From Armatimonadota bacterium (GTDB lineage Bacteria; Armatimonadota; Chthonomonadetes; Chthonomonadales; Chthonomonadaceae), in assembly GCA_028871815.1 (NCBI GenBank), contig JAGWMJ010000006.1:124001-188000 (forward strand): DNA of 64,000 nt, given 5' to 3'. A program made the translations under genes and the position numbers. Position 1 is the stretch's first letter. Every line of letters begins with the position of its first letter. Under the pieces are notes generated by a model. That model saw only the letters and a list, made by a program, of their open reading frames with translations, was not told the origin of the DNA and did no database searches. Positions 1 to 64,000 of this stretch are shown piece after piece.

Positions 1-606
1 GTGCCTCGGGGATACGCCTGGGTTTTTCCAAAGGCGGAGCATCTTAATGTTGGCGCCGGCGTCTTTCGGCCGCGCCGCGCCGACGGACGTGGAGATGCCG
101 GTGTGCGGCAAGAGCTGCAGGCGGCCATTGTGGCTTACCTGGCTGCCCTGGATTTGCCGAAGCCGGCCGGTGGGGAGCGCTGGTACGCGCACCCACTACC
201 CATCTACAACGGTATGGACACCGTGCAGACATCGGATGGCCGCGTGCTGCTGGCTGGCGATGCGGCCGGCCTCATCAATCCCTTTTTCGGCGACGGAATC
301 CTGCATGCCGTCAAAAGCGGTAAGCTGGCGGCCGAAGCTGTGCTAAAGGGCGCTCCTCAAATGTACGCGGCGACTGTTGATCAGGAGTTCAAGCGCAACT
401 TCGATGCAGCGCTCCGGCTCGCTCGCTTCTTCTACCAGTTCCCGGGCATGTGTTACCGAAACGGCGTGCAGCGTCCGATGGCGACGCGCACCGCTGGAAT
501 GCTGTTGAGCGGTGAGGTTGGGTTTCACCAAATGGCCGGGCGAGCGATGCGCCGGATGCGATCGGCCGATGGCGCCTCCGATCGAGTACCGCAGGCGCTG
601 TCGTGA
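1..606 (+). CDS. Geranylgeranyl-reductase-family FAD oxidoreductase, C-terminal part
   Basis: This is the last 201 codons of a flavoprotein; the frame is open at the window edge, so the GTG at base 1 is probably an internal codon. The motif GDAAGLINPFFGDGI (about residues 86-100) is the C-terminal FAD-contact motif of the geranylgeranyl reductase (ChlP/BchP) family and related monooxygenase-fold enzymes, which reduce isoprenoid side chains or hydroxylate substrates. The preceding YAWVFPK stretch is also typical of the family. The Rossmann N-terminus lies outside the window, so substrate (quinone, lipid or carotenoid) cannot be told. The next gene starts 7 bases after its stop, which suggests co-transcription. 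Confidence 0.8.
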   Translation: MPRGYAWVFPKAEHLNVGAGVFRPRRADGRGDAGVRQELQAAIVAYLAALDLPKPAGGERWYAHPLPIYNGMDTVQTSDGRVLLAGDAAGLINPFFGDGILHAVKSGKLAAEAVLKGAPQMYAATVDQEFKRNFDAALRLARFFYQFPGMCYRNGVQRPMATRTAGMLLSGEVGFHQMAGRAMRRMRSADGASDRVPQALS

Positions 607-613
607 TCTGGGG

Positions 614-1783
614 ATGAGGCGCGCGCTCGTGATCGGCGCCGGCAGCATCGGCCGCGGCTTCCTTGCCCAGCTGTTTTACGAGGCCGGTTATGCACTCACA
701 TTTGTAGATGCCGATGCCCACCTGGTGGATGCCCTGAACCGGGCCGGCCGGTACTGCCTTCGTCTGGTCGGTGATAGCGAGCAGAGCCTGGAGATCGGTG
801 GCTTCCGCGCCCTGCAGATCGGCCGTGCCGAGGAGGTAAGTCGGGCGGCGGCAGAGGCGGAAGTGGTATGTACCGCTGCCGGAGCCTCGGCACTCCCCTC
901 TGTGGCCCGCATGCTTGCCGCAGGAATCGCTGCCCGTTCCGAGCCGCTGAACGTGATCCTTTGCGAGAACCTGCCGGATGCCAACCGGGCGTTTCTAACG
1001 GCGCTGACGCTGGAGCTTGAGCGGACTGGATCTGCCGATGCGGCGCCGGAGGTTGGCGGCGTGCGCGCTGTGGTAAGCCGAATGACACCGGTGGCGCCGT
1101 TTGCTGTGACGGGGTCGCTCGACCTCAAGGCAGAACCATACCGGCTATTGCCCCTGGATGCTTCCGCCATGGTTACGCGGCTCGGCCTGGTAGATGGCAT
1201 GCTCCCCGTGGCTTCCTTCGAGGCATGGATGGCGCGGAAGCTCTATACGCACAACGCCTCACACGCCGCGCTGGGATACGCGGGCGCGGCACACGGCTGC
1301 AGATTTGCCGCTGATGCCCTGGCGCTACCGCCCGTCAAGGCGCTGGTGGAGGGTGTGATGTCCGAAACCGGTCCCGCACTCTGCCGCCTGATGGGTTTCG
1401 AACCTGCGGAGCAGCGCGAGTATGAGCAACAGCTGCAGCATCGCTTTTCGAACCGCTCCCTAGGCGACACGTGTGAGCGCCTCGCGCGCGACCCCATCCG
1501 AAAGCTCGGCCATGCCGACCGTTTGGCCGGCGCGGCGCTGCTCTGTAGAAGCGCCGGAATTGAAGTCCGCTGGCTGCCTCGCGTGATGGCGCTGGCCCTG
1601 AAGTGGCGAAGCGCTGAAGACGGCGAATCGATGGAACTGGAACGGTTGGTAAATCGCTTCGGGCCGCTAAAGACGATCGCTCAGGTCTGTGCGCTTGAGC
1701 CGAACGACCCGCTGGCTGTGCAGACTGCTGCGGTGTACTCGGAGCATTCAGCGTCGAGCGGTAAGTTTGCCGGTTGGTGCTGA
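614..1783 (+). CDS. Mannitol-1-phosphate 5-dehydrogenase-like protein
   Basis: The protein belongs to the polyol-specific long-chain dehydrogenase/reductase family, which oxidises mannitol-1-phosphate or related sugar acids with NAD. The N-terminal Rossmann motif is GAGSIGRGF (residues 8-16), as in MtlD. The catalytic signature K-x4-N-x2-H is present as KLYTHNASH near the middle. At 389 residues it matches the family length. The ATG at 614 was chosen because it places the nucleotide-binding motif at the N-terminus; upstream in-frame codons overlap the preceding gene. No mannitol PTS gene is nearby, so the true substrate may be another sugar phosphate or a hexuronate. Confidence 0.82.
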   Translation: MRRALVIGAGSIGRGFLAQLFYEAGYALTFVDADAHLVDALNRAGRYCLRLVGDSEQSLEIGGFRALQIGRAEEVSRAAAEAEVVCTAAGASALPSVARMLAAGIAARSEPLNVILCENLPDANRAFLTALTLELERTGSADAAPEVGGVRAVVSRMTPVAPFAVTGSLDLKAEPYRLLPLDASAMVTRLGLVDGMLPVASFEAWMARKLYTHNASHAALGYAGAAHGCRFAADALALPPVKALVEGVMSETGPALCRLMGFEPAEQREYEQQLQHRFSNRSLGDTCERLARDPIRKLGHADRLAGAALLCRSAGIEVRWLPRVMALALKWRSAEDGESMELERLVNRFGPLKTIAQVCALEPNDPLAVQTAAVYSEHSASSGKFAGWC

Positions 1784-2288
1784 GTAGCCCACGTAGGCCG
1801 CGCTACTGTGTCACGGGCGACGACGTCGCACGAAACCGGGCGGCAGCCGGTGAATATGACGGCTGACACACAACCGGTTGGCATACCACCCGGCGTGCAA
1901 TCGGCCTCATCGGATCCACATCTGCTTCCGCTTTAATACAATGCCGGGCGAGTAACTGGATGTCGCCGAGTTTGGATGCAGCCCAGGAGTGGCTGAAGCA
2001 GCAGTTCCGCGGGCGCTTTTCACCCGCCGGCGCGTGGGAGTTGCGCATAACGGCTCGAGGCCGGCAGCAAACACCTGCGATCCGACGGTTCCCAAGCTAC
2101 CGACTTGGTGGATTGCATCAACAAGGCGGCGATACGTCTTCTCCAGCTGGGCACGAAAGGCAGGGCGGGGATGGCTTACGTGCGAGGTGTTCGGTATGCA
2201 GTCGGAGTGTGCATGTCGCGCCACGGCATGGCCGAACAGCCGAGAGCTTCCAGCGCGCCATGGCCCGATGCGCGCGGCCTAAATAGTA
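1784..2288. other. Intergenic region without a supported gene
   Basis: About 500 bases separate the polyol dehydrogenase from the promoter of the next gene. Short open frames exist on both strands, but their translations are rich in Arg, Ser and Pro, lack recognisable domains and overlap one another. I see no convincing tRNA, hairpin terminator or repeat here. Confidence 0.5.
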
Positions 2289-2318
2289 TTGGTGGCTTAC
2301 TTTCGACGTGGGTATAAT
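2289..2318 (+). promoter_or_regulatory. Candidate sigma-70-type promoter for the SIS-domain gene
   Basis: A perfect -10 hexamer TATAAT (2313-2318) is preceded by TTGGTG (2289-2294) with an 18-base spacer. It lies 50 bases upstream of the SIS gene start, so transcription would begin near 2325. The -35 box matches the consensus at the first three positions. Confidence 0.6.
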
Positions 2319-2367
2319 CTTCACAGTCACCCCGTGTTGCTTACTCTGAGGATGAGCTCGAACTGTA

Positions 2368-3405
2368 ATGCAAGTGATGCGCGCCGAGATCAGAGAACAA
2401 CCGGATGCCGTTGCGCGCGCGCTGGAGAACGCCGCGCCGCATGCCCGGCAGCTTGCCCAGCTGCTGCGGGACCGCGCAACTCGCCACGTCGTCATTGCCG
2501 CGCGTGGCACGTCGGATAACGCGGCGACGTACGCCCGCTATCTGCTTGAGATTGCGCTGCGCGTGCCGGTTGGGTTGGCCGCGCCCTCGGTATACACGCT
2601 CTACAAGGCCGAAGTGGACCTGCGCGATGCCTTGGTTTTAGGCATTTCGCAATCCGGAGTCGCACCGGACGTCATTGAGGTCCTTGCCGCAGCCCGGGCT
2701 CAGGGCGCGGTAACAGCGTGTATCACCAACGACGAGCAATCGCCGATCGCGTCGCAAGGTCACATCGTGCTGCCGTGCAGCGCCGGCCCGGAAAAGGCGG
2801 TTGCAGCCACGAAAACCTACACCACCAGTCTGGCGTTGATCGCGCTGCTGGCAGCTGAGTGGAAGCAGGATGACTCGCTGCGCCATGACCTGCTGGCGAT
2901 ACCCACGCACATTGAGGCGACTTTGGGCCTGGAAGCTGAGATGGATGCGCTCGCCGCCGAGCTTGCCGATCTCCGTGAGTGTGTGGTTCTCGCACGCGGC
3001 ATCAACCTTGCGACCGCGCAGGAGGTGGCGCTCAAGCTTACCGAAACCAACTATCTGGCAGCGCGACCGTTCTCGGCAGCAGATTTCCGGCACGGGCCGA
3101 TCGCTGCTGCGGGCAAGGAGCTGCCGTGCTTTCTGTTCGCCGCTCCCGGCGCGGCTTATAGTGACGTCCTTGATCTGGCGTGCGAACTGGAGCGTCGCGG
3201 CTCGCCCGTTGTGCTGTTTACGTCCGGCTCGCCGGTGGCCGCGCTGGGCCGGCGGTTGGTCCGGCTGCCGGGCAGTGTGGTCGAGCTCCTGAGTCCGTTG
3301 CTAACTGTGGTCCCGGGTCAGCTCCTGGCGGCGTCGCTGGCCACCGTCAAGGGAAATGATGCCGACTCGCCGCGCGGCCTGCACAAGGTGACCCGAACCC
3401 GGTAG
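2368..3405 (+). CDS. SIS-domain protein of the GlmS-isomerase / NagB-II type
   Basis: The 345-residue protein has two SIS domains, like the isomerase half of glucosamine-6-phosphate synthase without the glutaminase half. Visible signatures are ARGTSDNA near residue 48 (first SIS), GISQSG near 92, and the second SIS with VALKLTETNYL and the FRHGP motif. Stand-alone proteins of this type are usually sugar-phosphate isomerases or deaminases (NagB-II, AgaS, FrlB). With murQ and a lytic-transglycosylase-like gene elsewhere in the window, a role in amino-sugar recycling is plausible but inferred. A second ATG three codons downstream could be the true start. Confidence 0.85.
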   Translation: MQVMRAEIREQPDAVARALENAAPHARQLAQLLRDRATRHVVIAARGTSDNAATYARYLLEIALRVPVGLAAPSVYTLYKAEVDLRDALVLGISQSGVAPDVIEVLAAARAQGAVTACITNDEQSPIASQGHIVLPCSAGPEKAVAATKTYTTSLALIALLAAEWKQDDSLRHDLLAIPTHIEATLGLEAEMDALAAELADLRECVVLARGINLATAQEVALKLTETNYLAARPFSAADFRHGPIAAAGKELPCFLFAAPGAAYSDVLDLACELERRGSPVVLFTSGSPVAALGRRLVRLPGSVVELLSPLLTVVPGQLLAASLATVKGNDADSPRGLHKVTRTR

Positions 3406-3451
3406 CGCCGGGCGCAGACCTCGCTGCGGCGAAACGCTGGAAAGTTCAACC

Positions 3452-4588
3452 ATGATAACGCGCCGCATGATCGGCACGGTTGAGGAGGTTGTGGAGGAGG
3501 ACCGTGGGAGACAGATCCTGCGTGTCCGCACGGACGGCGGCGAGTGCCGCGATGCAATTGCGCTCACTGCGCTATGTGGGCTGGTCGCGGTTGGATGCAG
3601 GGTAAGCCTGAATACCGCGGCGGTCGAACTGGGCCTTGGCTCGGGTGGCCTGGATTTCGTAGAGGCCCCGCTGGATTCCGCGGAGGATCCGATCGAGCCT
3701 GCTGGACACATCCTTAAGGCCCGTTACACGCCCAGCCAGATGCCTGTGCTGGCCGTTGAGGCGCCGGAGAGCTGCGAGCACGAAAACCTCTCTGAGTGGC
3801 GCTCACTGGGCGAGCTTCCTGTAGTCTGCGTGGAGTTGCACAGCCAGATCCCGGCGGTATGCGCTGCCGCCCGATGGGAGGTGACGGCGAGCAACCTGCC
3901 GCCACCTCGCATCGTTTATGTGATGACCGATGGCGCCGCGCTTTCGCTGGGCGTGAGCGGGCTCGCCAAACGGATGCGGGCTGCCGGCCTGGTGGATGCC
4001 GTGATTACCTCTGGTCAGGCGTTCGGCGGTGACATCGAGGCCATCAACCTCTACTCGGCCCTGCTGGCAGCGCATGTGGTGTGTCACGCAGACATCGTCG
4101 TAACGGGCCAGGGACCGGGAAACGCCGGTACCGGTACGGAGTTGGGCTTTTCAGGCGTGGATCAGGGCATGGCGCTTAACGCTGCGGCTTCCATGGGCGC
4201 GCAGCCGATCGCAGTCGCCCGCATCAGCTTTGCGGATGGCCGCGCACGCCACCAGGGCATCAGCCACCATACGCTAACGGTATTGAAGCACGTGGCGCTT
4301 CGCGGCAGCATCGTGCCGCTTCCCCGGCTACCACCGCGACAATTGCGGGTCGTCCGGCAGGCAATGGAGGCAGCTGCCATCGAGCCGCGGCATCAGGCGG
4401 TTGTGGTAGATGCCGAGCGCGGACTGCGTGCGCTGGAGACCACCGGCGTGGAGGTGACCACGATGGGCCGGAGTGTGCAGGAGGATCGGGCATTCTTCCT
4501 CAGCGCGGCCGCTTCAGGCCTGATTGCTGGCCAGTTGTGCGTGCAAAGGCTTCGCGCGGCTGCCTCAGCCACCACGCCTCAGGAATAG
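3452..4588 (+). CDS. DUF3866 family protein
   Basis: The 378-residue protein matches the DUF3866 family along its length. The N-terminus is a small beta barrel-like segment (GTVEEVVEEDRGRQ), followed by an alpha/beta region with VVTGQGPGNAGTGTELGFSG, the most conserved part of the family, and HHTLTVL near residue 272. The function is unknown; family members occur in Actinobacteria, Firmicutes, Chloroflexi and Armatimonadota. The ATG at 3452 follows a GGAAAG ribosome-binding site. It converges with the gene ending at 4614. Confidence 0.85.
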   Translation: MITRRMIGTVEEVVEEDRGRQILRVRTDGGECRDAIALTALCGLVAVGCRVSLNTAAVELGLGSGGLDFVEAPLDSAEDPIEPAGHILKARYTPSQMPVLAVEAPESCEHENLSEWRSLGELPVVCVELHSQIPAVCAAARWEVTASNLPPPRIVYVMTDGAALSLGVSGLAKRMRAAGLVDAVITSGQAFGGDIEAINLYSALLAAHVVCHADIVVTGQGPGNAGTGTELGFSGVDQGMALNAAASMGAQPIAVARISFADGRARHQGISHHTLTVLKHVALRGSIVPLPRLPPRQLRVVRQAMEAAAIEPRHQAVVVDAERGLRALETTGVEVTTMGRSVQEDRAFFLSAAASGLIAGQLCVQRLRAAASATTPQE

Positions 4589-4618
4589 GCGCTGCCGGGC
4601 GCAGCTTCGCGGCCTATT
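4584..4618. terminator. Bidirectional hairpin between convergent genes
   Basis: AATAGGC (4584-4590) pairs perfectly with GCCTATT (4612-4618), and GCTGC (4591-4595) with GCAGC (4600-4604) inside it. The stem contains the TAG stops of both convergent genes, so it could terminate transcription from either side. There is no long U-run on the plus strand. Confidence 0.55.
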
Positions 4619-5573
4619 TGCCCTTGGCGCCACCCGGAAAGAGGTAGCGGACGATTACCAGGCAAAGCCCGACCACTTGTGCGAAAGTTTGAACTATAAG
4701 GGCTATTAGAACTTTATCGAATGGGATCAGTCGCTTTGGAAACGCCACAAGCCCGATAAACAGCAGCAGCTGGAACGCCAGTTCAAACCAGAGCGCGAAC
4801 ACCAGCGTCGCCGACCATCGATCGCGAAGGGTGTTGGCCTGTGCCTGACGTTCGGCTTCTGCCGCCGAGGCTTCCTGAGCCAGTTTGGTGCTGCGGCGAA
4901 GTGTGCCGCCGTCCGCCGGAGCGGCGTGGCGATCGGGCCGCGGAGGGATGAGATCCGCCTCCATGAAGGCCAACGGGGCAACAGGTTCGCCGATACCAAA
5001 TGCCTTCACGATACGGCCCAAGCCGCGCTGCCGCCCTCGCACACGATCGCTCGTGTCGTTGGACATGCGGTATGCGGCTACCTCCTCCGGAACCGCAAAC
5101 AGCGTGGCCAGGCTGGCTAACGGCGTCTGGTTTCGGCGGTAAGGCGCCAGAGTTTCGTCCGGCATCAGCAGGCAGGCGGCAAACCAGTTCGTGTCGGCTT
5201 CCAGCGCATCTGCGGGCGGACGGCCCAGCGCGGAGTGCCGCAACACCAACTCTTCGGCTTCAGGAATGCCACCCAGTTTCAGCGCGGCCAGGCCGCGAGC
5301 GATAGCGAACCGCTGCATAGGAAACGGTTCATCGTTAAAGATATGGATGGCTGGCGGCCTGGCCGAAACCACGCACAGTACTGCGTTCTCGTCCTCGCGC
5401 GGCCTGATCTGGATGGCAACGCCTTCGTTCTGCGCAATCCGCACCACGTCGACCATCGGTGATCGCCCTGCGCCGGCCGCAGGGTTGGCGAAGTTATCCC
5501 GCAGCAGTTCGGCCGCAGCCATGGCGACCTGGGCACTGCGCGGCTCGTTAGCGGCGGATGCCTCGGTATTCAT
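4614..5573 (-). CDS. Membrane protein with a degenerate ImmA/IrrE-type metallopeptidase domain
   Basis: The 319-residue protein has an N-terminal half that aligns with the ImmA/IrrE (DUF955) fold: AIHIFND, QRFAIARGLAALKLG, then EADTNWFAACLLMP, which matches the family pattern E-x-AN-x-FAA-x-LLMP. The zinc-binding HExxH that should fall in the RFAIARGL segment is absent, so proteolysis is unlikely. The C-terminus has a charged helical linker and two hydrophobic segments (FALWFELAFQLLLFIGLVAF and ALIVQTFAQVVGLCLVIV), indicating membrane anchoring. The ATG at 5573 is preceded by GTGGAGA; upstream in-frame codons overlap the next gene. It is the last gene of the mutS2 run. Confidence 0.65.
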   Translation of the reverse strand: MNTEASAANEPRSAQVAMAAAELLRDNFANPAAGAGRSPMVDVVRIAQNEGVAIQIRPREDENAVLCVVSARPPAIHIFNDEPFPMQRFAIARGLAALKLGGIPEAEELVLRHSALGRPPADALEADTNWFAACLLMPDETLAPYRRNQTPLASLATLFAVPEEVAAYRMSNDTSDRVRGRQRGLGRIVKAFGIGEPVAPLAFMEADLIPPRPDRHAAPADGGTLRRSTKLAQEASAAEAERQAQANTLRDRWSATLVFALWFELAFQLLLFIGLVAFPKRLIPFDKVLIALIVQTFAQVVGLCLVIVRYLFPGGAKGK

Positions 5574-5586
5574 TCTCCACTTCGTC

Positions 5587-5886
5587 TCAGTGGCCCACCG
5601 AATCGTGCCGGTAACCGCGTTTGTCGTTGCGGTGCAGGACCAAGCCAGCGAGATAGTCGCCAGCCAGCGCCATCGATGAAGCCACGGCAATGGCCCCGAC
5701 CAGCAGAAATGGTGATGCGCGCCACCTGGCGCCTGCGGGCGCCAGCATAACCGCCAGTACGACTACGGCCGCCAAACCTGCCGTGCGAAGAAATACCCGC
5801 CAGCCGGCTTGACTCCATGCCGTAACCGCGCCGAGTAGCAGGCCGCCCGCAATGGCTGCCGCCAGTGGCAGTGCAACTGCGATCAC
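5587..5886 (-). CDS. Small hydrophobic membrane protein of unknown function
   Basis: The 99-residue protein is mostly hydrophobic, with about three to four predicted membrane helices (starting MIAVALPLAAAIAGGLLLGA) and a polar tail rich in His, Asp and Arg. I do not recognise a family. It overlaps the mutS2 stop by four bases (ATGA type) and lies 13 bases before the ImmA-like gene, so it is translationally coupled within the run. Confidence 0.6.
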   Translation of the reverse strand: MIAVALPLAAAIAGGLLLGAVTAWSQAGWRVFLRTAGLAAVVVLAVMLAPAGARWRASPFLLVGAIAVASSMALAGDYLAGLVLHRNDKRGYRHDSVGH

Positions 5887-8270
5887 GTTTTGAATACCAC
5901 CACGGTTGCGCCCTCACCGCCTTCGGACGATTCACCGAGACGGTAGCTCTCGACCAGTGGATGCTCGCGGAGTTGTTCGCTCACAACCCGGCGCAGCACA
6001 CCGGTGCCCTTTCCGTGGATGATGCGGGCCGTATGCATTCCGGCCGCAAATGCATCGTCCAGATACTTGTCGAGCAGCGGCAGCGCGTCCTCTACGCGCA
6101 TTGCTCGAAGCATCAGTTCGGGCGCAATGGTAAGCGCTTTGCGCATGGCGATCTCGCGCGCGCCGTCCGAAGGACGGTCCGATGCGGCCTTCCTGGCAGC
6201 CTGCTTCGCCTCCGGCTTTGCCAGCCGGCGAAGCTGACCCAGCGGGAGCGTGACTCGCATCGCACCGATGATGAGCGCCGCCTGGCCGTTGACGGGGTCT
6301 TCGAGAAGCTGCCCGTCCAGGTTGAGCGTAGTCACCCTCACGGTGTCGCCCTTTCGGAGTGGCTCGCTGTTACCACCCGTCTCCTCCGGCTCGGGCGGGG
6401 CAGGCGCTTCCCGCGCGAAATCCGACCATGTCTCGGTTTCCAGCCGCTCCAGGCTTTGTTGAGGCGCGCGACCTCGGACCGGCGCTGCGCCGCGCTTTTC
6501 GATCTGCTTCAAGAGCGCCTCGGCCCGTGTGCGGGTTTGCTGCAGTAACTGCCGAGCCTCCGCGCGCGCCTCCGCCTGTACACCGGCTCGCAGTTCGGTC
6601 GCCTGCCGTACACGCTCCTCGTATGCGCTGCGCAAGTCGGCAGCAGCGTCACGGTCGCGCTCGGCTTCCACCTGGGCGCTCCGAGTGGCACGCCGGGCGG
6701 ACTCAATCTGCTCGAGCAGCTGGCCGGCGTCCTGGTCGCGTTTCGAGAGGGAACCACGCGCCTGTTCAATCAACTCCTGCGGCATTCCAAGCCGCGCCGC
6801 GATATGAAATGCGTGGGAGGAGCCCGGCGTGCCTGGCAGGATGTGATAGGTGGGCGAAAGCGTATCGCGGTCAAATTCCACCGAAGCGTTGAGTACGCCG
6901 GGAGTGCGATACGCATACTCCTTCAGTTCCCCGTAGTGACTGGTCGCGATAGTGAGCGCTTGCTGCGCCAGCAGAGCGTTCAGGATTGCCCGGGCCAGCG
7001 CCGCGCCTTCAGCAGGATCCGTGCCGGCGCCAATCTCATCGAGCAGTACCAGCGAACACGGCTCGATATCGTGCAAGATCGCCGTGATGTTCTTCAGATG
7101 TGCGCTGAAGGTGGAGAGGCTCTGCCGCAGGTCCTGCTCATCGCCGATGTCGGCAAAGATGGCGGGAAAAACCGTAGCCTCAGAGCCTGCGCCTGCCGGA
7201 ATCTGCAGCCCTGCCTGCAGCATCAGTGATAGAAGCCCTACCGTTTTCAGCGCTGCCGTTTTTCCGCCGGTGTTTGGTCCGGTGATCAGCAGCGTTTTGT
7301 AACTTTGGCCAAGCTCGATATCGATGGGCGTTACCGGATCGGGCAGCAGCGGATGCCGGGCGCCGATGTACCGCAAGCGCGCCTCCACATTCACAGCAGG
7401 TTCGGTAGCATCCATTTCGGCAGCGAGCTGTGCTTTGGCATGTACGAGGTCGAGGTGTCCGGCGATGCTGACAAGGCTAAGGAGCGCTTCCGCCGACGCC
7501 GCGACCAGCCTGGTCAGTTCGCGCAGTATCCGTTGTATCTCCTGCTGCTGCTGAGCGCGCATCTGCTTGAGTTCATTGCCGAGGGGCACCGTAGAGCTCG
7601 GCTCCACAAACACGGTGGCGCCGCTCTGACTGACGTCGTGGGCTATTCCACCAAACGCCTTGACATACTCACTCTTTACCGGAATGCAGTATCGCTCCTC
7701 GCGAACGGTAACCACAAACTCCTGTATCCAGGCGCTGTTTCGGCTGGACGCCAGGATTTCGTTGAGTTTGTTGTTGAGGCGATGGGTAACGATGCCGATC
7801 TCGGTGCGAAGCCGGCGCAGCTCCGGCGAGGCGGTGTCTTTCACCTCGCCTTCGGTAGAGATGCTCTCTTCGATCCGCTGTTCCAGAATCGGCAGCAGCG
7901 GCAGTCGCGCCGCCAATGCGGCGAGAACGGGCGCCACACCGGCACGTGCATGGAGATACGCCCGGAGCTGGCGGCCCGCGGCCACGGTGCGCATCACGGC
8001 GAGGAGTTCAACAGGCGTCAACTGCTGTTCCAGTTCCGCTCCTCGAATGGAAGGGCCAACGTCGCTAATGCCGGCAAGAGGAAAGGCTCCGGCGGCGCCG
8101 ATGATTGTGCGGGCTTCCGCGGTTTCACGCAGCCGTTCCGCTACGGTTTCGGGCCACGGCGATGGCGCCAGCGCGGCGGCGAACTGGCGGCCCTGTGGCG
8201 TTGCCGTGCAGCGTTCCAGGCGTTCAAGGACCTGTGGGTACTGCAGGACAGACAGTGTGTGGGCGTCCAC
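5883..8270 (-). CDS. mutS2: Endonuclease MutS2
   Basis: This is a full-length 795-residue MutS2. It has the MutS-type ATPase core with Walker A GPNTGGKTAALK (about residue 337), the DEIGAGTDPAEGAAL Walker B/signature stretch and TSHYGELKEYA. A long coiled coil (about 500-620) follows, and the C-terminal Smr nuclease domain carries HGKGTGVLR. It lacks the mismatch-recognition domain of MutS. MutS2 acts on branched DNA to limit recombination, and in Bacillus also on collided ribosomes. The gene abuts the PhyH gene (stop and start share a base). Confidence 0.96.
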   Translation of the reverse strand: MDAHTLSVLQYPQVLERLERCTATPQGRQFAAALAPSPWPETVAERLRETAEARTIIGAAGAFPLAGISDVGPSIRGAELEQQLTPVELLAVMRTVAAGRQLRAYLHARAGVAPVLAALAARLPLLPILEQRIEESISTEGEVKDTASPELRRLRTEIGIVTHRLNNKLNEILASSRNSAWIQEFVVTVREERYCIPVKSEYVKAFGGIAHDVSQSGATVFVEPSSTVPLGNELKQMRAQQQQEIQRILRELTRLVAASAEALLSLVSIAGHLDLVHAKAQLAAEMDATEPAVNVEARLRYIGARHPLLPDPVTPIDIELGQSYKTLLITGPNTGGKTAALKTVGLLSLMLQAGLQIPAGAGSEATVFPAIFADIGDEQDLRQSLSTFSAHLKNITAILHDIEPCSLVLLDEIGAGTDPAEGAALARAILNALLAQQALTIATSHYGELKEYAYRTPGVLNASVEFDRDTLSPTYHILPGTPGSSHAFHIAARLGMPQELIEQARGSLSKRDQDAGQLLEQIESARRATRSAQVEAERDRDAAADLRSAYEERVRQATELRAGVQAEARAEARQLLQQTRTRAEALLKQIEKRGAAPVRGRAPQQSLERLETETWSDFAREAPAPPEPEETGGNSEPLRKGDTVRVTTLNLDGQLLEDPVNGQAALIIGAMRVTLPLGQLRRLAKPEAKQAARKAASDRPSDGAREIAMRKALTIAPELMLRAMRVEDALPLLDKYLDDAFAAGMHTARIIHGKGTGVLRRVVSEQLREHPLVESYRLGESSEGGEGATVVVFKT

Positions 8271-9076
8271 TACGCCCCTGCATCTTCCGTACTGCGGACG
8301 AGGCGGTTCCAGGTTGCGCGCAGTTCTTGCTGGAGCGCACGATCGGCCAGCGGTCCGGAAATCGACGCGTGCCTCAATCCGTCGGTGGCGGGGAAACCGC
8401 CGCCCGGCAGGGCGTCACCCTGAACAAAATGAAGCGCCACACCGGCTCTGGACTTCTGGGTTGGATTGGCGCCCGTACAATGAGGCGTGCCGTAGCAGAA
8501 GAAGACGGCGCCTCCGGCCTCAAGTTCCACCGTTACGGCTTCGCTCTCTTCCGGAAAACATCGAATATGGTGGTCGCTGAAAGGATCCCGCTCGTGGTTG
8601 AGCTGGTCGCGCTGCCTTCGTGGGACGACCCGGAGCGTACCGTTTTCCGTAGTGGCGTCGTCTATTGCGATCCACATCGCCGTTCCCATCGTGGGATCTG
8701 AGATGTGAAAGTAGGCGTTGTCCTGATGCCAGGCCGTTCCGGCGCCAGTGTGCGGTGGCTTGAGGAAGACCTGATCGAGGTGCAGCATGCTGCCGACGCC
8801 GATGAGGGCGTCGACAGCCGCCACCACGCTGGGCAGGTGCGGCACACATCGGAATGCCTCGCTGTGTGGCGAGAGCGGGCAGAGCTGGAGGTTGAATTGA
8901 GTACGCGACGTCGTGCGGGCGTCGCCATCTGTAGCAACATTACGGAGGCGGCCGCTTGCCTGCAGGTGTTGAATCTCGTTGCGCATGGTTCGCGTTTCCG
9001 CAGCGTTGAAGAGCGCTGGAACGCACGTCCAGCCTTCGCTCCGGAACTGCTTGATCTGATCTGGTGTCATCTGCAT
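8270..9076 (-). CDS. Phytanoyl-CoA dioxygenase (PhyH) family protein
   Basis: The 268-residue protein is an Fe(II)/2-oxoglutarate-dependent oxygenase. The facial triad is visible as H-x-D in WHQDNAYFHI and a distal His in HCTGANPTQKSRAGVALHF, where the Arg would bind 2-oxoglutarate. Bacterial members hydroxylate diverse small molecules, so substrate is unknown. It is the first gene of the minus-strand run with mutS2. Its start lies 27 bases from the start region of a divergently transcribed phosphatase, and both promoters would sit in that space. Confidence 0.88.
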   Translation of the reverse strand: MQMTPDQIKQFRSEGWTCVPALFNAAETRTMRNEIQHLQASGRLRNVATDGDARTTSRTQFNLQLCPLSPHSEAFRCVPHLPSVVAAVDALIGVGSMLHLDQVFLKPPHTGAGTAWHQDNAYFHISDPTMGTAMWIAIDDATTENGTLRVVPRRQRDQLNHERDPFSDHHIRCFPEESEAVTVELEAGGAVFFCYGTPHCTGANPTQKSRAGVALHFVQGDALPGGGFPATDGLRHASISGPLADRALQQELRATWNRLVRSTEDAGA

Positions 9077-9097
9077 GGCGGTCGAAGGTGGTAAAGG

Positions 9098-9103
9098 TAT
9101 AAT
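9098..9103 (+). promoter_or_regulatory. Candidate -10 element upstream of the phosphatase gene
   Basis: A perfect TATAAT lies at 9098-9103. The -35 region about 17 bases upstream is poor. If used, transcription would begin near 9110, downstream of a possible GTG start at 9104, which favours the ATG at 9140 as the real start. Confidence 0.45.
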
Positions 9104-9139
9104 GTGCGCAAGGTTGCCGGCTCAGGACTTCAGTTTGCA

Positions 9140-9862
9140 ATGAGTATATCCGCTTCCAACAGCGCGCCGCCAAGCCCGTCGCGCCATGGCCGACGTTTGG
9201 CACGGAAAGCTGCGATCGGCCTGGTCGTATTCCTTGTCCCGGCGAGCCTTTTTCTCTGGTACATCGGTGTTTTCGGCGGGAACGTGCGCGTGGTGGTGCC
9301 TGGCGTTGCATATCGCAGCGCGGAACTCACCGGTTCCAACCTTGGCACGGTGCTGAAGCAGGACGGTATCCGTACCGTTATCAATCTGCGTGGCGGCTCA
9401 ATGAAGAACGCCTGGTACCGGTCGGAGTTGGCGGAGTGTGCCGCGCACCACGTTCGCCACGTGGATGTACCGATGAGCGCTCTACGCTATCCATCGCCCG
9501 CTGCGCTCGACGGCCTTCTTGCCGCTTTTGATAAGGGGCCATATCCGGTGCTGTTTCACTGTGCCGGCGGCGCCGATCGCTCCGGTTTGGCCGGTACGCT
9601 GTTCCTGGATGTATACCGGCACGTGCCGCTGGATGCCGCTGAGAACCGGCAGCTTACATGGCGGTATGGTCACATGGCGTTCACCGAGACGCACTTTATG
9701 AACGATTTTTTTACTCTCTACCGTAACACCGGCGCCGGTATGCCACTGCGTACGTGGATTGTACAGAAGTATCCGGCGCTCTACGCGGCGCTGCCGTCAC
9801 GCGACCGGGGCGCCGGCTTCGACCTGACACCTACAGCGCCGGCAAAGGTTGGCGGAACCTGA
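9140..9862 (+). CDS. Membrane-anchored tyrosine/dual-specificity phosphatase-like protein
   Basis: The 240-residue protein starts with a basic stretch and one membrane helix (GLVVFLVPASLFLWYIGVF), followed by an extracytoplasmic phosphatase domain. The catalytic P-loop is HCAGGADRSG, matching HCx5R, and RTVINLRGG is the upstream strand typical of the DSP-like family (TIGR01244/PF13350-like). The catalytic Cys and Arg are present, so activity is expected; possible substrates are phosphotyrosine proteins or phosphoinositide-like lipids. The ATG at 9140 was preferred because a likely -10 box overlaps the longer GTG start. Confidence 0.78.
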   Translation: MSISASNSAPPSPSRHGRRLARKAAIGLVVFLVPASLFLWYIGVFGGNVRVVVPGVAYRSAELTGSNLGTVLKQDGIRTVINLRGGSMKNAWYRSELAECAAHHVRHVDVPMSALRYPSPAALDGLLAAFDKGPYPVLFHCAGGADRSGLAGTLFLDVYRHVPLDAAENRQLTWRYGHMAFTETHFMNDFFTLYRNTGAGMPLRTWIVQKYPALYAALPSRDRGAGFDLTPTAPAKVGGT

Positions 9863-9891
9863 TCCCGGCTCACTGAGGAGGCGAGGCATTC

Positions 9892-12522
9892 ATGCGGTAC
9901 GATTGTCGTTCCATTGGATTGCCGACGATTGCCTGTCTCACCACCCTCATGGCTTTGTCGATGGCTACGGGTGGCAAGCCGGTCGTCGCGCAAACAGCTC
10001 CGATGCGGAGCGCTACGGGCCGCTTCATCTCGGCGCAAGGTGTCGCGGCGCAGGTCGGCAGCTTCCCTTGTAATCTGGCGCTGAGTCCACGAGGAAACTG
10101 GATTGCTGTGACCACATCCGGCTCACGCGAGGTACTGACCCTCGTGAGCTCGGTTGATGACCATGTAACCGCTCGAATACCGTTCAACAGCCACCCAAAG
10201 GGTGGTTCGCGGGCGGCACTGTACTACGGACTGGCATTCTCGAGGCGCGCGGGTGAAACCCGGCTGTACGTTTCGCGCGGGCCAGAAGACCTCGTTTCGG
10301 TTTACCGCGTCACCGGAACGGGTGGTCTTCAGCGGGACGGCGATCCGCTGCACGACCCCTCGCACTGGCCCGGCGGCCTCGGTACGGGCGGCGGACCGAA
10401 CTTTTTGGCCGGCATTGCCGTAAACAGCACGGGTACCGTTCTTTACACCACGCGCAACGAATCGAGTAGCTGGACGGATGAACACGGCTCCGTCGGCGTT
10501 CTTAGCACGCGTACGGGCAAAGTGCTTGCGCAGGTGACAACGCCGGGGTTTCCGTACGCTATTGCCGCGGTTACCGCGGGCCCGCTGGCTGATAAGCGCC
10601 TCTACGTTGCCAGCGAACGCGATGGCGTGGTGTCGGATATCGATGTCACCAACCCAGCGGCTCCGGTGGTTTTGCGTAACATTCCAACCGGCACGCAGCC
10701 GGAAGCATTACTGCTGAATCACTCGCAGACGCGGCTCTTTGTGGCGAATGCCGGCAGCGACACCGTGACTGCGCTTAACCCCGCCACGGATGCCGTGGAG
10801 GGCGCCATCCTGATGCGCCCAAGCTCAGTGCGCGGCCTGCCGGGCTGCACGCCGACCGGCCTTGCATTGAGCCCGGACGACTCCACGCTCTATGTTGCGC
10901 TCGCCGATATGAACGCGATCGCAGTGGTCCGGTTCGCCAACGGAGGGCATCGATTCCTTGGTTACATTCCCACCGGCTGGTATCCCACCGCGGTTGGAGT
11001 GAGCAGCGATGGCGAACGATTGTTCGTCACCAACGCCAAGGGCATTCGCAGTCCGTCACCCAATGCTCGGCAATTGGGTCCCGGCGGACGGTGGGGCACC
11101 TACATCCTCGATATCCTGGAAGGCAGCCTCTCCATGATGTCGGTGCCGCGAGATGCCGACATGCCGGCCCTCACAGCGCAGTCGGTACATAACGCCACGG
11201 TAGCCAACGTAGGTAAATGGGTTAGTGCAGGCGGTACCGCCGGCGGTGTGCCGCCCACAGGGATCCGGCACGTGATCTACATCATCAAGGAGAACAGGAC
11301 CTACGACCAGGTACTTGGTGACGACCCACGGGGCAACGGCGACCCGAGCCTGACCCTTTTCGGCAAGAAAACCACGCCGAATCAACACGCGTTGGCAGAC
11401 AGGTTCGTGCTACTTGATAACTTCTACTGCGCCGGAGAGGTATCCGCTGACGGCTGGCTGTGGTGCGTTGGCGGCATGTCCAACGCCTATTCAGCCCGCA
11501 ACGTACCATTCAATTACAGCGGCCGCGGACGCGACTACGACTTCGAAGGCGCCGTCAATGGCGTGCCGGTTGACATGCTGGGTGAACCGGATGTGGCGGA
11601 GCCTTATGGCGGCTACATTTGGGATGCCTGCCTGCGGCAAGGCGTAAGCTACCGCACATACGGGATTTACGAAGCCTATGGTTCGGTTGGCGCCGGAGGC
11701 AAGCTGCTCACGAAGCCGAACGAGCCGACCAAGCAGGCGCTTACGGGTATTCACACCGATCCCGACTTTATGCGGTTCGCCACCCGTTATGCCGACAGTG
11801 ACGCATGGCGCATCGACCGGGCCGCGGCTCCAAAGCAATTGCTGGCGTTTGGTCGGAATCATGCTCCAGATCGCTTCAGCGAGTGGAAGCGCGAATTCGA
11901 CGGGTATGTGAAGAACCACGATCTGCCGCAGTTTGAGATGGTGCGGTTTATGCGGGATCACACAGCCGGCACTACACCCGGCCTCCAAACACCCACCGCG
12001 ATGGTGGCGGACAACGACTACGCGGTGGGAGAGCTTGTTGACGCCGTTTCCCACAGCCCGTACTGGGCCAGTACCGCCATCTTTGTGGTTGAGGACGATG
12101 CTCAGGATGGCGAAGACCATGTGGACTGCCATCGCTCCACCTGTTACGTCATCAGTCCCTGGGTAAAGCCGGGGCTGGTGGACCACAGGTTTTCCAACAC
12201 CGACTCGGTTTTGCACACTATGGAGGCGCTGCTGAAACTGAAGCCGATGTGCCAGTTCGACGCGGAGTCCAGGCCGCTGCAGGTATTCGGCAGCACGGCG
12301 GCGAATATCACACCGTACGACGCGATTCTGCCGTCGCGGGCCGTCATCGCACAGTTCAACACGCATACTTCGTACCGCTGGCGTGACTCCGAGAAGATGA
12401 ACTTCTCGGTGGCCGATGCGGCGCCCGAGGCTGCGCTGAACAGCATCGTGTGGCACTCTGTAAAGGGAGCCGTGGTACCCGATCCGGCCACGCGTCGCAG
12501 CCTGAAGGGTGTGAGCCGATGA
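9892..12522 (+). CDS. Exported beta-propeller plus phosphoesterase-family protein
   Basis: The 876-residue protein has an N-terminal signal peptide (cleavage after about residue 34). Residues about 50-440 form a YncE/YVTN-type beta-propeller with recurring LYVA, LFVANAGSDTV and LFVTNAKG blades. Residues about 460-830 form a phosphoesterase domain (PF04185, alkaline-phosphatase superfamily), opening with HVIYIIKENRTYDQVLGD and carrying the metal-site stretch FVVEDDAQDGEDHVDCHRS. Such fusions are common in Acidobacteria, Planctomycetes and Armatimonadota and probably hydrolyse phosphate esters in the periplasm. It has no obvious operon partner beyond the phosphatase 29 bases upstream. Confidence 0.88.
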   Translation: MRYDCRSIGLPTIACLTTLMALSMATGGKPVVAQTAPMRSATGRFISAQGVAAQVGSFPCNLALSPRGNWIAVTTSGSREVLTLVSSVDDHVTARIPFNSHPKGGSRAALYYGLAFSRRAGETRLYVSRGPEDLVSVYRVTGTGGLQRDGDPLHDPSHWPGGLGTGGGPNFLAGIAVNSTGTVLYTTRNESSSWTDEHGSVGVLSTRTGKVLAQVTTPGFPYAIAAVTAGPLADKRLYVASERDGVVSDIDVTNPAAPVVLRNIPTGTQPEALLLNHSQTRLFVANAGSDTVTALNPATDAVEGAILMRPSSVRGLPGCTPTGLALSPDDSTLYVALADMNAIAVVRFANGGHRFLGYIPTGWYPTAVGVSSDGERLFVTNAKGIRSPSPNARQLGPGGRWGTYILDILEGSLSMMSVPRDADMPALTAQSVHNATVANVGKWVSAGGTAGGVPPTGIRHVIYIIKENRTYDQVLGDDPRGNGDPSLTLFGKKTTPNQHALADRFVLLDNFYCAGEVSADGWLWCVGGMSNAYSARNVPFNYSGRGRDYDFEGAVNGVPVDMLGEPDVAEPYGGYIWDACLRQGVSYRTYGIYEAYGSVGAGGKLLTKPNEPTKQALTGIHTDPDFMRFATRYADSDAWRIDRAAAPKQLLAFGRNHAPDRFSEWKREFDGYVKNHDLPQFEMVRFMRDHTAGTTPGLQTPTAMVADNDYAVGELVDAVSHSPYWASTAIFVVEDDAQDGEDHVDCHRSTCYVISPWVKPGLVDHRFSNTDSVLHTMEALLKLKPMCQFDAESRPLQVFGSTAANITPYDAILPSRAVIAQFNTHTSYRWRDSEKMNFSVADAAPEAALNSIVWHSVKGAVVPDPATRRSLKGVSR

Positions 12523-12621
12523 ACCGTAACCGGGGCGGGTGCATCCAAACCTGTACCCGGCGCGTGCTGCCACGGGGCGACAAACACGGTATTCGCGCAG
12601 CGTTAACGGCCGGACGGGGTG

Positions 12622-12650
12622 TTGACACCTCATCGTAAACCTGTTACAAT
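12622..12650 (+). promoter_or_regulatory. Strong sigma-70-type promoter of the pilM operon
   Basis: A perfect -35 TTGACA (12622-12627) and a -10 TACAAT (12645-12650) are separated by exactly 17 bases. Transcription would start near 12657, giving a leader of about 165 bases before pilM at 12822. It lies in a roughly 300-base gap that otherwise holds no supported gene. Confidence 0.8.
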
Positions 12651-12821
12651 GCCCATGCCAGTATCTGTCGGGAACGACGTCGCGCCACGCAATCTGCCAC
12701 TTACGATGCGTCAAATAGAGTGCTCAGAGTTCGGTTGCGTTGCGTCGTCGCTCATCTGGTCCTTCAAGCTCTCGCGCCGCAGCAGCCAACATTCCGTCGC
12801 TCGATAGGGGAACAGTGAAGC

Positions 12822-14303
12822 ATGGCCGGTGGATCGTACGTAGGGCTTGATATCGGCACCAGCCTGATGAAGGTTACAGAGTGCCGCAGGGGCTCCGGTG
12901 GCAGCATTGAAGTTACTGCGATTGGCTACGCCCCAACCCCGACCGACGCGTATGAGAACAGCATCATCGTGGACGCGGCGGCGTTGGGCAAGGCCGTCAA
13001 GGATCTGATGAAGCAGGCTGGTGTGAGCTCCAAGGCAGTTGTCAGTTCGGTAGCCGGGCAATCTGCGGTTGTGGTGCGGGTTATAGAAGTACCGCAGATG
13101 TCTGACAACGAACTGGCCGAAGCGATGAAGTGGGAGGTGGAGCGCCACGTGCCCTTCGCGGTAAGCGAAGTTGTGATGGACTTCAAGCCCATCGATCGGG
13201 GCATGGCTACTTCCGACGGTCAGCAGATGGAAGTGCTGATGGCGGTTGCCCAGCAGGAGCTGATCGATCGGCATGTTGAGGTGCTGTTTGCGGCCGGCTG
13301 CAAGCCGGTGGCGATCGACGTGGAGCCGCTCGCCGTTGGACGCTCACTGCTGGATCTCGGCATTACCAGCACCACCCCCGGATATGCCGTAGCCGTTATC
13401 AATATCGGCGCTTCAAACACAGATATCTCCATATACCGCGATAAGCTGCTCGCGTTTCCGCGATCGCTTCCGCTTGCAGGTAACCAGTTGACGCAGGCAA
13501 TCGCCTCCGCGATGGGCCTCTCGTTTGAAGATGCCGAGCGTCAGAAGTGTGATGTGGGTGAAGTAATACTCGATCAGTTATCGCCCGGAGGCTGGCAGCC
13601 CCCGGCGACCTCTCCGACCGGCGGCGGCTTCGTGGACTTTTCGATACCCGCCTCACCGGGCGCGTCGGAACCCGCAGCAGCTCCGGCTCCAAGTTCTTCA
13701 CCATCGGGCCGGATGCCATTCGATTTCTCATCACCGGGCGAGGCTGCGCCGCCGGCGCAGGCCGACCTCACCGGCGGACTGCCGGGCGCTGCGGCTCTGC
13801 CTGAGCCGACGGGCTCCGAGGTTAGCGCGCCGGTCAGCGGCAGCGATACCGCCGAACCGGACGCCACGCCCGAGGCGCCACTGCCCGCCGCATTGACCCA
13901 TGCGGAAGGCAACGCGATTCGCATCCAGGTGTTCAACGCAATGGCGCCGGTGCTAACCGAGATGGCCCAGGAAATCCGCCGTTCTCTGGATTACTATCGC
14001 GGCAAGTCGTCCGATGCTCGGGTTGACGAGATCCTGATTACCGGCGGTGGTTCGCAACTCAAGAATCTCGCTCCGTTTCTCGAGCAGGAGCTCGGCGTTC
14101 CGGCCAAAGTCGCCAATCCGCTTGCTGGCGTTACGGTCACGGCAAAGAACTACTCGCCCGACCACATGGCCCGAATGGCGCAGATATTTCCGGTTAGCGT
14201 GGGTTTGGGTGTCGTGGAGTTGGTCGCTCCAGCCAAAGCCGCCACTCGACCGAAAAAGCCGCCGAAAGCACCTAAAGTAAAGGCTGGACAGGCAGAGGCT
14301 TAG
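12822..14303 (+). CDS. pilM: Type IV pilus assembly protein PilM with a Pro/Ala-rich insertion
   Basis: PilM is the actin-like cytoplasmic ATPase that binds the PilN N-terminus and links the pilus alignment complex to the motor. Here YVGLDIGTSLMKV (residues 5-17) is the phosphate-1 motif, and VINIGASNTDISIY and EILITGGGSQLKNL are the later nucleotide-binding motifs. At 493 residues it is about 130 longer than usual; the extra length is a Pro/Ala/Ser/Gly-rich segment at about residues 255-360. A Lys/Pro-rich tail closes the protein. It is the first gene after a near-consensus promoter and precedes pilN by 40 bases. Confidence 0.92.
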   Translation: MAGGSYVGLDIGTSLMKVTECRRGSGGSIEVTAIGYAPTPTDAYENSIIVDAAALGKAVKDLMKQAGVSSKAVVSSVAGQSAVVVRVIEVPQMSDNELAEAMKWEVERHVPFAVSEVVMDFKPIDRGMATSDGQQMEVLMAVAQQELIDRHVEVLFAAGCKPVAIDVEPLAVGRSLLDLGITSTTPGYAVAVINIGASNTDISIYRDKLLAFPRSLPLAGNQLTQAIASAMGLSFEDAERQKCDVGEVILDQLSPGGWQPPATSPTGGGFVDFSIPASPGASEPAAAPAPSSSPSGRMPFDFSSPGEAAPPAQADLTGGLPGAAALPEPTGSEVSAPVSGSDTAEPDATPEAPLPAALTHAEGNAIRIQVFNAMAPVLTEMAQEIRRSLDYYRGKSSDARVDEILITGGGSQLKNLAPFLEQELGVPAKVANPLAGVTVTAKNYSPDHMARMAQIFPVSVGLGVVELVAPAKAATRPKKPPKAPKVKAGQAEA

Positions 14304-14343
14304 TCGCGAATCCCGGACCTGGCGACCGTCGGAGAAACTCACT

Positions 14344-15246
14344 ATGTTACGCGTAAATCTGCTGCCACCCTATATCTACGACAAGCAAAAGAAGGGCAAG
14401 GTGGCTGTCGTCTGGGGCGTCGCGCTGGCGCTGCTGGTGGTTGGCTTTGTGCTGTGGCTGAGTTCCGTCCAGGCTGCCCTGAACTCCGCAACGGATGAAG
14501 ACAACACCGCGAAGAACTACCAGAACACCTACAATGACCTGAATACCCAGATTGCGGCCGTCCAGACCGCAATCGCGGCGACGCAGGCACGTCAGACGTT
14601 TGTGGCAAATGCAGCTACGTACAACGAGGCATGGCCGGACTTGTTCAGCCACGTTCGCGACCTGATCAGCAGCAACGTTGTGCTCTATCAGATGCAGTTG
14701 GCGGGTGATCGGCAGACCATTACCTTCTCCGGGTTCGCACCGTCCGAAAAGGCGCTGGTGCAGTGGTGGCAGCAGCTGCGGACGCATACCGATGTGATCC
14801 AGCAGGTATCGCTTTCCCTACCGCCGCATCCATTTGTGCCAAACGGCGGAGTCGCCGGTAACAACGCGCCGCTTGGCGCGCAGGGCGGCGCCCCTCCCGG
14901 TTTTACCATCCAGCAAAAGATGCAGGCGATGAGCGGCGCTGCCGGCAGCCTCATGGGCGGTGGCCCAACACAAGCCCGCGGCACCGCCGGAGGTGGATCC
15001 CAGGCCAGCGCCAACACGGCCGTGCTCGATGGCCGGTCCGGCCTCAACTTTACCGGCGACATCGTTCTCGTGAAGCCATTTGTTGGCGGCGCGTCGGCGC
15101 CAACGTGGCCGCCCAGCGGCGGTGGGGGCGGCGGCGGAGCCGGTGGCGGCGCGTTTGGTGGGGGCAAGGGCGCAGGACCGTCGGCCGGTATGATGGGCCT
15201 TGGCGGCAGCGGCACCACCAGCAGCAGCAGCGCCGGCGCACAGTAG
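14344..15246 (+). CDS. pilN: Type IV pilus inner-membrane protein PilN
   Basis: The short N-terminal segment MLRVNLLPPY is the conserved PilM-binding motif of PilN. One membrane helix (VAVVWGVALALLVVGFVLWL) and a periplasmic coiled coil and ferredoxin-like domain follow. The family is usually about 180-200 residues; this one has 300, the surplus being a Gly/Ser-rich tail over the last 50-100 residues. PilN pairs with PilO in the inner-membrane alignment complex. GGAGAAACTCACT before the ATG is the ribosome-binding site. Confidence 0.9.
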   Translation: MLRVNLLPPYIYDKQKKGKVAVVWGVALALLVVGFVLWLSSVQAALNSATDEDNTAKNYQNTYNDLNTQIAAVQTAIAATQARQTFVANAATYNEAWPDLFSHVRDLISSNVVLYQMQLAGDRQTITFSGFAPSEKALVQWWQQLRTHTDVIQQVSLSLPPHPFVPNGGVAGNNAPLGAQGGAPPGFTIQQKMQAMSGAAGSLMGGGPTQARGTAGGGSQASANTAVLDGRSGLNFTGDIVLVKPFVGGASAPTWPPSGGGGGGGAGGGAFGGGKGAGPSAGMMGLGGSGTTSSSSAGAQ

Positions 15247-15249
15247 GAG
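15246..15249 (+). promoter_or_regulatory. Ribosome-binding site that sets a TTG start for pilO
   Basis: GGAG overlaps the last base of the pilN stop codon and lies 11 bases before TTG at 15261. No ATG or GTG in the pilO frame is suitably placed, and the TTG puts the conserved start LGKSISRLELLHIN at the N-terminus. Confidence 0.6.
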
Positions 15250-15260
15250 CAACCGAACAA

Positions 15261-16118
15261 TTGGGAAAATCAATATCCAGGCTGGAACTGCTCCACATCA
15301 ACCTCATTGGCGCGGGTGCAGCCCTCCTGCTCACCCTGATCCTCTTCTTCGCTCTCATCCGTCCTAAACAGGAGGCAACCACGGCCATGCGGGCCGATGT
15401 GGCCAGCGTTGAGGGCTCGGGTGGAACGGCGGCTGCCGTGCAGAGCAAGCAGTCTGACCTTGCCAACACCAAGAAGCAGGCTGTTCAAACGAACGCAGAC
15501 TGGCAAGTGAGTTCACGGCTGCTGATGCCGGGTGTGCCCTACGGCACCACAGATCAGATTCTGGCCACCTATGAAAACTGGCTGATCAAGGTCCCGGCAC
15601 AGTGGGGTACGTGGCTCACATCGTGGTACGATGCTCAACGCGCGGATGGAATCACACGAAACCCGGGCGTGGAGTTCGCGATCCCATCGTACTCAACCGA
15701 TCCCAACACGCTGGCGACGCTCACGGATCTCACCTTTCCACCCGGTGGAAAGGGCTGGAACGTATCACTCACGGCCAAGACATTCGACGACGCCATGCGC
15801 CACCTGATGCGATTCAACGGTATGCGCCGGCATGGTATGCCGGTGATCGATAATGTATCGCTTACGGGCCAGAGCCCCAACCTGCAGCTCAGCTATACGC
15901 TGAACATCTACGTTATTCCCGGCTCCGTACCGCCGGCTCCGGATCCCATGCTGGGCGGCGCGCTAGCATCGTCGAGCGGAGGTGGTGGCGGCGCACCGGG
16001 TCCCGGCGGCTCGCCATTCGGCAACGGCGGACCACCCGGACCGGGCGGCCAGCCACTAAGTGGCTTCGGTGGGCCAGGCGGCCGCGGCAAAAACAGTTCT
16101 GCCGGCATGATGAAGTAG
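15261..16118 (+). CDS. pilO: Type IV pilus inner-membrane protein PilO
   Basis: PilO forms a heterodimer with PilN and is the scaffold between the PilM ring and the PilP/PilQ channel. The 285-residue protein has a short cytoplasmic start, one membrane helix (LIGAGAALLLTLILFFALI, about residues 15-33), a helical/coiled stretch and a ferredoxin-like periplasmic domain. The last 55 residues are Gly/Pro-rich, unlike characterised PilO proteins. The TTG start follows the pilN stop by 14 bases; longer open frame upstream is only a shadow of the pilN tail. Confidence 0.82.
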   Translation: MGKSISRLELLHINLIGAGAALLLTLILFFALIRPKQEATTAMRADVASVEGSGGTAAAVQSKQSDLANTKKQAVQTNADWQVSSRLLMPGVPYGTTDQILATYENWLIKVPAQWGTWLTSWYDAQRADGITRNPGVEFAIPSYSTDPNTLATLTDLTFPPGGKGWNVSLTAKTFDDAMRHLMRFNGMRRHGMPVIDNVSLTGQSPNLQLSYTLNIYVIPGSVPPAPDPMLGGALASSSGGGGGAPGPGGSPFGNGGPPGPGGQPLSGFGGPGGRGKNSSAGMMK

Positions 16119-16164
16119 TAGCGATTTCACAACCGCCCGGCGGCAATACCAGGAATCCAGCTTT

Positions 16165-16968
16165 ATGAGCAAATTGAACCAACTGTTTTGGCCCGCGTTG
16201 TGCCTGGCAGCAACTGCCCTCGTTGCCGGCTGCCGCGGCGGCGCCGGCCAGGATGGCATCACCGAACCGACGAGTGCACCGATTTCCGTGGGTCAGCAGA
16301 TTCCGCCTCACGGTAATAAGGCCAAAAAGGGCGGTCAGCCAGGGACCTCAAAGCACGGCGCGCAAAAGCCCACCGGCGCCGTGCCGGGCTCGAAACACAA
16401 GCCGGCTCCCAAGGGTCAGCCCGGTCTGCCGCCGGGCAAGCATTTGCCAGTGGCGGGCGGGGCGACGGGTGGAGCGCCGACCGCGCATAAGCCGGTGGTG
16501 ACTGCCCTCGCAATTCCGCATCGCTCCGATCCATTCAGCGTTCCATGGCGCAAACCACCGCCGCCGCCTTACGTGTTTACGCAGGTTGCGCCTCTGCAGC
16601 TTGCTAACGTTCAGGTACCACCCCCGGCGCCGGTAAACGCCACGGTACGCGAAGAGCCAAGCCGCCGGGTCTCTGGTATCATGACGGGCGATGGCGTGTA
16701 CGCGATCCTGGAAGACGCCAGCGGCAATGTAGAGATCGTTCAGCCAGGATCGGTAACCAGTGACCAGTATCGAGTCGTCTCAATAAATAAGGATTCAGTC
16801 AAGCTGGAGCGAAAGGTTGCGGGTATCACCTACGTCCAGGTGGTGCCACTCAGCGATACCAGCCTTGGCCCGACTAGTGGAACCGGTAGCCTCGGCGGTC
16901 GGCCCGGCCTCGGCGGCGGACGGCCCGGCAATCTGCCGGCAGCAGGTGGCGGGGGCGGCGCTGGCTAG
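16165..16968 (+). CDS. pilP: PilP-like pilus lipoprotein
   Basis: The 267-residue protein has a lipoprotein signal ending in LVAGC (Cys about residue 22), a Lys/Gly/Pro-rich linker of about 80 residues, and a small domain (DPFSVPWR, then SGIMTGDGVYAILEDASG and the VVSINKDSVKLER strand) that resembles the PilP/GspC homology region. PilP connects PilNO to the secretin PilQ. Position between pilO and the secretin genes supports the call. The last 30 residues are Gly-rich. Overall similarity is limited, so the name rests partly on synteny. Confidence 0.7.
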   Translation: MSKLNQLFWPALCLAATALVAGCRGGAGQDGITEPTSAPISVGQQIPPHGNKAKKGGQPGTSKHGAQKPTGAVPGSKHKPAPKGQPGLPPGKHLPVAGGATGGAPTAHKPVVTALAIPHRSDPFSVPWRKPPPPPYVFTQVAPLQLANVQVPPPAPVNATVREEPSRRVSGIMTGDGVYAILEDASGNVEIVQPGSVTSDQYRVVSINKDSVKLERKVAGITYVQVVPLSDTSLGPTSGTGSLGGRPGLGGGRPGNLPAAGGGGGAG

Positions 16969-17062
16969 TAGCCGGCGCGTGCTACGGGGATTTGTGGAAG
17001 AGAAGAAACGTAAGGTAGTAAATGCGGTGTCTACAGCGCCGCGCAGGATCAGGGAGAAATCA

Positions 17063-17818
17063 ATGAGCAAGTGGCGAGTTTTCGGTATCGGCCTGGCCTC
17101 GGCCGGGCTGGCGCTGGCGGCCATGGCGGCGCTGCCCACAGCGGCGATAGCCCAGGATAACGGTGGACAGAGCGATTCCGCCGTAGCCAATCAAAAGGTG
17201 AACCTGGATGTGGAGAGCGCACAGCTTTACTACGCCCTCGAGCTTCTTTTCAAGCAGCTGAAGGGCGACGTAAGCTACGTTATCGACCCGTCGCTGAAGA
17301 CGATTCCCGTGAGTGCGCACCTGCACCAAAAGCCGTTCCAGGTAGTACTGGAAACGCTGCTGCAGCAGAGTGGCGCACCGCTAACCATCAGCGTGCAGAA
17401 CGGTATCTACAGCATCGTGCCGAAGCGTCAGGACCAGACGGCAACGCCGACCGGCACGAGCACGGACAATACCCAAACCGCACAGGAGCAGCCACGGTTT
17501 ATCAAAATACCGGGCACCTCGCTGAACTTCAACTCCATCGACATCGTGCAGGCTCTGGGTGGCCGCATCATCATGTCTACGCCTGAGGCCAACAGCTTCG
17601 GCAGTGGTGGCATGGGCGGTGGCGGCATGGGCGGCATGGGTGGCATGGGTGGTGGTATGGGTGGCATGGGTGGTATGGGCGGTATGGGTGGTATGGGCGG
17701 CATGGGCGGTGGTATGGGTGGTATGGGCGGCGGCGGCTTTGGTGGCGGCATGGGCGGAGGCGGCTTCGGCGGAGGCGGCTTCGGTGGCGGCGGCGGCTTC
17801 GGCGGCGGCGGTCGCTAA
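17063..17818 (+). CDS. Exported STN-domain protein with a Gly-Met repeat tail
   Basis: The 251-residue protein has a signal peptide (MSKWRVFGIGLASAGLALAA, cleaved near residue 31), one STN-like domain (about 45-125; LDVESAQLYYALELLF and YVIDPSLKTIPVSAHL), and a low-complexity tail of about 78 residues built of GGM and GGG units. STN domains form the N0 region of secretins and TonB receptors. No secretin barrel follows, so this is a stand-alone N-domain protein next to pilQ. The ATG at 17063 follows AGGGAGAAATCA. It may cap or extend the secretin channel (inference). Confidence 0.72.
   Translation: MSKWRVFGIGLASAGLALAAMAALPTAAIAQDNGGQSDSAVANQKVNLDVESAQLYYALELLFKQLKGDVSYVIDPSLKTIPVSAHLHQKPFQVVLETLLQQSGAPLTISVQNGIYSIVPKRQDQTATPTGTSTDNTQTAQEQPRFIKIPGTSLNFNSIDIVQALGGRIIMSTPEANSFGSGGMGGGGMGGMGGMGGGMGGMGGMGGMGGMGGMGGGMGGMGGGGFGGGMGGGGFGGGGFGGGGGFGGGGR
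17608..17735 (+). repeat. In-frame GGC-ATG-GGT tandem repeat
   Basis: A run of imperfect 6- and 9-base units (GGCATGGGT, GGTATGGGC, GGCGGTGGT) encodes the Gly-Met tail of the STN protein. Synonymous differences between units show that it is not freshly expanded. Gains or losses of a unit would keep the frame. Confidence 0.75.
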
Positions 17819-17840
17819 CATAGCGCCATCTGGCTTGGCA

Positions 17841-17879
17841 GTGTCTGCGACCGGCGGCAACACCACCGGTCGCAGACAC
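17841..17879 (+). other. Perfect 14-bp hairpin between the STN gene and pilQ
   Basis: GTGTCTGCGACCGG (17841-17854) pairs perfectly with CCGGTCGCAGACAC (17866-17879) around an 11-base loop, 23 bases after the STN stop. No U-run follows, so it may be an mRNA-stabilising or partly attenuating structure, not a classical terminator. The remaining 200 bases before pilQ show no gene. Confidence 0.65.
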
Positions 17880-18091
17880 CTGCGCGTTCCATGCGCCGGC
17901 AACAGCACTCATACTGCACCGTTGCTGGCCGCAGTAGCGCCTCGCGAATTGTGAAGTTGGAAGAAGGACTCTGCGCGAACCACGCAGAAGAGGTAGGCTG
18001 AGCCGCGGCAGCAAGCCGCGTATACGGCCACAGGGCATCGGCAACAGGTCTGACCTCTGCGCCGTCAGACATCTAAAGGGGGCTTCGCAAC

Positions 18092-20014
18092 ATGGGCTTG
18101 CACCGGCATTTGAGGCTTGCAGCAGGGTGTTGTTTCGTCGCGGCGATATTTGCATCGCTGCTTGGAGCGGCACAGCGGCCAGCCGAGGCCAGGGCGTTGC
18201 TGCCCGGGCAATCGGGGAATGCGCTGTTCAATACTCCGGTGGATGTTGAGCTGTCGAACGCGCCGTTGAACGTCGCGACGAAGCTCATCATGCAGAAGAC
18301 CGGAATCAGCATCGTCTTCATTCATTCCGACACACCATACGGCAACGTTACGCTGTCGGTGAAGAACCAGCCGGCGCGCGATGTCTTGAAGCTGATGGCC
18401 AAGTCGGCTGGAGCCGATATGTGGGAGGCCAACGGCGTCTTCTTTATCGGACCAAAAGGCAGCGCTCCGAGGCAGGCGCCGCAGGAGCCTGATTCGGCGC
18501 CCGGACTCTCGCCCGAGAACCCGAACCCGCCCGGTCCGGTGCGCTACGAGAAGATTCAGTTGATGTACAACGACCCGCGTGACATTCTTCACCGGCTCGG
18601 AGTTCTCAGCGGCCCGATTCAGACCATTGAAGATCAACTTACGGCAAACGTGCTGCGGACGATGCTGCGCCAGGAGGATCCATACTCGTCAACCGGCACG
18701 ATCAGCAGCCCGGCCACGTTCCTGCCGAACGGCGCCATTACGACGGCGCCGCCGCCCCAGGCTGCACCCTCCGTACCGACGGGTACGGCTGCAGGCAGCG
18801 TTCTGCCGCAGGCGCAGACCGGTGAAGGCGCATCGGCGGGCCCATCCGGTGTGCTGCCAAGCGGCGTTGGCGTAGGGTCGGATCAAGGCGCCGGTCGCGA
18901 CCTCCAGAATCCGGACGAGTTTGGCCGCGGTCAGTTTGGCCGCGGCGGCGGCGGCGGTCTCGGCGGTGGCGGGTTCGGCGGAGGGCAAGGCGGCGGCGGC
19001 TTCGGCGGCGGGCTGGGTGGACAGGGCGGTGGCGCAGGCGGCTTCGGCGGCGCCGGTGGCGGCGGTCAGGGTCCGGGAGCAGGCGCAGCCGCGGGATTAT
19101 TGCCGCCAGGCATTACCGCGAACGACCTCTATGCGTTTGATGCAGATAACAGCATCATCGTCCGCTATACCAACGCTGCGGCCCTTCGACAGCTCCGCGA
19201 AGTGATTCGCCTGCTGGACGTCAAGCCCAAACAGATTATGATCCGGGCGCAATTCGTCACGGTGACCCAGAATGATATCGACACGTTCGGTATCAACTGG
19301 AGCTTCCAGAAGGTTAACCTGGTCGGCGCAGTCAGCACGGGCTTTTCAGCAAGCAGCACGGCGTACATTCAATTCGCTACCGGAAACCTTCAAACGTCGC
19401 TCAGCTGGATCCTCACCACGGGCCGAGGTAAGTTGGTAGCCTCGCCGATGGCGACCACCCTGAACAACGTTGCCGTGCAGTTCGTAACCACCGAAGTGGT
19501 GCCAATCTTCCTGTCGCAGCCGGTATCGGTCGGAAATGGGACGGTCATCCTGACCTCAACCGTTACGCCGTTCCCGGTTACAACGGGCCTCGCAATGCTG
19601 CCGCGGATCAATGGTGATGACTCGATCACGCTGTTTGGTACGGCATTTGTCAGCAGCATTCTGGGAACGGAGACCGGGCCGAACGGTGAAAGCTTCCCGC
19701 TGGTCTCCGTAGAAGCGGCTCCGGTGCGCAGGATTATTCGCAGTGGCGATACGATGGTAATTGCCGGCTTGCTGCAGAAGCAGGACCTGGTCTCCAGCAA
19801 CAGGGTGCCTCTGCTCGGCGATCTGCCTCTTATCGGCAGTCTGTTCCGCTCCCGAGGCGTAACCACCAACGACTCCGAACTGTTGGTGTTCATCACGCCA
19901 AGTATCATTCCGGAGCGGCCGCCGCTAAATGGCGTCGCCGGTGGTTTGAGCGGAGCCGGCGGCCTGTCACCGGAATCAGGTCCGGGCGGCGGCGGAGGCG
20001 GCATTATTCCGTAA
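18092..20014 (+). CDS. pilQ: Type IV pilus secretin PilQ-like
   Basis: The 640-residue protein forms the outer-membrane channel for the pilus. It has a signal peptide (to about residue 34), an STN/N0 domain (about 45-125), a Gly/Pro-rich linker of roughly 170 residues with dense GGG runs (about 255-345), an N-domain (NDLYAFDADNSIIVRYTN), and the secretin barrel domain (about 430-620) with the family signature VPLLGDLPLIGSLFRSR. The protein ends in another Gly run. The long central Gly insertion is unusual. It follows pilM-N-O-P and precedes aroK-aroB, the arrangement known from Pseudomonas and Neisseria. Confidence 0.92.
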   Translation: MGLHRHLRLAAGCCFVAAIFASLLGAAQRPAEARALLPGQSGNALFNTPVDVELSNAPLNVATKLIMQKTGISIVFIHSDTPYGNVTLSVKNQPARDVLKLMAKSAGADMWEANGVFFIGPKGSAPRQAPQEPDSAPGLSPENPNPPGPVRYEKIQLMYNDPRDILHRLGVLSGPIQTIEDQLTANVLRTMLRQEDPYSSTGTISSPATFLPNGAITTAPPPQAAPSVPTGTAAGSVLPQAQTGEGASAGPSGVLPSGVGVGSDQGAGRDLQNPDEFGRGQFGRGGGGGLGGGGFGGGQGGGGFGGGLGGQGGGAGGFGGAGGGGQGPGAGAAAGLLPPGITANDLYAFDADNSIIVRYTNAAALRQLREVIRLLDVKPKQIMIRAQFVTVTQNDIDTFGINWSFQKVNLVGAVSTGFSASSTAYIQFATGNLQTSLSWILTTGRGKLVASPMATTLNNVAVQFVTTEVVPIFLSQPVSVGNGTVILTSTVTPFPVTTGLAMLPRINGDDSITLFGTAFVSSILGTETGPNGESFPLVSVEAAPVRRIIRSGDTMVIAGLLQKQDLVSSNRVPLLGDLPLIGSLFRSRGVTTNDSELLVFITPSIIPERPPLNGVAGGLSGAGGLSPESGPGGGGGGIIP

Positions 20015-20041
20015 CGTCGGCTTTCTCTGTTCGGGTTTACT

Positions 20042-20094
20042 CGGCGCTCAGCGAACGGTACTGCGACACGCAGCCGAGCGCTGAGCGCCGTTTT
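20042..20094 (+). terminator. Rho-independent terminator after pilQ
   Basis: CGGCGCTCAGCG (20042-20053) pairs perfectly with CGCTGAGCGCCG (20079-20090), followed by TTTT. The loop is 25 bases. It ends seven bases before the aroK start, so aroK either has its own promoter or depends on read-through. Confidence 0.75.
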
Positions 20095-20100
20095 CGCCAC

Positions 20101-20646
20101 ATGAACCAGTGCAGCAACATCGCCATCATCGGATTCATGGGCGCCGGGAAATCTACGGTCGGTCGACTTTGCGCCTCGATGCTCGGGATGGAGTTTGTGG
20201 ATATCGACGAGGTTGTTCAGCGCTCCACCGGCCATCGAATCGCCGAGGTATTCGCTGAATGCGGTGAGGGCGAATTTCGCCGGCTGGAGGCTGCCGCTCT
20301 CCGCGAAGTCGCGTCGTCCAGCGGGGCGGTCATCGCGACGGGTGGTGGAGCGATATTGAACCCCGATACGCGTGCCACGCTGTGCGCCAGGTGCTTTTGC
20401 GTTTGGCTGCGCGTCTCAGTTGCAGAATCGTCGCGACGGCTCGCGGGTGTATCGGCCGACCGTCCACTTTGGTCCAGCGTGCGGGCCGAGTCGGAGGCTC
20501 GCCTCGCGGCGCGGGAGCCGCTCTACCGTCTCTGTGCTCATGCCACGGTCAGTACCGACGGGCTCAGTGCGGAGAACGTGGCGCTCGCCGTAGTGCAGCT
20601 ATGGTCAAAAGGCTGTGGAGACGCCGGGAGCTCGGCGAAGGCGTGA
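20101..20646 (+). CDS. aroK: Shikimate kinase
   Basis: The 181-residue enzyme phosphorylates shikimate at O3 in chorismate synthesis. Walker A is GFMGAGKSTVGR (residues 11-22), the shikimate-binding DIDE follows near residue 38, FAECGEGEFRRLE and GGGAIL are the further substrate motifs, and RPLW marks the lid region. Its TGA overlaps the aroB ATG by one base, so the two are translationally coupled. A terminator-like hairpin sits directly upstream. Confidence 0.95.
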   Translation: MNQCSNIAIIGFMGAGKSTVGRLCASMLGMEFVDIDEVVQRSTGHRIAEVFAECGEGEFRRLEAAALREVASSSGAVIATGGGAILNPDTRATLCARCFCVWLRVSVAESSRRLAGVSADRPLWSSVRAESEARLAAREPLYRLCAHATVSTDGLSAENVALAVVQLWSKGCGDAGSSAKA

Positions 20647-21776
20647 TGGCAAGCGCTCCAGTTACCAGTGAGGTGACGGTGCCGCTTGGCCAGCGGAGTT
20701 ACCCGGTAGTCATCGGTTGCGGACTGATCGCTCCCGGTGCGACAATCGAACGTATCGCGGCGCAGATAGCAGATGGCAAGGTGGCCGTAGTTGCGCAAGC
20801 GCCGGTAATCCGGCGCTGGGCGCCGCTGTTCATGCGCTCACTGCACGATGCCGGTGTTCGCTCTGAGCTCATCTGCATTCCGAACGGTGAAGGCGCCAAG
20901 TCGCCGGCCAACGTCACACGGCTGTGTCGCCAGTTTGTGGCTCATGGGCTGGACAGGCGCTCAACCGTAATTGCTCTAGGCGGTGGTGTGACGGGCGATC
21001 TCGCGGGCTTTGCCGCGGCATCGTATCTGCGTGGAATCCAGTTTATGCAGGCGCCGACCACGCTTCTGGCGCAAGTAGATGCGGCAATCGGCGGCAAAAC
21101 CGGCATCAACCTTCCGGAAGGTAAAAACCTGATTGGAGCAATCTGGCAGCCCACGCTGGTTGTGTCGGATGTGGATACTCTCGCGACGCTCCCACGCCGT
21201 GAGGTTCGGAGTGCGCTGGCCGAGGTGATCAAGTACGGCGTGATAGCCGACGCGGATCTTTTCCGTTACGTGCGGAACAACATGGATGCGCTGCTCCTTC
21301 GCGACCCTGCAGCGCTTACTGAAGTCGTGACGCGCTCGTGCCGCATCAAGTCCGGAGTGGTTGCCGAGGATGAAACCGAACAGGGACGCCGCGCGGTATT
21401 GAACTTTGGGCATACAGTGGCCCACGCACTGGAGAGCGTCACGCGGTACCGCATCTACCGGCATGGCGAAGCCGTGTCGATTGGTATGGTGGCTGCAGCA
21501 GCCATCGGCGTGGAGCTGGGCATCACCGCCGCAACCGACGCCGAGGCGCTGGACGCTTGCCTGCTGCAGGCCGGCCTACCTGTGACGATGCCGCAACTGC
21601 CGGTGGACGAGTTGTTGGAGGCCTGCTTCCGTGATAAGAAAACCGTGGATCGGCGGCTGAGGTTTGTACTGGCGCCAAGTATCGGCAAATGCTCCGTGGT
21701 GGCTGGAGTGCCGGTAGCCGCAGTGCGAAGCGCAATCACTCTGCTTCAGCGACCACCCTACGGTGCGCTGCGATGA
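20646..21776 (+). CDS. aroB: 3-Dehydroquinate synthase
   Basis: This 376-residue NAD- and metal-dependent enzyme converts DAHP to 3-dehydroquinate. Visible motifs are GGGVTGDLAGFAAASYLRG, TTLLAQVDAAIGGKTGINL, the metal-site Glu in SALAEVIKYG, and HTVAHALE and RHGEAVSIGM with the metal-binding His residues. The ATG at 20646 overlaps the aroK stop; longer in-frame sequence is antisense-free shadow of aroK. The DAHP synthase and tyrA of the same pathway lie elsewhere in this window at 51-53 kb. Confidence 0.95.
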   Translation: MASAPVTSEVTVPLGQRSYPVVIGCGLIAPGATIERIAAQIADGKVAVVAQAPVIRRWAPLFMRSLHDAGVRSELICIPNGEGAKSPANVTRLCRQFVAHGLDRRSTVIALGGGVTGDLAGFAAASYLRGIQFMQAPTTLLAQVDAAIGGKTGINLPEGKNLIGAIWQPTLVVSDVDTLATLPRREVRSALAEVIKYGVIADADLFRYVRNNMDALLLRDPAALTEVVTRSCRIKSGVVAEDETEQGRRAVLNFGHTVAHALESVTRYRIYRHGEAVSIGMVAAAAIGVELGITAATDAEALDACLLQAGLPVTMPQLPVDELLEACFRDKKTVDRRLRFVLAPSIGKCSVVAGVPVAAVRSAITLLQRPPYGALR

Positions 21777-22057
21777 ACGGCAACGTGGCGGGCGCATCGC
21801 GTAAGGAGCCCGGGCCGTCGACGGCGCGCCTGGTGCTTGCCACCGGGTGGATCCTGCTTTTGGGTGGCCGGTGGTGCCTCGCGCCGGCGCTTCTGGGTTC
21901 GCGCCTGCTTAATGCGGTTGAACTGCGGAAGCTGGATGATGGAGTACTGTTAATGGCGTATCTGGCGCTGCTGCTGGCCACCGTGATCGTGCTTGCGTTG
22001 AGTTGGCTGCGACGCCGGGAACTACCACAGGAGCGCGCGACGGGCAGCCATGATTAA
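21773..22057 (+). CDS. Small two-helix membrane protein
   Basis: The 94-residue protein has two hydrophobic segments (LVLATGWILLLGGRWCLAPAL and LLMAYLALLLATVIVLALSWL) and a charged tail. No family is recognised. Its ATG overlaps the aroB stop (ATGA), and its own stop overlaps the following kinase-like gene by eight bases, so it is embedded in the operon and probably real. Confidence 0.6.
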   Translation: MNGNVAGASRKEPGPSTARLVLATGWILLLGGRWCLAPALLGSRLLNAVELRKLDDGVLLMAYLALLLATVIVLALSWLRRRELPQERATGSHD

Positions 22058-23942
22058 CGAAGTGGCGAACGGCAGATATGAAGCGGTTGAAAAACTGGGT
22101 GAAGGAGCGATCTTCGCGGCCTACCGGGCTCGCGACCGGCAGCGCAATCGCGCCGTGACGCTTCGCGTGGTGCGCGGCGAGCTTCAGCCCGACACGGCGT
22201 TCATCGATGCTCTCAGGCAGCAGTGCAGTGTCGAGCAGACTCTCAACCATCCCGGCATCATCCACACCGAGGAAGTCGGCCAGCATAACGGATCCACATA
22301 CCTGGTTTCGGAGTTCGTGCGCGGTCTCGACTTACGGGAGCGGATTCGCCGGATAGCGCCGTTCACACTCTCGGTGGCTGTGGAGTTTGCGTGCGCGCTC
22401 GGCGAAGCCCTGCATTACGCGCATAATTCCGGCTATGCACACGGCGACTTGCGGCCGGAGAACATCATCGCCACACCGGAAGGTGCATTGCGGGTTGCAA
22501 ACTTTTCCGTTTATCGCGCCAGCCTTGCCAGTCCATCTGCGTCCGAACATATAGCGGCGGTGGCAGCACCGTATCGGGCGCCGGAATTCACACCGGGAAG
22601 TTTGCCAACCCCTGCCGGCGACATCTACGCGGTTGGCGCCATCGTCTACGAAATGCTGACCGGCGCGCCACCGTACGCGGCCGATAGTACCGAGGCGATG
22701 GCGGCGATGCATGCCGGCGCAAACATCCCACGCTTGCGCGCTGCAAATCCCGGTGTACCGCGCGCCGTGGAAGGCATTGTTACCAAGTGTCTCCAAAAGG
22801 ATTTTACACGCAGGTATGCATCGGCGGCAGAGCTTTTGGCAGACTTGAAGATGGTGCGCGACGCCCTGCGGTTCGGCAAGTCGCTTTCGTGGTCACCGTT
22901 AGAGCTGCCGCCAACCGTGCCGCCCGGATCAGCGGCCGCAGTACCGACTGAGCCGGCCGCGCGCACGGAACGCGCCAGTCCGCCGCCGCCGTCGCGTTCA
23001 GCCGCCGCCAGGACCACCATGAAGAAGCAAAGTCGTTTCGGTCTCCTTGTATCGGCGCTGCAGATTACGCTCCTCGTTGCGATCGTCCTGGGCGGCCTCG
23101 GCGTTGTGGGTATCTGGTTCTACAAGTGGGGTATCCCCAAGGACGTAGGGGTGCCCGATGTGGTTGGCACGCCTATTGATCAGGCCGCTGCCACCCTCCA
23201 GCGCCTTGGCCTCAAGGTGATCGAACATCCGGAATACAGTAACCAGCCAAAGAACCTGGTTTACAAGGTGGATGAACCGCCCGGGACGCAGCTCAAGACG
23301 GAGCACGCCATCAACGTTTGGTACAGCAAGGGGCCAATGTACATAACGGCGCCGTCGGTCCTCAACATGGATCAGCAAGACGCCCTGCAGGCGGTCAAGG
23401 ATGCTGGGTTGACGTTAGGCGCGATCACTACAGCAGACAGTGATACGGCGCCACCAGGCACGGTGGTCAGTCAAAGCGTATCGCCCGGTCGGAAGGTGTT
23501 CCACGATTCACCCATCAGCCTCGTGGTCAGCGATGGTCCGTCGGCGGGCAGCAGCTCGAGCGCCTCCGGCAATGCTCCGGCATCCGGCGCCGGCGACCAG
23601 GCCGACGCCGGTGGCGGAAACAGTGCTGTTCCGCCGACACCTCCGGACAGCGTGGCGAATGGCGCGCAGCCCGACGATCTCACGGTGCCGCACACGTTTG
23701 ACCGCACCGTGGATATACCCATGGATGGCCGCGGGACACGGACGGTGCGGATCACCTACAGCGACGCGGTCACACCTACTCCGGTGGAGTTGATCAACGA
23801 GCCGCACACCGAAGGAGACAAGATCCACCTTAACTTTCCATACTACGGCCGTAAGGTAACACTCAGCATCTATTACGACGGGCGCCGCGTATGGCGCAAA
23901 CGGTTCGACCCGAAGGCTACGGACAACCAGATCGTCAAATGA
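22050..23942 (+). CDS. PASTA-domain receptor Ser/Thr kinase, probably a pseudokinase
   Basis: The 630-residue protein has a kinase-like domain (about 10-275), a membrane helix (about 335-358), two PASTA repeats (about 365-500), a low-complexity linker and a C-terminal beta domain. PASTA kinases sense muropeptides and control wall growth. Several catalytic residues are changed: the beta3 Lys of VAIK is Arg39 (VTLRVV), the activation motif DFG is NFS (151-153), and the alphaC Glu appears to be Gln58. HGD133, Asn138 and the APE motif remain. Each change is conservative in shape, which suggests an ATP-binding or scaffold role. Its stop overlaps rpe. Confidence 0.85.
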   Translation: MINEVANGRYEAVEKLGEGAIFAAYRARDRQRNRAVTLRVVRGELQPDTAFIDALRQQCSVEQTLNHPGIIHTEEVGQHNGSTYLVSEFVRGLDLRERIRRIAPFTLSVAVEFACALGEALHYAHNSGYAHGDLRPENIIATPEGALRVANFSVYRASLASPSASEHIAAVAAPYRAPEFTPGSLPTPAGDIYAVGAIVYEMLTGAPPYAADSTEAMAAMHAGANIPRLRAANPGVPRAVEGIVTKCLQKDFTRRYASAAELLADLKMVRDALRFGKSLSWSPLELPPTVPPGSAAAVPTEPAARTERASPPPPSRSAAARTTMKKQSRFGLLVSALQITLLVAIVLGGLGVVGIWFYKWGIPKDVGVPDVVGTPIDQAAATLQRLGLKVIEHPEYSNQPKNLVYKVDEPPGTQLKTEHAINVWYSKGPMYITAPSVLNMDQQDALQAVKDAGLTLGAITTADSDTAPPGTVVSQSVSPGRKVFHDSPISLVVSDGPSAGSSSSASGNAPASGAGDQADAGGGNSAVPPTPPDSVANGAQPDDLTVPHTFDRTVDIPMDGRGTRTVRITYSDAVTPTPVELINEPHTEGDKIHLNFPYYGRKVTLSIYYDGRRVWRKRFDPKATDNQIVK

Positions 23943-24610
23943 GCAGCCCTATTCGCATCGCGCCATCTCTACTCGCGTCGGATTTTGGCCGTTTGGCCGA
24001 TGCGGCGCGGCAGGCGGAGTCTGCCGGCGCCGAGTATCTCCACTTCGACGTGATGGACGGCCAGTTTGTGCCCAACATCACCATGGGCCCGCAAGCGGTG
24101 CGTGCCTTACGCTCGGTCAGTGCTGCCGTGTTCGACGTTCACTTGATGATCGTGCAGCCGGAGCGGTATGTTGCCGAGTTTGCCGCGGCCGGCGCGCAGA
24201 TTGTAACGGTGCACGCCGAAGCCTGCATTCACCTGCAGCGAACGCTGGCCCAGATTCGTGAGTGCGGGGCGCGCGCGGGCGTTGCGCTGAACCCCGCCAC
24301 GCCACCATCGGTGCTGGAGTATGTGCTGGACGACATCGATCTGGTGCTGGTGATGACGGTTAATCCTGGATTCGGTGGCGCGAGCTATCTTCCGGAAGCC
24401 GCGCGTAAGGCCGCCGTAATCCGGCGGATGCTGGGGAACCGTGCTGCTGAGATCGAGGTGGATGGTGGTATCAGCTGCGAAACTGCCGGAGAAGTGGCTG
24501 CCCTGGGCGCACGGGTCCTGGTGGCCGGCACCGCGATCTTCCAAACAGGCGGTACGGTGGAGCGCGCAGTATCCGACTTGCGTGCAGCCGCTGAGGCCGG
24601 CATCGCCTGA
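23939..24610 (+). CDS. rpe: Ribulose-phosphate 3-epimerase
   Basis: The 223-residue TIM-barrel enzyme interconverts ribulose-5-phosphate and xylulose-5-phosphate. It carries APSLLASDFG at the start, HFDVMDGQFVPNITMG with the metal-binding His and Asp, VHLMI, VMTVNPGFGG and EVDGGI. Length is standard. The ATG at 23939 overlaps the kinase stop by three bases; its own stop shares a base with the following gene. Confidence 0.95.
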   Translation: MSSPIRIAPSLLASDFGRLADAARQAESAGAEYLHFDVMDGQFVPNITMGPQAVRALRSVSAAVFDVHLMIVQPERYVAEFAAAGAQIVTVHAEACIHLQRTLAQIRECGARAGVALNPATPPSVLEYVLDDIDLVLVMTVNPGFGGASYLPEAARKAAVIRRMLGNRAAEIEVDGGISCETAGEVAALGARVLVAGTAIFQTGGTVERAVSDLRAAAEAGIA

Positions 24611-24966
24611 TGGCCGGAGGCACGCTGCTCACACCGAGATCACGTCGGCTGCGTACCATTGGCGCAGTTCTCCTTGGGGCTATCATCGTCCTTGCGGCGA
24701 TCGGTGCTATCTACGTCGGTCCACTGGTCCACCATGTGCCGGCTGCCGTCCTGGCGTCGCCGGCTGCCCGCAAGAAGAAGCTGCTCGGAGATGTGGCAAT
24801 CCTGTATTCGTGGTGGGGCCTGGTAACCGGTCTCGTGATTCTTCTGCTGATTGTGGCCTGGCTGGATGTCCGGGAGGTAGCCAGAAGCTACATGGAGCAT
24901 CGCCAGTCGCTTTGGTCGGAATACAGTCCCACACGACACGATGACGATGCCGGTCCCACCAGTTGA
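24610..24966 (+). CDS. Membrane protein of unknown function
   Basis: The 118-residue protein has two predicted membrane helices (TIGAVLLGAIIVLAAIGAIYV and GLVTGLVILLLIVAWLDV) separated by a basic loop, and an acidic tail. No family is recognised. It overlaps rpe by one base and ribD by 26 bases, which supports it being translated as part of the operon. Confidence 0.6.
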   Translation: MAGGTLLTPRSRRLRTIGAVLLGAIIVLAAIGAIYVGPLVHHVPAAVLASPAARKKKLLGDVAILYSWWGLVTGLVILLLIVAWLDVREVARSYMEHRQSLWSEYSPTRHDDDAGPTS

Positions 24967-26074
24967 TTTGCGATGGATGCGCCGATGTCTGGAGCTGGCT
25001 GAGCGTGGCGCCACCAGCCCAAACCCAATGGTGGGATGCGTGGTGGTGCGTGGGGCAGAGAAAGTTGGTGAGGGCTGGCACGAGGCAGCCGGCTTGCCCC
25101 ATGCCGAAATCAACGCGCTGGAGATGGCCGGCAATGCGGCGCGCGGGGCAACCCTGTATGTGAATCTGGAGCCTTGTTCGCACATCGGCAGAACAGGGCC
25201 CTGCGCGGAGGCGGTAGTGCGCGCCGGAGTGACTCGTGTGGTCGCTGCGATGGAGGATCCCAACCCTGTCGTGGCCGGCCGTGGATTCGCAATGCTCCGG
25301 GCGGCGGGTATCGATGTGGTTACCGGTGTGCTGGCCGCGGAAGCGGCGCACCTGAATGCCGCGTTTGCTCACTGGCACCGCACGGCAACGACCTACATCA
25401 CACTGAAAGCGGCGATGAGCCTGGATGGTAAGATTGCAGCCGCCAATGGCGTTTCCCGGTGGATTACCGGCAGCGCGGCAAGACAGAAAGCCCATCGCAT
25501 GCGCTCACATACCGGCGCCGTCCTGGTGGGAAGTGGGACGTTGCTGCAGGATGACCCGGAGCTGACCGCAAGGCCGCGACGCTACAAGCCGTTACGGCAG
25601 CCGCTCCGTGTGGTAGTGGATTCCCGGCTGCGGACGCCCGCGACAAGCCGGGCAGTTCAACGCTGCGCGGCAGATCCGCGGCAGTATCCGATGCTGGTGG
25701 TCGGCACGGTCGGTGCGCCGGCTTGCGCCGCGGAAGCGCTGCTGTCGGCAGGCGTCCAGGTGGAACTGCTGGCGGCGGATCGGTCCGGCAGGGTGGACCT
25801 CGGCTTGTTGACACGTCTTCTTGCGGATCGCGGCATTCAAAGCGTGCTTTGTGAGGGCGGCCCCGAAATTCAAACGGCATTTCTGAACGGCGGATTTGTC
25901 AACCGGCTGGCGCTCTTCGTAGCTCCCGTAGTACTGGGCGGCGACGCATCCGTCATCCAGGGGTATGCTCCAGTAGATCCTGCGTCGGGCCGGCGTTTCT
26001 TGAAACCGACGGTGCGTCGCTTCGGCGCCGACCTGCTGATCGAGACGGCGCCCACACCCGGAGACGGTGGATAA
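24941..26074 (+). CDS. ribD: Bifunctional riboflavin biosynthesis protein RibD
   Basis: The 377-residue protein combines a pyrimidine deaminase (N-terminal) and a reductase (C-terminal), the second and third steps of riboflavin synthesis. The zinc site is visible as HAEINAL and EPCSHIGRTGPC; TSPNPMVGCV is the substrate motif. The reductase half starts with TLKAAMSLDGKIA and includes SVLCEGGPEIQTAFL. ribE follows 8 bases later. No FMN riboswitch-like leader is seen, since the start lies inside the upstream gene. Confidence 0.95.
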   Translation: MTMPVPPVDLRWMRRCLELAERGATSPNPMVGCVVVRGAEKVGEGWHEAAGLPHAEINALEMAGNAARGATLYVNLEPCSHIGRTGPCAEAVVRAGVTRVVAAMEDPNPVVAGRGFAMLRAAGIDVVTGVLAAEAAHLNAAFAHWHRTATTYITLKAAMSLDGKIAAANGVSRWITGSAARQKAHRMRSHTGAVLVGSGTLLQDDPELTARPRRYKPLRQPLRVVVDSRLRTPATSRAVQRCAADPRQYPMLVVGTVGAPACAAEALLSAGVQVELLAADRSGRVDLGLLTRLLADRGIQSVLCEGGPEIQTAFLNGGFVNRLALFVAPVVLGGDASVIQGYAPVDPASGRRFLKPTVRRFGADLLIETAPTPGDGG

Positions 26075-26082
26075 GCGAAACC

Positions 26083-26688
26083 ATGTTCACCGGCATTGTT
26101 GAGGAGTGCGGCACGTTTGTATCGCGCGACATGCCCGGTGACAGCGGCGGCTTGACCATCGGCGCCTCGGCCCAGCTTGCAAGCGCCGCTATCGGAGAAA
26201 GCATCGCGGTCAACGGCTGCTGCCTTACCGTGGTGCGTTCCGGCCCAAACTGGCTGGAGTTTGACGTTATGGCGCAAACCCTGTCGCTCACCAACCTTGG
26301 CGATCTGGCTCCCGGCGCGGCGGTAAATCTTGAGCGGGCCGCGATGCTGGGCGATCGGCTTGGTGGTCACCTGCTGCAGGGCCACGTGGATGGTGTCGGC
26401 ATCATCGTATCGCGCAGTGAAAAGGGAAATGCACTGGTTGTTCAGGTCGCGTTGCCCGCGCCGCTTCCGAGGTACGTTGTGGAACATGGCTCAATCGCTA
26501 TAAATGGGGTAAGCTTAACGGTGGCAGCCGTGGACGAAACCGCGGTGTCGATCTGGCTCATTCCGCATACGCGAGAGGTTACCAATCTGGGGCAATGCCG
26601 GGTTGGCGACCGCGTGAACATTGAATGCGATGTGATCGCGCGGTATGTGGAGCGCCTGATGCGGTTTGATGGTGGCGCGGTGAAGTAG
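26083..26688 (+). CDS. ribE: Riboflavin synthase, alpha chain
   Basis: The 201-residue enzyme dismutates two 6,7-dimethyl-8-ribityllumazine molecules to riboflavin. It shows the two lumazine-binding repeats: MFTGIVEECGTF with VNGCCLTV, and LLQGHVDGVG with INGVSLTVAAV. Length is normal. ribBA and ribH, needed for the rest of the pathway, are not in the window. Confidence 0.95.
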   Translation: MFTGIVEECGTFVSRDMPGDSGGLTIGASAQLASAAIGESIAVNGCCLTVVRSGPNWLEFDVMAQTLSLTNLGDLAPGAAVNLERAAMLGDRLGGHLLQGHVDGVGIIVSRSEKGNALVVQVALPAPLPRYVVEHGSIAINGVSLTVAAVDETAVSIWLIPHTREVTNLGQCRVGDRVNIECDVIARYVERLMRFDGGAVK

Positions 26689-26797
26689 GGGCGGCTTTTT
26701 TACCGGCTGCTCGTTTCGCGACCCCAAAGCGATCGTCGCTCGATTGTTGCAGCGGCGGAAATGTGCGATTCCTCCTATTAAACCGTGAGAGGTGAGG

Positions 26798-27991
26798 ATG
26801 CGCACGCCACGCCTATTTCGCGCGGCCGGGCTTACCGCCCTGGTCGTGCTCTGTGCACCGGCTCAATCCCAGGTGGTTACGCACGCAGTTTCCGCCGGCA
26901 CAGGTCAGTCGGCATTCGAGGCGCGCTGGGGCAGCCACGCTGCGCTGTCCATCCGTAGCAACCATCGCAGCCGGCTGATCGTCGGACTGTCGCAGCACGT
27001 GTTTCACATCCGGATCGACCCCGACACCGGCGCGCCGCTTATGCCACGCAACGCCCGGGCATTCGTCCGGTTGGCAGCGCCCGCTGTTGGCCCTGCACCG
27101 GTCTATACGTGGCGGATACTGCTGACGTGGTCGACCGCCGGCGTCTCAACCGCCTCCAGCCTTGCGCAGCGCACCTTTCAGAGCGCGAGTCCCTTTCGAC
27201 TTCCTTTCGGGAGCGAGATTCGCGGCGGTACGCTCACGGTCTACGCCAGTACGCAACATGGCGGCGAAACCTGTTGGGGAGAAGCGAGGGCGAAGGTCGT
27301 GGCGGATAACCCGGACCAGGACCAGGTGCTCAAGGCATATCCCGCCTCACGGCTCGGACTTATCGCTTCCAAGATTGGCGAAGCAGAAAGCGGCCTGCAT
27401 CAGTTTACGCCGGCCGGTCTCCCGCTGGTGTCTGCCACATTCGACGTTGGACTCATGCAGTTGAATGCTCCCACGGGCGGCCTGTCATCTCCGGACCAGG
27501 TGTGGGACTGGCGCGCAAACGTTGCCCGCGGCATCAGGATACTGGAGGCAAAGCGGAGCTACACGCAGCTGGCGTCACGTCACGCACCACCGGGATTCCG
27601 GTCGGTTCGCCCCGATGCCTCGTCCGAATACTGGCTCAGCATGGTCCGCACCATGTGCGGCCGCGCTCCGGCTGTTGCCGATAGCGTGCCCACGCTCTCC
27701 AGCGAACCCGGCTCGGGAATGCTGCCCGGAGAGCCGGATCCGGATCACCTTGATATCAGCCAGGTAGAACGTGAAGAGATCCGGCGGTACAACGGTGGTG
27801 ACGAATACCGGCTGGAACGGGTTGCCGTTGGCTCGGAAAGTTCGTGGCAGTGGGTGATTGATCCCACGCGAGGCGGCATTGCGCCCGGCCGCGGAGACCC
27901 GCACTACGTGGACCATGTGCTTCTGGCACGAAGCGGCTTCCGCTTGATCGCCGGACGCAATATAGCGGCTCGGCGCGGCAGCCATGCCTGA
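26798..27991 (+). CDS. Exported lytic-transglycosylase-like protein
   Basis: The 397-residue protein has a signal peptide (MRTPRLFRAAGLTALVVLCA), a beta-rich N-terminal part and a segment at about residues 175-255 with the logic of SLT domains: a Glu in IGEAESGLHQF, GLMQLNAPTGG, and WDWRANVARGIRIL. In that family the first Glu is catalytic and the G-L-M-Q motif lines the cleft. The rest (RRYNGGDEYRLER, YVDHVL) also recalls SLT C-terminal motifs. Similarity is partial, so the call is moderate. The ATG at 26798 follows GAGAGGTGAGG. It overlaps murQ by eight bases, fitting a wall-recycling pair. Confidence 0.6.
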   Translation: MRTPRLFRAAGLTALVVLCAPAQSQVVTHAVSAGTGQSAFEARWGSHAALSIRSNHRSRLIVGLSQHVFHIRIDPDTGAPLMPRNARAFVRLAAPAVGPAPVYTWRILLTWSTAGVSTASSLAQRTFQSASPFRLPFGSEIRGGTLTVYASTQHGGETCWGEARAKVVADNPDQDQVLKAYPASRLGLIASKIGEAESGLHQFTPAGLPLVSATFDVGLMQLNAPTGGLSSPDQVWDWRANVARGIRILEAKRSYTQLASRHAPPGFRSVRPDASSEYWLSMVRTMCGRAPAVADSVPTLSSEPGSGMLPGEPDPDHLDISQVEREEIRRYNGGDEYRLERVAVGSESSWQWVIDPTRGGIAPGRGDPHYVDHVLLARSGFRLIAGRNIAARRGSHA

Positions 27992-28904
27992 CGAGCCGGA
28001 GAACTCCACGCCGCTTTCCGCGCTGGAAACCGAATCGCGCAACCGTCGCACGGCCGCGCTGGATGCACTGGAACTTCCAATGCTGGTGCAGGCGCTTCAC
28101 GCCGAGAACCATCGGGTGGCAGATGCCGTGGATAGGGCTCTTCCCCAGGTGGCGGCGCTGGTTGCAGCTCTGGAGCCTCGCCTCGGCGCCGGCGGCCGGT
28201 TGATCTATGCCGGGGCAGGCACGAGCGGTCGGCTTGGAGTGCTGGATGCTTCCGAGTGTCCACCCACGTTTGGGACGCCGCCGGGAATGGTAGCGGGCAT
28301 CATCGCCGGTGGCGACAGTGCGCTGCGCAACTCAATCGAGGGCGCGGAAGACATGGAATCGCACGGACGGAGAGATCTACTGGAGCTTGGCGTTTGCTCC
28401 AGGGACGCAGTTGTGGGTATTGCCGCAAGCGGCAGGACGCCGTGGGTGGGCGGCGTTCTGAAGACGGCTGGTGGGTTTGGCGCGCTCACTGCGCTCATCT
28501 GTAACGTTTCTCACCCCGAACTTGCGCCGCTTGCCCAGATCGTAATCTCCGCGGTGACCGGCCCGGAACCACTTACGGGATCGACGCGCATGCTGGCTGG
28601 TACGGCCCAGAAGATGATCCTCAACCTGGTGAGCACGGCCGCGATGGTGCGTCAGGGCAAGGTTTACGAGAACCTGATGGTGGACGTGCGCGCCACCAAC
28701 GCGAAACTGAGGGACCGGGCTGTACGGATCGTAATGGCAGGCGCTCCGGCCGAGCGGGATGAAGCCGAGGCAGCGATTTCGGCCGCAGGCGGCAGCGCCA
28801 AGATCGCCATCGTTATGGTGGCGCTGCAGATCGATGCGGCCGATGCGGCAGCGCGACTCGAAGCTGCCGGCGGGTGGGTACGGCGCGCGCTGGAAGCTCG
28901 CTGA
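27984..28904 (+). CDS. murQ: N-acetylmuramic acid 6-phosphate etherase
   Basis: The 306-residue SIS-fold lyase cleaves the D-lactyl ether of MurNAc-6-phosphate, yielding GlcNAc-6-phosphate. Signature stretches are TESRNRRTA at the start, GAGTSGRLGVLDASECPPTF, EDMESHGRRDL with the catalytic Glu region, GIAASGRTPWV and STRMLAGTAQKMILN. A C-terminal UBA-like helical part closes it. It overlaps the transglycosylase-like gene and converges with the foldase gene. Confidence 0.95.
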   Translation: MPDEPENSTPLSALETESRNRRTAALDALELPMLVQALHAENHRVADAVDRALPQVAALVAALEPRLGAGGRLIYAGAGTSGRLGVLDASECPPTFGTPPGMVAGIIAGGDSALRNSIEGAEDMESHGRRDLLELGVCSRDAVVGIAASGRTPWVGGVLKTAGGFGALTALICNVSHPELAPLAQIVISAVTGPEPLTGSTRMLAGTAQKMILNLVSTAAMVRQGKVYENLMVDVRATNAKLRDRAVRIVMAGAPAERDEAEAAISAAGGSAKIAIVMVALQIDAADAAARLEAAGGWVRRALEAR

Positions 28905-28927
28905 CCGCTCTACTGGGCCGGGAGCGG
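28905..28927. terminator. Short hairpin between convergent murQ and the foldase gene
   Basis: CCGCTC (28905-28910) pairs with GAGCGG (28922-28927) around 11 bases, directly after the murQ stop and over the 3' end of the opposite gene. It is short and lacks a U-run. Confidence 0.35.
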
Positions 28928-29938
28928 CACCACGGAGGTCACGTGCGCCTTCAACCGCAGCCCGGCCACGAATGCGGGCAGGCGGTTCTTGAGCACCTGC
29001 TGCCAGCCGATGTTACGGTCATCCAGGGAAACCGTGGCGCCGCGCTTCTCGCACCGAAACACGTAGAAGCCGTTGGCGGCCTGCACAATTCCGGATGTTT
29101 GCCCGGGTTTCAGCGCAAACACCACCTTCTCGAGCACGGGATCTCCGGTGCCGCGAAGCCACGGCCCGTTGAGGCCGGCTTCGGAGCGCGTCGTGTCTTC
29201 ATTATGGTCGCGCGCCACATCGGCCATAGCTCTTCCCTGCGTCACCTCGCTCAGCCATCGTGCGATCCGATCGTGCGCCGCCGCGGTCTGGGCGGCGCGC
29301 TCGGCAGGCGTGGATGTAGAAGGTATCGCCGCGAAGAGCAGGCGCACTTCTACCCAGTCGTCCACCGATATCGCGTGGCCGTTATGGGCAGCGATACTCT
29401 GCTTCAGCAGCCGCTCGCAGCGGATGCGGTAGGCCATATCCTGCAGAAACAGCGGCATCGGTATGTGGTTGCGCCGAACAAGCTCCACGTCACTGGCGGT
29501 AATCCCCTGCTGCTGCCGCACGGTGTTCAGCAGCTCATGCGCGCGCTGCTGCATTTCGGCATGCGTCACCTGAATGTGCGCCAGGGCGGCTGCGTCGGCG
29601 ACCACGCGTGAGTCAATCATGCCCTTCAGTACGCTCTTCCACTGGCTGCTCGAAGCGAAGAGCGCGCTGTACAGAGCCGCCGATGGTACTACAGCGGCGC
29701 TGCCGGGTCGACCGGCCATCCAGCGATCCTGCAAGACCCGGCCCAGCACGTCCAGGGCTTTGGGATCGATCTGCACCCAGTTGCGCGCTACCGCGCGTCG
29801 GGTGATGTGAAAGCCGTCCACCGTGGCCAGAACGTCCGACCCGCGAAGGGGCGGTGCGGCGGAGGCGGGCAGCAGGGTGGTGCAGGCAAACAAGGCAACC
29901 AGCGGCAGGTACAATGTTGCGCGTGCGTGAATAATCAA
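28910..29938 (-). CDS. PpiC/SurA-like exported peptidyl-prolyl isomerase
   Basis: The protein has a signal peptide-like start (LYLPLVALFACTTLLPASA), an N-terminal helical SurA/PrsA-type region (DSRVVADAAALAHIQVTHAEM), and a parvulin-like domain at the C-terminus (GLNGPWLRGTGDPVLEKVVFALKPGQTSG and GFYVFRCEKR). It should assist folding of exported proteins. The start is uncertain: a TTG at 29938 gives a normal signal peptide of about 25 residues, while the frame stays open to a TTG at 29986. Confidence 0.75.
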   Translation of the reverse strand: MIIHARATLYLPLVALFACTTLLPASAAPPLRGSDVLATVDGFHITRRAVARNWVQIDPKALDVLGRVLQDRWMAGRPGSAAVVPSAALYSALFASSSQWKSVLKGMIDSRVVADAAALAHIQVTHAEMQQRAHELLNTVRQQQGITASDVELVRRNHIPMPLFLQDMAYRIRCERLLKQSIAAHNGHAISVDDWVEVRLLFAAIPSTSTPAERAAQTAAAHDRIARWLSEVTQGRAMADVARDHNEDTTRSEAGLNGPWLRGTGDPVLEKVVFALKPGQTSGIVQAANGFYVFRCEKRGATVSLDDRNIGWQQVLKNRLPAFVAGLRLKAHVTSVVPLPAQ

Positions 29939-29955
29939 GAGGCTCTTACTCGTGT

Positions 29956-30756
29956 TTGTACGGCCAGGCGCCTCCAGTTTACCCAACGCCGGTTTTCACA
30001 CGAGAAGCGAACGCTGGACACTGCGCCCAGGGAGATGACGACATCGACGGTGAACTGAAAGCCCACACCTACGCGGGACGCCTGTTTGTGGTGGAGGGCA
30101 TCGACGGATCCGGTAAATCCACACAGTTGGACTTACTGTACAAGTGGCTTTCGAATCAAGGCTACAGCGTCTTCTTCAGCGAGTGGAACTCGTCGGAACT
30201 GGTGAAGGATACGACGCGGCGTGGCAAGCGTAAGCGGATGCTGACGCCAACCACCTTCAGCCTGATCCACGCCACCGATTTTGCTGCGCGCTTCGAGAAT
30301 CGCATCGTCCCACTGCTGAAGGCGGGCGTGATTGTGCTGGCGGATCGTTACTGCTTTACGGCATTCGCACGAGACGCAGCGCGGGGTGTATCCCCCGGAT
30401 GGGTCCGGCACGTGTACAGCTTTGCCGTGCAGCCCGATATCGTCTTCTATTTCAAGGTTCAGCTGGAAACCGCGATCAGCCGGATCCGCAGCAGCCGGTT
30501 TGAACTGAAATACTACGAGGCGGGTCGCGACTTGCACCTTGCGGACGAGGATGACGAAAGTTTCCGCCTCTTTCAGGAGCGTATCCTGGAGCAGTACGAG
30601 GCAATGGCGGCTACCTCGAGGTTCACCTGCATCACCGCCGAGCTGCCGATTGAGGAGCAGCAGCGTCAGATGCGCGAAATCGTTGGCGGCGTGCTGGCTC
30701 GTGCTCCCCACCTGCGGCGAACTGCCCTGGCGCCGACCGCCGGCACGCCGCAATGA
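29956..30756 (+). CDS. Thymidylate-kinase-like protein, intact P-loop
   Basis: The P-loop is EGIDGSGKSTQL and the DRY motif appears as LADRYCFTAFARD, so an ATP-dependent nucleotide or phosphate kinase of the TMK fold is expected. The usual TMK lid motifs are not obvious and ATDFAARFENRIVPLLKAG replaces the classical region. No ATG is available; TTG at 29956 gives 266 residues, but homology begins only near codon 35 and ATC or CTG codons at 30043 or 30055 could serve. It overlaps the next paralogue by four bases and heads a run with CHAD and Ppx/GppA. The exact substrate is uncertain and it should not be taken as the housekeeping dTMP kinase. Confidence 0.7.
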   Translation: MYGQAPPVYPTPVFTREANAGHCAQGDDDIDGELKAHTYAGRLFVVEGIDGSGKSTQLDLLYKWLSNQGYSVFFSEWNSSELVKDTTRRGKRKRMLTPTTFSLIHATDFAARFENRIVPLLKAGVIVLADRYCFTAFARDAARGVSPGWVRHVYSFAVQPDIVFYFKVQLETAISRIRSSRFELKYYEAGRDLHLADEDDESFRLFQERILEQYEAMAATSRFTCITAELPIEEQQRQMREIVGGVLARAPHLRRTALAPTAGTPQ

Positions 30757-31442
30757 ACGGAGGGCGCACTTACGGAGATGCCGCCGTTATGTGGCAAGGA
30801 GAGCGACTGCCCGGCAAGCTGATCGTGCTGGAGGGTACGGACAGCGTCGGACGCTCCACGCAGATCACACGGCTGCGCACGTGGTTGGAGGCCGGTGGTC
30901 ACGCGGTGGTAGACACCGGTCTCAACCGTTCTTTACTCACACAGCCGGGCCTCGATGCCGCAAAAAAGGGGCATGCGCTTGGCCGCACGACGCTCAGCCT
31001 TTTCTACGCGACCGATTTCGCGGACCGGCACGAAAACCAGATACTGCCGGCACTGAAAGCCGGGTTCTACGTGCTGGCGGACCGGTACTTCTACTCCATA
31101 TGCGCTCGCGATATCGTCCGTGGCGCCGACCCATCATGGACGCGCGGCATCTATGAGTTTGCGCTGGTGCCGGACCTGGTGCTGTACCTGCGCGTGGACC
31201 TGGACCACCTGATCGACCGTGTTGTAAGCGGCACGGGATTCAACTACTGGGAATCGGGCCTGGATATCGGTTTGGGCGACAACCTGTACGACAGCTTTTG
31301 CGAGTATCAGACGCGACTGATGGCCCAGCTGGATCGTATGGTAGATGAGTACAACTTCCAATCGGTAGACGCCAACCGCCCGCCGGACGAGATACTGGCG
31401 GACCTCAAGGGCCGGATAGCGGCTATCACACGTTCCGAATAG
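30753..31442 (+). CDS. Thymidylate-kinase-like paralogue with altered P-loop
   Basis: The 229-residue protein is a clear paralogue of the preceding one: TLSLFYATDFADRHENQILP, LADRYFYSICARDIVRG and FNYWESGLDI match it closely. Its Walker A is EGTDSVGRSTQI, where the invariant Lys is Arg and the Gly-Ser-Gly core is Ser-Val-Gly. ATP hydrolysis or phosphoryl transfer is therefore doubtful, and it may act as a partner subunit of the active paralogue. Its ATG overlaps the upstream stop (ATGA). Confidence 0.75.
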   Translation: MNGGRTYGDAAVMWQGERLPGKLIVLEGTDSVGRSTQITRLRTWLEAGGHAVVDTGLNRSLLTQPGLDAAKKGHALGRTTLSLFYATDFADRHENQILPALKAGFYVLADRYFYSICARDIVRGADPSWTRGIYEFALVPDLVLYLRVDLDHLIDRVVSGTGFNYWESGLDIGLGDNLYDSFCEYQTRLMAQLDRMVDEYNFQSVDANRPPDEILADLKGRIAAITRSE

Positions 31443-31449
31443 GTCGACC

Positions 31450-32427
31450 ATGTCAAATGCGGTGGAGGTCGCGGTTGTTGCGGTGCGACAGCGCCTGTCG
31501 CGGCTGCTGCAGCTGGCATCGTTGCCGGATGCGGCCGATTCGGAGGAGTCGGTACACGATCTGAGAGTGGCGTCCCGCCGCGTGCGTGCGGCGCTGCGCG
31601 TCTTCTCCTCCGTGCTGCCCCCTGAGGAGTGCAGCCGGATGGATCGGGAGGCGCGACGCGCCACCGGCGCGCTGGCGAAGGCGCGCGACCTGGACGTTAT
31701 GCTGCTGGCGTTGACGCAGGCGGCGGCCGGGCTCGACGAGCATGACCGTTCGGCATTTGCCGCCACCATCGCCCACCTCGAAGGAGAGCGCGCAAGAATC
31801 CAGCCGGACACGCAGGCCGCCGTGTCGCGGATCACTTCCGGAAGGTTGGATGTGGCCATGGAGCGGATGTCGGCAGCAGAGCAGGCGTCTGCGGATCCCG
31901 TTGTCCGTGCGATGGTCCCGATCACGCTGGACCGCATGAAAGAGGTTGAGCTGCAGGCCAACCGCGCGCTTCAGCAGGACGCGGTGGCGGAACTGCACCA
32001 GCTGCGCATCACGGTGAAGTGGCTCCGCTATACGCTGGAGATGTTGGAGAATCAGGGAGGGAAGTCGGTGGCCGCCGCGCTTGCGGAACTGAAGCAGGTG
32101 CAGGATATGCTGGGCAGCGTGCACGATTGCGACGTTTTGCTTCCGGTGCTGTGGCGGCAGATGCGTCGCTCGATGGGTGGCGCGCACCTTCCGCCGGCCG
32201 CAAGCCTTTTGCGCGTCGATTTCGATGGCACGTCGGCCATCGCGCGTGTTTGCGCGCATATTCAGCAAAAGCGCAATGGCTTGAGCGAGTCGTTCCATAC
32301 GAAGTGGGCAGAGATGCAGGAGCAGCGCTTCTTCCTGCGGCTGGAAGCGCACTTGTGGAGCATGGTGGCGCGCGAGGCTCTCGAACTGAGCCGCCAGCCA
32401 CTGGAGGAGAATGCCGATGCCATCTGA
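31450..32427 (+). CDS. CHAD-domain protein
   Basis: CHAD domains are all-helical and bind polyphosphate through conserved His and Arg/Lys residues. The 325-residue protein shows both halves: SVHDLRVASRRVRAALRVF (about residues 34-52) with RDLDVML, and the second repeat ELHQLRITVKWLRYTLEML (about 180-200) with VHDCDVLLPVL. It sits between TMK-like genes and a Ppx/GppA phosphatase, the commonest setting of CHAD genes, which supports a polyphosphate-linked role. Confidence 0.9.
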   Translation: MSNAVEVAVVAVRQRLSRLLQLASLPDAADSEESVHDLRVASRRVRAALRVFSSVLPPEECSRMDREARRATGALAKARDLDVMLLALTQAAAGLDEHDRSAFAATIAHLEGERARIQPDTQAAVSRITSGRLDVAMERMSAAEQASADPVVRAMVPITLDRMKEVELQANRALQQDAVAELHQLRITVKWLRYTLEMLENQGGKSVAAALAELKQVQDMLGSVHDCDVLLPVLWRQMRRSMGGAHLPPAASLLRVDFDGTSAIARVCAHIQQKRNGLSESFHTKWAEMQEQRFFLRLEAHLWSMVAREALELSRQPLEENADAI

Positions 32428-32968
32428 AGGAGACGATGGCCTGGAGTTGATACCGGGCATCGGGGTGATCCGGGTCCGGGTGCTCCGAAAGGCCGGCTAT
32501 GGCACTTTGCGGGCATTGCGCGGCGTCACGCCGGAGCAACTCGCTGCTATTGCGGGCATTACCGAGATAAAGGCACACCAGATCGCAGCATTCGTTGCAG
32601 CATGGTCAAATGCCAGCCGGGCGCCGGCGCCGCGACCGGCAGCACAGCGTTCGATACAAACGTTCGATTGGCATATTGCTCTGGAGCGCCTTGGTGGCGC
32701 CGCAGACGCGGCCCTCCGCGCCCCGGATGCTGCAAGGTTTCGCCCGGCGCTCGCGCGGCAGATTGCGCGCATCAGTCTGCTCTGCAGCCAACCGCACGAA
32801 ACCTCGCCGGCAGATGGCTGGGCTGCCGAAGTTGAGCGTCTGGAACGAATGCTGCATCGCCTGGATGGAGCCGTGCCCGACAAGAAGGGTCAGAACGCTC
32901 TTGCAGACCGACTTCGCGATACCCGCCGGCGCCTGAGCCACATGTTGGAAACAGGCGCCGATGCCTGA
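32417..32968 (+). CDS. Helix-hairpin-helix domain protein
   Basis: The 183-residue protein starts with a helix-hairpin-helix module (LELIPGIGVIRVRVLRKAGY, then ITEIKAHQIAAFV) of the kind that binds DNA non-specifically or mediates protein contact. The remaining 110 residues are helical and charged with no recognised family. The ATG at 32417 is spaced seven bases from GGAGGAGA; another ATG at 32411 is too close. It overlaps the CHAD gene by 11 bases. Confidence 0.65.
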   Translation: MPSEGDDGLELIPGIGVIRVRVLRKAGYGTLRALRGVTPEQLAAIAGITEIKAHQIAAFVAAWSNASRAPAPRPAAQRSIQTFDWHIALERLGGAADAALRAPDAARFRPALARQIARISLLCSQPHETSPADGWAAEVERLERMLHRLDGAVPDKKGQNALADRLRDTRRRLSHMLETGADA

Positions 32969-32998
32969 TTTGATTCTGCACGCGCAACGGATGGCCGA

Positions 32999-34612
32999 GT
33001 GACCCCTCCCGCCAAGGCAAAGGCGCCCCTGCGGGTACTTGCGGCGCTTGATGTAGGTACAAACGCCATTCGCCTTGAGGTGGCCAGAGTCACCGGCAAC
33101 ATCGCCACGCCAACGCTCAGCTATCAGCGTGAAATGGTGCGCATGGGAGACCAGGAGTTTGGCCACGGCCGGCTGACGCCGGCAGCCCTGGAGCGTGGGG
33201 CGCTGGTGTGCGCCCGGTTCGCCGATGTCGCACGGGGATTCGGAGCCGATGAGATTATTGCGCTCGCAACATCGGCCGTGCGTGAAGCTGCCAACCGCGA
33301 CGAGTTCATCGAGCGTGTCCGGCAGGAGGCCCACCTGGATGTGCGCGTAATCTCCGGACCCGAGGAGGCTCGACTCTGCTACCTGGGTGTGGTGAGCGCT
33401 GCCGACCTTGGAACCGAGACAGCACTGTTTGGTGACGTCGGCGGCGGCAGCACCGAGATTATTGTGGGTGATGCAGTCCGCTACCATGAGCTTGAGAGCG
33501 TCCGTACCGGATCCATCCGGCTGACCAATGCGTGGGTTCGCGGGTCCAAAGGACCCGTCTCGCGAGAGACGTTCAATCAAATGAAGGGCGAGGCGCGGGC
33601 GCTGGTGGCGCCGGTCGTCCGCAAGATGCGCGAACACCACCCTTTCTCGCGGTTCTACTGCAGCGGCGGCAGCGCGACGAACCTGGCCCAGGTGACCGCG
33701 CGCCGGCGCGGCGATCCGCCTGCCAGCATTAACAACTATACGGCGAGTTATGGCGACCTGCGTGACGCGTCGGAGATGCTCTGTCGATTGAACCTGAGCG
33801 AACGGCGCGAAGCACCGGGTCTGGAACCGGATCGAGCCGACCTGATTTTGGGCGGCGCGGCCATTCTTCTGACGCTGCTGGAGGAGGCCCAAACGAACGC
33901 GCTTACGGTGAGCACGCGTGGTCTGCGACACGGTATCCTGGTCGACCGCCTGCTCCGCGAGCAGGGCGATACCGATGGCGCTTCAGCGCCTCCGCTGCGC
34001 GTGGAGAGCATTTTGCGACTGTGCCGCGCGTGTCAGTTTGACGAACCGCACGCACGGCACATCTCGTTTCTGGCCGAGCGCCTGTTCGATGATCTTTGCC
34101 GCCTGGGCTATCACCAATATGGCGAGCGGGAGCGTGAACTGCTTCACTATGCCTCGCTGACGCACGATATCGGCTGCTTCCTGTCGCACTCCAACCATCA
34201 GCGGCACGCGTGGTACCTGGTCCGAAACTCCGACCTGCTGGGCTTTACGGATAGCGAAATAGCGTTAATTGCCAATGTCTCACTCTACCATCGGAGGGCG
34301 ATGCCAAAGCGCAGCCATCCGGGCATGCAGGGTCTGGACGGCGATGAAGTCCGACAGGTGAAAGTTCTGAGCGCTATTTTACGGATCGCCGAAGCGCTGG
34401 ACCGCAGCCATCTGGCGTTGATTTCGCAATTGCGGCTCACACCATCGCGGAACCCCGACACTCTGACGGTAACGGCTGTAACACATGAGAGCTGCGAGCT
34501 TGAGAAATGGAGTTTCGCATCGAGCAAGGATCTGTTTGAGCGCGTGTTCCACACGGCTCTGGCGCTGCGCTTTGAGGCGCCTGCCGGTGTTGCGGAGCCG
34601 GTCAGACCTTAG
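32999..34612 (+). CDS. Ppx/GppA phosphatase with C-terminal HD domain
   Basis: The 537-residue protein hydrolyses polyphosphate and/or pppGpp. The actin-like N-terminal half shows AALDVGTNAIRLEVA, ATSAVREAANRDEFI, SGPEEARLCYLGV, GDVGGGSTEII and CSGGSATNLAQV. The C-terminal part is an HD-type domain with LTHDIGCFLSHSNHQRH, as in long Ppx proteins. The start codon is GTG. It ends the run of TMK-like, CHAD and HhH genes. Confidence 0.92.
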   Translation: MTPPAKAKAPLRVLAALDVGTNAIRLEVARVTGNIATPTLSYQREMVRMGDQEFGHGRLTPAALERGALVCARFADVARGFGADEIIALATSAVREAANRDEFIERVRQEAHLDVRVISGPEEARLCYLGVVSAADLGTETALFGDVGGGSTEIIVGDAVRYHELESVRTGSIRLTNAWVRGSKGPVSRETFNQMKGEARALVAPVVRKMREHHPFSRFYCSGGSATNLAQVTARRRGDPPASINNYTASYGDLRDASEMLCRLNLSERREAPGLEPDRADLILGGAAILLTLLEEAQTNALTVSTRGLRHGILVDRLLREQGDTDGASAPPLRVESILRLCRACQFDEPHARHISFLAERLFDDLCRLGYHQYGERERELLHYASLTHDIGCFLSHSNHQRHAWYLVRNSDLLGFTDSEIALIANVSLYHRRAMPKRSHPGMQGLDGDEVRQVKVLSAILRIAEALDRSHLALISQLRLTPSRNPDTLTVTAVTHESCELEKWSFASSKDLFERVFHTALALRFEAPAGVAEPVRP

Positions 34613-34630
34613 ACTGGTGTGAGTTGGCCC

Positions 34631-34638
34631 GGAGGAGA
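34631..34638 (+). promoter_or_regulatory. Ribosome-binding site that sets a TTG start
   Basis: GGAGGAGA ends eight bases before TTG at 34646. This near-perfect site lies inside the longer frame that opens at GTG 34619 and so favours the TTG. Confidence 0.6.
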
Positions 34639-34645
34639 CTGTTTA

Positions 34646-34996
34646 TTGGCTTCATGGGAAATGACTTACGACAGCGACGAGGATTTGCTGCTCGTAACGT
34701 TCGAGTCGTTTGACGACACACTGGCGCGCACCATTGCTCTCAACGACAACATCACACTCTACACCGATGCATTTATGAACGCCGGCTGGGGACTGGAGAT
34801 ATACGGATACGCGGCGCTGCTGCAGGTGAATGAGACCTACCTGGATGGCCTGCGCCCGCTCTCAGAAGCCGATGCGCGGCGCGTTTTGCGTGTGCTGGAT
34901 ACCGGCTGTCTCACCGCGTTTCTGCGCGTTACCGATCCTGGCGAGCTGTTGGCGGTGCTGCGCGCGCCACACGTTACGGAACTTTTAGCCATGTAG
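34646..34996 (+). CDS. Small protein with a DUF2283-like start
   Basis: The 116-residue protein begins MTYDSDEDLLLVTFES after a few residues, followed by LARTIALNDNITLYTD and GLEIYGYAALLQ. This pattern (a beta strand with a T-Y-D-x-E/D start, then A-R-T with a short acidic strand and a G-x-E-I strand) recalls DUF2283. No function is known. The TTG start is placed by a strong ribosome-binding site. It follows the Ppx gene by 33 bases. Confidence 0.6.
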   Translation: MASWEMTYDSDEDLLLVTFESFDDTLARTIALNDNITLYTDAFMNAGWGLEIYGYAALLQVNETYLDGLRPLSEADARRVLRVLDTGCLTAFLRVTDPGELLAVLRAPHVTELLAM

Positions 34997-35019
34997 CCGC
35001 GCGCGGCCGCATTGTGGGC

Positions 35020-35796
35020 CTAAACACCCTCAGCGCCCGCCCGCTCCATCGCACGTACGGAGTCAAGGAACTCCAGGCTGCGCACTTTTCGCTCACAGTG
35101 CGCCATTACGAACGCGCGGCACAGGGCTGCAACCTCCTTGCGGACGCCGCCGGCTGGAACGCTCCGACCGGAGTGCGCGATCCCGGCATGCAGCAGCCAG
35201 CGATGCGCTCCTTCACCGAGCCGGAAGCTGTCGGGCGCATCGTCCGCGTGCTGGCCGCACAAGATGCCGCCCAGTTCCGCGCTGAACCCGCCGCACCCAA
35301 GCCGAACCGGATTGCGGCAAACCACGCAGCCATCCAGCGCGGGCTGGTATCCAATCGCACTGAGCAGCTGCAGCTCAAATGCGAACAGAATGCCGTCGCT
35401 CCAGGCAGGGTCGTCCTGAAGCTGCAGCAAGGCTTGTTCCAGGAGCGCGTACACCGCTCTGCTGGCGCCTGCGTCGCGCTCCGCCGTGAGCGATCCTACC
35501 AGGTCGCACAAATAGCCGGCCCGCGTAACGGTGGCGAGGCCCATGCGCAGTGCCGGGAACGAGTTCAGGACTTCGCATTGAGTCACGACGTCCATGGATC
35601 GGCCGGCTGCCAACTGCATCCTGCTGATGGTGAACGGTTCCGAGGCGCCGGCAAGCCGCGCTCCGGGCCGGCGGCTGCCTTTGGCCACCACGGGCAGTTG
35701 CCCGCGGTCCGGCGTATAGATCGCCATGGCGCGGTCCGATTCTCCCAGATCACGCCGGCGCAATACGATGGCCGTAACCGTGTAGGTTCGCGTCAC
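35020..35796 (-). CDS. recO: DNA repair protein RecO
   Basis: RecO loads RecA with RecR and anneals single strands. The 258-residue protein has the N-terminal OB fold (AIVLRRRDLGESDRAMAIYT, then VVAKGSRRPGARLAGASEPF) and the helical C-terminal part with a cysteine-rich site CVVCRNP and GILCGQH. The ATG at 35796 gives the standard N-terminus. It converges with the DUF2283-like gene. Confidence 0.93.
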   Translation of the reverse strand: MTRTYTVTAIVLRRRDLGESDRAMAIYTPDRGQLPVVAKGSRRPGARLAGASEPFTISRMQLAAGRSMDVVTQCEVLNSFPALRMGLATVTRAGYLCDLVGSLTAERDAGASRAVYALLEQALLQLQDDPAWSDGILFAFELQLLSAIGYQPALDGCVVCRNPVRLGCGGFSAELGGILCGQHADDAPDSFRLGEGAHRWLLHAGIAHSGRSVPAGGVRKEVAALCRAFVMAHCERKVRSLEFLDSVRAMERAGAEGV

Positions 35797-35853
35797 AACG
35801 ACGCCGGCCGCCCGGGCGGTAGCAATTGCCGTGGAACTCCGGCCTGCGGGCCG

Positions 35854-36057
35854 TCAGGCAGCGTGGTGAAGATCGTGCTCCCCAATGGGTTCGTCTTCCG
35901 CATCCTCCCACCGTTTCTTGAGGAATGCACGGCCGGTAGTCCCATCGGCCATGCATACCGATATAAGCTCCCAGCCTCGCTCACCCTCGTGGTTCAGCTT
36001 CGACTCGCTCATATGCATCTCGCGCAGCACCAGAACCTTGTAACGCCATCGTTGCAT
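35854..36057 (-). CDS. DUF4177-like small protein
   Basis: The 67-residue protein has the pattern of DUF4177: WRYKVLVLRE at the start, then LNHEGERGWELISVCM and AFLKKRWE. In the family the N-terminal strand, the W-E-L motif and the final FLKR strand form a small alpha/beta fold of unknown role. The ATG at 36057 is preceded by GGGAGATACATCC. It lies between recO and a larger unknown gene on the same strand. Confidence 0.75.
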   Translation of the reverse strand: MQRWRYKVLVLREMHMSESKLNHEGERGWELISVCMADGTTGRAFLKKRWEDAEDEPIGEHDLHHAA

Positions 36058-36122
36058 GGATGTATCTCCCTGCAGAGGAGCTACAGGCGGCTGCGGCATC
36101 ACGTGGGGCAGGCCGTCTGCAG

Positions 36123-37304
36123 CTACTTCTCGAAGCCGCGCCGGTACTGCACGAATCGGCGCTGCAAGTCCTTCAGAGCAAAACGCATGGCATCGCGCGC
36201 CACGCCGGTATTGGAACTCCAGCTTCCGCGGTCGGTGGAATTCGCCGCCATCTCCGCCGTTCCAAAGCCGCGCCAGACGATGGCTCCATCGCCTACCCTC
36301 AACAGCGCCCCGGCGGCTTCGGCACGGGCCTCTCGAACGGTCACCACCTTGCCGGTCGTTCGCAGAATGCGGCGCGACGTCGCATCGTCCAGCTCGATAT
36401 CGGTGGTGCGAGCTATTAATACGTAGTTTACACCGATTCGATGGGCAACCTGCAAGACGGTGCGAAGCGCGGGGCGCGCGCTCTCGAGACTGGAAGTCGC
36501 GGCGAAGGTTCGCGCGGATGGCGCAGGTCGAATCACGTCGCTCGGGGCGATCGGGGCAAAGTCGGGAGTAAACCACGATGTCACATCGTGCGGAAGGCCC
36601 GTGACCGCACCGGGGCGGAGTATTCGGCCGGCTTTTGAGAACACCAGCATGTCGGCCTGTGTCGGCGCCTCCACGGGCCACAGCGCCACGCGCGCATCGG
36701 GCGCCGCGAACGGGTCCGAATCTCCTGTACGCAGCGTGTGCGCGGCAAGCATGGCGGCACGGTGCGCGGCGGCCTTGATGAGGTCCAGCTCCCGGACTGC
36801 CGGGCCGCCACGCCCCAGATGGTTCGACCAGCCGGTCAGAGGCAGTGTGAACGTTTCGGCCCGCGGGCCGGTGACCTGGAGATGCCCGCGGAGAGTCAGA
36901 AGCGCTCCACCGTTCGACTTGACGGTGATCGGCGTTTGCAGGGCGACGCGAATGCTCTCCGAGTTGGAGCGGTTGGTCACTTGCCGCCGACGTGACTGAA
37001 GGCGCCGTGAGAGGTCGCGCGTCACATACCATGCCGCCAGGCTTCGCACCTCGCCGGCTGTCAGCGGCTTGGGTATCTTCGGCTTGTCGAACACTCCGCC
37101 GGATGGATTGGTGCGCTCGGAGATCTCTGCAATGCGCCGCTCCAGGTCGGCCGGGAGCGCCCGCACCACAACGAGCCACGAGCGTTCAAGCCCTTGGTCG
37201 GCCTTCTCGATTGCGGGGGCATTCCGGGGCTGCGCCTGCCCGGCCTCAAGAGCAGTAAGCGCCGCAAGGATGCCGGATCTCAGAAGCGCTCGGCTCAAAA
37301 CCAC
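36123..37304 (-). CDS. Exported protein of unknown function
   Basis: The 393-residue protein starts at GTG after GGGAG and has a short signal peptide-like segment (RSGILAALTALEAGQA). No domain is recognised. About residue 290-390 the stretch IGVNYVLIARTTDIELDD and ATSRRILRTTGKVVTVREARAE, with GAIVWRGFGTAE, resembles the alpha/beta pattern of periplasmic proteins in the TolB/DUF4410 type (families that report an intrinsic AMIN-like strand order), but I cannot name it. It is transcribed away from the excisionase-like gene. Confidence 0.55.
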   Translation of the reverse strand: MVLSRALLRSGILAALTALEAGQAQPRNAPAIEKADQGLERSWLVVVRALPADLERRIAEISERTNPSGGVFDKPKIPKPLTAGEVRSLAAWYVTRDLSRRLQSRRRQVTNRSNSESIRVALQTPITVKSNGGALLTLRGHLQVTGPRAETFTLPLTGWSNHLGRGGPAVRELDLIKAAAHRAAMLAAHTLRTGDSDPFAAPDARVALWPVEAPTQADMLVFSKAGRILRPGAVTGLPHDVTSWFTPDFAPIAPSDVIRPAPSARTFAATSSLESARPALRTVLQVAHRIGVNYVLIARTTDIELDDATSRRILRTTGKVVTVREARAEAAGALLRVGDGAIVWRGFGTAEMAANSTDRGSWSSNTGVARDAMRFALKDLQRRFVQYRRGFEK

Positions 37305-37339
37305 GGTTGCCGACTCCCACTGATCGTGAAAAGATGCCG

Positions 37340-37369
37340 TTGACAGTTTCTGCTGTGCTTTTGTATACT
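37340..37369 (+). promoter_or_regulatory. Strong sigma-70-type promoter of the HTH/ABC-exporter operon
   Basis: A perfect TTGACA (37340-37345) and TATACT (37364-37369) are separated by 18 bases. The start point near 37376 gives a leader of about 100 bases before the HTH gene. Confidence 0.75.
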
Positions 37370-37473
37370 ACCCTCGCCGTCGGGCTGCGCTTTTCGCGGC
37401 CCGATTTTTCTTCCCTTGAGGCCGACGGCAGAGTCGCCGCACTCGATTTGATGTGCCCGTGAGAGGTTACCGG

Positions 37474-37719
37474 ATGAACGTTGACGCGCAGGACCTGCTG
37501 ACTGTGGAACAGGCGGCAAAGTTTCTCCAGATGAGCCAATCGAGTATCCGATCGTACATCCGTTCCGGCCAATTGGAGGCGTACCGCGTGGCAGGGAAGC
37601 GGAAGGTACTTATTGCACGAGAAGCGCTCATGGCACTGCTAAAGCCTGTCGTTCCCAAAGCGCCAACAGGCGAGGCGCCCGAACCGTCTTCGCGCTCCCG
37701 TACGGATGGCGAGCGCTGA
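37474..37719 (+). CDS. Excisionase/MerR-like helix-turn-helix protein
   Basis: The 81-residue protein is a single winged-helix module of the excisionase family (PF12728): LLTVEQAAKFLQMSQSSIRS, then RSGQLEAYRVAGKRKVLI. The tail is Pro/Ser-rich. It binds DNA, but whether as an excisionase or a local regulator cannot be told; no integrase is nearby. The ATG at 37474 follows GAGAGGT. The exporter permease starts directly after its stop. Confidence 0.8.
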   Translation: MNVDAQDLLTVEQAAKFLQMSQSSIRSYIRSGQLEAYRVAGKRKVLIAREALMALLKPVVPKAPTGEAPEPSSRSRTDGER

Positions 37720-38580
37720 ATGCGCGAAAACCTCTCGGAGCTGTGGCGCTTCCGCGGGCTCTTGCGGCAGTTGATCGCGCGCGATCTGAAGGTTCGCTAC
37801 AAGAACTCCATCTTCGGCTTCCTCTGGTCCATCGTTCCGCCGCTGCTGCAGGTGGTGGTCTACAGTTTTCTGGTTCGGATACTGCTCCACATCCACGCGC
37901 CAAACTATTCGGCATACCTGCTGTGCGGGCTGATTCCGTGGACGTTCTTTTCTGTTGCGGTGCTGGATGCCAGCCAGTCGCTCCTCATCTTCTTTCCGGT
38001 GATCAAAAAGGTATATCTGCCGCGCGAGATCATTCCCCTTGCCATCGTGGTGAGCAACTTCGTCCACTTTATGCTCGGCTGGGCTGTGTTTTTCGGCGCC
38101 TTCTACGTGTTTGCGCCGCTGCTCGGGATCCACATTCCCGTGCAGACGGGGTTACTCTGGTTCCCTGTCATCACTCTGATCCAGTTCATTCTGGTGCTCG
38201 GCGTGGGGTTATGGGTTGCCGCGCTGAACGTATTCTATGAGGATGTGAAGTTCATCCTTCAGACCCTGTTCGGCCTGCTGCTGTTTGTATTTCCCGTCAT
38301 GTTCGTAACCGAAAGCGTCTACTACTCCAGGCTCAACGCGGCACATCCCTGGATGTTCAAGCTCTATATGCTCAACCCGATAGCCTCCATTATCGACGCC
38401 TACCGCAAGACGCTGCTGCAGCCGGTGCCGCGTGGCTCATTCAACATGAAACCCAGCAACATGCCGCTGCCCCTTAACTGGCCGGAGTTCTGGGGTTCGG
38501 CGCTCATTTCGGTATTGATACTTGTGGCGAGTTACGCGTACTTCAACAGCCGCAAGTGGAAGTTCGTGGAGCGTCCCTAG
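37720..38580 (+). CDS. ABC-2 type polysaccharide export permease (Wzm/TagG-like)
   Basis: The 286-residue protein is the membrane half of a polysaccharide or polyol-phosphate exporter. The N-terminal DLKVRYKNSIFGFLWSIVPP is the classical ABC-2 motif, and six membrane helices follow. MLNPIASIIDAYRKTLL before the last helix is typical. It is followed without gap by the ATPase. Confidence 0.9.
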   Translation: MRENLSELWRFRGLLRQLIARDLKVRYKNSIFGFLWSIVPPLLQVVVYSFLVRILLHIHAPNYSAYLLCGLIPWTFFSVAVLDASQSLLIFFPVIKKVYLPREIIPLAIVVSNFVHFMLGWAVFFGAFYVFAPLLGIHIPVQTGLLWFPVITLIQFILVLGVGLWVAALNVFYEDVKFILQTLFGLLLFVFPVMFVTESVYYSRLNAAHPWMFKLYMLNPIASIIDAYRKTLLQPVPRGSFNMKPSNMPLPLNWPEFWGSALISVLILVASYAYFNSRKWKFVERP

Positions 38581-39357
38581 TTGGCCGATTCCGCCAACGA
38601 CGCCATAGTTGTGGACCACCTGGTCAAGCGCTTCGAAATCCGCCATCGCGGGTCTCTGAAACTGGCGATTCTGGGCGTGATCCGCAAGCAGCGCGTAGAG
38701 CGGCTTACCGCACTGAACGACGTATCGTTCACGGTGCCGCACGGGCAGACGGTTGCCGTAATCGGGCGCAATGGCTCCGGCAAGTCCACGCTGCTGGGCA
38801 TTCTCGCCCGTGTGTACAAGCCCACCTCGGGGGTGGCTCGGCTCACCGGGCGCGATGGTGGTATCGCTCGTGTTGCGCCCCTGTTGGAACTCGGCGCCGG
38901 ATTCCACCCGGACCTCACGGGTCTGGAAAACATCGACTTCTACGGGGCCGTGCTTGGCATGACGCCGCGCGATATCCGTGACCAGCTTGATGCGATCGTT
39001 GCGTTCGCGGAACTGCCCGAAAAGGTGGATACCAAGCTGCGCGGGTGGAACGAAGGCGCGAAGCTGCGGTTGGGCTTTGCGATTGCGGTACACACCCGGC
39101 CCGACATCCTGCTGGTGGACGAGGTGCTTGCCGTGGGCGATGAGCCGTTTCAGAACAAGTGCTACGGCAGGATACGTGAAATGCAGGCCACAGGCACCAC
39201 CATCTTGTTCGTGTCGCACGACCTCGCAGTGGTCTCTCGTGTGGCAGAACGGACGATCTGGCTGAGCAAGGGCGTGATCGAGCGAGACGGCCCAACGGCT
39301 ACCGTCGTTCAGGATTATCGTGATGATGCCGCGCGCAGCGGAGTGTGGCTGGCGTAA
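38581..39357 (+). CDS. ABC transporter ATPase (Wzt/TagH-like)
   Basis: The 258-residue ATPase energises the preceding permease. Walker A is GRNGSGKSTLL (about residue 62), the signature helix is given as LRLGFAIAVHTRPDILLVDE with Walker B, and the EVLAVGDEPFQNKC stretch is typical for O-antigen and teichoic-acid exporters. It lacks the extra C-terminal carbohydrate-binding domain of some Wzt proteins. The start codon is TTG. No glycosyltransferase follows; the repeat island begins 34 bases later. Confidence 0.9.
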   Translation: MADSANDAIVVDHLVKRFEIRHRGSLKLAILGVIRKQRVERLTALNDVSFTVPHGQTVAVIGRNGSGKSTLLGILARVYKPTSGVARLTGRDGGIARVAPLLELGAGFHPDLTGLENIDFYGAVLGMTPRDIRDQLDAIVAFAELPEKVDTKLRGWNEGAKLRLGFAIAVHTRPDILLVDEVLAVGDEPFQNKCYGRIREMQATGTTILFVSHDLAVVSRVAERTIWLSKGVIERDGPTATVVQDYRDDAARSGVWLA

Positions 39358-39390
39358 CAGGTGTGCGGCGTCGTGGTTTGGCGGCGGTGG

Positions 39391-39960
39391 CACGTGTGGC
39401 GACAAACTACACCTCTCCGCCATAGGACCAATGGGACGTATGCGACGTATAGGTGCAGCTGGCCGCCCCTTTTTGTTGGTTGCAGCCGGCGGGTGGGCTT
39501 CCGTGACCTATATGTCCGATTCTCGGGAGGGTTAGGCGCCGCTGTTACGTGTGTCGACAAACTACACCTCTCCGCCATGGGACCAATGGGACGTATGCGA
39601 CGTATAGGTGCAGCGAGGTTGGCTGGTGTTGGTTACAGGCGGCGGACGAGGCCGATGGCCATCCGTGACTGGGATTGGCCCCATATGTCGTATATGTGGT
39701 ATATGTCCTATTCTCCGGTCGGTTAGCCGCCGCTGTCACGTGTGGCGCGCTAACCTACACGGCTCCGCCATGGGACCAATGGGACGTATGCGACATATAG
39801 GTGCAGCTAGTGGCGCTTTTTGTTGGTTGCAGGCGGCGGATGCGGCCGGCGGGCTTCCGCGACCTATATGCCCTCTTCTCCGGAGGGTTAGGCGCCGCTG
39901 TCACGTGTGGCGACAAACTACACCTCTCCGCCTATGTCCTATCCTCCGGGGGCCCGGTCT
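39391..39960. repeat. Left array of palindromic repeat units (three full, one partial)
   Basis: Units start near 39391, 39547, 39737 and 39902 at CACGTGTGGCG-like sequences and recur every 155-190 bases. Each contains CACCTCTCCGCC, GGACCAATGGGACGTATGCG, a left arm such as CGACATATAGGT and a right arm such as ACCTATATGTC, separated by a G/T-rich loop (TTTTTGTTGGTTGC). The second unit carries three tandem 9-mers of the ATATGTCGT type at 39683-39709. The fourth unit is cut short and merges with the end of the four-helix-bundle gene. Copies differ by point changes and small indels. Confidence 0.9.
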
Positions 39961-40514
39961 GACGGCTCGTCGCGACGCCGGTGTCTCGCATGACGCATCC
40001 GTTCCCTGAGCCCGCCTTCGGCCAGAAAGTCCGCCTCCTGTCTCCTCAGTTGCTGGTCGAGCAGGTACGTGGCCTGATGGATAAGGCAGATGACCGTGTT
40101 TGCCGCCTGTTCGCCGTCGTCCGATTCGATTCGGCCGGCAAATACCTCATAGCCGGCCTGTTTCATAGCTCCCAGTCGGCGTACCTCTTGCGCCTCCCAA
40201 CTGCACTTGTCCCACAGCCTGAACCGCCTGAGCCTTATGAAGTCGTGATAATCGGCAAGAAGTTCTTCCAGACTTGCCCGCGCCACGCCCGTAAGTTTGA
40301 TCTCGGTTTCCCGTGAGGTACCGGACGCCATACTGCCTTCGATGATGTTCTGTTTACCCGACCGTGCCGCTTGCGTCATCTGGTCGCCGGTTCGACTGCG
40401 CGGCGGCAGAAACCGCGAGCAGAAGTGGTACGTGCAGTCATAAACGAGTTCGGCCTTCCGGTACGAGAGAAGCCCGTTGTATCCGCCATGCTTCGGAATA
40501 AAGCCGTTTCGCAT
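39939..40514 (-). CDS. Four-helix-bundle (S23/Avd-like) protein with C-terminal suffix domain
   Basis: The 191-residue protein shows the four-helix-bundle family pattern: YRKAELVYDCTYHFC, then RTGDQMTQAARSGKQNIIEG (the conserved R-x-x-x-S-x-x-N-I-x-E-G motif of S23/IVS proteins), and SLEELLADYHDFIRLRRF. The C-terminal stretch QQLRRQEADFLAEGGLRERM matches the suffix domain found behind this bundle in Planctomycetes, Verrucomicrobia and relatives. Homologues are encoded in 23S rRNA intervening sequences, and Avd of diversity-generating retroelements has the same fold and binds nucleic acid. The ATG at 40514 follows AAGGA. The stop codon lies in the partial repeat unit. Confidence 0.85.
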   Translation of the reverse strand: MRNGFIPKHGGYNGLLSYRKAELVYDCTYHFCSRFLPPRSRTGDQMTQAARSGKQNIIEGSMASGTSRETEIKLTGVARASLEELLADYHDFIRLRRFRLWDKCSWEAQEVRRLGAMKQAGYEVFAGRIESDDGEQAANTVICLIHQATYLLDQQLRRQEADFLAEGGLRERMRHARHRRRDEPSDRAPGG

Positions 40515-40536
40515 CTCTGTTATCCTTCATTTGTCG

Positions 40537-40638
40537 CTAGCGGTCGCTGCCCAGGTAGTTCGCCATCACGTTGAACGCACTCGCGGAAGGCGAACTGTCA
40601 TAGGATACTGTTCCCGTATCGCCAAAGCCGGAAACCGA
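40537..40638 (-). pseudogene. Possible C-terminal remnant of a gene upstream of the four-helix-bundle gene
   Basis: On the minus strand a frame ending in TAG (40537-40539) reads SVSGFGDTGTVSYDSS, then PSASAFNVMANYLGSDR. It has a balanced composition unlike the repeats, and ends 22 bases before the next gene's ATG. Upstream, the frame runs into the repeat unit. An ATG inside the repeat (MAERC) could make a 45-residue protein, but a truncated gene end seems likelier. No family is recognised. Confidence 0.35.
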
Positions 40639-40647
40639 AGCGGCGCG

Positions 40648-41000
40648 GCGGGTTAGCCGACACCTCTCCGCCATAGGACCAATGGGGCGTATGCGACGTA
40701 TAGGTGCAGCCAGTTACGGTGCTGTTGGTTGGTGGCGGCGGATGGGCTTCCGCGACCTATATGTCGTAGTTGTCGCCTATGTCCTATTCTCCCGATGGTT
40801 AGGCGCCGCTGTCACGTGTGGCGCTAACCGACACCTCTCCGCCATGGGACCAATGGGACGTATGCGACATATAGGTGCGGCTGGCGGCCCCTTTTTGTTG
40901 GTTGCGGGCGGCGGATGGGCTTCCGCGACCTATATGTCGTGGTTGTCGCCTATGTCCTATTCCCTGGGCGGTCAGGCGCCGCTGTCGCCTGTGGCGAAAC
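40648..41000. repeat. Right array of palindromic repeat units (two copies)
   Basis: Two units in the same orientation as the left array begin near 40650 and 40812. The arms are perfect 12-mers in the second unit: CGACATATAGGT (40865-40876) and ACCTATATGTCG (40928-40939). The first unit has CGACGTATAGGT (40694-40705) and ACCTATATGTCG (40755-40766). Both continue with TGTCGCCTATGTCCTATTC. The two arrays flank the four-helix-bundle gene as direct copies. Confidence 0.9.
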
Positions 41001-41019
41001 GTAAATGACCGGGCGCCAA

Positions 41020-41051
41020 CTGTCATCCGGAGCGAAGCGCAGGTTCTCTCC
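41020..41051. repeat. Single copy of a TCATCCGGAGCGAAGC-type dispersed repeat
   Basis: The sequence CTGTCATCCGGAGCGAAGCG followed by CAGGTTCTCTCC resembles the dispersed element (commonly TCATCCTGAGCGAAGCGAAGG) seen between genes in many bacterial phyla; antisense reading gives the familiar CASLRMT peptide. It directly follows the right palindromic array. Confidence 0.55.
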
Positions 41052-41098
41052 GCCTCGGCGCGTGCAGGTATTCCGGCGCCGGCGCATAAAGTGGAACT

Positions 41099-42358
41099 GT
41101 GGGCAACGGAAACGAGAACAGCGCGATTGTGCTGGAGACGGCCAGGCGCGTTGCGCTTGACATTCTCTCCAGCAATACCGGCGTTGAGGCGCTGAAGGAT
41201 ATCGCGGAGGCCGCGCGCACTCTTTCCGGAGCGCGTTACGCTGCTCTGGGGGTGGCCCGGCTCGATGGCGAGGGACTGGCCGAATTCGTTACGGTCGGCC
41301 TCACGCCTCACCAGGAGGCGGCAATCGGCGCCCGCCCGCGCGGCCTGGGCGTTTTGGGGCACCTCCTGAGCTGCAGGACGCCTGTGCGGATCGACCGGCT
41401 CAGCCAGCATGAGCGCTCGTTCGGCGTACCTGCAGGCCATCCACAGATGGAGAGCTTTCTGGGCGTGCCGATCTGGGCCGGCGACTCGGTTGCGGGAAGC
41501 CTCTATCTCACCGATAAACGCGGAGGTGAGGGCTTTACGGAGGATGACGAGATTGCCGTTCAGGCGCTCGGCGAGTACGCAGCCGTTGCGATCTACAACC
41601 TGCACAGCCTGGCGCGCCAGCGCGCGCTCGTTCGCGGGTTTATTTCGGCGCAGGAAGAGGAGCGCCGGGCGGTAGCCTGCGACCTGCACGACGGCCTGAC
41701 GCAGTTCGTTATGGCCTCGCACGCGCACCTGCAGGCGTTCCAGCGGGCCAGCGCGGCAGGGCGCTCGACGCAGGCGGAACTCGAACTGGAACAGGGCTTG
41801 CGCTGCCTGAACCAGGCCGTGCTGGAGTCGCGCAGGCTGGTGAACGGTCTGCGACCGCTGGCGCTCACAGCGCTTGGTTTGGCCGGCGCGCTGGAGCAGA
41901 TGTTGGGCGAGGAGAAACGCGCTGCGGGATGGCCGGAAGCGAGACTGGAGCATAATATAGGCGGCAGGCGGTTTGATGCGGGTGTGGAGGCCACGCTGTA
42001 TCGCGTGGCACAGGAGGCGCTGACCAACGTTCGCAAGCATGCGGGTCCGGCGTCGGTGGTGGTGGAACTGTTCGCGGAGAGCGCGGCTGAAGGGTGCGCG
42101 GAGGCGCTGAAACTGACTGTGCGAGACTCGGGAATTGGATTCGCGTTCGAGAGACTCCCCGTGGATTACAACCGCGCCGGACTTCCGGGCATGGCGGAGA
42201 GGATGCGGCTGCTGAGTGGTTCATTGAAGATAGAGAGTGCGCCGGGAACCGGAACGCTGGTTACTGCGCACGCGCCGGCATTGCCTCCCGACGCCGGTCC
42301 CGCTGAGCTTGCGGCGCAGCAGAACGACGTTCCGGGCGCCGAGAATCGGATCGCATGA
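41099..42358 (+). CDS. GAF-domain sensor histidine kinase (HisKA_3 / NarX type)
   Basis: The 419-residue protein lacks membrane helices. It has an N-terminal GAF domain (about residues 25-180, FLGVPIWAGDSVAGSLYLTD), the dimerisation domain with the phospho-acceptor motif EEERRAVACDLHDGLTQ (about 190-206), and the ATPase domain (YRVAQEALTNVRKHA as N box, DSGIGF and GLPGMAERMRLLSG as G boxes). GAF domains of this soluble type often sense redox, nitrogen oxides or small molecules. The start is GTG; the response regulator overlaps by four bases. Confidence 0.9.
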   Translation: MGNGNENSAIVLETARRVALDILSSNTGVEALKDIAEAARTLSGARYAALGVARLDGEGLAEFVTVGLTPHQEAAIGARPRGLGVLGHLLSCRTPVRIDRLSQHERSFGVPAGHPQMESFLGVPIWAGDSVAGSLYLTDKRGGEGFTEDDEIAVQALGEYAAVAIYNLHSLARQRALVRGFISAQEEERRAVACDLHDGLTQFVMASHAHLQAFQRASAAGRSTQAELELEQGLRCLNQAVLESRRLVNGLRPLALTALGLAGALEQMLGEEKRAAGWPEARLEHNIGGRRFDAGVEATLYRVAQEALTNVRKHAGPASVVVELFAESAAEGCAEALKLTVRDSGIGFAFERLPVDYNRAGLPGMAERMRLLSGSLKIESAPGTGTLVTAHAPALPPDAGPAELAAQQNDVPGAENRIA

Positions 42359-43059
42359 TCCGTCAGGGCCAAACACCTGGAAACCGGCCGGGGCGCAAGA
42401 CGCGGATACTGCTGGCGGATGACCACGCTATCTGGCGCGGTGGTGTGGCGGCGATCCTGGCCGACACCGAGTTTGAGATTGTTGGCGAGACCAGCTCCGG
42501 CGCCGAGGCCATTGAAGCAGCGCGCCGGCTCAAGCCCGCGATGACGCTGCTGGATATCCGTATGCCGGGCGGAGATGGACTGGAAGCGCTGGTTGTACTG
42601 AAACGTGAACAGCCGACCATGGCCGTGATCATGCTGACCACCTACGATAATCCAACATTCATGGCGCAGGCGGTTGCCGGCGGTGCGGCCGGCTACCTTC
42701 TGAAGGGTGTGGATTACCCGACGTTTGTTGAGGCGCTGCGTGCCGTATCGCGTGGCGATACGCTGCTCTCCGCGTCGGAACTGGTTCGGTCGCTCCGCTC
42801 CGTGAGTGATAACGCGGCCGGCGCCGCGGAACTGGTGACGCCATTGACCGAGCGCGAGAACGAAGTGCTGCGTTTGCTCTCAACCGGCCTGAACAACCGC
42901 GAGATTGGCCAGACCATCTTCATCGCCGAGAGCACGGTCAAGACACACGTTGAGCATATCATTGACAAGCTTGGCGTTTCCGACCGCGTGCAGGCCGCCG
43001 TCTGGGCGGCCCGCTGCGGAGTGCTGGCGCGTCACGGCGCCGGCGGCGGTACGGGGTAA
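42355..43059 (+). CDS. NarL/LuxR-family response regulator
   Basis: The 234-residue protein has a receiver domain (ADDHAIWRGGVAAIL, phospho-acceptor Asp in TLLDIRMPGGDGL) and a LuxR-type HTH (LTERENEVLRLLSTGLNNRE, then TVKTHVEHIIDKLGVSDR). It is the partner of the upstream kinase (ATGA overlap). Its target is unknown; the redox gene cluster converges on it from the right. Confidence 0.93.
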   Translation: MIRQGQTPGNRPGRKTRILLADDHAIWRGGVAAILADTEFEIVGETSSGAEAIEAARRLKPAMTLLDIRMPGGDGLEALVVLKREQPTMAVIMLTTYDNPTFMAQAVAGGAAGYLLKGVDYPTFVEALRAVSRGDTLLSASELVRSLRSVSDNAAGAAELVTPLTERENEVLRLLSTGLNNREIGQTIFIAESTVKTHVEHIIDKLGVSDRVQAAVWAARCGVLARHGAGGGTG

Positions 43060-43085
43060 GCCTGCTCAGGCCCGAGCAGCCCCGT
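43051..43085. terminator. Bidirectional two-stem hairpin between convergent genes
   Basis: ACGGGG (43051-43056) pairs with CCCCGT (43080-43085) and CTGCTC (43062-43067) with GAGCAG (43074-43079). The structure spans the stops of the response regulator and the oxidoreductase gene and can form on both transcripts. Confidence 0.55.
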
Positions 43086-45066
43086 TGACCCTGCATGACC
43101 AGCCCTCGCTGAAGGTGAGGCGCTGCATGCTGATGGCGCGGGTTGGGCACACCTGGGCGCACAAACCGCACCGGATGCAGGTGTCTTCATCCTTGAAGAG
43201 CACCATATCTTCGTTGGCCTCGATGCGCGCTTGCGGCGCGACCACCACGGACCGATCTTCGTCGCGCAGCACCACCGTGTTCTTCTTGAGGTGGTAGTGA
43301 TCGGATTCCGCCAGCCGCTGGAAGGGCTCTTGCTGCTGCAGATCGAGGAGTGTCGGCATCTGGAGGCAGTGGGTCGGGCATACCTCAACACAGGCTCCGC
43401 ACAGGGTGCACTGCGTGTTCCAGAGTGTGTCGACGCCGCAATCCAGGCAGCGGCCGGCTTCGGCGCGGGCCTCATCCAGCGTGTAGCCAAGATCCACAAT
43501 GGCGCGAGGAAAGCGGATGCGATCGCGAACGGGCAGGGCCGGCAGCGGCACGCGCGTGTTTTTGTCCAGATCCGGTTCGCGAAGGTAAGGCCCGAGATCC
43601 ACGTGGAACTGTACGGCATCGCGGTGGAGGCGGGCGCCCGTGCAGTATTCGTACACCGACCGGGCAGCATGCTTCCCGCTGGCGATCGCATCGATAACAA
43701 GTTTCGGTCCGTAGGCTACATCACCCGCCACGAAAACCCCGTCATAGGAGGTCATCTGCGTGTTGGCGTCCCAGGCGATCTGCCCTGCGGAGAGCCGCAC
43801 GTTGTCGCCGGCTTTCTCGAGGAACGAGAGGTCGACGGCCTGTCCTACTGAAAGCAGCACCGTATCGGCCGGCAGGTCTACCAACTGGGTGTTGTCGTAG
43901 ATCGGGCGGAATGCTCGATTCTCGTCGTATACGCGGACGCAGCGCCGGAATCGCACGCCTTCCACGAGAGGACCATCAGGACCCGGCTTGGTAAGTATCT
44001 CGACGGGGCCCCAGCCGTTCTTCCGCAGGACGCCCTCTTCCTCACCCTCTTTGATATCGATGGTCTCCGCAGGCATCTCGGCAGCAGATTCGAGGCAAAC
44101 CAGCGTGACTTCCCGCTCTCCAGCCTGCCGCGCGGCCTCTCGCGACACGTCGGCCTGTTCTTGACGCAGCACAGTTCTTGAAACATCGTAGGCTACGCTT
44201 CCGCCACCAATCACGATGACGCGACCGCCTAGACGCACGGGTTCGCCGATCGCGACGGAGCGAAGGAACTCGACGCCTCCGTACACGCCCTTGGAGGCGA
44301 TACCCGGTATCGAGAGACCGCGGGATCGCTTGCAGCCGACGGCAATGACGACCGCGTCGTATTCGTCGCGCAGCGAGCTCAGCGTAACGTCGCGGCCCAC
44401 CTGCACCCCACAGCGGATTTCTACACCCAGCGCCTGAATGACTTCGATCTCGGCCTTTATCAGGTCGCGCGGCAGTCGGTACTCCGGTACGCCGAGGACC
44501 AGCATCCCGGCCGGCATCGCCTCACTCTCCAGAATGGTTGGCCGCAGCCCCAGTAAGGCAAGATCGTGAGCGCACGCCAGGCCGGCAGGTCCTGCGCCAA
44601 TAATCGCAATGCGCTGGCCGGTCGGGCGCTTGAGCGATTCCGCATACAGACGGATGACGTGCATGAGGTCATCCGATTCGGCGCATATCTTATCCGTGTC
44701 GCTGTTCTGCAGATAGGCGGCGTGGTCGGGTCCGGAAACCAGGGTTGGCTTGTCCCCGTTATTGGCTGCGCGATAGGGCCCGAATCTCTCGGTAACCACG
44801 CGCTTCAGCGCCCGGATGGCGATCGGTTCGTCGATCATTCCGCGCCGGCAGCTTGCCTCGCACGGCGCACCGCAGATACGTCCGCAGATGGAGGCGAGCG
44901 GATTCGGCCCACGGGCTATGAGGTATGCAAGCTCAAAGTTTCCCTCTGCAATCGCACGCACGTATCCACGGGCGTCGGTGTGAACCGGGCACGCTACCTG
45001 GCAGCGGATCTGATCCTTCCAATAGGTGGGCGTGCCGAGAGTGATCGGGTGTTGTGCCGGTTCCAT
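43066..45066 (-). CDS. GltD-like FAD oxidoreductase with N- and C-terminal 4Fe-4S sites
   Basis: The 666-residue protein is related to the glutamate synthase small subunit and dihydropyrimidine dehydrogenase electron-input domain. An N-terminal Fe-S region (IRCQVACPVHTDARGYVRAI, then CGRICGAPCEASCRRG) is followed by the FAD motif IAIIGAGPAGLACAHDLALL and the NAD(P) motif VIVIGGGSVAYDVSR. The C-terminal ferredoxin part has CTLCGACVEVCP and CIRCGLCAQVCP. It would move electrons between NAD(P)H and an Fe-S or quinone partner. No glutamate synthase large subunit is nearby. It is the last gene of the redox cluster. Confidence 0.87.
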   Translation of the reverse strand: MEPAQHPITLGTPTYWKDQIRCQVACPVHTDARGYVRAIAEGNFELAYLIARGPNPLASICGRICGAPCEASCRRGMIDEPIAIRALKRVVTERFGPYRAANNGDKPTLVSGPDHAAYLQNSDTDKICAESDDLMHVIRLYAESLKRPTGQRIAIIGAGPAGLACAHDLALLGLRPTILESEAMPAGMLVLGVPEYRLPRDLIKAEIEVIQALGVEIRCGVQVGRDVTLSSLRDEYDAVVIAVGCKRSRGLSIPGIASKGVYGGVEFLRSVAIGEPVRLGGRVIVIGGGSVAYDVSRTVLRQEQADVSREAARQAGEREVTLVCLESAAEMPAETIDIKEGEEEGVLRKNGWGPVEILTKPGPDGPLVEGVRFRRCVRVYDENRAFRPIYDNTQLVDLPADTVLLSVGQAVDLSFLEKAGDNVRLSAGQIAWDANTQMTSYDGVFVAGDVAYGPKLVIDAIASGKHAARSVYEYCTGARLHRDAVQFHVDLGPYLREPDLDKNTRVPLPALPVRDRIRFPRAIVDLGYTLDEARAEAGRCLDCGVDTLWNTQCTLCGACVEVCPTHCLQMPTLLDLQQQEPFQRLAESDHYHLKKNTVVLRDEDRSVVVAPQARIEANEDMVLFKDEDTCIRCGLCAQVCPTRAISMQRLTFSEGWSCRVNGAARA

Positions 45067-45158
45067 CCTGCGTCCTTTCTACGCACCAACAGGTGCTATA
45101 CGGCTTGAAATGTGCCACCAAACGCCAGCCCCGCCGGCTTGTGCCGACTCCCGAGCCG

Positions 45159-46034
45159 TTACGACTTGCCTTTGTCGGGAGCGGCAGTCACGATAAACTG
45201 CCCGTTTGCGTTGTCGATCTGCGGTCCCGCTTCGGTGCTGCTGTAGATGGTGAAGGTGCCCGCCTGATCGGCTTTGAATTTGAAGCTGCGGCTCTCACCC
45301 GCCATGATGCCCTGCAGGTCCACCTTGGACTCATATCCGCTGATGCAGAATCCCACTCCGCCGCCGCTGCTGCCGGGCTCCAGCGGAATGCCGTTCGAAA
45401 GCGACTTGACGGTCAGTTGTATCACGTCACCCTGGTGGACCTTGATGACGGATGGCTGAAACCCCTTGTCCTCCGACACGGTCACTCCCACATTCACGTT
45501 CGCCGGGCCCATCGGCTCGGTGACGGTCAGAATCCCGATCATCCCCTCGTGACCCTGCTTTTTGGTTGGCGTACAGGCGAATCCCATGCCGGTGCAGCTG
45601 CAGACCTTGGCGCACATGAAGGGAAACGAGCCGGCCTTGTTGGCAACAAAGCTGATCGTATCCACCTGTCCCGGATCGACGTCCACCGGACCGACGCCGA
45701 TCGCCGGAATCGTGAAGGCGTGGGTGACGTCGTCGCTACTCAACGTGATAACAACGGTGTCTCCAAGGTTCACGTTCATGTCGCTGAACTTGTGGGGTCG
45801 GCGCCACCAGTAGTTCCAGCCGGCCACTCTGTCGCTTGTCCACATGCCGGGCTTCGCGATGCCGGTGAGCTGGAAGACGTGCACCTTGCCGGTCGTCGGC
45901 TTGTTTCGCTTCTCCGCGGTGGCAATCTCCTGGCGAATGTGGTGCGCCTGATAAACGGTCCCGAACACCGGCGCTCCTGCCAGACAAAGCAGCAGAATAG
46001 CGATCGTAAAACCTTCTTTGCCTGCCGATTTCAT
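45159..46034 (-). CDS. Exported double-cupredoxin protein with an expanded CuA-like loop
   Basis: The 291-residue protein has one N-terminal helix (FTIAILLLCLAGAPVFG) and two cupredoxin-like domains (about 50-175 and 178-285). The first shows DDVTHAFTIP (His105) and a loop with Cys141 and Cys145, then His162 and Met165. CuA sites normally read C-x3-C-x3-H-x2-M; here 16 residues with two more Cys (147, 154) separate the second Cys from His. It may bind CuA or another metal. The ATG at 46034 has AAGGAGA in front; it sits between the FAD enzyme and the Fe-S membrane protein. Confidence 0.8.
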   Translation of the reverse strand: MKSAGKEGFTIAILLLCLAGAPVFGTVYQAHHIRQEIATAEKRNKPTTGKVHVFQLTGIAKPGMWTSDRVAGWNYWWRRPHKFSDMNVNLGDTVVITLSSDDVTHAFTIPAIGVGPVDVDPGQVDTISFVANKAGSFPFMCAKVCSCTGMGFACTPTKKQGHEGMIGILTVTEPMGPANVNVGVTVSEDKGFQPSVIKVHQGDVIQLTVKSLSNGIPLEPGSSGGGVGFCISGYESKVDLQGIMAGESRSFKFKADQAGTFTIYSSTEAGPQIDNANGQFIVTAAPDKGKS

Positions 46035-46057
46035 AGCACTCTCCTTATCGGCCGCGC

Positions 46058-47542
46058 TCAGCCGGTATACAGCTTCAGGAAAACCATTGTAATGGCCGTG
46101 AGCAGCACCGCAAGCGGCGCCAGGCTCAGCACAGCGGCCCGGCGGTTGGTCCACATGGTGTCGGCGATCTCACGTCCGCGGATCAGCGCGTAGTAGAGGC
46201 CGAGCATCAGGCAGGGGATCTGGATATAGGGCATCCAGGCGGGATGGAAGGGCGCCCACGCCACGTGCGCGGTGCCGAACAGGTTCCAGCCCCAGCCCAT
46301 CGGATCCGAGATCACAGCAATGATGTACGCGCCGCTCACCATGATCAGCGGGAAGCTGAACGCAATCCATGCCATAAGGCCCAGCGGGACCAGGGTGTAG
46401 CCATACTTGATGAACAGGTCTTTCATCGACGGGGCCGGCGTGCCTTCACGCGCTTTGGCGCTTGCCACCGCCAGTTTTCGACCAAGACCTATCGCGACGT
46501 AGTAGATGGCCGGCAGTGCGACCAGAGACGAAAACCAGAGGATGGAGACGTAGGTCGCAAAGCCACGCCAGTTGCCGACTTCGGCCACGTTCGCCCAACT
46601 CTTGATCTTGCCCCATGGACCGAGCAGCACTACGGAGTAGGCCATCGCCAGCACCAGCATGATGAAGGCTTTCCAGAGTTCGTCGTACCCCTTGATCGCC
46701 TTGTCGCTGCAGAACGGCCTCCAGAAGAGGGCAATGTTATCGTTCGGGCACGATTTCACGCATTCGGTGCACATGCCGCAGTAGTTGTTCCGCTCCAATC
46801 GGCCCATGTAGATGATCCACGGGCAGGCCCATCCTTTGTCGCTTCCGGCGACGCATGCCTTGGAGGTGCACTTGAGACATGTCTCACGTTTGCGCGCCCG
46901 GAGTTCCACCATGGAGGTCATGGAGTAGAGGCTCAGAAATCCGCTGACCGGGCAGACGTAATTGCAGAACACGCGCTGGCGATACACCAGGCCCATCACG
47001 CCGGCGATAACGATGAGGCTGCCCAGCATGATCACCGTGGCCATAGGCCGGGTGACCAGATGCGCACTGAATGAGGCCAGCATCAGGAAGCCGATGTTTT
47101 GAACCCAGATGTTGCAGAGTGGTTTCGGCCAGACCTTCAGTTTGCCGAACAGCTTGTTGCGCGTACCCGCCGAATTGCCCGACCGCACATAGGTAAGCGC
47201 CCGCCTCTGAACCCAGTCGCCAAAGAATGGCAGCGGGCACATCGTGCACCAGAGGCGCGAGCCGAAAGGCATCAATACGGCAATAAGCGCAAACCACCAT
47301 AAGATCCAGATGAAGACGATGATGATGTTGTGGCTGCCCACCGGGGTGCCGAACACACCGGCCAGCAGGAATATCCAGAACATGATGAGGTTCGGGATAA
47401 TCAACATCATCGGGAAGTTGCGCATCTTGAACAGGCGTCCAAGAAACGGAAACTTGAGGAAGAGGTCGACCCGACCCGGCGTCTGTTGTGGTGGCTCCGG
47501 TTGGATTACCCGCAGAGGAATTCGCTCTCCTCCAGCTGCCAT
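46058..47542 (-). CDS. Polytopic 4Fe-4S membrane protein (NosR/NapH-like)
   Basis: The 494-residue protein has about eight membrane helices and cytoplasmic or periplasmic Fe-S sites. Cysteine motifs visible are LWCTMCPLPFFGD, FCNYVCPVSGFLSLYS, CLKCTSKACVAGSDKGWACP and CGMCTECVKSCPND, the last a classical 4Fe-4S pattern. NosR, NapH and CcoG share this architecture and carry electrons from quinol to periplasmic partners or support metal sites. It shares one base with the ferritin-like gene and precedes the cupredoxin gene. Confidence 0.85.
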   Translation of the reverse strand: MAAGGERIPLRVIQPEPPQQTPGRVDLFLKFPFLGRLFKMRNFPMMLIIPNLIMFWIFLLAGVFGTPVGSHNIIIVFIWILWWFALIAVLMPFGSRLWCTMCPLPFFGDWVQRRALTYVRSGNSAGTRNKLFGKLKVWPKPLCNIWVQNIGFLMLASFSAHLVTRPMATVIMLGSLIVIAGVMGLVYRQRVFCNYVCPVSGFLSLYSMTSMVELRARKRETCLKCTSKACVAGSDKGWACPWIIYMGRLERNNYCGMCTECVKSCPNDNIALFWRPFCSDKAIKGYDELWKAFIMLVLAMAYSVVLLGPWGKIKSWANVAEVGNWRGFATYVSILWFSSLVALPAIYYVAIGLGRKLAVASAKAREGTPAPSMKDLFIKYGYTLVPLGLMAWIAFSFPLIMVSGAYIIAVISDPMGWGWNLFGTAHVAWAPFHPAWMPYIQIPCLMLGLYYALIRGREIADTMWTNRRAAVLSLAPLAVLLTAITMVFLKLYTG

Positions 47543-48036
47543 CAGTTCTTCTGCCTTTCTGCCGCAAGTGCACGCAAGCGTGACTGCAGCGCCTCAACGT
47601 GGTCGTCTTCGTATGCCGCAAGGCGCCCGTACAGTTCCAGGAGCGCCGCGTCCTGAACCGTTGTGGAAAGCTCGGCATAGAAGGCTCTCGCGCCCTCTTC
47701 CGCCCGCAGTGCGGCCTCCAGCACGTCACGCCGCGTCATGCTGTCGATGATCAGCGTTTCGGCATCGTCGATGTCTACCGCCTCCACCACTTCGTCAACG
47801 TCGTGCTCATCAGCCGCCGGAATCTCTCCGCCGAAGCGTGCTTGATACAACTCCTCAAGGGCGCGTCGATGAGCCAACTCCTCGTTTTTCATATCTTCAA
47901 ACAGTTCGGCAGCCTCGTCGTTGTACTGTTCAAAGATGTGACCGAACGTTTCGTACCGTTGTGCGTTGCGTGTTTCCACGGCGATCGCCAGCGCCAGCAT
48001 CTTGCGCGGCGGCAGATCTTTCACAGAGTCAGCCAT
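47542..48036 (-). CDS. Ferritin-like/rubrerythrin-type diiron protein
   Basis: The 164-residue protein is a four-helix ferritin-like domain. Likely iron ligands are Glu21 (AIAVETRN), Glu53 and His56 (EELAH), Glu113 or 114 (AEEGARAFY), and Glu143 and His146 (YEDDH), so both half sites are complete. It lacks the rubredoxin tail of true rubrerythrins. It may buffer iron or reduce peroxide in the cytoplasm, or act as an oxidase. Its start overlaps the CuA gene end by eight bases. Confidence 0.85.
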   Translation of the reverse strand: MADSVKDLPPRKMLALAIAVETRNAQRYETFGHIFEQYNDEAAELFEDMKNEELAHRRALEELYQARFGGEIPAADEHDVDEVVEAVDIDDAETLIIDSMTRRDVLEAALRAEEGARAFYAELSTTVQDAALLELYGRLAAYEDDHVEALQSRLRALAAERQKN

Positions 48037-48541
48037 GTTTTTTCATACCTGTTCCGGCGCCGGCCAGCAGCGCCACCATCGCCACAGCCACGAGCCCGCC
48101 AATACCGGCTGCAAACTCCCGGTTGGGTGCAACCACCATCTCGCCAATCATGAACGGATGCATGAAGCCGCATGTTTGAGAACACCGGAACCGGAACTTG
48201 CCCTCCCTGGTGGCAATGAACTGGATGTAGGGCACCTTGTGGAATGCCGTGTGCTCCAGCGGGCGGCGCTCGTACGGCTTGTCGTCGGGCGATATCTTGG
48301 CGTCGAGGTCGTAGCCATCCAGGTAGAACCCGTGCGTCACGTCCAGCGACGTCAGGTAGATCCGCACGCGGTCACCCTTGTTCACATGGATGATCGACGG
48401 GTTGTATGCGTACTTGCTGGCCGTTATGTGGAACGTCCGGTCCGTTGGGCGGTGCACCTTTCCGGCGGCAAATGCGCCGAGGGCGGCTAATCCCACCACA
48501 TACAGGCCTCGCAGGGCCGTAACTGTTCCTCTTGATGCCAT
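48029..48541 (-). CDS. CuA-type cupredoxin (cytochrome oxidase subunit II-like)
   Basis: The 170-residue protein has an N-terminal helix, a cupredoxin domain and a C-terminal helix (FAAGIGGLVAVAMVALLAGAG). The CuA site is complete and canonical: His70 (DVTHGFYL), Cys120, Cys124, His128 and Met131 (CSQTCGFMHPFM, C-x3-C-x3-H-x2-M). In oxidases this site takes electrons from cytochrome c or a small copper protein. No haem-copper subunit I gene is nearby, so it probably serves the electron path of this cluster. Confidence 0.88.
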   Translation of the reverse strand: MASRGTVTALRGLYVVGLAALGAFAAGKVHRPTDRTFHITASKYAYNPSIIHVNKGDRVRIYLTSLDVTHGFYLDGYDLDAKISPDDKPYERRPLEHTAFHKVPYIQFIATREGKFRFRCSQTCGFMHPFMIGEMVVAPNREFAAGIGGLVAVAMVALLAGAGTGMKKHG

Positions 48542-48574
48542 AAGAGCCTCCCGTCTTTGGGTGTGCGCGCAGAC

Positions 48575-50122
48575 CTACAGCGCGAAGTCGTAGAACAGGT
48601 ACCAGGCGTTTCCGGGTACGTGTGTGCTGGATGCGCCCTGAAGGTCGGGAACAAACTCGATGCCGGCTTTCAGGTTGCGCTGAAGGTAACGTGTATAGTT
48701 CAGCGTGATCGTATCCACGTTGAGCGCCGGCTCCCTCGTCGAGTCGAGGCGGTCCCATCGCACATCGAACAGGTCTTTGTCGTCGACCAGGTAGGTGGCC
48801 TCCACGAAGCCACCGGTGTGCGACACGTGCGATAAGCCGGAGCCCACGTTCGTGTCTTCGCCGCGTTGGTAGGCGAGCAGTAACTCCATCGCGCGGCGTG
48901 ACACGCCTGCTATGTCGCGGTGCGGGCCCAGGTGGATGTCGGCTTCCAGGCCATACCGCTGGAATCCATCGGTAAAGCTGGGCTGCGATGCTGCCGGCCC
49001 CATATTGAACGTGTTGCTGCCCACATAGACCACAGGGCCGATCCACCAGCCCTGTGGGTTGGCATAGGAGAGCCGCGCGTAGCCCTGGATTTTGCTGGAG
49101 CCCACATCTCCACGCGTCACCAGGCCAGCCTGATAGAAGAGGCCCTTACGGACGTCGTAGTCGGACTTGGATATCTCCATTGGGCCGGCCGGCACCGGCG
49201 GGGTGGCCGCGGCAGGCGGAGCTGGAGGCGGGCCGAGTTTTTGAGTCAATTGACTCAATGTCTCGTCGGCGTCCTGCTGCGTGATTGTGCCCTTTTTCAC
49301 GAGCACGTTCAGCACCGCGCGAGCAGCGATCACCTCCGGGGAATCGGGCGGCGGCTTTGCCTCCGTCTGGTTCAGCTCGGCCTCCATCTCCTTCTCCTCG
49401 GCAGAGGTGACCTTGCCGGCCTCCCCCACCTTGGTTTTTGCCTCCGGCACGCCTTTTCCGATGCCCGTGCCGATTGCCCCAAACAGATTGAAACCGGTAA
49501 CCTCGTCCTGTTCGGCAACGCCCATGCCGGTTGGGTCTACCGCATAGATTGCGTACGGTGTTTGCGTGAGGATGCGGCCCGTCGAGATACCGAACTCATC
49601 AATATTGAACTTGCCCACCTCAAGGTTGAGGCGGGTAGGGTGATGGCTGATGAGGTCGGTAAAGATGGCGCGGACGTTACCGATTTCCGACGAGAAGCCG
49701 CCGGTGCCATCTTCGTTCTTGATGGTGTCGATCTCGGCCCAGTAACCCATTCTCGGCGCCGGGGTCCCGGCGGAGAGAAGGTCGATTTCACTGTCGAGCT
49801 GGTTGCTGGATGTGCCGCCTGTGCCGGTTGAACCGGCCAGGCTGCCTTGAATGCGCATCGCCAGCGGCAGCGAATCCAGCAGCTCCAGCGCCTTGTCCTC
49901 CGGCATGAGGATTTTGCCGATGCCCTCATCCCCGGGCACCCGGAAGCCGCGCAGCTTGAACGCCCAGCCATAGTTATTCAGTCGCGGCACCACCGAGTGG
50001 CATCGCGCGCAGGTCGTGTGGTACTTCCGGGCGAAAGCGGGAATGGCGCGAGCACCCACGGGCGCCGCAACAGCAGCGGCGGCAGCCAGTCCCCCAATAA
50101 GTGTCAGCTTCCAGGTGTGCAT
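48575..50122 (-). CDS. Monohaem cytochrome-porin, Cyc2-like
   Basis: The protein (515 residues from ATG 50122) has a signal peptide and then IPAFARKYHTTCARCHSVVP with haem motif CARCH (Cys38, Cys41, His42), followed by RLNNYGWAFKLRGF. This F-A-R, C-x2-C-H, P-x-L-N, G-x-x-F-K arrangement is that of the outer-membrane Fe(II) oxidase Cyc2. The rest alternates polar and hydrophobic residues like a beta barrel and ends in WYLFYDFAL, with terminal aromatic/Leu typical for porins. A Pro/Glu-rich insertion (about 235-310) is unusual. The same motif occurs in proteins of unknown role, so function is inferred. ATG 50134 is an alternative start. Confidence 0.75.
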   Translation of the reverse strand: MHTWKLTLIGGLAAAAAVAAPVGARAIPAFARKYHTTCARCHSVVPRLNNYGWAFKLRGFRVPGDEGIGKILMPEDKALELLDSLPLAMRIQGSLAGSTGTGGTSSNQLDSEIDLLSAGTPAPRMGYWAEIDTIKNEDGTGGFSSEIGNVRAIFTDLISHHPTRLNLEVGKFNIDEFGISTGRILTQTPYAIYAVDPTGMGVAEQDEVTGFNLFGAIGTGIGKGVPEAKTKVGEAGKVTSAEEKEMEAELNQTEAKPPPDSPEVIAARAVLNVLVKKGTITQQDADETLSQLTQKLGPPPAPPAAATPPVPAGPMEISKSDYDVRKGLFYQAGLVTRGDVGSSKIQGYARLSYANPQGWWIGPVVYVGSNTFNMGPAASQPSFTDGFQRYGLEADIHLGPHRDIAGVSRRAMELLLAYQRGEDTNVGSGLSHVSHTGGFVEATYLVDDKDLFDVRWDRLDSTREPALNVDTITLNYTRYLQRNLKAGIEFVPDLQGASSTHVPGNAWYLFYDFAL

Positions 50123-50158
50123 CGTTCTGGTCATCCTGTTGGGTTTCGATGTCAACCC

Positions 50159-50785
50159 TTACTTGGCGTACTTCACCAATAGCCGAGCTTCGCTGTGGGC
50201 GGTCACGGTGAGCTTCTCGGTAAGAAGGCCGGACTTTTCGCTCCACACCTTCACCGTGTAGGTTCCGGCCGGAACTCCCGGAATGCGGAAGAGGCCGCGA
50301 GCATCCGATACGGCGAAGTACGGTGTATCCACCACCACGATCCAGGCATGCATGCTGGCGTGGATGTGACAGCGCACGTCGATGGGGCCAACCTTGTCAA
50401 CCTTGAGCAGCGACCGCGAACCGCGTCCCGGCTGGCTGAGGTTGAACGTACCGGTCTTCGACGTGGAGTAGGTGTTGTGGAGGAAGTCGTCCGAGTTGCG
50501 GAACTCCACGGTGCCACCCTTCATAACGGCCACGACATGTGGATTGAAGGTCTTGTTTTGCTGATCGATCACCGCGTGCATCGCCGCGGGGCTTGCATGG
50601 CCGTGAGCGCCCTCGATCGAAATCACGGCATCCACCAGTGCGGCATTACCAGCCATCACTTTTCCTGCGACGCCGTCGGCGCGAGCGCCAACCGAGAGGC
50701 AGAGAAGTGAGGCCGCGGCCAGGCAGCTTGCGGCGCCAAGCACCCTGGCCCCGCCGGTGATGCGCAACGCTCTCAGTGAATTCAT
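50159..50785 (-). CDS. Exported type-1-copper (plastocyanin-like) protein
   Basis: The 208-residue protein has a signal peptide ending near residue 36, a cupredoxin domain with His103 (DDFLHNTY), Cys139, His142 and Met145 (CHIHASM, C-x2-H-x2-M), and a carboxypeptidase-regulatory-like strand region (GLFRIPGVPAGTYTVKVWSE). Such proteins are often annotated as methylamine-utilisation proteins. With intact ligands it should be a soluble periplasmic electron carrier. It is first in the redox cluster and is preceded by GGAGGATGAA. Palindromic operator-like sequences lie 40-140 bases upstream. Confidence 0.82.
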   Translation of the reverse strand: MNSLRALRITGGARVLGAASCLAAASLLCLSVGARADGVAGKVMAGNAALVDAVISIEGAHGHASPAAMHAVIDQQNKTFNPHVVAVMKGGTVEFRNSDDFLHNTYSTSKTGTFNLSQPGRGSRSLLKVDKVGPIDVRCHIHASMHAWIVVVDTPYFAVSDARGLFRIPGVPAGTYTVKVWSEKSGLLTEKLTVTAHSEARLLVKYAK

Positions 50786-50827
50786 TTCATCCTCCGGATC
50801 CGGCGGTTCTGCCGCCGGGATGTACAG

Positions 50828-50846
50828 GGATCGCTTCAAGTGATCC
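50828..50846. promoter_or_regulatory. 19-bp near-palindrome upstream of the redox cluster
   Basis: GGATCGCTT-C-AAGTGATCC has arms of nine bases with one mismatch. It is located 43 bases upstream of the plastocyanin-like gene start, inside the probable leader or promoter of the cluster, and could be an operator. Confidence 0.4.
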
Positions 50847-50906
50847 TGGGAGGATGCTACACCGCGAGCGGGAAGCAATACATCCGCTAAATGACGGATT
50901 GTGCGT

Positions 50907-50927
50907 CCGTTCACAAAGATTGAACGG
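50907..50927. promoter_or_regulatory. Inverted repeat CCGTTCA-N7-TGAACGG
   Basis: Two perfect 7-base arms are separated by seven bases, giving arm centres 14 bases apart. It overlaps the weak -35 element of a minus-strand promoter for the redox cluster, a position suited to regulator binding. Confidence 0.4.
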
Positions 50928-51139
50928 CGCGCAGGAAGTGGGGACGCGAGGCTACGGAGCCATGCCGTCACGGCGGATCGGAGCGCGAATGCAGGCGATT
51001 CCGAGGCGCGCTTGAGCTCGCGGCCCGCTCCGGGAACACAGCTTTTTGGCGTTGGTCCGTGGGGTTGGAGCTATCGGCGGAGCCGCTGTTCAAACGCCCG
51101 GCATCTCAGCCGAACGCTACGTGGACCGGCCCGCCGACG

Positions 51140-52018
51140 TCACCGCCGTCGCCGTAAACGCGTTTTATCGGCCGCCGAAGCCCGCAGCAGCTCTGCGAGC
51201 GCAGGCGCATCTCCGGCATGGATAGCGGTCACGAGTGTATCGAAGCTCCGGGAGAACTGTGCCGCGGCGGCTTCCAGGCGGGCGGCGTTGGCCGTCAAAA
51301 TACCGGACCACAGCTCCGGATTGCTCGCGGCGACACGCATCATATCGCGATAGCTGCCGCCGGCCAGGCGGTGGGCAAGTTCGCCGGCCCTGTCCGCGGA
51401 GACGGTACCGCTGTAGGCCCATGAGATAAGGTGGGGCAAATGGCTGGCCAGGGCGGCTGCGGCATCGTGCTCCGGCGCAGATGCCGGTATCGGCCTTGCG
51501 CCTACGTGACGCACAAGCGCTTCCACCGCGCGATACCTGCGGGAGGAGATTCCGCCTCTATCGGCAGGGATGAGCGCCCAGGCCGCGCCGTTTAAGAGCT
51601 GTCCCTGCGCCGAGCGTATTCCGGATCCGGTGCCGCCGGCCATAGGATGGCCGCCAATAAACCGGCTGCCGAGGAGCTGCTTGCCGGCACGGCAGATCGC
51701 TTCCTTGACGCTGCCGGTATCGGTGACCAGAGCATGCGGCTGCAGCGCGTTAGAGATTTCGCCGAGCAGCCTCACATTTGCGTCAACAGGTCCGGCGAGT
51801 ATCACCAGATCGGCGTCGGCCACGGCGAGGGCGGCCGACGGCATTGCGTGGTGGATGGCGCCGAGCTTCTGCGCCAACAGTACCGTGTCGGGGTTGACGT
51901 CGAAGCCGCTGACGACCCGCGCAGCGGCGAGGCCGAGCCCGATGGAGCCACCGATGAGGCCCAGCCCGAGTATCGATATCCGTGGGGGCAGTTCCGGCGG
52001 TGCGGTGGTCTGAACCAT
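51140..52018 (-). CDS. tyrA: Prephenate/arogenate dehydrogenase
   Basis: The 292-residue enzyme makes the tyrosine precursor from prephenate or arogenate. The NAD motif is GLGLIGGSIGLGL (residues 18-30); DTGSVKEAI and GGHPMAGGTGSGI are the conserved substrate-binding stretches. The C-terminal half is helical without an ACT domain. It lies 44 bases downstream of aroF on the same strand, so both probably form a small operon. Confidence 0.92.
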   Translation of the reverse strand: MVQTTAPPELPPRISILGLGLIGGSIGLGLAAARVVSGFDVNPDTVLLAQKLGAIHHAMPSAALAVADADLVILAGPVDANVRLLGEISNALQPHALVTDTGSVKEAICRAGKQLLGSRFIGGHPMAGGTGSGIRSAQGQLLNGAAWALIPADRGGISSRRYRAVEALVRHVGARPIPASAPEHDAAAALASHLPHLISWAYSGTVSADRAGELAHRLAGGSYRDMMRVAASNPELWSGILTANAARLEAAAAQFSRSFDTLVTAIHAGDAPALAELLRASAADKTRLRRRR

Positions 52019-52062
52019 TGTCGCGAGGGACGCGCGGTGTGGGCTAGGCGCCTGCCCACGTT

Positions 52063-53085
52063 TCAGAGAGAGCGACCCACGGCGGCCGCAACCGGCTTCA
52101 AATCCGTCATGAGTGTGGCGAACTGCTCAAATCCCAGCGATTGCGGGCCATCCTTCACCGATTGTTCCGGCCGGGGGTGCATCTCCAGGATGAGGCCGTC
52201 GGCGCCGGCGGCAACGGCGCCCCGGCTGACCGCTGCAACCAGTGAGCGCCTGCCGGTGCCGTGGGATGGGTCGGCGATCACCGGCAGGTGCGATAGCTCC
52301 TTCACCGCCGGAATGGCGTTTAGATCGAACGTGTTTCGTGTGTACGTCTCAAAGGTACGGATACCCCGCTCGCACAGTAGAATCTGGTAGTTGCCCTGGC
52401 TGGCTATGTACTCGGCGGCCTGCAGCCACTCCTCAATCGTGCTGGCCCAGCCGCGCTTCAGCATCACGGGAATGCGGGACGCGCCAACTTCCCGCAGCAG
52501 CGAAAAGTTGGTCATGTTTCGTGTGCCGATCTGGAAGATATCGGCATACCGACCCACCAGTTCCACATCGCGCGTATCCATCACTTCAGTGATGATCGGC
52601 ATGCCGGTCTCGGCCCGCGCATCGGCCAGGAGCTTGAGTCCGGCCTCACCCATCCCGTGGAAGGAGTATGGCGAGGTGCTGGGTTTGTAGGCTCCGCCAC
52701 GCAGGATCGTGGCGCCATGTTCTCTGGCCCTGCGAGCCGTTTCCAGCAGCATTTCGGGCCCTTCAACGGTACATGGCCCGGCCATAACGCAGATCCTGCC
52801 GCCACCGATCTCAACGCCGCCGACGGTAATGCGGGTGCCTTCCGGCCGGAACGGCCGGGCCACGAGCTTGTACGGGCGAGATATGGGCACCACGCGCTCC
52901 ACAAATGGCAGCGCCTCATAGTGCTCCTTGAGATCTCCTTTGTCGCTCTCGGGCGTGCCGATAACGCCGATGACCGTATGCTCCACACCCTCCGACAGGT
53001 GGTAGCGGTAACCGCGCGCCTGCAGATCGTCGAGCACGCGCTGCCGTTCGTCGGCCGAGGCTCCATCCGCCAGCACAATAATCAC
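52063..53085 (-). CDS. aroF: 3-Deoxy-7-phosphoheptulonate synthase (AroF, Thermotoga type)
   Basis: The 340-residue enzyme condenses PEP and erythrose-4-phosphate. An N-terminal ferredoxin/ACT-like regulatory domain (about 1-70, [15 protein letters not shown]) precedes the barrel with [42 protein letters not shown] and DPSHGTGRR. In this subfamily the N-terminal domain mediates feedback by tyrosine or phenylalanine. tyrA follows. Ribosome-binding site is AAAGGAG. Confidence 0.95.
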
Positions 53086-53104
53086 CGCTCAAAACTCCTT
53101 TAAA

Positions 53105-53159
53105 GCAAAACGGGGAGGTGAGCCCCGGTCTGTGGACCGGAGGTCAGCTCCCCATTTGC
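53105..53159 (-). terminator. Two-stem hairpin between the PKD gene and aroF
   Basis: Read on the minus strand, GCAAATGGGGAG pairs with CTCCCCGTTTTGC (outer stem, 53148-53159 with 53105-53117), and CCGGTC pairs with GACCGG inside (53125-53130 with 53135-53140). The outer stem is followed by a short T stretch. It ends about 20 bases before the aroF start, so it can be a terminator for the PKD gene or an attenuator of aroF. Confidence 0.6.
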
Positions 53160-53180
53160 AGGTCCGAGATACGACGCCGG

Positions 53181-54275
53181 TTACTGGGAAACGTGAACCT
53201 TGAACGTGGTGACAGCCGGCTTTTTGACGCCGAAAATATCGCTGACGGTGACGGTTACCGTGTAGTCTCCCGGGCGGACATAGGTGTGGTTTACCGTCTT
53301 GCCGTCAATCTCATCCTGGATGCCGTTACTCGCGTCGAAGTCCCACGAGTATTTGAGCGGCGTGATGCCTGCGTGTCCGTCCGCGGTGTAGCTGTACTGC
53401 TGGAACCGTGGCACGGCGATGACGTCGGCAATGGGATCGACCGAGATCGGTGTGCTGTCATCGACGAGCTGCATCTGGGCCAGGTAGAGGTATCCGGTGG
53501 AGTCGCCAAAGATCCGGATCGATTTGATCTGGGCGTCGTCGGCACTCAGGCCCTGGATGGCGCTGATCGGAACGGCAACCAGCTTCCAGTCGTTGCTGGT
53601 TGATGCTGCTGCCAATGGGAAGTAGATGCCGAACTCTTTTCCGGTTGTGGTGGTGAAGACGGCTCTCAGGTGCGTGATCGGTTTGGCCGGCTGCGTCGTG
53701 GCCGGCTGCCCATTCTGGCCGTTCTGGCCCGGTCTGCCACCCGGTCCCGCGCCGCCGCTGCTGCCCGGCAAGCCACCGCCGGCTCCGCCACTACTGCCAG
53801 GTAGGCCACCGGGCCCCGGCCGGCCGCCGGCGCCGCCGGGCCCGGGAAATCCACCGGCGCCGCCGCCGAACAGGCCACCGCCCTTGCCGAACTTTCCGGA
53901 AGCGCCCTGCGCGCCGTAAACCTGCACCGCCATCTCCATGTACGTACCGGTGCGGCTCAAGTACGATGCCAGGTTGACCGGCTTGTTGAAGGTGATGTTG
54001 GCGCCCTGGTAGGGCCCCTGCGTGGTGATGAGGATCGAGTTGGGCCCGGAATACGTTACGTTGTTATCAAACCTGGCTTTTCCGCTGCCCCAACCGCTGA
54101 CGGTTATGCCGGCCGATTCCGCCGTGCCGCCGTTATACAGGTAGCCGGGCGCTTGTGCCGTGGCCGTGTTGGCCGCGAGCAGCATCATCGCTGGAGCCAC
54201 GCATGCAGCCATGGCCAGCACGCCGCGCGCCCCGGTGACTGCAGCCGTGCAACGCCATCCGAATGTAGTGCTCAT
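53181..54275 (-). CDS. Exported PKD-domain protein with a collagen-like stretch
   Basis: The 364-residue protein has a long signal peptide (cleaved near residue 41), a beta-rich domain (about 45-120), a Gly/Pro/Ser-rich stretch at about 120-190 with repeated GGAGG, PGPGG and LPGSSGG units, a second beta-rich part and a C-terminal PKD domain (YSWDFDASNGIQDEIDGKTV, YVRPGDYTVTVTVSD). It is probably a surface or periplasmic structural protein. The ATG at 54275 follows GGAGGATATGGA and overlaps the ymdB-type gene by four bases. Confidence 0.78.
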   Translation of the reverse strand: MSTTFGWRCTAAVTGARGVLAMAACVAPAMMLLAANTATAQAPGYLYNGGTAESAGITVSGWGSGKARFDNNVTYSGPNSILITTQGPYQGANITFNKPVNLASYLSRTGTYMEMAVQVYGAQGASGKFGKGGGLFGGGAGGFPGPGGAGGRPGPGGLPGSSGGAGGGLPGSSGGAGPGGRPGQNGQNGQPATTQPAKPITHLRAVFTTTTGKEFGIYFPLAAASTSNDWKLVAVPISAIQGLSADDAQIKSIRIFGDSTGYLYLAQMQLVDDSTPISVDPIADVIAVPRFQQYSYTADGHAGITPLKYSWDFDASNGIQDEIDGKTVNHTYVRPGDYTVTVTVSDIFGVKKPAVTTFKVHVSQ

Positions 54276-55183
54276 TCCATATCCTCCGGTTGTGCTCGCG
54301 GTCCCAGCATAACGCGTGGGGCGCCGGCAGCATTGGTGACGCGCAGACGCCAGATAGACGCCGCGCGACCCGTGTTTTGTTCGATATCGACTACTGCGCC
54401 GCACAACTCGGCCGGCGCCATAGCGGTTTCATAGCGCACCGGCATGCCGGTGATGAAGCGCTGAACCACCAGATCGGACTGGACGCCGATCACCGACCAT
54501 TTCGGACCGGTCATTCCCACGTCACTCATAAACGCCGTACCGTTCGGCAGTATCTGCTCGTCCGCTGTTTGCACGTGGGTATGCGTGCCCAGTACGGCGC
54601 CGACGCGTCCATCGGCATGCCAGCCGAACGCCTTCTTTTCCGAAGTGGCCTCTGCGTGGAAGTCACACAGTACCACGTTAGTGATCTCTCGCGCTTTGTT
54701 CAGCAGCTCGTCGCCAGTTCGGAACGGGCAGTCGACGGCCTCCATGAAGGTTCGGCCAAGGAGTGAAATCACGGCAAGCGTTCCGCATGGCAACGAGTAT
54801 ATCCCCATACCGCGGCCAGGTGTATCCGGCGGGTAGTTAGCGGGCCGCAGTATCCGTGGTTCATATTTCAGATACTCGCAAATCTCACGGCGTGCGAACG
54901 CGTGGTTACCCAGCGTCAGAACGTCGGCCACATCCGGCGCCAGCAGCGAATCGGCGATGGCCGGCGTGATACCGAGGCCGGCGGCGGCATTTTCGGCGTT
55001 CATCACCACCGCCTGGAGGTGAAGCCGCTGCCTGAGAGCCGGCGCCAGCTCGATCGCCCAATCTCGCCCGGGCCGGCCCGTGATGTCGCCAACCATCAGC
55101 AAGCGCATCACGCCGTCGGTTGGTGGCGGCAGGACTGGAACCGCAGGTTGGTTGGTGGCGCCGCTGCCCGCGCCGCTATTCAT
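54272..55183 (-). CDS. YmdB-family metallophosphoesterase
   Basis: The protein (303 residues) belongs to the TIGR00282 family; Bacillus YmdB is a cyclic-nucleotide phosphodiesterase needed for biofilm decisions. The core starts at MRLLMVGDITGRPGRDWA, with MNAENAAAGLGI, LGNHAF, DFHAEATSEKKAF and GTHTHVQTADEQ supplying the dimetal ligands. An N-terminal extension of about 25 Pro/Gly-rich residues results if ATG 55183 is used; ATG 55108 would give the standard length. It overlaps recX by eight bases. Confidence 0.88.
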   Translation of the reverse strand: MNSGAGSGATNQPAVPVLPPPTDGVMRLLMVGDITGRPGRDWAIELAPALRQRLHLQAVVMNAENAAAGLGITPAIADSLLAPDVADVLTLGNHAFARREICEYLKYEPRILRPANYPPDTPGRGMGIYSLPCGTLAVISLLGRTFMEAVDCPFRTGDELLNKAREITNVVLCDFHAEATSEKKAFGWHADGRVGAVLGTHTHVQTADEQILPNGTAFMSDVGMTGPKWSVIGVQSDLVVQRFITGMPVRYETAMAPAELCGAVVDIEQNTGRAASIWRLRVTNAAGAPRVMLGPRAQPEDME

Positions 55184-55673
55184 AGGAGCTATTCCGCGCA
55201 ACACCACGGATAACCTGCGCGATCACGGACGGTGGAAAGCCGCGCCTCTGCATCCAGCCCGTGAGTTTGCGGCGTGCGCCAACAAGATCGATCTCAGGCT
55301 TTCCGGCGATCATCTGGGCCCAACGGCGCTCCGCGGCGGCCATAGCCTGATCCAACTCCTCTTCAGGCGAATATGCGGAGAGCGCAGTGGCTATCAGCTC
55401 GCGCGGAATCCCCCGAGTACGCAACTCCTGCTCAAGTCGTTGGCGGCCGTAGCCCTTACGCGGCGCACGGTCGGCGACCCAAGCACGCGCAAACGCTTCA
55501 TCGTTCAGCAGGCCACGATCACGCAGGCTGCTGACCGCGGCATCCGCTGTCGCGGCGTCGAAGCCCATTCGGAGCAGCCGCTGACGGAGAGTTGTTGCGG
55601 TGCACGGCACGCGCTTCAGGCTGCGTTCTGCTGCCGGCAGCGCCTGTTCGGGCGGTCGGTCGCCGGTGCGCAA
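55176..55673 (-). CDS. recX: Regulatory protein RecX
   Basis: RecX limits RecA filament growth. The 165-residue protein has the three-helix repeats of the family, seen in TATTLRQRLLRMGFD, LRDRGLLNDEAFARAWVADR, GYGRQRLEQELRTRGIPREL and RRKLTGWMQRRGFP. The start is a TTG with no strong ribosome-binding site; it begins two bases after the upstream stop. recA is not in the window. Confidence 0.85.
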   Translation of the reverse strand: MRTGDRPPEQALPAAERSLKRVPCTATTLRQRLLRMGFDAATADAAVSSLRDRGLLNDEAFARAWVADRAPRKGYGRQRLEQELRTRGIPRELIATALSAYSPEEELDQAMAAAERRWAQMIAGKPEIDLVGARRKLTGWMQRRGFPPSVIAQVIRGVARNSSYE

Positions 55674-55677
55674 ACGG

Positions 55678-56226
55678 CTAGGCCGCGCCCGAGCCGACGG
55701 TTGGTGATTCGGGTTGGTACGCGGCCTCTATCCCCGACATAAGTCGTGCGGCCTGCTCGGCGCTGATCCGTCCTTCGGCCACCATGCCGAGCACGCGCCG
55801 TCGCGCCTCGATCTGCTTTTGGGCCAGGTCCTCCGCCGCGCCCGCCGAGCCGCGAAAGCGGCGGCGTACGCGCTTACCGGCGCTTCGCGATGTACTGGTC
55901 ACCATGATTCGCACGCCTTCCCAGGTATCGCGGGCGGCATTCTTGGCCGATTCCTTGATCGCCACACCGGCCAGCTTCCATATCATGCCCATCAATCCCG
56001 GCGCCACGTGCAATGTGTACTGGCTGCCGTCCGGGCGCTGCATCTGGATGGCAACGCGGGGCTTTTCGTCCGGGCTTTTGGCATCGGCCCGCGCGCCGGC
56101 CTGACGCCCGTTTCCGCCAGCGTGTGGCGATACGGGCGTATCCAGAATCAGCGCGGCCTGTTCGGCCGTCAATGCGCCTTCCGCCACGAGGCGCAGTATT
56201 CGGCTGCGCTCCCCCTCATCCGGCAT
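55678..56226 (-). CDS. Protein with two SHOCT-like motifs
   Basis: The 182-residue protein has a short helical motif at each end: ILRLVAEGALTAEQAALILD near the start and VLGMVAEGRISAEQAARLMS near the end. This I-L-x-x-V-x-E-G-x-I/L-x-x-E-Q-A-x-x-L-L pattern is the SHOCT/YvlB-N-type module. The middle (VAIQMQRPDGSQYTLHVAPG, then a basic helix) is not recognised. It is third in the DUF2089-DUF4097 set. Confidence 0.65.
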   Translation of the reverse strand: MPDEGERSRILRLVAEGALTAEQAALILDTPVSPHAGGNGRQAGARADAKSPDEKPRVAIQMQRPDGSQYTLHVAPGLMGMIWKLAGVAIKESAKNAARDTWEGVRIMVTSTSRSAGKRVRRRFRGSAGAAEDLAQKQIEARRRVLGMVAEGRISAEQAARLMSGIEAAYQPESPTVGSGAA

Positions 56227-56231
56227 TGTGG

Positions 56232-57638
56232 TCACGCTCTCTTGATTCGGCTGTCGCCGCTGATCGTGTGGATGGTGACGGACCCCGCACCGGTACCGAT
56301 CTGACCATGCCACATGGTATCAGTGGCTGTCACGTCCTGTGCGCTCAGTTCGCAGCCGACGTCGCCGGATGTCGTATTCATGGCTACTCGAACGTTACTG
56401 CCATCAGGGATGGCAGCGTGGACATCGCCGGAAATGCTGTTGATCTGCATCGCGCCGGAGAATGGCTGAACCAACTCCAACGAGATGTCGCCGCTTACGG
56501 TCTGGGACTGGATGCGGTTGGCAGCCAAACCGGTACCGTTTGCGTCGCCGGAGACGGTCTTCAAAGTGATGTTTCCGTTCCCATTCCGCAGGCTAACGTC
56601 GCCGCTGACCGACTCCACGCTGATGTCGAGCGGCGCTTCGGAGGCTGCGTCGGCGACGGTAACGTCTCCGGAGATCGACTTGCACTCCACGCGCCCGCCC
56701 TCAACGCGGTTCACGCTGACGTCTCCGCTTGCGGTGCTGGCGGTGATGCCGCGCCGGATATCGGCGGCGCGAATGTCGCCGCTCTGGCTGGCCAGCGCGG
56801 CAGCTCCGCCGATTCGCTCAGCGCTGAGTTCACCACTCACGGTTTCACCGCGCACGTCGCCTCCCATATCTGCCGTGGTAAGGCTGCCGCTCACCGTGAC
56901 GATCTCTGCGCGCTCGTTCAACTGAAAGACGGCGGCTTCGCCAAAGCGCGTGGTTGCCCGAAGGGTGGATGCCTTTGGCAGGCGCATCTCGATATCCACC
57001 GTGCCGCGGCGGAGATACTCCGGCACCGAAACCTTCACGTCCAGCCGCGTGTCCGTGCCGTGGGTCTCAACGCGGTAGAGCGCGGCGTTTGCCACCGCCT
57101 CATTGGATGTTGCGCCCCACGCCACCTTGCGGATCACCACCGACGCAACGTCGGAATCGACCCCCGTGATGCGCACGTTGCCGGCCGGGTTCTCAACGCT
57201 GACGTAAGCTCCGTGCTCCAGGTGGTGCTCAGACTCGTTGGTCTCTGCATGTTCCGGGTGGCTCGCCGTATTGACGGGTCGGCTGTCGTCGCCGTCGGTC
57301 CAGATGCGTACGCGGTTGGAGACGTTGGCGCCCCAATGCGCGCCGGTTTGTGAAGCGCATCGCAACTGAACCTGCAATTGGCGCGCTATTCGCTCTGGAG
57401 CGATTCGCGATACGGCGCGCGAAATCTTCTCGCCAAGGTCGTCCAGGTCGATCTTCGGCGCTCCGTGTTCGCGCGGACGCTCCGGCCGCTTCTGCCCATC
57501 CCACTCTTTCGGCTTCGCCTTTGCGTCTCCGCCTTCGCGGGTCTCGCCTTTCAATGTGGCGATAAGCGTTTCAGCTTCCTGTGCCGTGATCTTCCCGTCC
57601 TGCAGTAACTGCAGAATGCGCATTACGCTGTCATCCAT
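56232..57638 (-). CDS. DUF4097 beta-helix protein with SHOCT-like N-terminus
   Basis: The 468-residue protein starts with a SHOCT-like helix pair (RILQLLQDGKITAQEAETLI) and ends in a long right-handed beta-helix-like DUF4097 region, with many repeats of the type S-G-D-V/I (TASGDVSVNRVEGGRVE, SISGDVTVADA, SVSGDVSLRNGNGNI). It resembles Bacillus LiaX/YvlB, proteins linked to envelope stress. The ATG at 57638 follows GAGGAG. It is encoded directly after a DUF2089 regulator. Confidence 0.85.
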   Translation of the reverse strand: MDDSVMRILQLLQDGKITAQEAETLIATLKGETREGGDAKAKPKEWDGQKRPERPREHGAPKIDLDDLGEKISRAVSRIAPERIARQLQVQLRCASQTGAHWGANVSNRVRIWTDGDDSRPVNTASHPEHAETNESEHHLEHGAYVSVENPAGNVRITGVDSDVASVVIRKVAWGATSNEAVANAALYRVETHGTDTRLDVKVSVPEYLRRGTVDIEMRLPKASTLRATTRFGEAAVFQLNERAEIVTVSGSLTTADMGGDVRGETVSGELSAERIGGAAALASQSGDIRAADIRRGITASTASGDVSVNRVEGGRVECKSISGDVTVADAASEAPLDISVESVSGDVSLRNGNGNITLKTVSGDANGTGLAANRIQSQTVSGDISLELVQPFSGAMQINSISGDVHAAIPDGSNVRVAMNTTSGDVGCELSAQDVTATDTMWHGQIGTGAGSVTIHTISGDSRIKRA

Positions 57639-57649
57639 GCCATTGCTCC

Positions 57650-58072
57650 TCAACCTTCATCGTTCAGCGCGTCCGCCGCGGTCGTCAGCGGCAGGTCTCC
57701 CCGCGCCACTGCGCGCAGTATCTCTCTTCGGCGCTCTTGTGCGGCCTCATCCACCGTCTGCCTCGCCAGTCCCAGCGCGCGAAGGGCCTGCGTCAGCCGG
57801 TTGCGGACTGTGGGATACGATATCCCGAGTTCGCGCTCCACCCGGGTGATATTGCCTTCGCACCGCAGGAACAGTTCGATAAATGCCGACTGCTCCGGGC
57901 TCAGTGCGCAGAACCGGCACGGTTCGAACTCGGCGCGAACGGTGGCGCCGCATGCCTGGCAGCACAGTTCGCGTGGGGCCATGAGCCCCTCCTCGCAAAC
58001 CGGGCACAGATTAAGCAGTTTGGCCATGTTCGGGCAAGTTGGGATGCTGACGCCATAAATCGCTTCAGCCAT
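57650..58072 (-). CDS. DUF2089 zinc-ribbon/HTH regulator
   Basis: The 140-residue protein has a zinc ribbon (CPVCEEGL, CCQACGATV and CRFC), a DUF2089 helix-turn-helix (LFLRCEGNITRVERELGISY, PTVRNRLTQAL), and a C-terminal SHOCT-like motif (ILRAVARGDLPLTTAADALN). DUF2089 genes commonly sit upstream of DUF4097 genes and are thought to regulate them. The start may also be at 58027, closer to the zinc ribbon. Confidence 0.85.
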   Translation of the reverse strand: MAEAIYGVSIPTCPNMAKLLNLCPVCEEGLMAPRELCCQACGATVRAEFEPCRFCALSPEQSAFIELFLRCEGNITRVERELGISYPTVRNRLTQALRALGLARQTVDEAAQERRREILRAVARGDLPLTTAADALNDEG

Positions 58073-58184
58073 CCATACGAAGGAGACACGGCTTCGGTTT
58101 CACAGTTTCAAAAAGTTTATGTGCGGCTAACTAATCGTAAGGCAAACTACCGATTTGGATGTCCAAATTCAACTTTCCGTACGT

Positions 58185-59213
58185 TTAGGCGCCTGGTGTC
58201 GCCGGATTGGCCGGTGCGTCGCCGGGTTGGATCGACCGCTTTGTGCCGAGTGACGGGGCCTTTACGGCCGGGCCGGCCGCCGGCGCCTTGCCGTCACCTG
58301 GTTTTTGTCCCGCCGGCACCTGGTTGATCGCCGGTTTATGGGCGGTTAGGGCTTTCAGCGAAGAAAGGCCACTCAAAGCGTCGGCGCTGGTCGGGTTGTA
58401 CTCCAGAGACACATTCAGTGCATTGCGAGCGTCCTCGGCCCGGCCCGCCATCATATACGCCATGCCCAGATGGTAGTAGATCACATCGGCGGCTTCCGCC
58501 TTGGAGCCCAGAGCCGACATGCGGTCGGCTGCCTGCGTCAGCACATCCACGGCGCCGTTGTAGTCCTTGAGCTTGTAGAGCGCCCATCCGTAGCTGTCTT
58601 CGATTTCGGCCAGGAGGGCCGGTTCATTCGCTGTGTCCGAGTTCTTCCTGGCCGCCCGCAGCGCGTCGGCCAGGTACTGCCTGGCAAGCGGTAAGTTCTG
58701 ATCGTTCTGAACCATCAAATAGCCGAGCGTGTTCAACACGAACGGGCTGGAGGGATCGATCTTCTGGGCCATGGAGGCTTCGCTGATGGCGCGGAACTGC
58801 GGCTTTGCAGTATCTGTTTTGGCATAGGCATCCGCAAGGCTGCTGTGCAGCACGGCCAGGTCGGTATTGCTCACGTGGCGGCATGCCTGAATTCCACGCT
58901 GCAGATACTCCTCCGCCATCGACCACTGACCATAGGTGCTGAGCAGGCCGGATACTTCCTCGTAGGTGGCAGCCGCCGTTGGCGCCGTGTGCACGTAGTT
59001 ATCCAGGTAAAAGCGCGCTCTCAGCGTATCGCCTTTGTGGAGTTCGACACTGGCCTGCTCGAGGTCGGGCGATTGCCGGTGCATCACCTGCGCGATCAGC
59101 ACCCAGCCGATTACGCCAAGGCCCACGGCCAGCACCAGACGCAGCACCAGCTGCAGCGCGGTCAGCAGCCCGGATGATTGCCTCAAATTCTGCATCTCCC
59201 GGCCATGCCGCAC
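58185..59213 (-). CDS. Membrane-anchored TPR protein
   Basis: The 342-residue protein has one N-terminal membrane helix (LVLRLVLAVGLGVIGWVLIA) and about five to six tetratricopeptide-like repeats (ADAYAKTDTAKPQFRAISEA, DPSSPFVLNTLGYLMVQ, EIEDSYGWALYKLKDYNGAV, IYYHLGMAYMMAGRAEDARN). A Pro/Ala-rich tail ends it. It likely holds proteins together at the membrane. The GTG at 59213 has GGAG five bases upstream. Confidence 0.75.
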   Translation of the reverse strand: MRHGREMQNLRQSSGLLTALQLVLRLVLAVGLGVIGWVLIAQVMHRQSPDLEQASVELHKGDTLRARFYLDNYVHTAPTAAATYEEVSGLLSTYGQWSMAEEYLQRGIQACRHVSNTDLAVLHSSLADAYAKTDTAKPQFRAISEASMAQKIDPSSPFVLNTLGYLMVQNDQNLPLARQYLADALRAARKNSDTANEPALLAEIEDSYGWALYKLKDYNGAVDVLTQAADRMSALGSKAEAADVIYYHLGMAYMMAGRAEDARNALNVSLEYNPTSADALSGLSSLKALTAHKPAINQVPAGQKPGDGKAPAAGPAVKAPSLGTKRSIQPGDAPANPATPGA

Positions 59214-59237
59214 AGCAGCTCCACGGCGGCCGCCAAC

Positions 59238-60368
59238 TTACCGGGAGTGCGGTACAAGCAGGACAATGAAACTTACTCCGTTGTTGATACCGTGCATCAT
59301 CATTGTTACATACAGCGATCCGGTGGATTCATACGCCCACGCCAGCAAAACGCCCATCACCACGATGGCGGGCGATGCGATTGGGTTGAAGTGCGCGGCC
59401 CCAAACACAAGGCCGCTTACCACCATTCCCACACCGGGGTTCCACCGACGTTTGATGCAGTTGTAGAGCCAGCCTCGAAACAGCAGCTCTTCGCCGATCG
59501 GCACTGCAATCGAGCCGACCAGGGCCATTGCCAGTCGCATTGGAAAGCTCTTCATTGATTTCGTCATCGCGCCGGCGTCCACGGAGCTGGCCGCGCGCTC
59601 GAGTGCGTGGAACCGCGCTGCTCCGAGAGCAAACCGATAGAGCTCCGTCACGAAGGCGTCGAGATAGTTCGAGAAGACCAGCAGTCCCACACCAAACAGC
59701 AGACCGAGACAAAGCAGGCGCCAGTTCGGCCGTCCAAGACCCACCGAACGAAGTGAAGCCCCATACAGGCGGAACACCCAGAGTGGCAGGCCAATGAACA
59801 CGATGTTCTGAATGACCAGCAGAGCGACAGTCATCCAGGGCTGCTGCAAGTACGCCTGAACGGCATTGGGATCGGCGGCCGCATTTGGGTTGAACAGGAA
59901 CAGTGGCAGCATCAAGGGCATGACAAGAACAGTGATAATCACAATAGCAGCCTGAACGCCCAGATACCAGTGCACGGCGCTCCACCTGGCCGCGAATGGC
60001 GGTTTGGGCATGTTTGAAGCGCCCAATGCCTCCTGCTCGGTGGCGCTGAGATCGAAATTGGGCATACCAGGATCCGGTTCCGCACGCTCGTCACCATCAG
60101 ACAGGCTAACTTGCGCCGCCGATTCCCGCGCAGGCGGCTCGATCGCCTCTGAGGTGTCTGCGTCGTCCGGGCGCTCACCTTGCGACTCCGGCCAACCTGT
60201 GTCGTCGCCCGGCGCCAGCGGCCGCTCGATCGCCAGCCGGCAGCGACGGCGGTAGCTCAGCCACACGCCGAGAATGACAGAGTCGGAGATGAGCATGAGG
60301 AGCAGAACGATTTGACCGGCAATCGTCATCGCCTGCGATGGAGCGGCTTGCAATATCACGAGATGCAC
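59238..60368 (-). CDS. CPBP-family intramembrane glutamic protease
   Basis: The 376-residue protein has one N-terminal membrane helix, a cytoplasmic or periplasmic acidic linker of about 90 residues, and a CPBP/Rce1-like membrane domain with GEELLFRGWL (E-E-x3-R), FGAAHFNPIAS and MMHGINN, the three motifs of the active site. CPBP proteases process prenylated or signal peptides. It overlaps the ABC ATPase by 13 bases, so the two could work together. Confidence 0.88.
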   Translation of the reverse strand: MHLVILQAAPSQAMTIAGQIVLLLMLISDSVILGVWLSYRRRCRLAIERPLAPGDDTGWPESQGERPDDADTSEAIEPPARESAAQVSLSDGDERAEPDPGMPNFDLSATEQEALGASNMPKPPFAARWSAVHWYLGVQAAIVIITVLVMPLMLPLFLFNPNAAADPNAVQAYLQQPWMTVALLVIQNIVFIGLPLWVFRLYGASLRSVGLGRPNWRLLCLGLLFGVGLLVFSNYLDAFVTELYRFALGAARFHALERAASSVDAGAMTKSMKSFPMRLAMALVGSIAVPIGEELLFRGWLYNCIKRRWNPGVGMVVSGLVFGAAHFNPIASPAIVVMGVLLAWAYESTGSLYVTMMMHGINNGVSFIVLLVPHSR

Positions 60369-61114
60369 TCCGTTTCAAGCCGGGTTAGGCCGGCGCCCTG
60401 GCCACTCGACCCCGTTCGAGCCAGGAAGACCTCCTCCAACGAACCGCTCTCGCAGCAGACTTCCGCCACCGTGCCCAGTGCGATTAGCCGTCCCCGGTGG
60501 ATGATCCCAATTCGATTGCAAATCTTCTCCGCGATCTCCAGGATGTGCGTCGAGATGAAAACCGCACAGCCGTCGCGGCACAGTGACTTCAGAACCTCGC
60601 GCATGGTTCTTGCTCCGTCGGGATCCAGGCCGACGGTGGGTTCATCCAGGAAGAGCACGCGAGGCGCGTGAATGAGCGCGCCTGCAAATGCGATCTTCTG
60701 CCGCATGCCGCGTGAGTAGCTCCCAATCAATTGCCTGGCCTTGGACCCCAGCTCGAAAAGCTCGAGAAGCTCCGGTATGCGTGCTGATCGCGCTCGCGCA
60801 TCCACCGAGTAGAGATCGGCCATAAACTGAAGGAACTCGATGCCCGTCAGCTTTTCATAGAGGAAAGGATTATCCGGCACATAACCGAACGTGCGGCGCG
60901 CCTCGATCGGCTGCGTTTGGATGTCGAAACCGCAGATACGCGCGGATCCACCCGTCGGCCTGAGCAAGCCGGTCATCAGTTTGATGCTGGTTGTTTTTCC
61001 GGCGCCGTTCGGGCCTAGAAACCCGAAGAGTTCGCCGCCGGGAACCGTGAGCGTGAGCTCGTCCACAGCCAGGAGACCGTCGAACTGCCGCGAAAGCTGC
61101 CTGCACTCGATCAA
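60356..61114 (-). CDS. ABC transporter ATPase
   Basis: The 252-residue ATPase has Walker A GPNGAGKTTSIK (about residue 35), the signature SYSRGMRQKIAFAGALI, Walker B VLFLDEPTVGLDPDG and STHILEIAEKI. The family is the CcmA-type importer/exporter ATPase that usually pairs with an ABC-2 permease. Here no permease gene follows; the next gene encodes a CPBP membrane protease. It overlaps prmC by four bases. Confidence 0.9.
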   Translation of the reverse strand: MIECRQLSRQFDGLLAVDELTLTVPGGELFGFLGPNGAGKTTSIKLMTGLLRPTGGSARICGFDIQTQPIEARRTFGYVPDNPFLYEKLTGIEFLQFMADLYSVDARARSARIPELLELFELGSKARQLIGSYSRGMRQKIAFAGALIHAPRVLFLDEPTVGLDPDGARTMREVLKSLCRDGCAVFISTHILEIAEKICNRIGIIHRGRLIALGTVAEVCCESGSLEEVFLARTGSSGQGAGLTRLETECIS

Positions 61115-61980
61115 GCCGGAATCTCCGCGACCAGCAGACGATCGATACCGGCCAGATCTTTCATGGCGCGCGTCTGCAAAAAGCCGGCTCTTTCCGCGAG
61201 CTGCTTCAGTGCGCCGATCTGGCCAATTCCCACTTCCATCATCAGGGCGCCACCTGGGGCCAGCACGCCGGCGGCCTGACGAATAACCTCCGCCGGCAGC
61301 TCCAGTCCGGTTGGTCCGCCATCCAGCGCAATGCGCGGCTCATGGCGCACCTCCGGCGGCAGGCACTCTATCGCGCCGCTGCTGATGTAGGGTGGATTGC
61401 ACAGAATCAGGTCCAATCCGCCGCGGACGGCTTTGAGGAGGGAGGCGCACATGAAGGCGCACCGCCGCTGGATGCCGTGGCGTACGGCATTCCTGCCGGC
61501 AATCTCAATGGCGGCGGCGGAGAGATCGATGAAGAGCACCGATGCCGCAGGGCGGTGGATGGCGGTGGCGATTCCGACGCAGCCGCTGCCCGTGCAGACG
61601 TCGACCACGCGTGCAGCTGGCCTCCCGGCAAGAAACTCGAGCGCGGCCTCCACCATCAGCTCCGTCTCCGGGCGGGGCACAAGCACGCCCGGACCAACGA
61701 GGAAGGGAATGCCATAGAACTCCTGTATACCGCGCACCCATGCAAAGGGCTCACGGCGCTCCCGGCGTTGAATCCAGCCCCGAAACCGCCCGAGTTGGCC
61801 GGCGTCCGGCGCCGCGACGGTGCCCGCGATGATCTGTGTGCGTGTGGCGTTCACTGCGTCGGCTAGAAGCACCTGCGCTTCCAACCTGGGCTGCTCGATA
61901 CCTGCTTCGGCCAGTGCCCGCGAAGCGTCGTCAACCAGCTGCCGCAATGTCGCCGCGCCAGAGTACGCCTGAGCGCTCAC
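61111..61980 (-). CDS. prmC: Release-factor glutamine methyltransferase PrmC
   Basis: PrmC methylates the Gln of the GGQ motif of release factors. The 289-residue protein shows the N-terminal helical domain, then GTGSGCVGIA-type SAM motif (VDVCTGSGCVGIATA), and the catalytic LILCNPPYISSG. PRPETELMVE is the family signature. Its ATG overlaps the stop of its substrate gene prfA by four bases (ATGA). Confidence 0.95.
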   Translation of the reverse strand: MSAQAYSGAATLRQLVDDASRALAEAGIEQPRLEAQVLLADAVNATRTQIIAGTVAAPDAGQLGRFRGWIQRRERREPFAWVRGIQEFYGIPFLVGPGVLVPRPETELMVEAALEFLAGRPAARVVDVCTGSGCVGIATAIHRPAASVLFIDLSAAAIEIAGRNAVRHGIQRRCAFMCASLLKAVRGGLDLILCNPPYISSGAIECLPPEVRHEPRIALDGGPTGLELPAEVIRQAAGVLAPGGALMMEVGIGQIGALKQLAERAGFLQTRAMKDLAGIDRLLVAEIPA

Positions 61981-63062
61981 GCCGCAGCGCTCTCCTGCAG
62001 CTTCAGCGCCTGGTCAAACGTGATGAGTTCATCGATAAACGACTGGATGTCGCCGTCCAGTACACCCGCCACATTGTGGAGCGTCTTGTTGATGCGATGG
62101 TCTGTGACACGGCCATCCGGAAAGTTGTACGTGCGAATCTTTTCGCTGCGTTCTCCAGAGCCGACCTGCAGCCTCCGGGCATTGGTCATTTCGGCGTTGG
62201 CTCGAGCCAATTCCGCTTCGTACAGGCGGGAGCGAAGCACCACCCATGCCTTGGTTTTGTTCTGCAATTGGCTTCGCTCGTCCTGACATGTGACCACGAG
62301 ACCGGTAGGCTTGTGGGTAAGCCGTATGGCGGTGGCGACTTTCTGTACGTTCTGTCCACCGGCGCTCGAGGCATGGTATACATCCTCCACCACGTCGTTG
62401 CGGTCGATCTCCACGTCCACTTCCTCGGCCTCTGGGAGAACCGCCACCGTGACCGTGGAGGTCTGGATGCGTCCGCTCGACTCGGTGACGGGCACGCGCT
62501 GCACCCGGTGGACGCCGCCCTCAAACTTGAGCTGGCTCCAGGCGCCGCGACCCGCAACTTCGCATGTTACTTCCTGAATGCCGCCCAAACCGGTTTCCTG
62601 CAAACTCAGCGTCTCCAGTTTCCAGTGGCGCCGCTCCGCATATCGCGCGTACATCCGGAATATCTCGGCAGCAAACAGGCGCGCTTCCTCACCACCCGCA
62701 GCCGCTCTTATCTCCATAATTACATTACGACTATCATTGCGATCTTGTGGGAGGAGAAGCGTCCGGATCTGGCTATCCAGCTCCGCCTGGCGGTTTCGCA
62801 TCTCGTCGAGCATCTCCTGGGCGGCAATCCGCTCGTCGGCCTCGGAAGCGGCTACAAGCTCTTCCGCCTCTGGAATATCGGTGGACAGCTGCCGGTATTC
62901 ACGAAATGCGAGCGCTACGCTTTCAAGTTCGTTGCGTGAGCGCGCCAGTTGGGTGTACAGCTGGTAGTCACTGCCGATCTCCGGATCATTGATCTGGGCA
63001 AGCAGATCGGTATAGCGTCGATCGATCTCTTCGAGACGCGGAAGTGCAGCTTCGAGGGACAA
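61977..63062 (-). CDS. prfA: Peptide chain release factor 1
   Basis: RF1 reads UAA and UAG. The GGQ motif is in ASSAGGQNVQKVATAIR, and the anticodon-like motif is P-V-T in RVPVTESSGRIQTSTV, which marks RF1 and not RF2. Domain 1 is a coiled helical bundle. The frame is open further upstream to TTG 63173, but TTG 63062 gives 361 residues, the normal RF1 length, starting at LSLEAALPRLEEIDRRY. A TACAAT element sits at about 63119-63124 between the two starts and fits a promoter for the shorter form. Confidence 0.93.
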   Translation of the reverse strand: MSLEAALPRLEEIDRRYTDLLAQINDPEIGSDYQLYTQLARSRNELESVALAFREYRQLSTDIPEAEELVAASEADERIAAQEMLDEMRNRQAELDSQIRTLLLPQDRNDSRNVIMEIRAAAGGEEARLFAAEIFRMYARYAERRHWKLETLSLQETGLGGIQEVTCEVAGRGAWSQLKFEGGVHRVQRVPVTESSGRIQTSTVTVAVLPEAEEVDVEIDRNDVVEDVYHASSAGGQNVQKVATAIRLTHKPTGLVVTCQDERSQLQNKTKAWVVLRSRLYEAELARANAEMTNARRLQVGSGERSEKIRTYNFPDGRVTDHRINKTLHNVAGVLDGDIQSFIDELITFDQALKLQESAAA

Positions 63063-63440
63063 ATTGTGAGGTGGCCGATCGTCCTTAAGGTAGACGCCGG
63101 TATTCGACGCCCTGGCGCCATTGTACCCAACCGTATTCCGGGGCTTGTGTTTTGCCCAGGGCTGCGGGCGCAACGCAGCGCCGGGGCAAGTTCAAAATCG
63201 ACTGCGCCACAGGCTCCGCGTCATTCCCGCCGCACTACCATTCGCAGCGGTCAAGCTGTCTGGAAGAGCGGTCCGCCGAAACCATGCGCCGCTTGACTAT
63301 CCTATGCTCGCCGCAGGCCGGACCGGCCGCGCGACGACCGCAGTCAAAATTCGCTATACTGGTGGGCCGCGGCCGTACGCGCTGCGCCGGCGCCCTCGCG
63401 GCAGCGGGCACGGCAATGAAGATCAGGAAGGATGACACAC
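63063..63440. other. Divergent intergenic region between prfA and the DinB gene
   Basis: About 380 bases hold the leaders of both genes. A minus-strand TACAAT (about 63119-63124) could serve prfA. A plus-strand TATACT (63355-63360) could serve the DinB gene; its -35 is poor. No further gene is supported. Confidence 0.5.
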
Positions 63441-63923
63441 ATGGAAAGCCTGGCAGCAACTTGCAAAGAGAGCGCAGTGCGCGGTATGGAGCGCTTCCTG
63501 AAGACGTTCTCATTCGTACCGGATGACAAGCTGACCTGGACGCCGACGCCAACGGCCAAGTCCGCCATCCGGATCGCCGCTCATACCGCTCTCACAGCGG
63601 GCAATATGGCCCGCGTGATCCGTGCCGGGACGTTTCCGGGGCGTGACGAGTTCCTTGAGCGGATGGCGCAATCAACCGCGGCCGAAGCGGCACTGACGAG
63701 CCGCACTGAGATTGAGAGCGAGTACCGGAAGAATACGGCTGAGGTGCTTGCGGCATTGGACTCCCTGACGCCGGAACAGATCGGCGCTTCGCTGGAGACC
63801 GGGTTCGGGCAGCCGATGCCGATGACGCTGCTGATGCAGATGCCGGGTATTCACGGGATGTCTCACGCCGCGCAGATTGAGTATCTTCAGACCTGCTGGG
63901 GCGACCAGGAGATGCACTTCTAA
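63441..63923 (+). CDS. DinB-superfamily protein
   Basis: The 160-residue protein has the DinB/YfiT-like four-helix pattern with metal-binding His candidates in AAHTALTAGNMARV and GIHGMSHAAQIEYLQT, the latter being the usual H-x3-H helix followed by tyrosine. Members act as thiol-dependent transferases or are of unknown function. The ATG at 63441 is spaced nine bases from AGGAAGG; the ATG at 63432 is too close to it. The final 77 bases of the window hold no supported gene. Confidence 0.82.
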   Translation: MESLAATCKESAVRGMERFLKTFSFVPDDKLTWTPTPTAKSAIRIAAHTALTAGNMARVIRAGTFPGRDEFLERMAQSTAAEAALTSRTEIESEYRKNTAEVLAALDSLTPEQIGASLETGFGQPMPMTLLMQMPGIHGMSHAAQIEYLQTCWGDQEMHF

Positions 63924-64000
63924 ACCATGTGCGTTGCGCGGGCTCCATCTACGATCGAGATGCTGCGCTTGAGCCCCCATTCGGACCGCTGCCCGGCACA

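Follow-up and report, generated by a model that had tools for sequence, protein, structure and literature searches.

A seven-gene operon in a genome of the Armatimonadota raises the question of whether its products could link the outside of the cell to NAD(P) by a single chain of electron carriers. The operon lies in the window, the 64,000-nucleotide stretch of contig JAGWMJ010000006.1 (assembly GCA_028871815.1) that was analysed here. It had first been read as a self-contained route for extracellular electron uptake or metal oxidation. Each of its parts is of a known kind. What is new is the combination, together with the replacement of a Rieske/cytochrome b complex by NapH-like and CuA proteins beside the same FAD protein. 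The gene set is real and conserved, and apparently undescribed. Searches of the open-access literature turned up no account of CuA and NapH-like genes accompanying a Cyc2-like porin.

Gene content of the operon

The seven genes occupy 43066-50785 on the minus strand and form one operon with gaps of 24, 33, -8, -1, 23, and 92 bases (Table 1). All of the families and coordinates given in the initial annotation were recovered on the same strand, and Pfam and NCBIfam agree for each part. The claim that the operon has no catalytic subunit was also borne out, as NosZ, haem-copper oxidase, and nitrite reductase were all missing from the seven genes. A denitrification role was considered and dropped because the operon has no catalytic subunit and the NosZ profiles match through CuA domains only. 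A convergent histidine kinase gene is a possible regulator of the operon by position alone. Two-component genes are also close to related clusters in L069, L070, L074, and L105-L107. Window positions 39374-40938, with an ABC transporter on one side and the histidine kinase on the other, contain diverged direct repeats of 83-143 bases and no clear genes. Some of the repeats hold the recurring phrase ACACCTCTCCGCCATRGGACCAATGGG.

Table 1. Genes of the operon and the adjoining two-component genes in the window.
Gene	Coordinates	Strand	Features
cupA	50159..50785	-	Secreted cupredoxin with C-terminal carboxypeptidase-regulatory-like domain; Pfam CarboxypepD_reg
Cyc2-like monohaem cytochrome-porin	48575..50134	-	519 aa from ATG 50134; 526 aa from TTG 50155
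CuA1	48029..48541	-	Membrane-anchored, canonical CuA site; COX2/NosZ/CoxB profiles
Ferritin-like/erythrin diiron protein	47542..48036	-	Rubrerythrin and MbfA profiles
NapH/NosR-like polytopic membrane protein	46058..47542	-	Fer4_5 and TIGR02163, both below cut-off
CuA2	45159..46034	-	COX2, Cupredoxin_1, nitrosocyanin, and NosZ profiles
FAD (GltD/PRK12771-like FAD/NAD(P) oxidoreductase)	43066..45066	-	Fer4_20 domain and C-terminal 2x[4Fe-4S] domain
GAF-HisKA_3 histidine kinase	41099..42358	+	Convergent with the operon
NarL/LuxR-type response regulator	42355..43059	+	Ends 7 bases from the FAD stop codon

An alignment of cupA with nine relatives showed invariant type-1 copper ligands (H and C..H..M), and cupA adjoins the porin gene in most related loci. 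CuA1 contains the CuA site CSQTCGFMHPFM and an upstream His. Its ligands, H and C-x3-C-x3-H-x2-M, were invariant in all aligned relatives, which identifies it as a CuA-domain protein. CuA2 has a membrane-anchored CuA-like domain and a second cupredoxin domain. The CuA ligands are kept in the alignment, and the loop from the second Cys to the His is 13 residues longer. The second part of CuA2 is a haem-c domain in aligned relatives outside the Armatimonadota. A gene for a YtkA-like lipoprotein, absent from the window operon, is found between the porin and cupA in Neomarinimicrobiota and Ignavibacteria (L070:8340-8729, L075:8221-8664, and L117:7930-8319).

The ferritin-like protein matched Rubrerythrin (2.3e-14) and MbfA (5.7e-20 over residues 5-152). 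The MbfA match corresponds to the N-terminal domain only, with no VIT1-like membrane domain, and at 71.9 bits against a cut-off of 450 the protein is not classed as MbfA. The diiron ligands (E, E..H, E, E..H) were invariant or nearly so among aligned relatives. The protein has no signal peptide. In four loci (the window, L047, L071, and L074) its gene is flanked by those for CuA1 and NapH.

The NapH-like protein has paired CxxCP/CxxxCP motifs and Cys motifs for two [4Fe-4S] clusters. It scored 31.4 bits against a NapH/MauN family cut-off of 213 bits and is therefore called NapH-like rather than NapH. Relatives in several phyla are 45-74% identical. Searches of plasmids gave NapH matches of only 25% and no porin matches.

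A Cyc2-like porin

The porin of the window (AIPAFARKYHTTCARCHSVVPRL) contains a single CxxCH. The published Cyc2 signature is AXPXFAR[QK][TY]..CXXCH..PXL (PMC8406198). The window porin reads P-A-F-A-R-K-Y...C-A-R-C-H...P-R-L, with AXPXFAR[Q/K][T/Y] before the lone CXXCH and PXL after it. The Cyc2-like F-A-R...CARCH...P-x-L pattern first claimed for this protein thus matches the published signature. At 519 aa the porin is longer than the minimum for Cyc2 (at least 365 residues and a signal peptide). A putative signal peptide is seen as a hydrophobic N-terminus ending in ARA, followed by IP. Residues about 220-330 form a Pro-, Ala-, and Glu-rich insert, some 100 residues long, that is absent from the porins of other phyla.

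AlphaFold2 gave no usable model of the window porin (pLDDT 30). The model of the Ignavibacteria orthologue, of low confidence (pLDDT 42), had 16 strands and resembled the porins OmpU, Omp32, and OprP/OprO (E 1e-8 to 6e-7). General porins and OprP/OprO were the templates for modelling Cyc2 in PMC8406198. No relative of the window porin was found in a sequence search of the PDB. A measure of beta-amphipathicity was discarded, as it could not tell porins apart from cytosolic controls.

An internal tree of 35 porins was constructed without Cyc2 reference sequences. Porins with cupA, NapH, or Rieske neighbours all fell on one side of a branch with support of 82/73. Within this tree the sister group of the window porin consisted of five Armatimonadota porins with Rieske linkage (support 100/99). 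A second Cyc2-like cytochrome-porin of 396 aa (PMFARTYHLPCARCH...PRL) is encoded on contig 11 of the same genome (L048:8242-9429), with no cupA link. In the 35-porin tree it was placed far from the window porin, among the unlinked porins. It is a few hundred bases from a YtfE/ScdA-like gene, recognised by eye, and an acetyl-CoA synthetase-like gene. A hot-spring Armatimonadota genome has a Cyc2 annotation assigned to Cyc2 cluster 3 (PMC9671151). Characterised Cyc2 proteins oxidise Fe(II) (PMC8406198), and the function of divergent Cyc2 homologues is uncertain.

Distribution of the gene cluster

A scan of genome contigs with the single porin sequence gave no relatives, and a second scan was then made with an alignment of NapH as query. 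A NapH-gene relative at high identity was present in two of the 291 genomes of the Armatimonadota. With the alignment, relatives at E below 1e-60 turned up in 3 of the 199 Neomarinimicrobiota, in 2 of the 294 genomes from the class to which the Ignavibacteria locus L075 belongs, and in 7 of the 195 genomes in the phylum of the Myxococcales match. The gene is rare and scattered, which would fit horizontal movement of the gene set.

CuA1 and CuA2 flank NapH in nearly every locus with enough surrounding DNA. The initial annotation had proposed conserved co-occurrence of the genes as its check, with gene order kept in no relative as the refutation. Porin and cupA were found with CuA1-NapH-CuA2 in Neomarinimicrobiota (L069/L117 and L070), Kapaibacteria (L073), Ignavibacteria (L075), and Myxococcota (L106, L107, and L108). 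The gene set is beyond chance because its order is preserved in other phyla, and the refutation by gene order does not hold. Two Myxococcota loci (L104 and L105) have cupA-CuA1-NapH-CuA2 with no porin in the stretch read. L047, from another family in the same order as the window genome, has CuA1-ferritin-NapH-CuA2-FAD in the gene order of the window, and its contig ends before the porin. In the Kapaibacteria, Ignavibacteria, and Myxococcota loci read, the core porin-cupA-CuA1-NapH-CuA2 is without FAD.

In Lindowbacteria (L074) CuA1-ferritin-NapH-CuA2-cupA adjoins AioAB arsenite oxidase genes, both above the curated cut-off, and this fits a donor-side role. The same stretch (L074:1-18419) encodes a NapA-like nitrate reductase, two tetrahaem proteins, the CuA1-ferritin-NapH-CuA2-cupA set, two MauG-type dihaem proteins, and AioBA. 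It suggests arsenite oxidation coupled to nitrate reduction. A Myxococcales contig encodes a 741-aa DmsE-like protein with 19 CxxCH motifs downstream of NapH-CuA2 (L072:5573-7795).

Origin of the FAD protein

The FAD protein scored 395 bits against PRK12771, below the cut-off of 516 bits. After L047, its nearest relatives in the phylum were four proteins of 53-57% identity, and Rieske and cytochrome b genes were downstream of all four. In the tree the FAD proteins of the window and L047 were nested among Rieske-linked FAD proteins, with 100/100 for the set of six. By this nesting the window protein is of the type encoded with Rieske/cytochrome b complexes. None of the operon's seven genes encodes a Rieske protein, cytochrome b, or subunit IV. 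Given the Rieske linkage of the four relatives and the nesting of the window and L047 sequences within that group, a Rieske/cytochrome b complex is very probably the source of the FAD protein, with NapH and CuA proteins now in the place of that complex.

Five genomes of another Armatimonadota family (L064, L063, L050, L049, and L065) have the run porin-FAD-Rieske-cytochrome b-SUIV-multihaem cytochrome, the last of about 1050 aa. In four of the five, cupA is ahead of the porin; the contig of L065 ends there. A CcmF gene is near the run in L064 and L065. A single run in Neomarinimicrobiota (L070) contains porin, YtkA-like lipoprotein, cupA, CuA1, NapH, CuA2, FAD, Rieske, cytochrome b, subunit IV, and an octahaem cytochrome. 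Four other Armatimonadota genomes (L144:9332-14866, L145, L146, and L147) have FAD-Rieske-fused cytochrome b/SUIV-hexahaem cytochrome, with no porin in the stretch read.

Route and direction of electron flow

The window genome is 3.68 Mb in 22 contigs and 98% complete. It has one COX1 (haem-copper oxidase), located on contig 8 (L143) in a gene run resembling alternative complex III and cytochrome oxidase. The only cytochrome b of the genome (L142, contig 3) is fused to a cytochrome c domain and has no FAD neighbour. RuBisCO was looked for in the genome and not found.

As anatomy, a chain from the outer membrane to NAD(P) is well supported, and an electron chain that spans the envelope in one direction or the other is probable. 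Our preferred reading is a directed chain from an external donor through the porin and copper carriers to the oxidase, with a NapH-FAD branch to NAD(P)+, and we give it a probability of roughly 0.5. The haem of the Cyc2-type porin would exchange electrons with an extracellular donor, for which Fe(II) or a dissolved reductant like it is the likeliest candidate. Across the periplasm the carriers would be the cupredoxin, which is secreted, and CuA1 and CuA2, both anchored in the membrane, and the main flow would run downhill to the haem-copper oxidase. In a side branch the NapH-like protein, with Fe-S clusters at the membrane, would connect both the quinone pool and the CuA proteins with the cytoplasmic FAD/4Fe-4S protein, which would reduce NAD(P)+. 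The NapH-like protein would here take the place of the Rieske/cytochrome b complex found beside the same FAD protein in relatives. We infer physical contacts between these partners as well as the inward direction, the donor, and the energy coupling.

To reach NAD(P)+ from CuA-like potentials, electrons would have to climb steeply and to move against the membrane potential. The operon has no pump or Q-cycle subunit and no evident coupling site. The uphill step might be coupled by the proton motive force or by quinol bifurcation, as proposed for anammox complexes. A specific form of the latter is quite unlikely. In it, CuA1-NapH-CuA2 and FAD would make up a membrane redox complex replacing Rieske/cytochrome b, with quinol oxidised at NapH and its electrons split, one bound for the oxidase by way of CuA and one for NAD(P)+ by way of FAD. 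Points against inward flow are that it is uphill unless coupled, that RuBisCO was not found, and that the FAD gene is optional across clusters. Of the original uptake reading, the co-occurrence of the genes, the Cyc2 motif, and the link of FAD to Rieske proteins speak in its favour. Inward flow, a metal donor, and self-containedness are presumed in that reading. FAD follows CuA2 in only three of the clusters read (the window, L047, and L070), and the transfer is uphill.

The same genes could work in reverse. FAD and NapH would then oxidise NAD(P)H or quinol, and the CuA proteins, cupredoxin, and porin would deliver the electrons to an external acceptor, as redox overflow or Fe(III) reduction. 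Every step would be downhill with no coupling needed. Known NapH proteins are quinol dehydrogenases that take electrons from quinol outward, and the failure to find RuBisCO also agrees with export. However, electrons could be disposed of through the aerobic haem-copper oxidase that the genome encodes, the module in L074 adjoins arsenite oxidase, a donor-side enzyme, and the Cyc2 proteins characterised so far oxidise Fe(II) (PMC8406198). Export is therefore considered unlikely.

Similarly doubtful is a chain with FAD and NapH as accessories, in which porin, cupredoxin, and CuA would supply the terminal oxidase, quinone would be the only electron-exchange partner of NapH, and FAD would be a late passenger. 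The Kapaibacteria, Ignavibacteria, and Myxococcota loci with the core cluster and no FAD would fit, as would the CuA2 of relatives, in which CuA and haem c are combined as in caa3 oxidase subunit II. However, the position of FAD is kept in two Armatimonadota families at 63% identity, and in L070. This line of FAD proteins otherwise travels with Rieske/cytochrome b, which makes the NAD(P) link more likely.

Copper or iron detoxification by oxidation in the envelope, in which iron would be stored or handled by the ferritin-like protein, is very unlikely. In its favour, a CueO-like multicopper oxidase gene is just downstream of the Ignavibacteria cluster (L075), and MbfA, whose N-terminal domain is similar to the ferritin-like protein, is an iron exporter. 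Against it, the oxidase was seen in no other relative read, the window operon has no metal-efflux gene, and detoxification needs neither a Cyc2 porin nor a membrane Fe-S protein nor an NAD(P) oxidoreductase.

Comparison with known systems

The preferred directed chain shares several features with the Cyc2 iron oxidation pathway of Acidithiobacillus ferrooxidans and Mariprofundus ferrooxydans PV-1. These are a fused monohaem cytochrome-porin with the Cyc2 signature, periplasmic copper or haem carriers, a genomic haem-copper oxidase, and a suspected uphill branch to NAD(P)H. The window differs in its longer porin with the 100-aa insert and in having no rusticyanin/Cyc1/bc1 arrangement. CuA1-NapH-CuA2 and the FAD/4Fe-4S protein are beside the porin instead.

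In the anammox Rieske/cytochrome b complexes (Kustd1480-1485 and Kuste4569-4574) an FAD/NAD(P) oxidoreductase with Fe-S clusters is likewise the cytoplasmic end of a membrane redox complex. Genes for Rieske, b6-like cytochrome b, SUIV, and multihaem cytochrome c accompany those for the relatives of the window FAD protein. The window has no Rieske, cytochrome b, or SUIV, and NapH-like and CuA proteins are there instead. Generation of NAD(P)H by the anammox complexes with an NAD(P) oxidoreductase subunit has been proposed and is itself unproven (PMC12954380).

With the NapH/NosR polyferredoxin quinol dehydrogenases the NapH-like protein shares a polytopic membrane architecture, paired Cys motifs, and two [4Fe-4S] motifs. 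It differs in scoring far under the family cut-off, in having no catalytic partner (NapA or NosZ) in the operon, and in being flanked by CuA proteins. The CuA2 of relatives resembles caa3 oxidase subunit II in having CuA then a haem-c domain on a membrane anchor. There is no COX1 partner, and the Armatimonadota have a cupredoxin domain in place of the haem domain.

Significance

As RuBisCO was not found, the system may give the organism additional energy or help to balance its redox state instead of supporting growth on CO2. In Cyc2 oxidisers the onward transfer of electrons past the outer membrane and their lifting to NAD(P)H are poorly known, and the cluster is a compact, recurring candidate for the missing parts. 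It ties divergent Cyc2-like porins, whose function is uncertain, to a line of NAD(P) oxidoreductases found beside Rieske/cytochrome b. If a bifurcating NapH/CuA/FAD complex were true, a Cyc2-type chain could dispense with both a bc complex and the reversal of complex I in making NAD(P)H. The operon of five Armatimonadota that runs from porin to bc-type complex merits separate study. CuA1-NapH-CuA2 adjoining a CARCH porin is a marker by which such organisms can be found in uncultured phyla.
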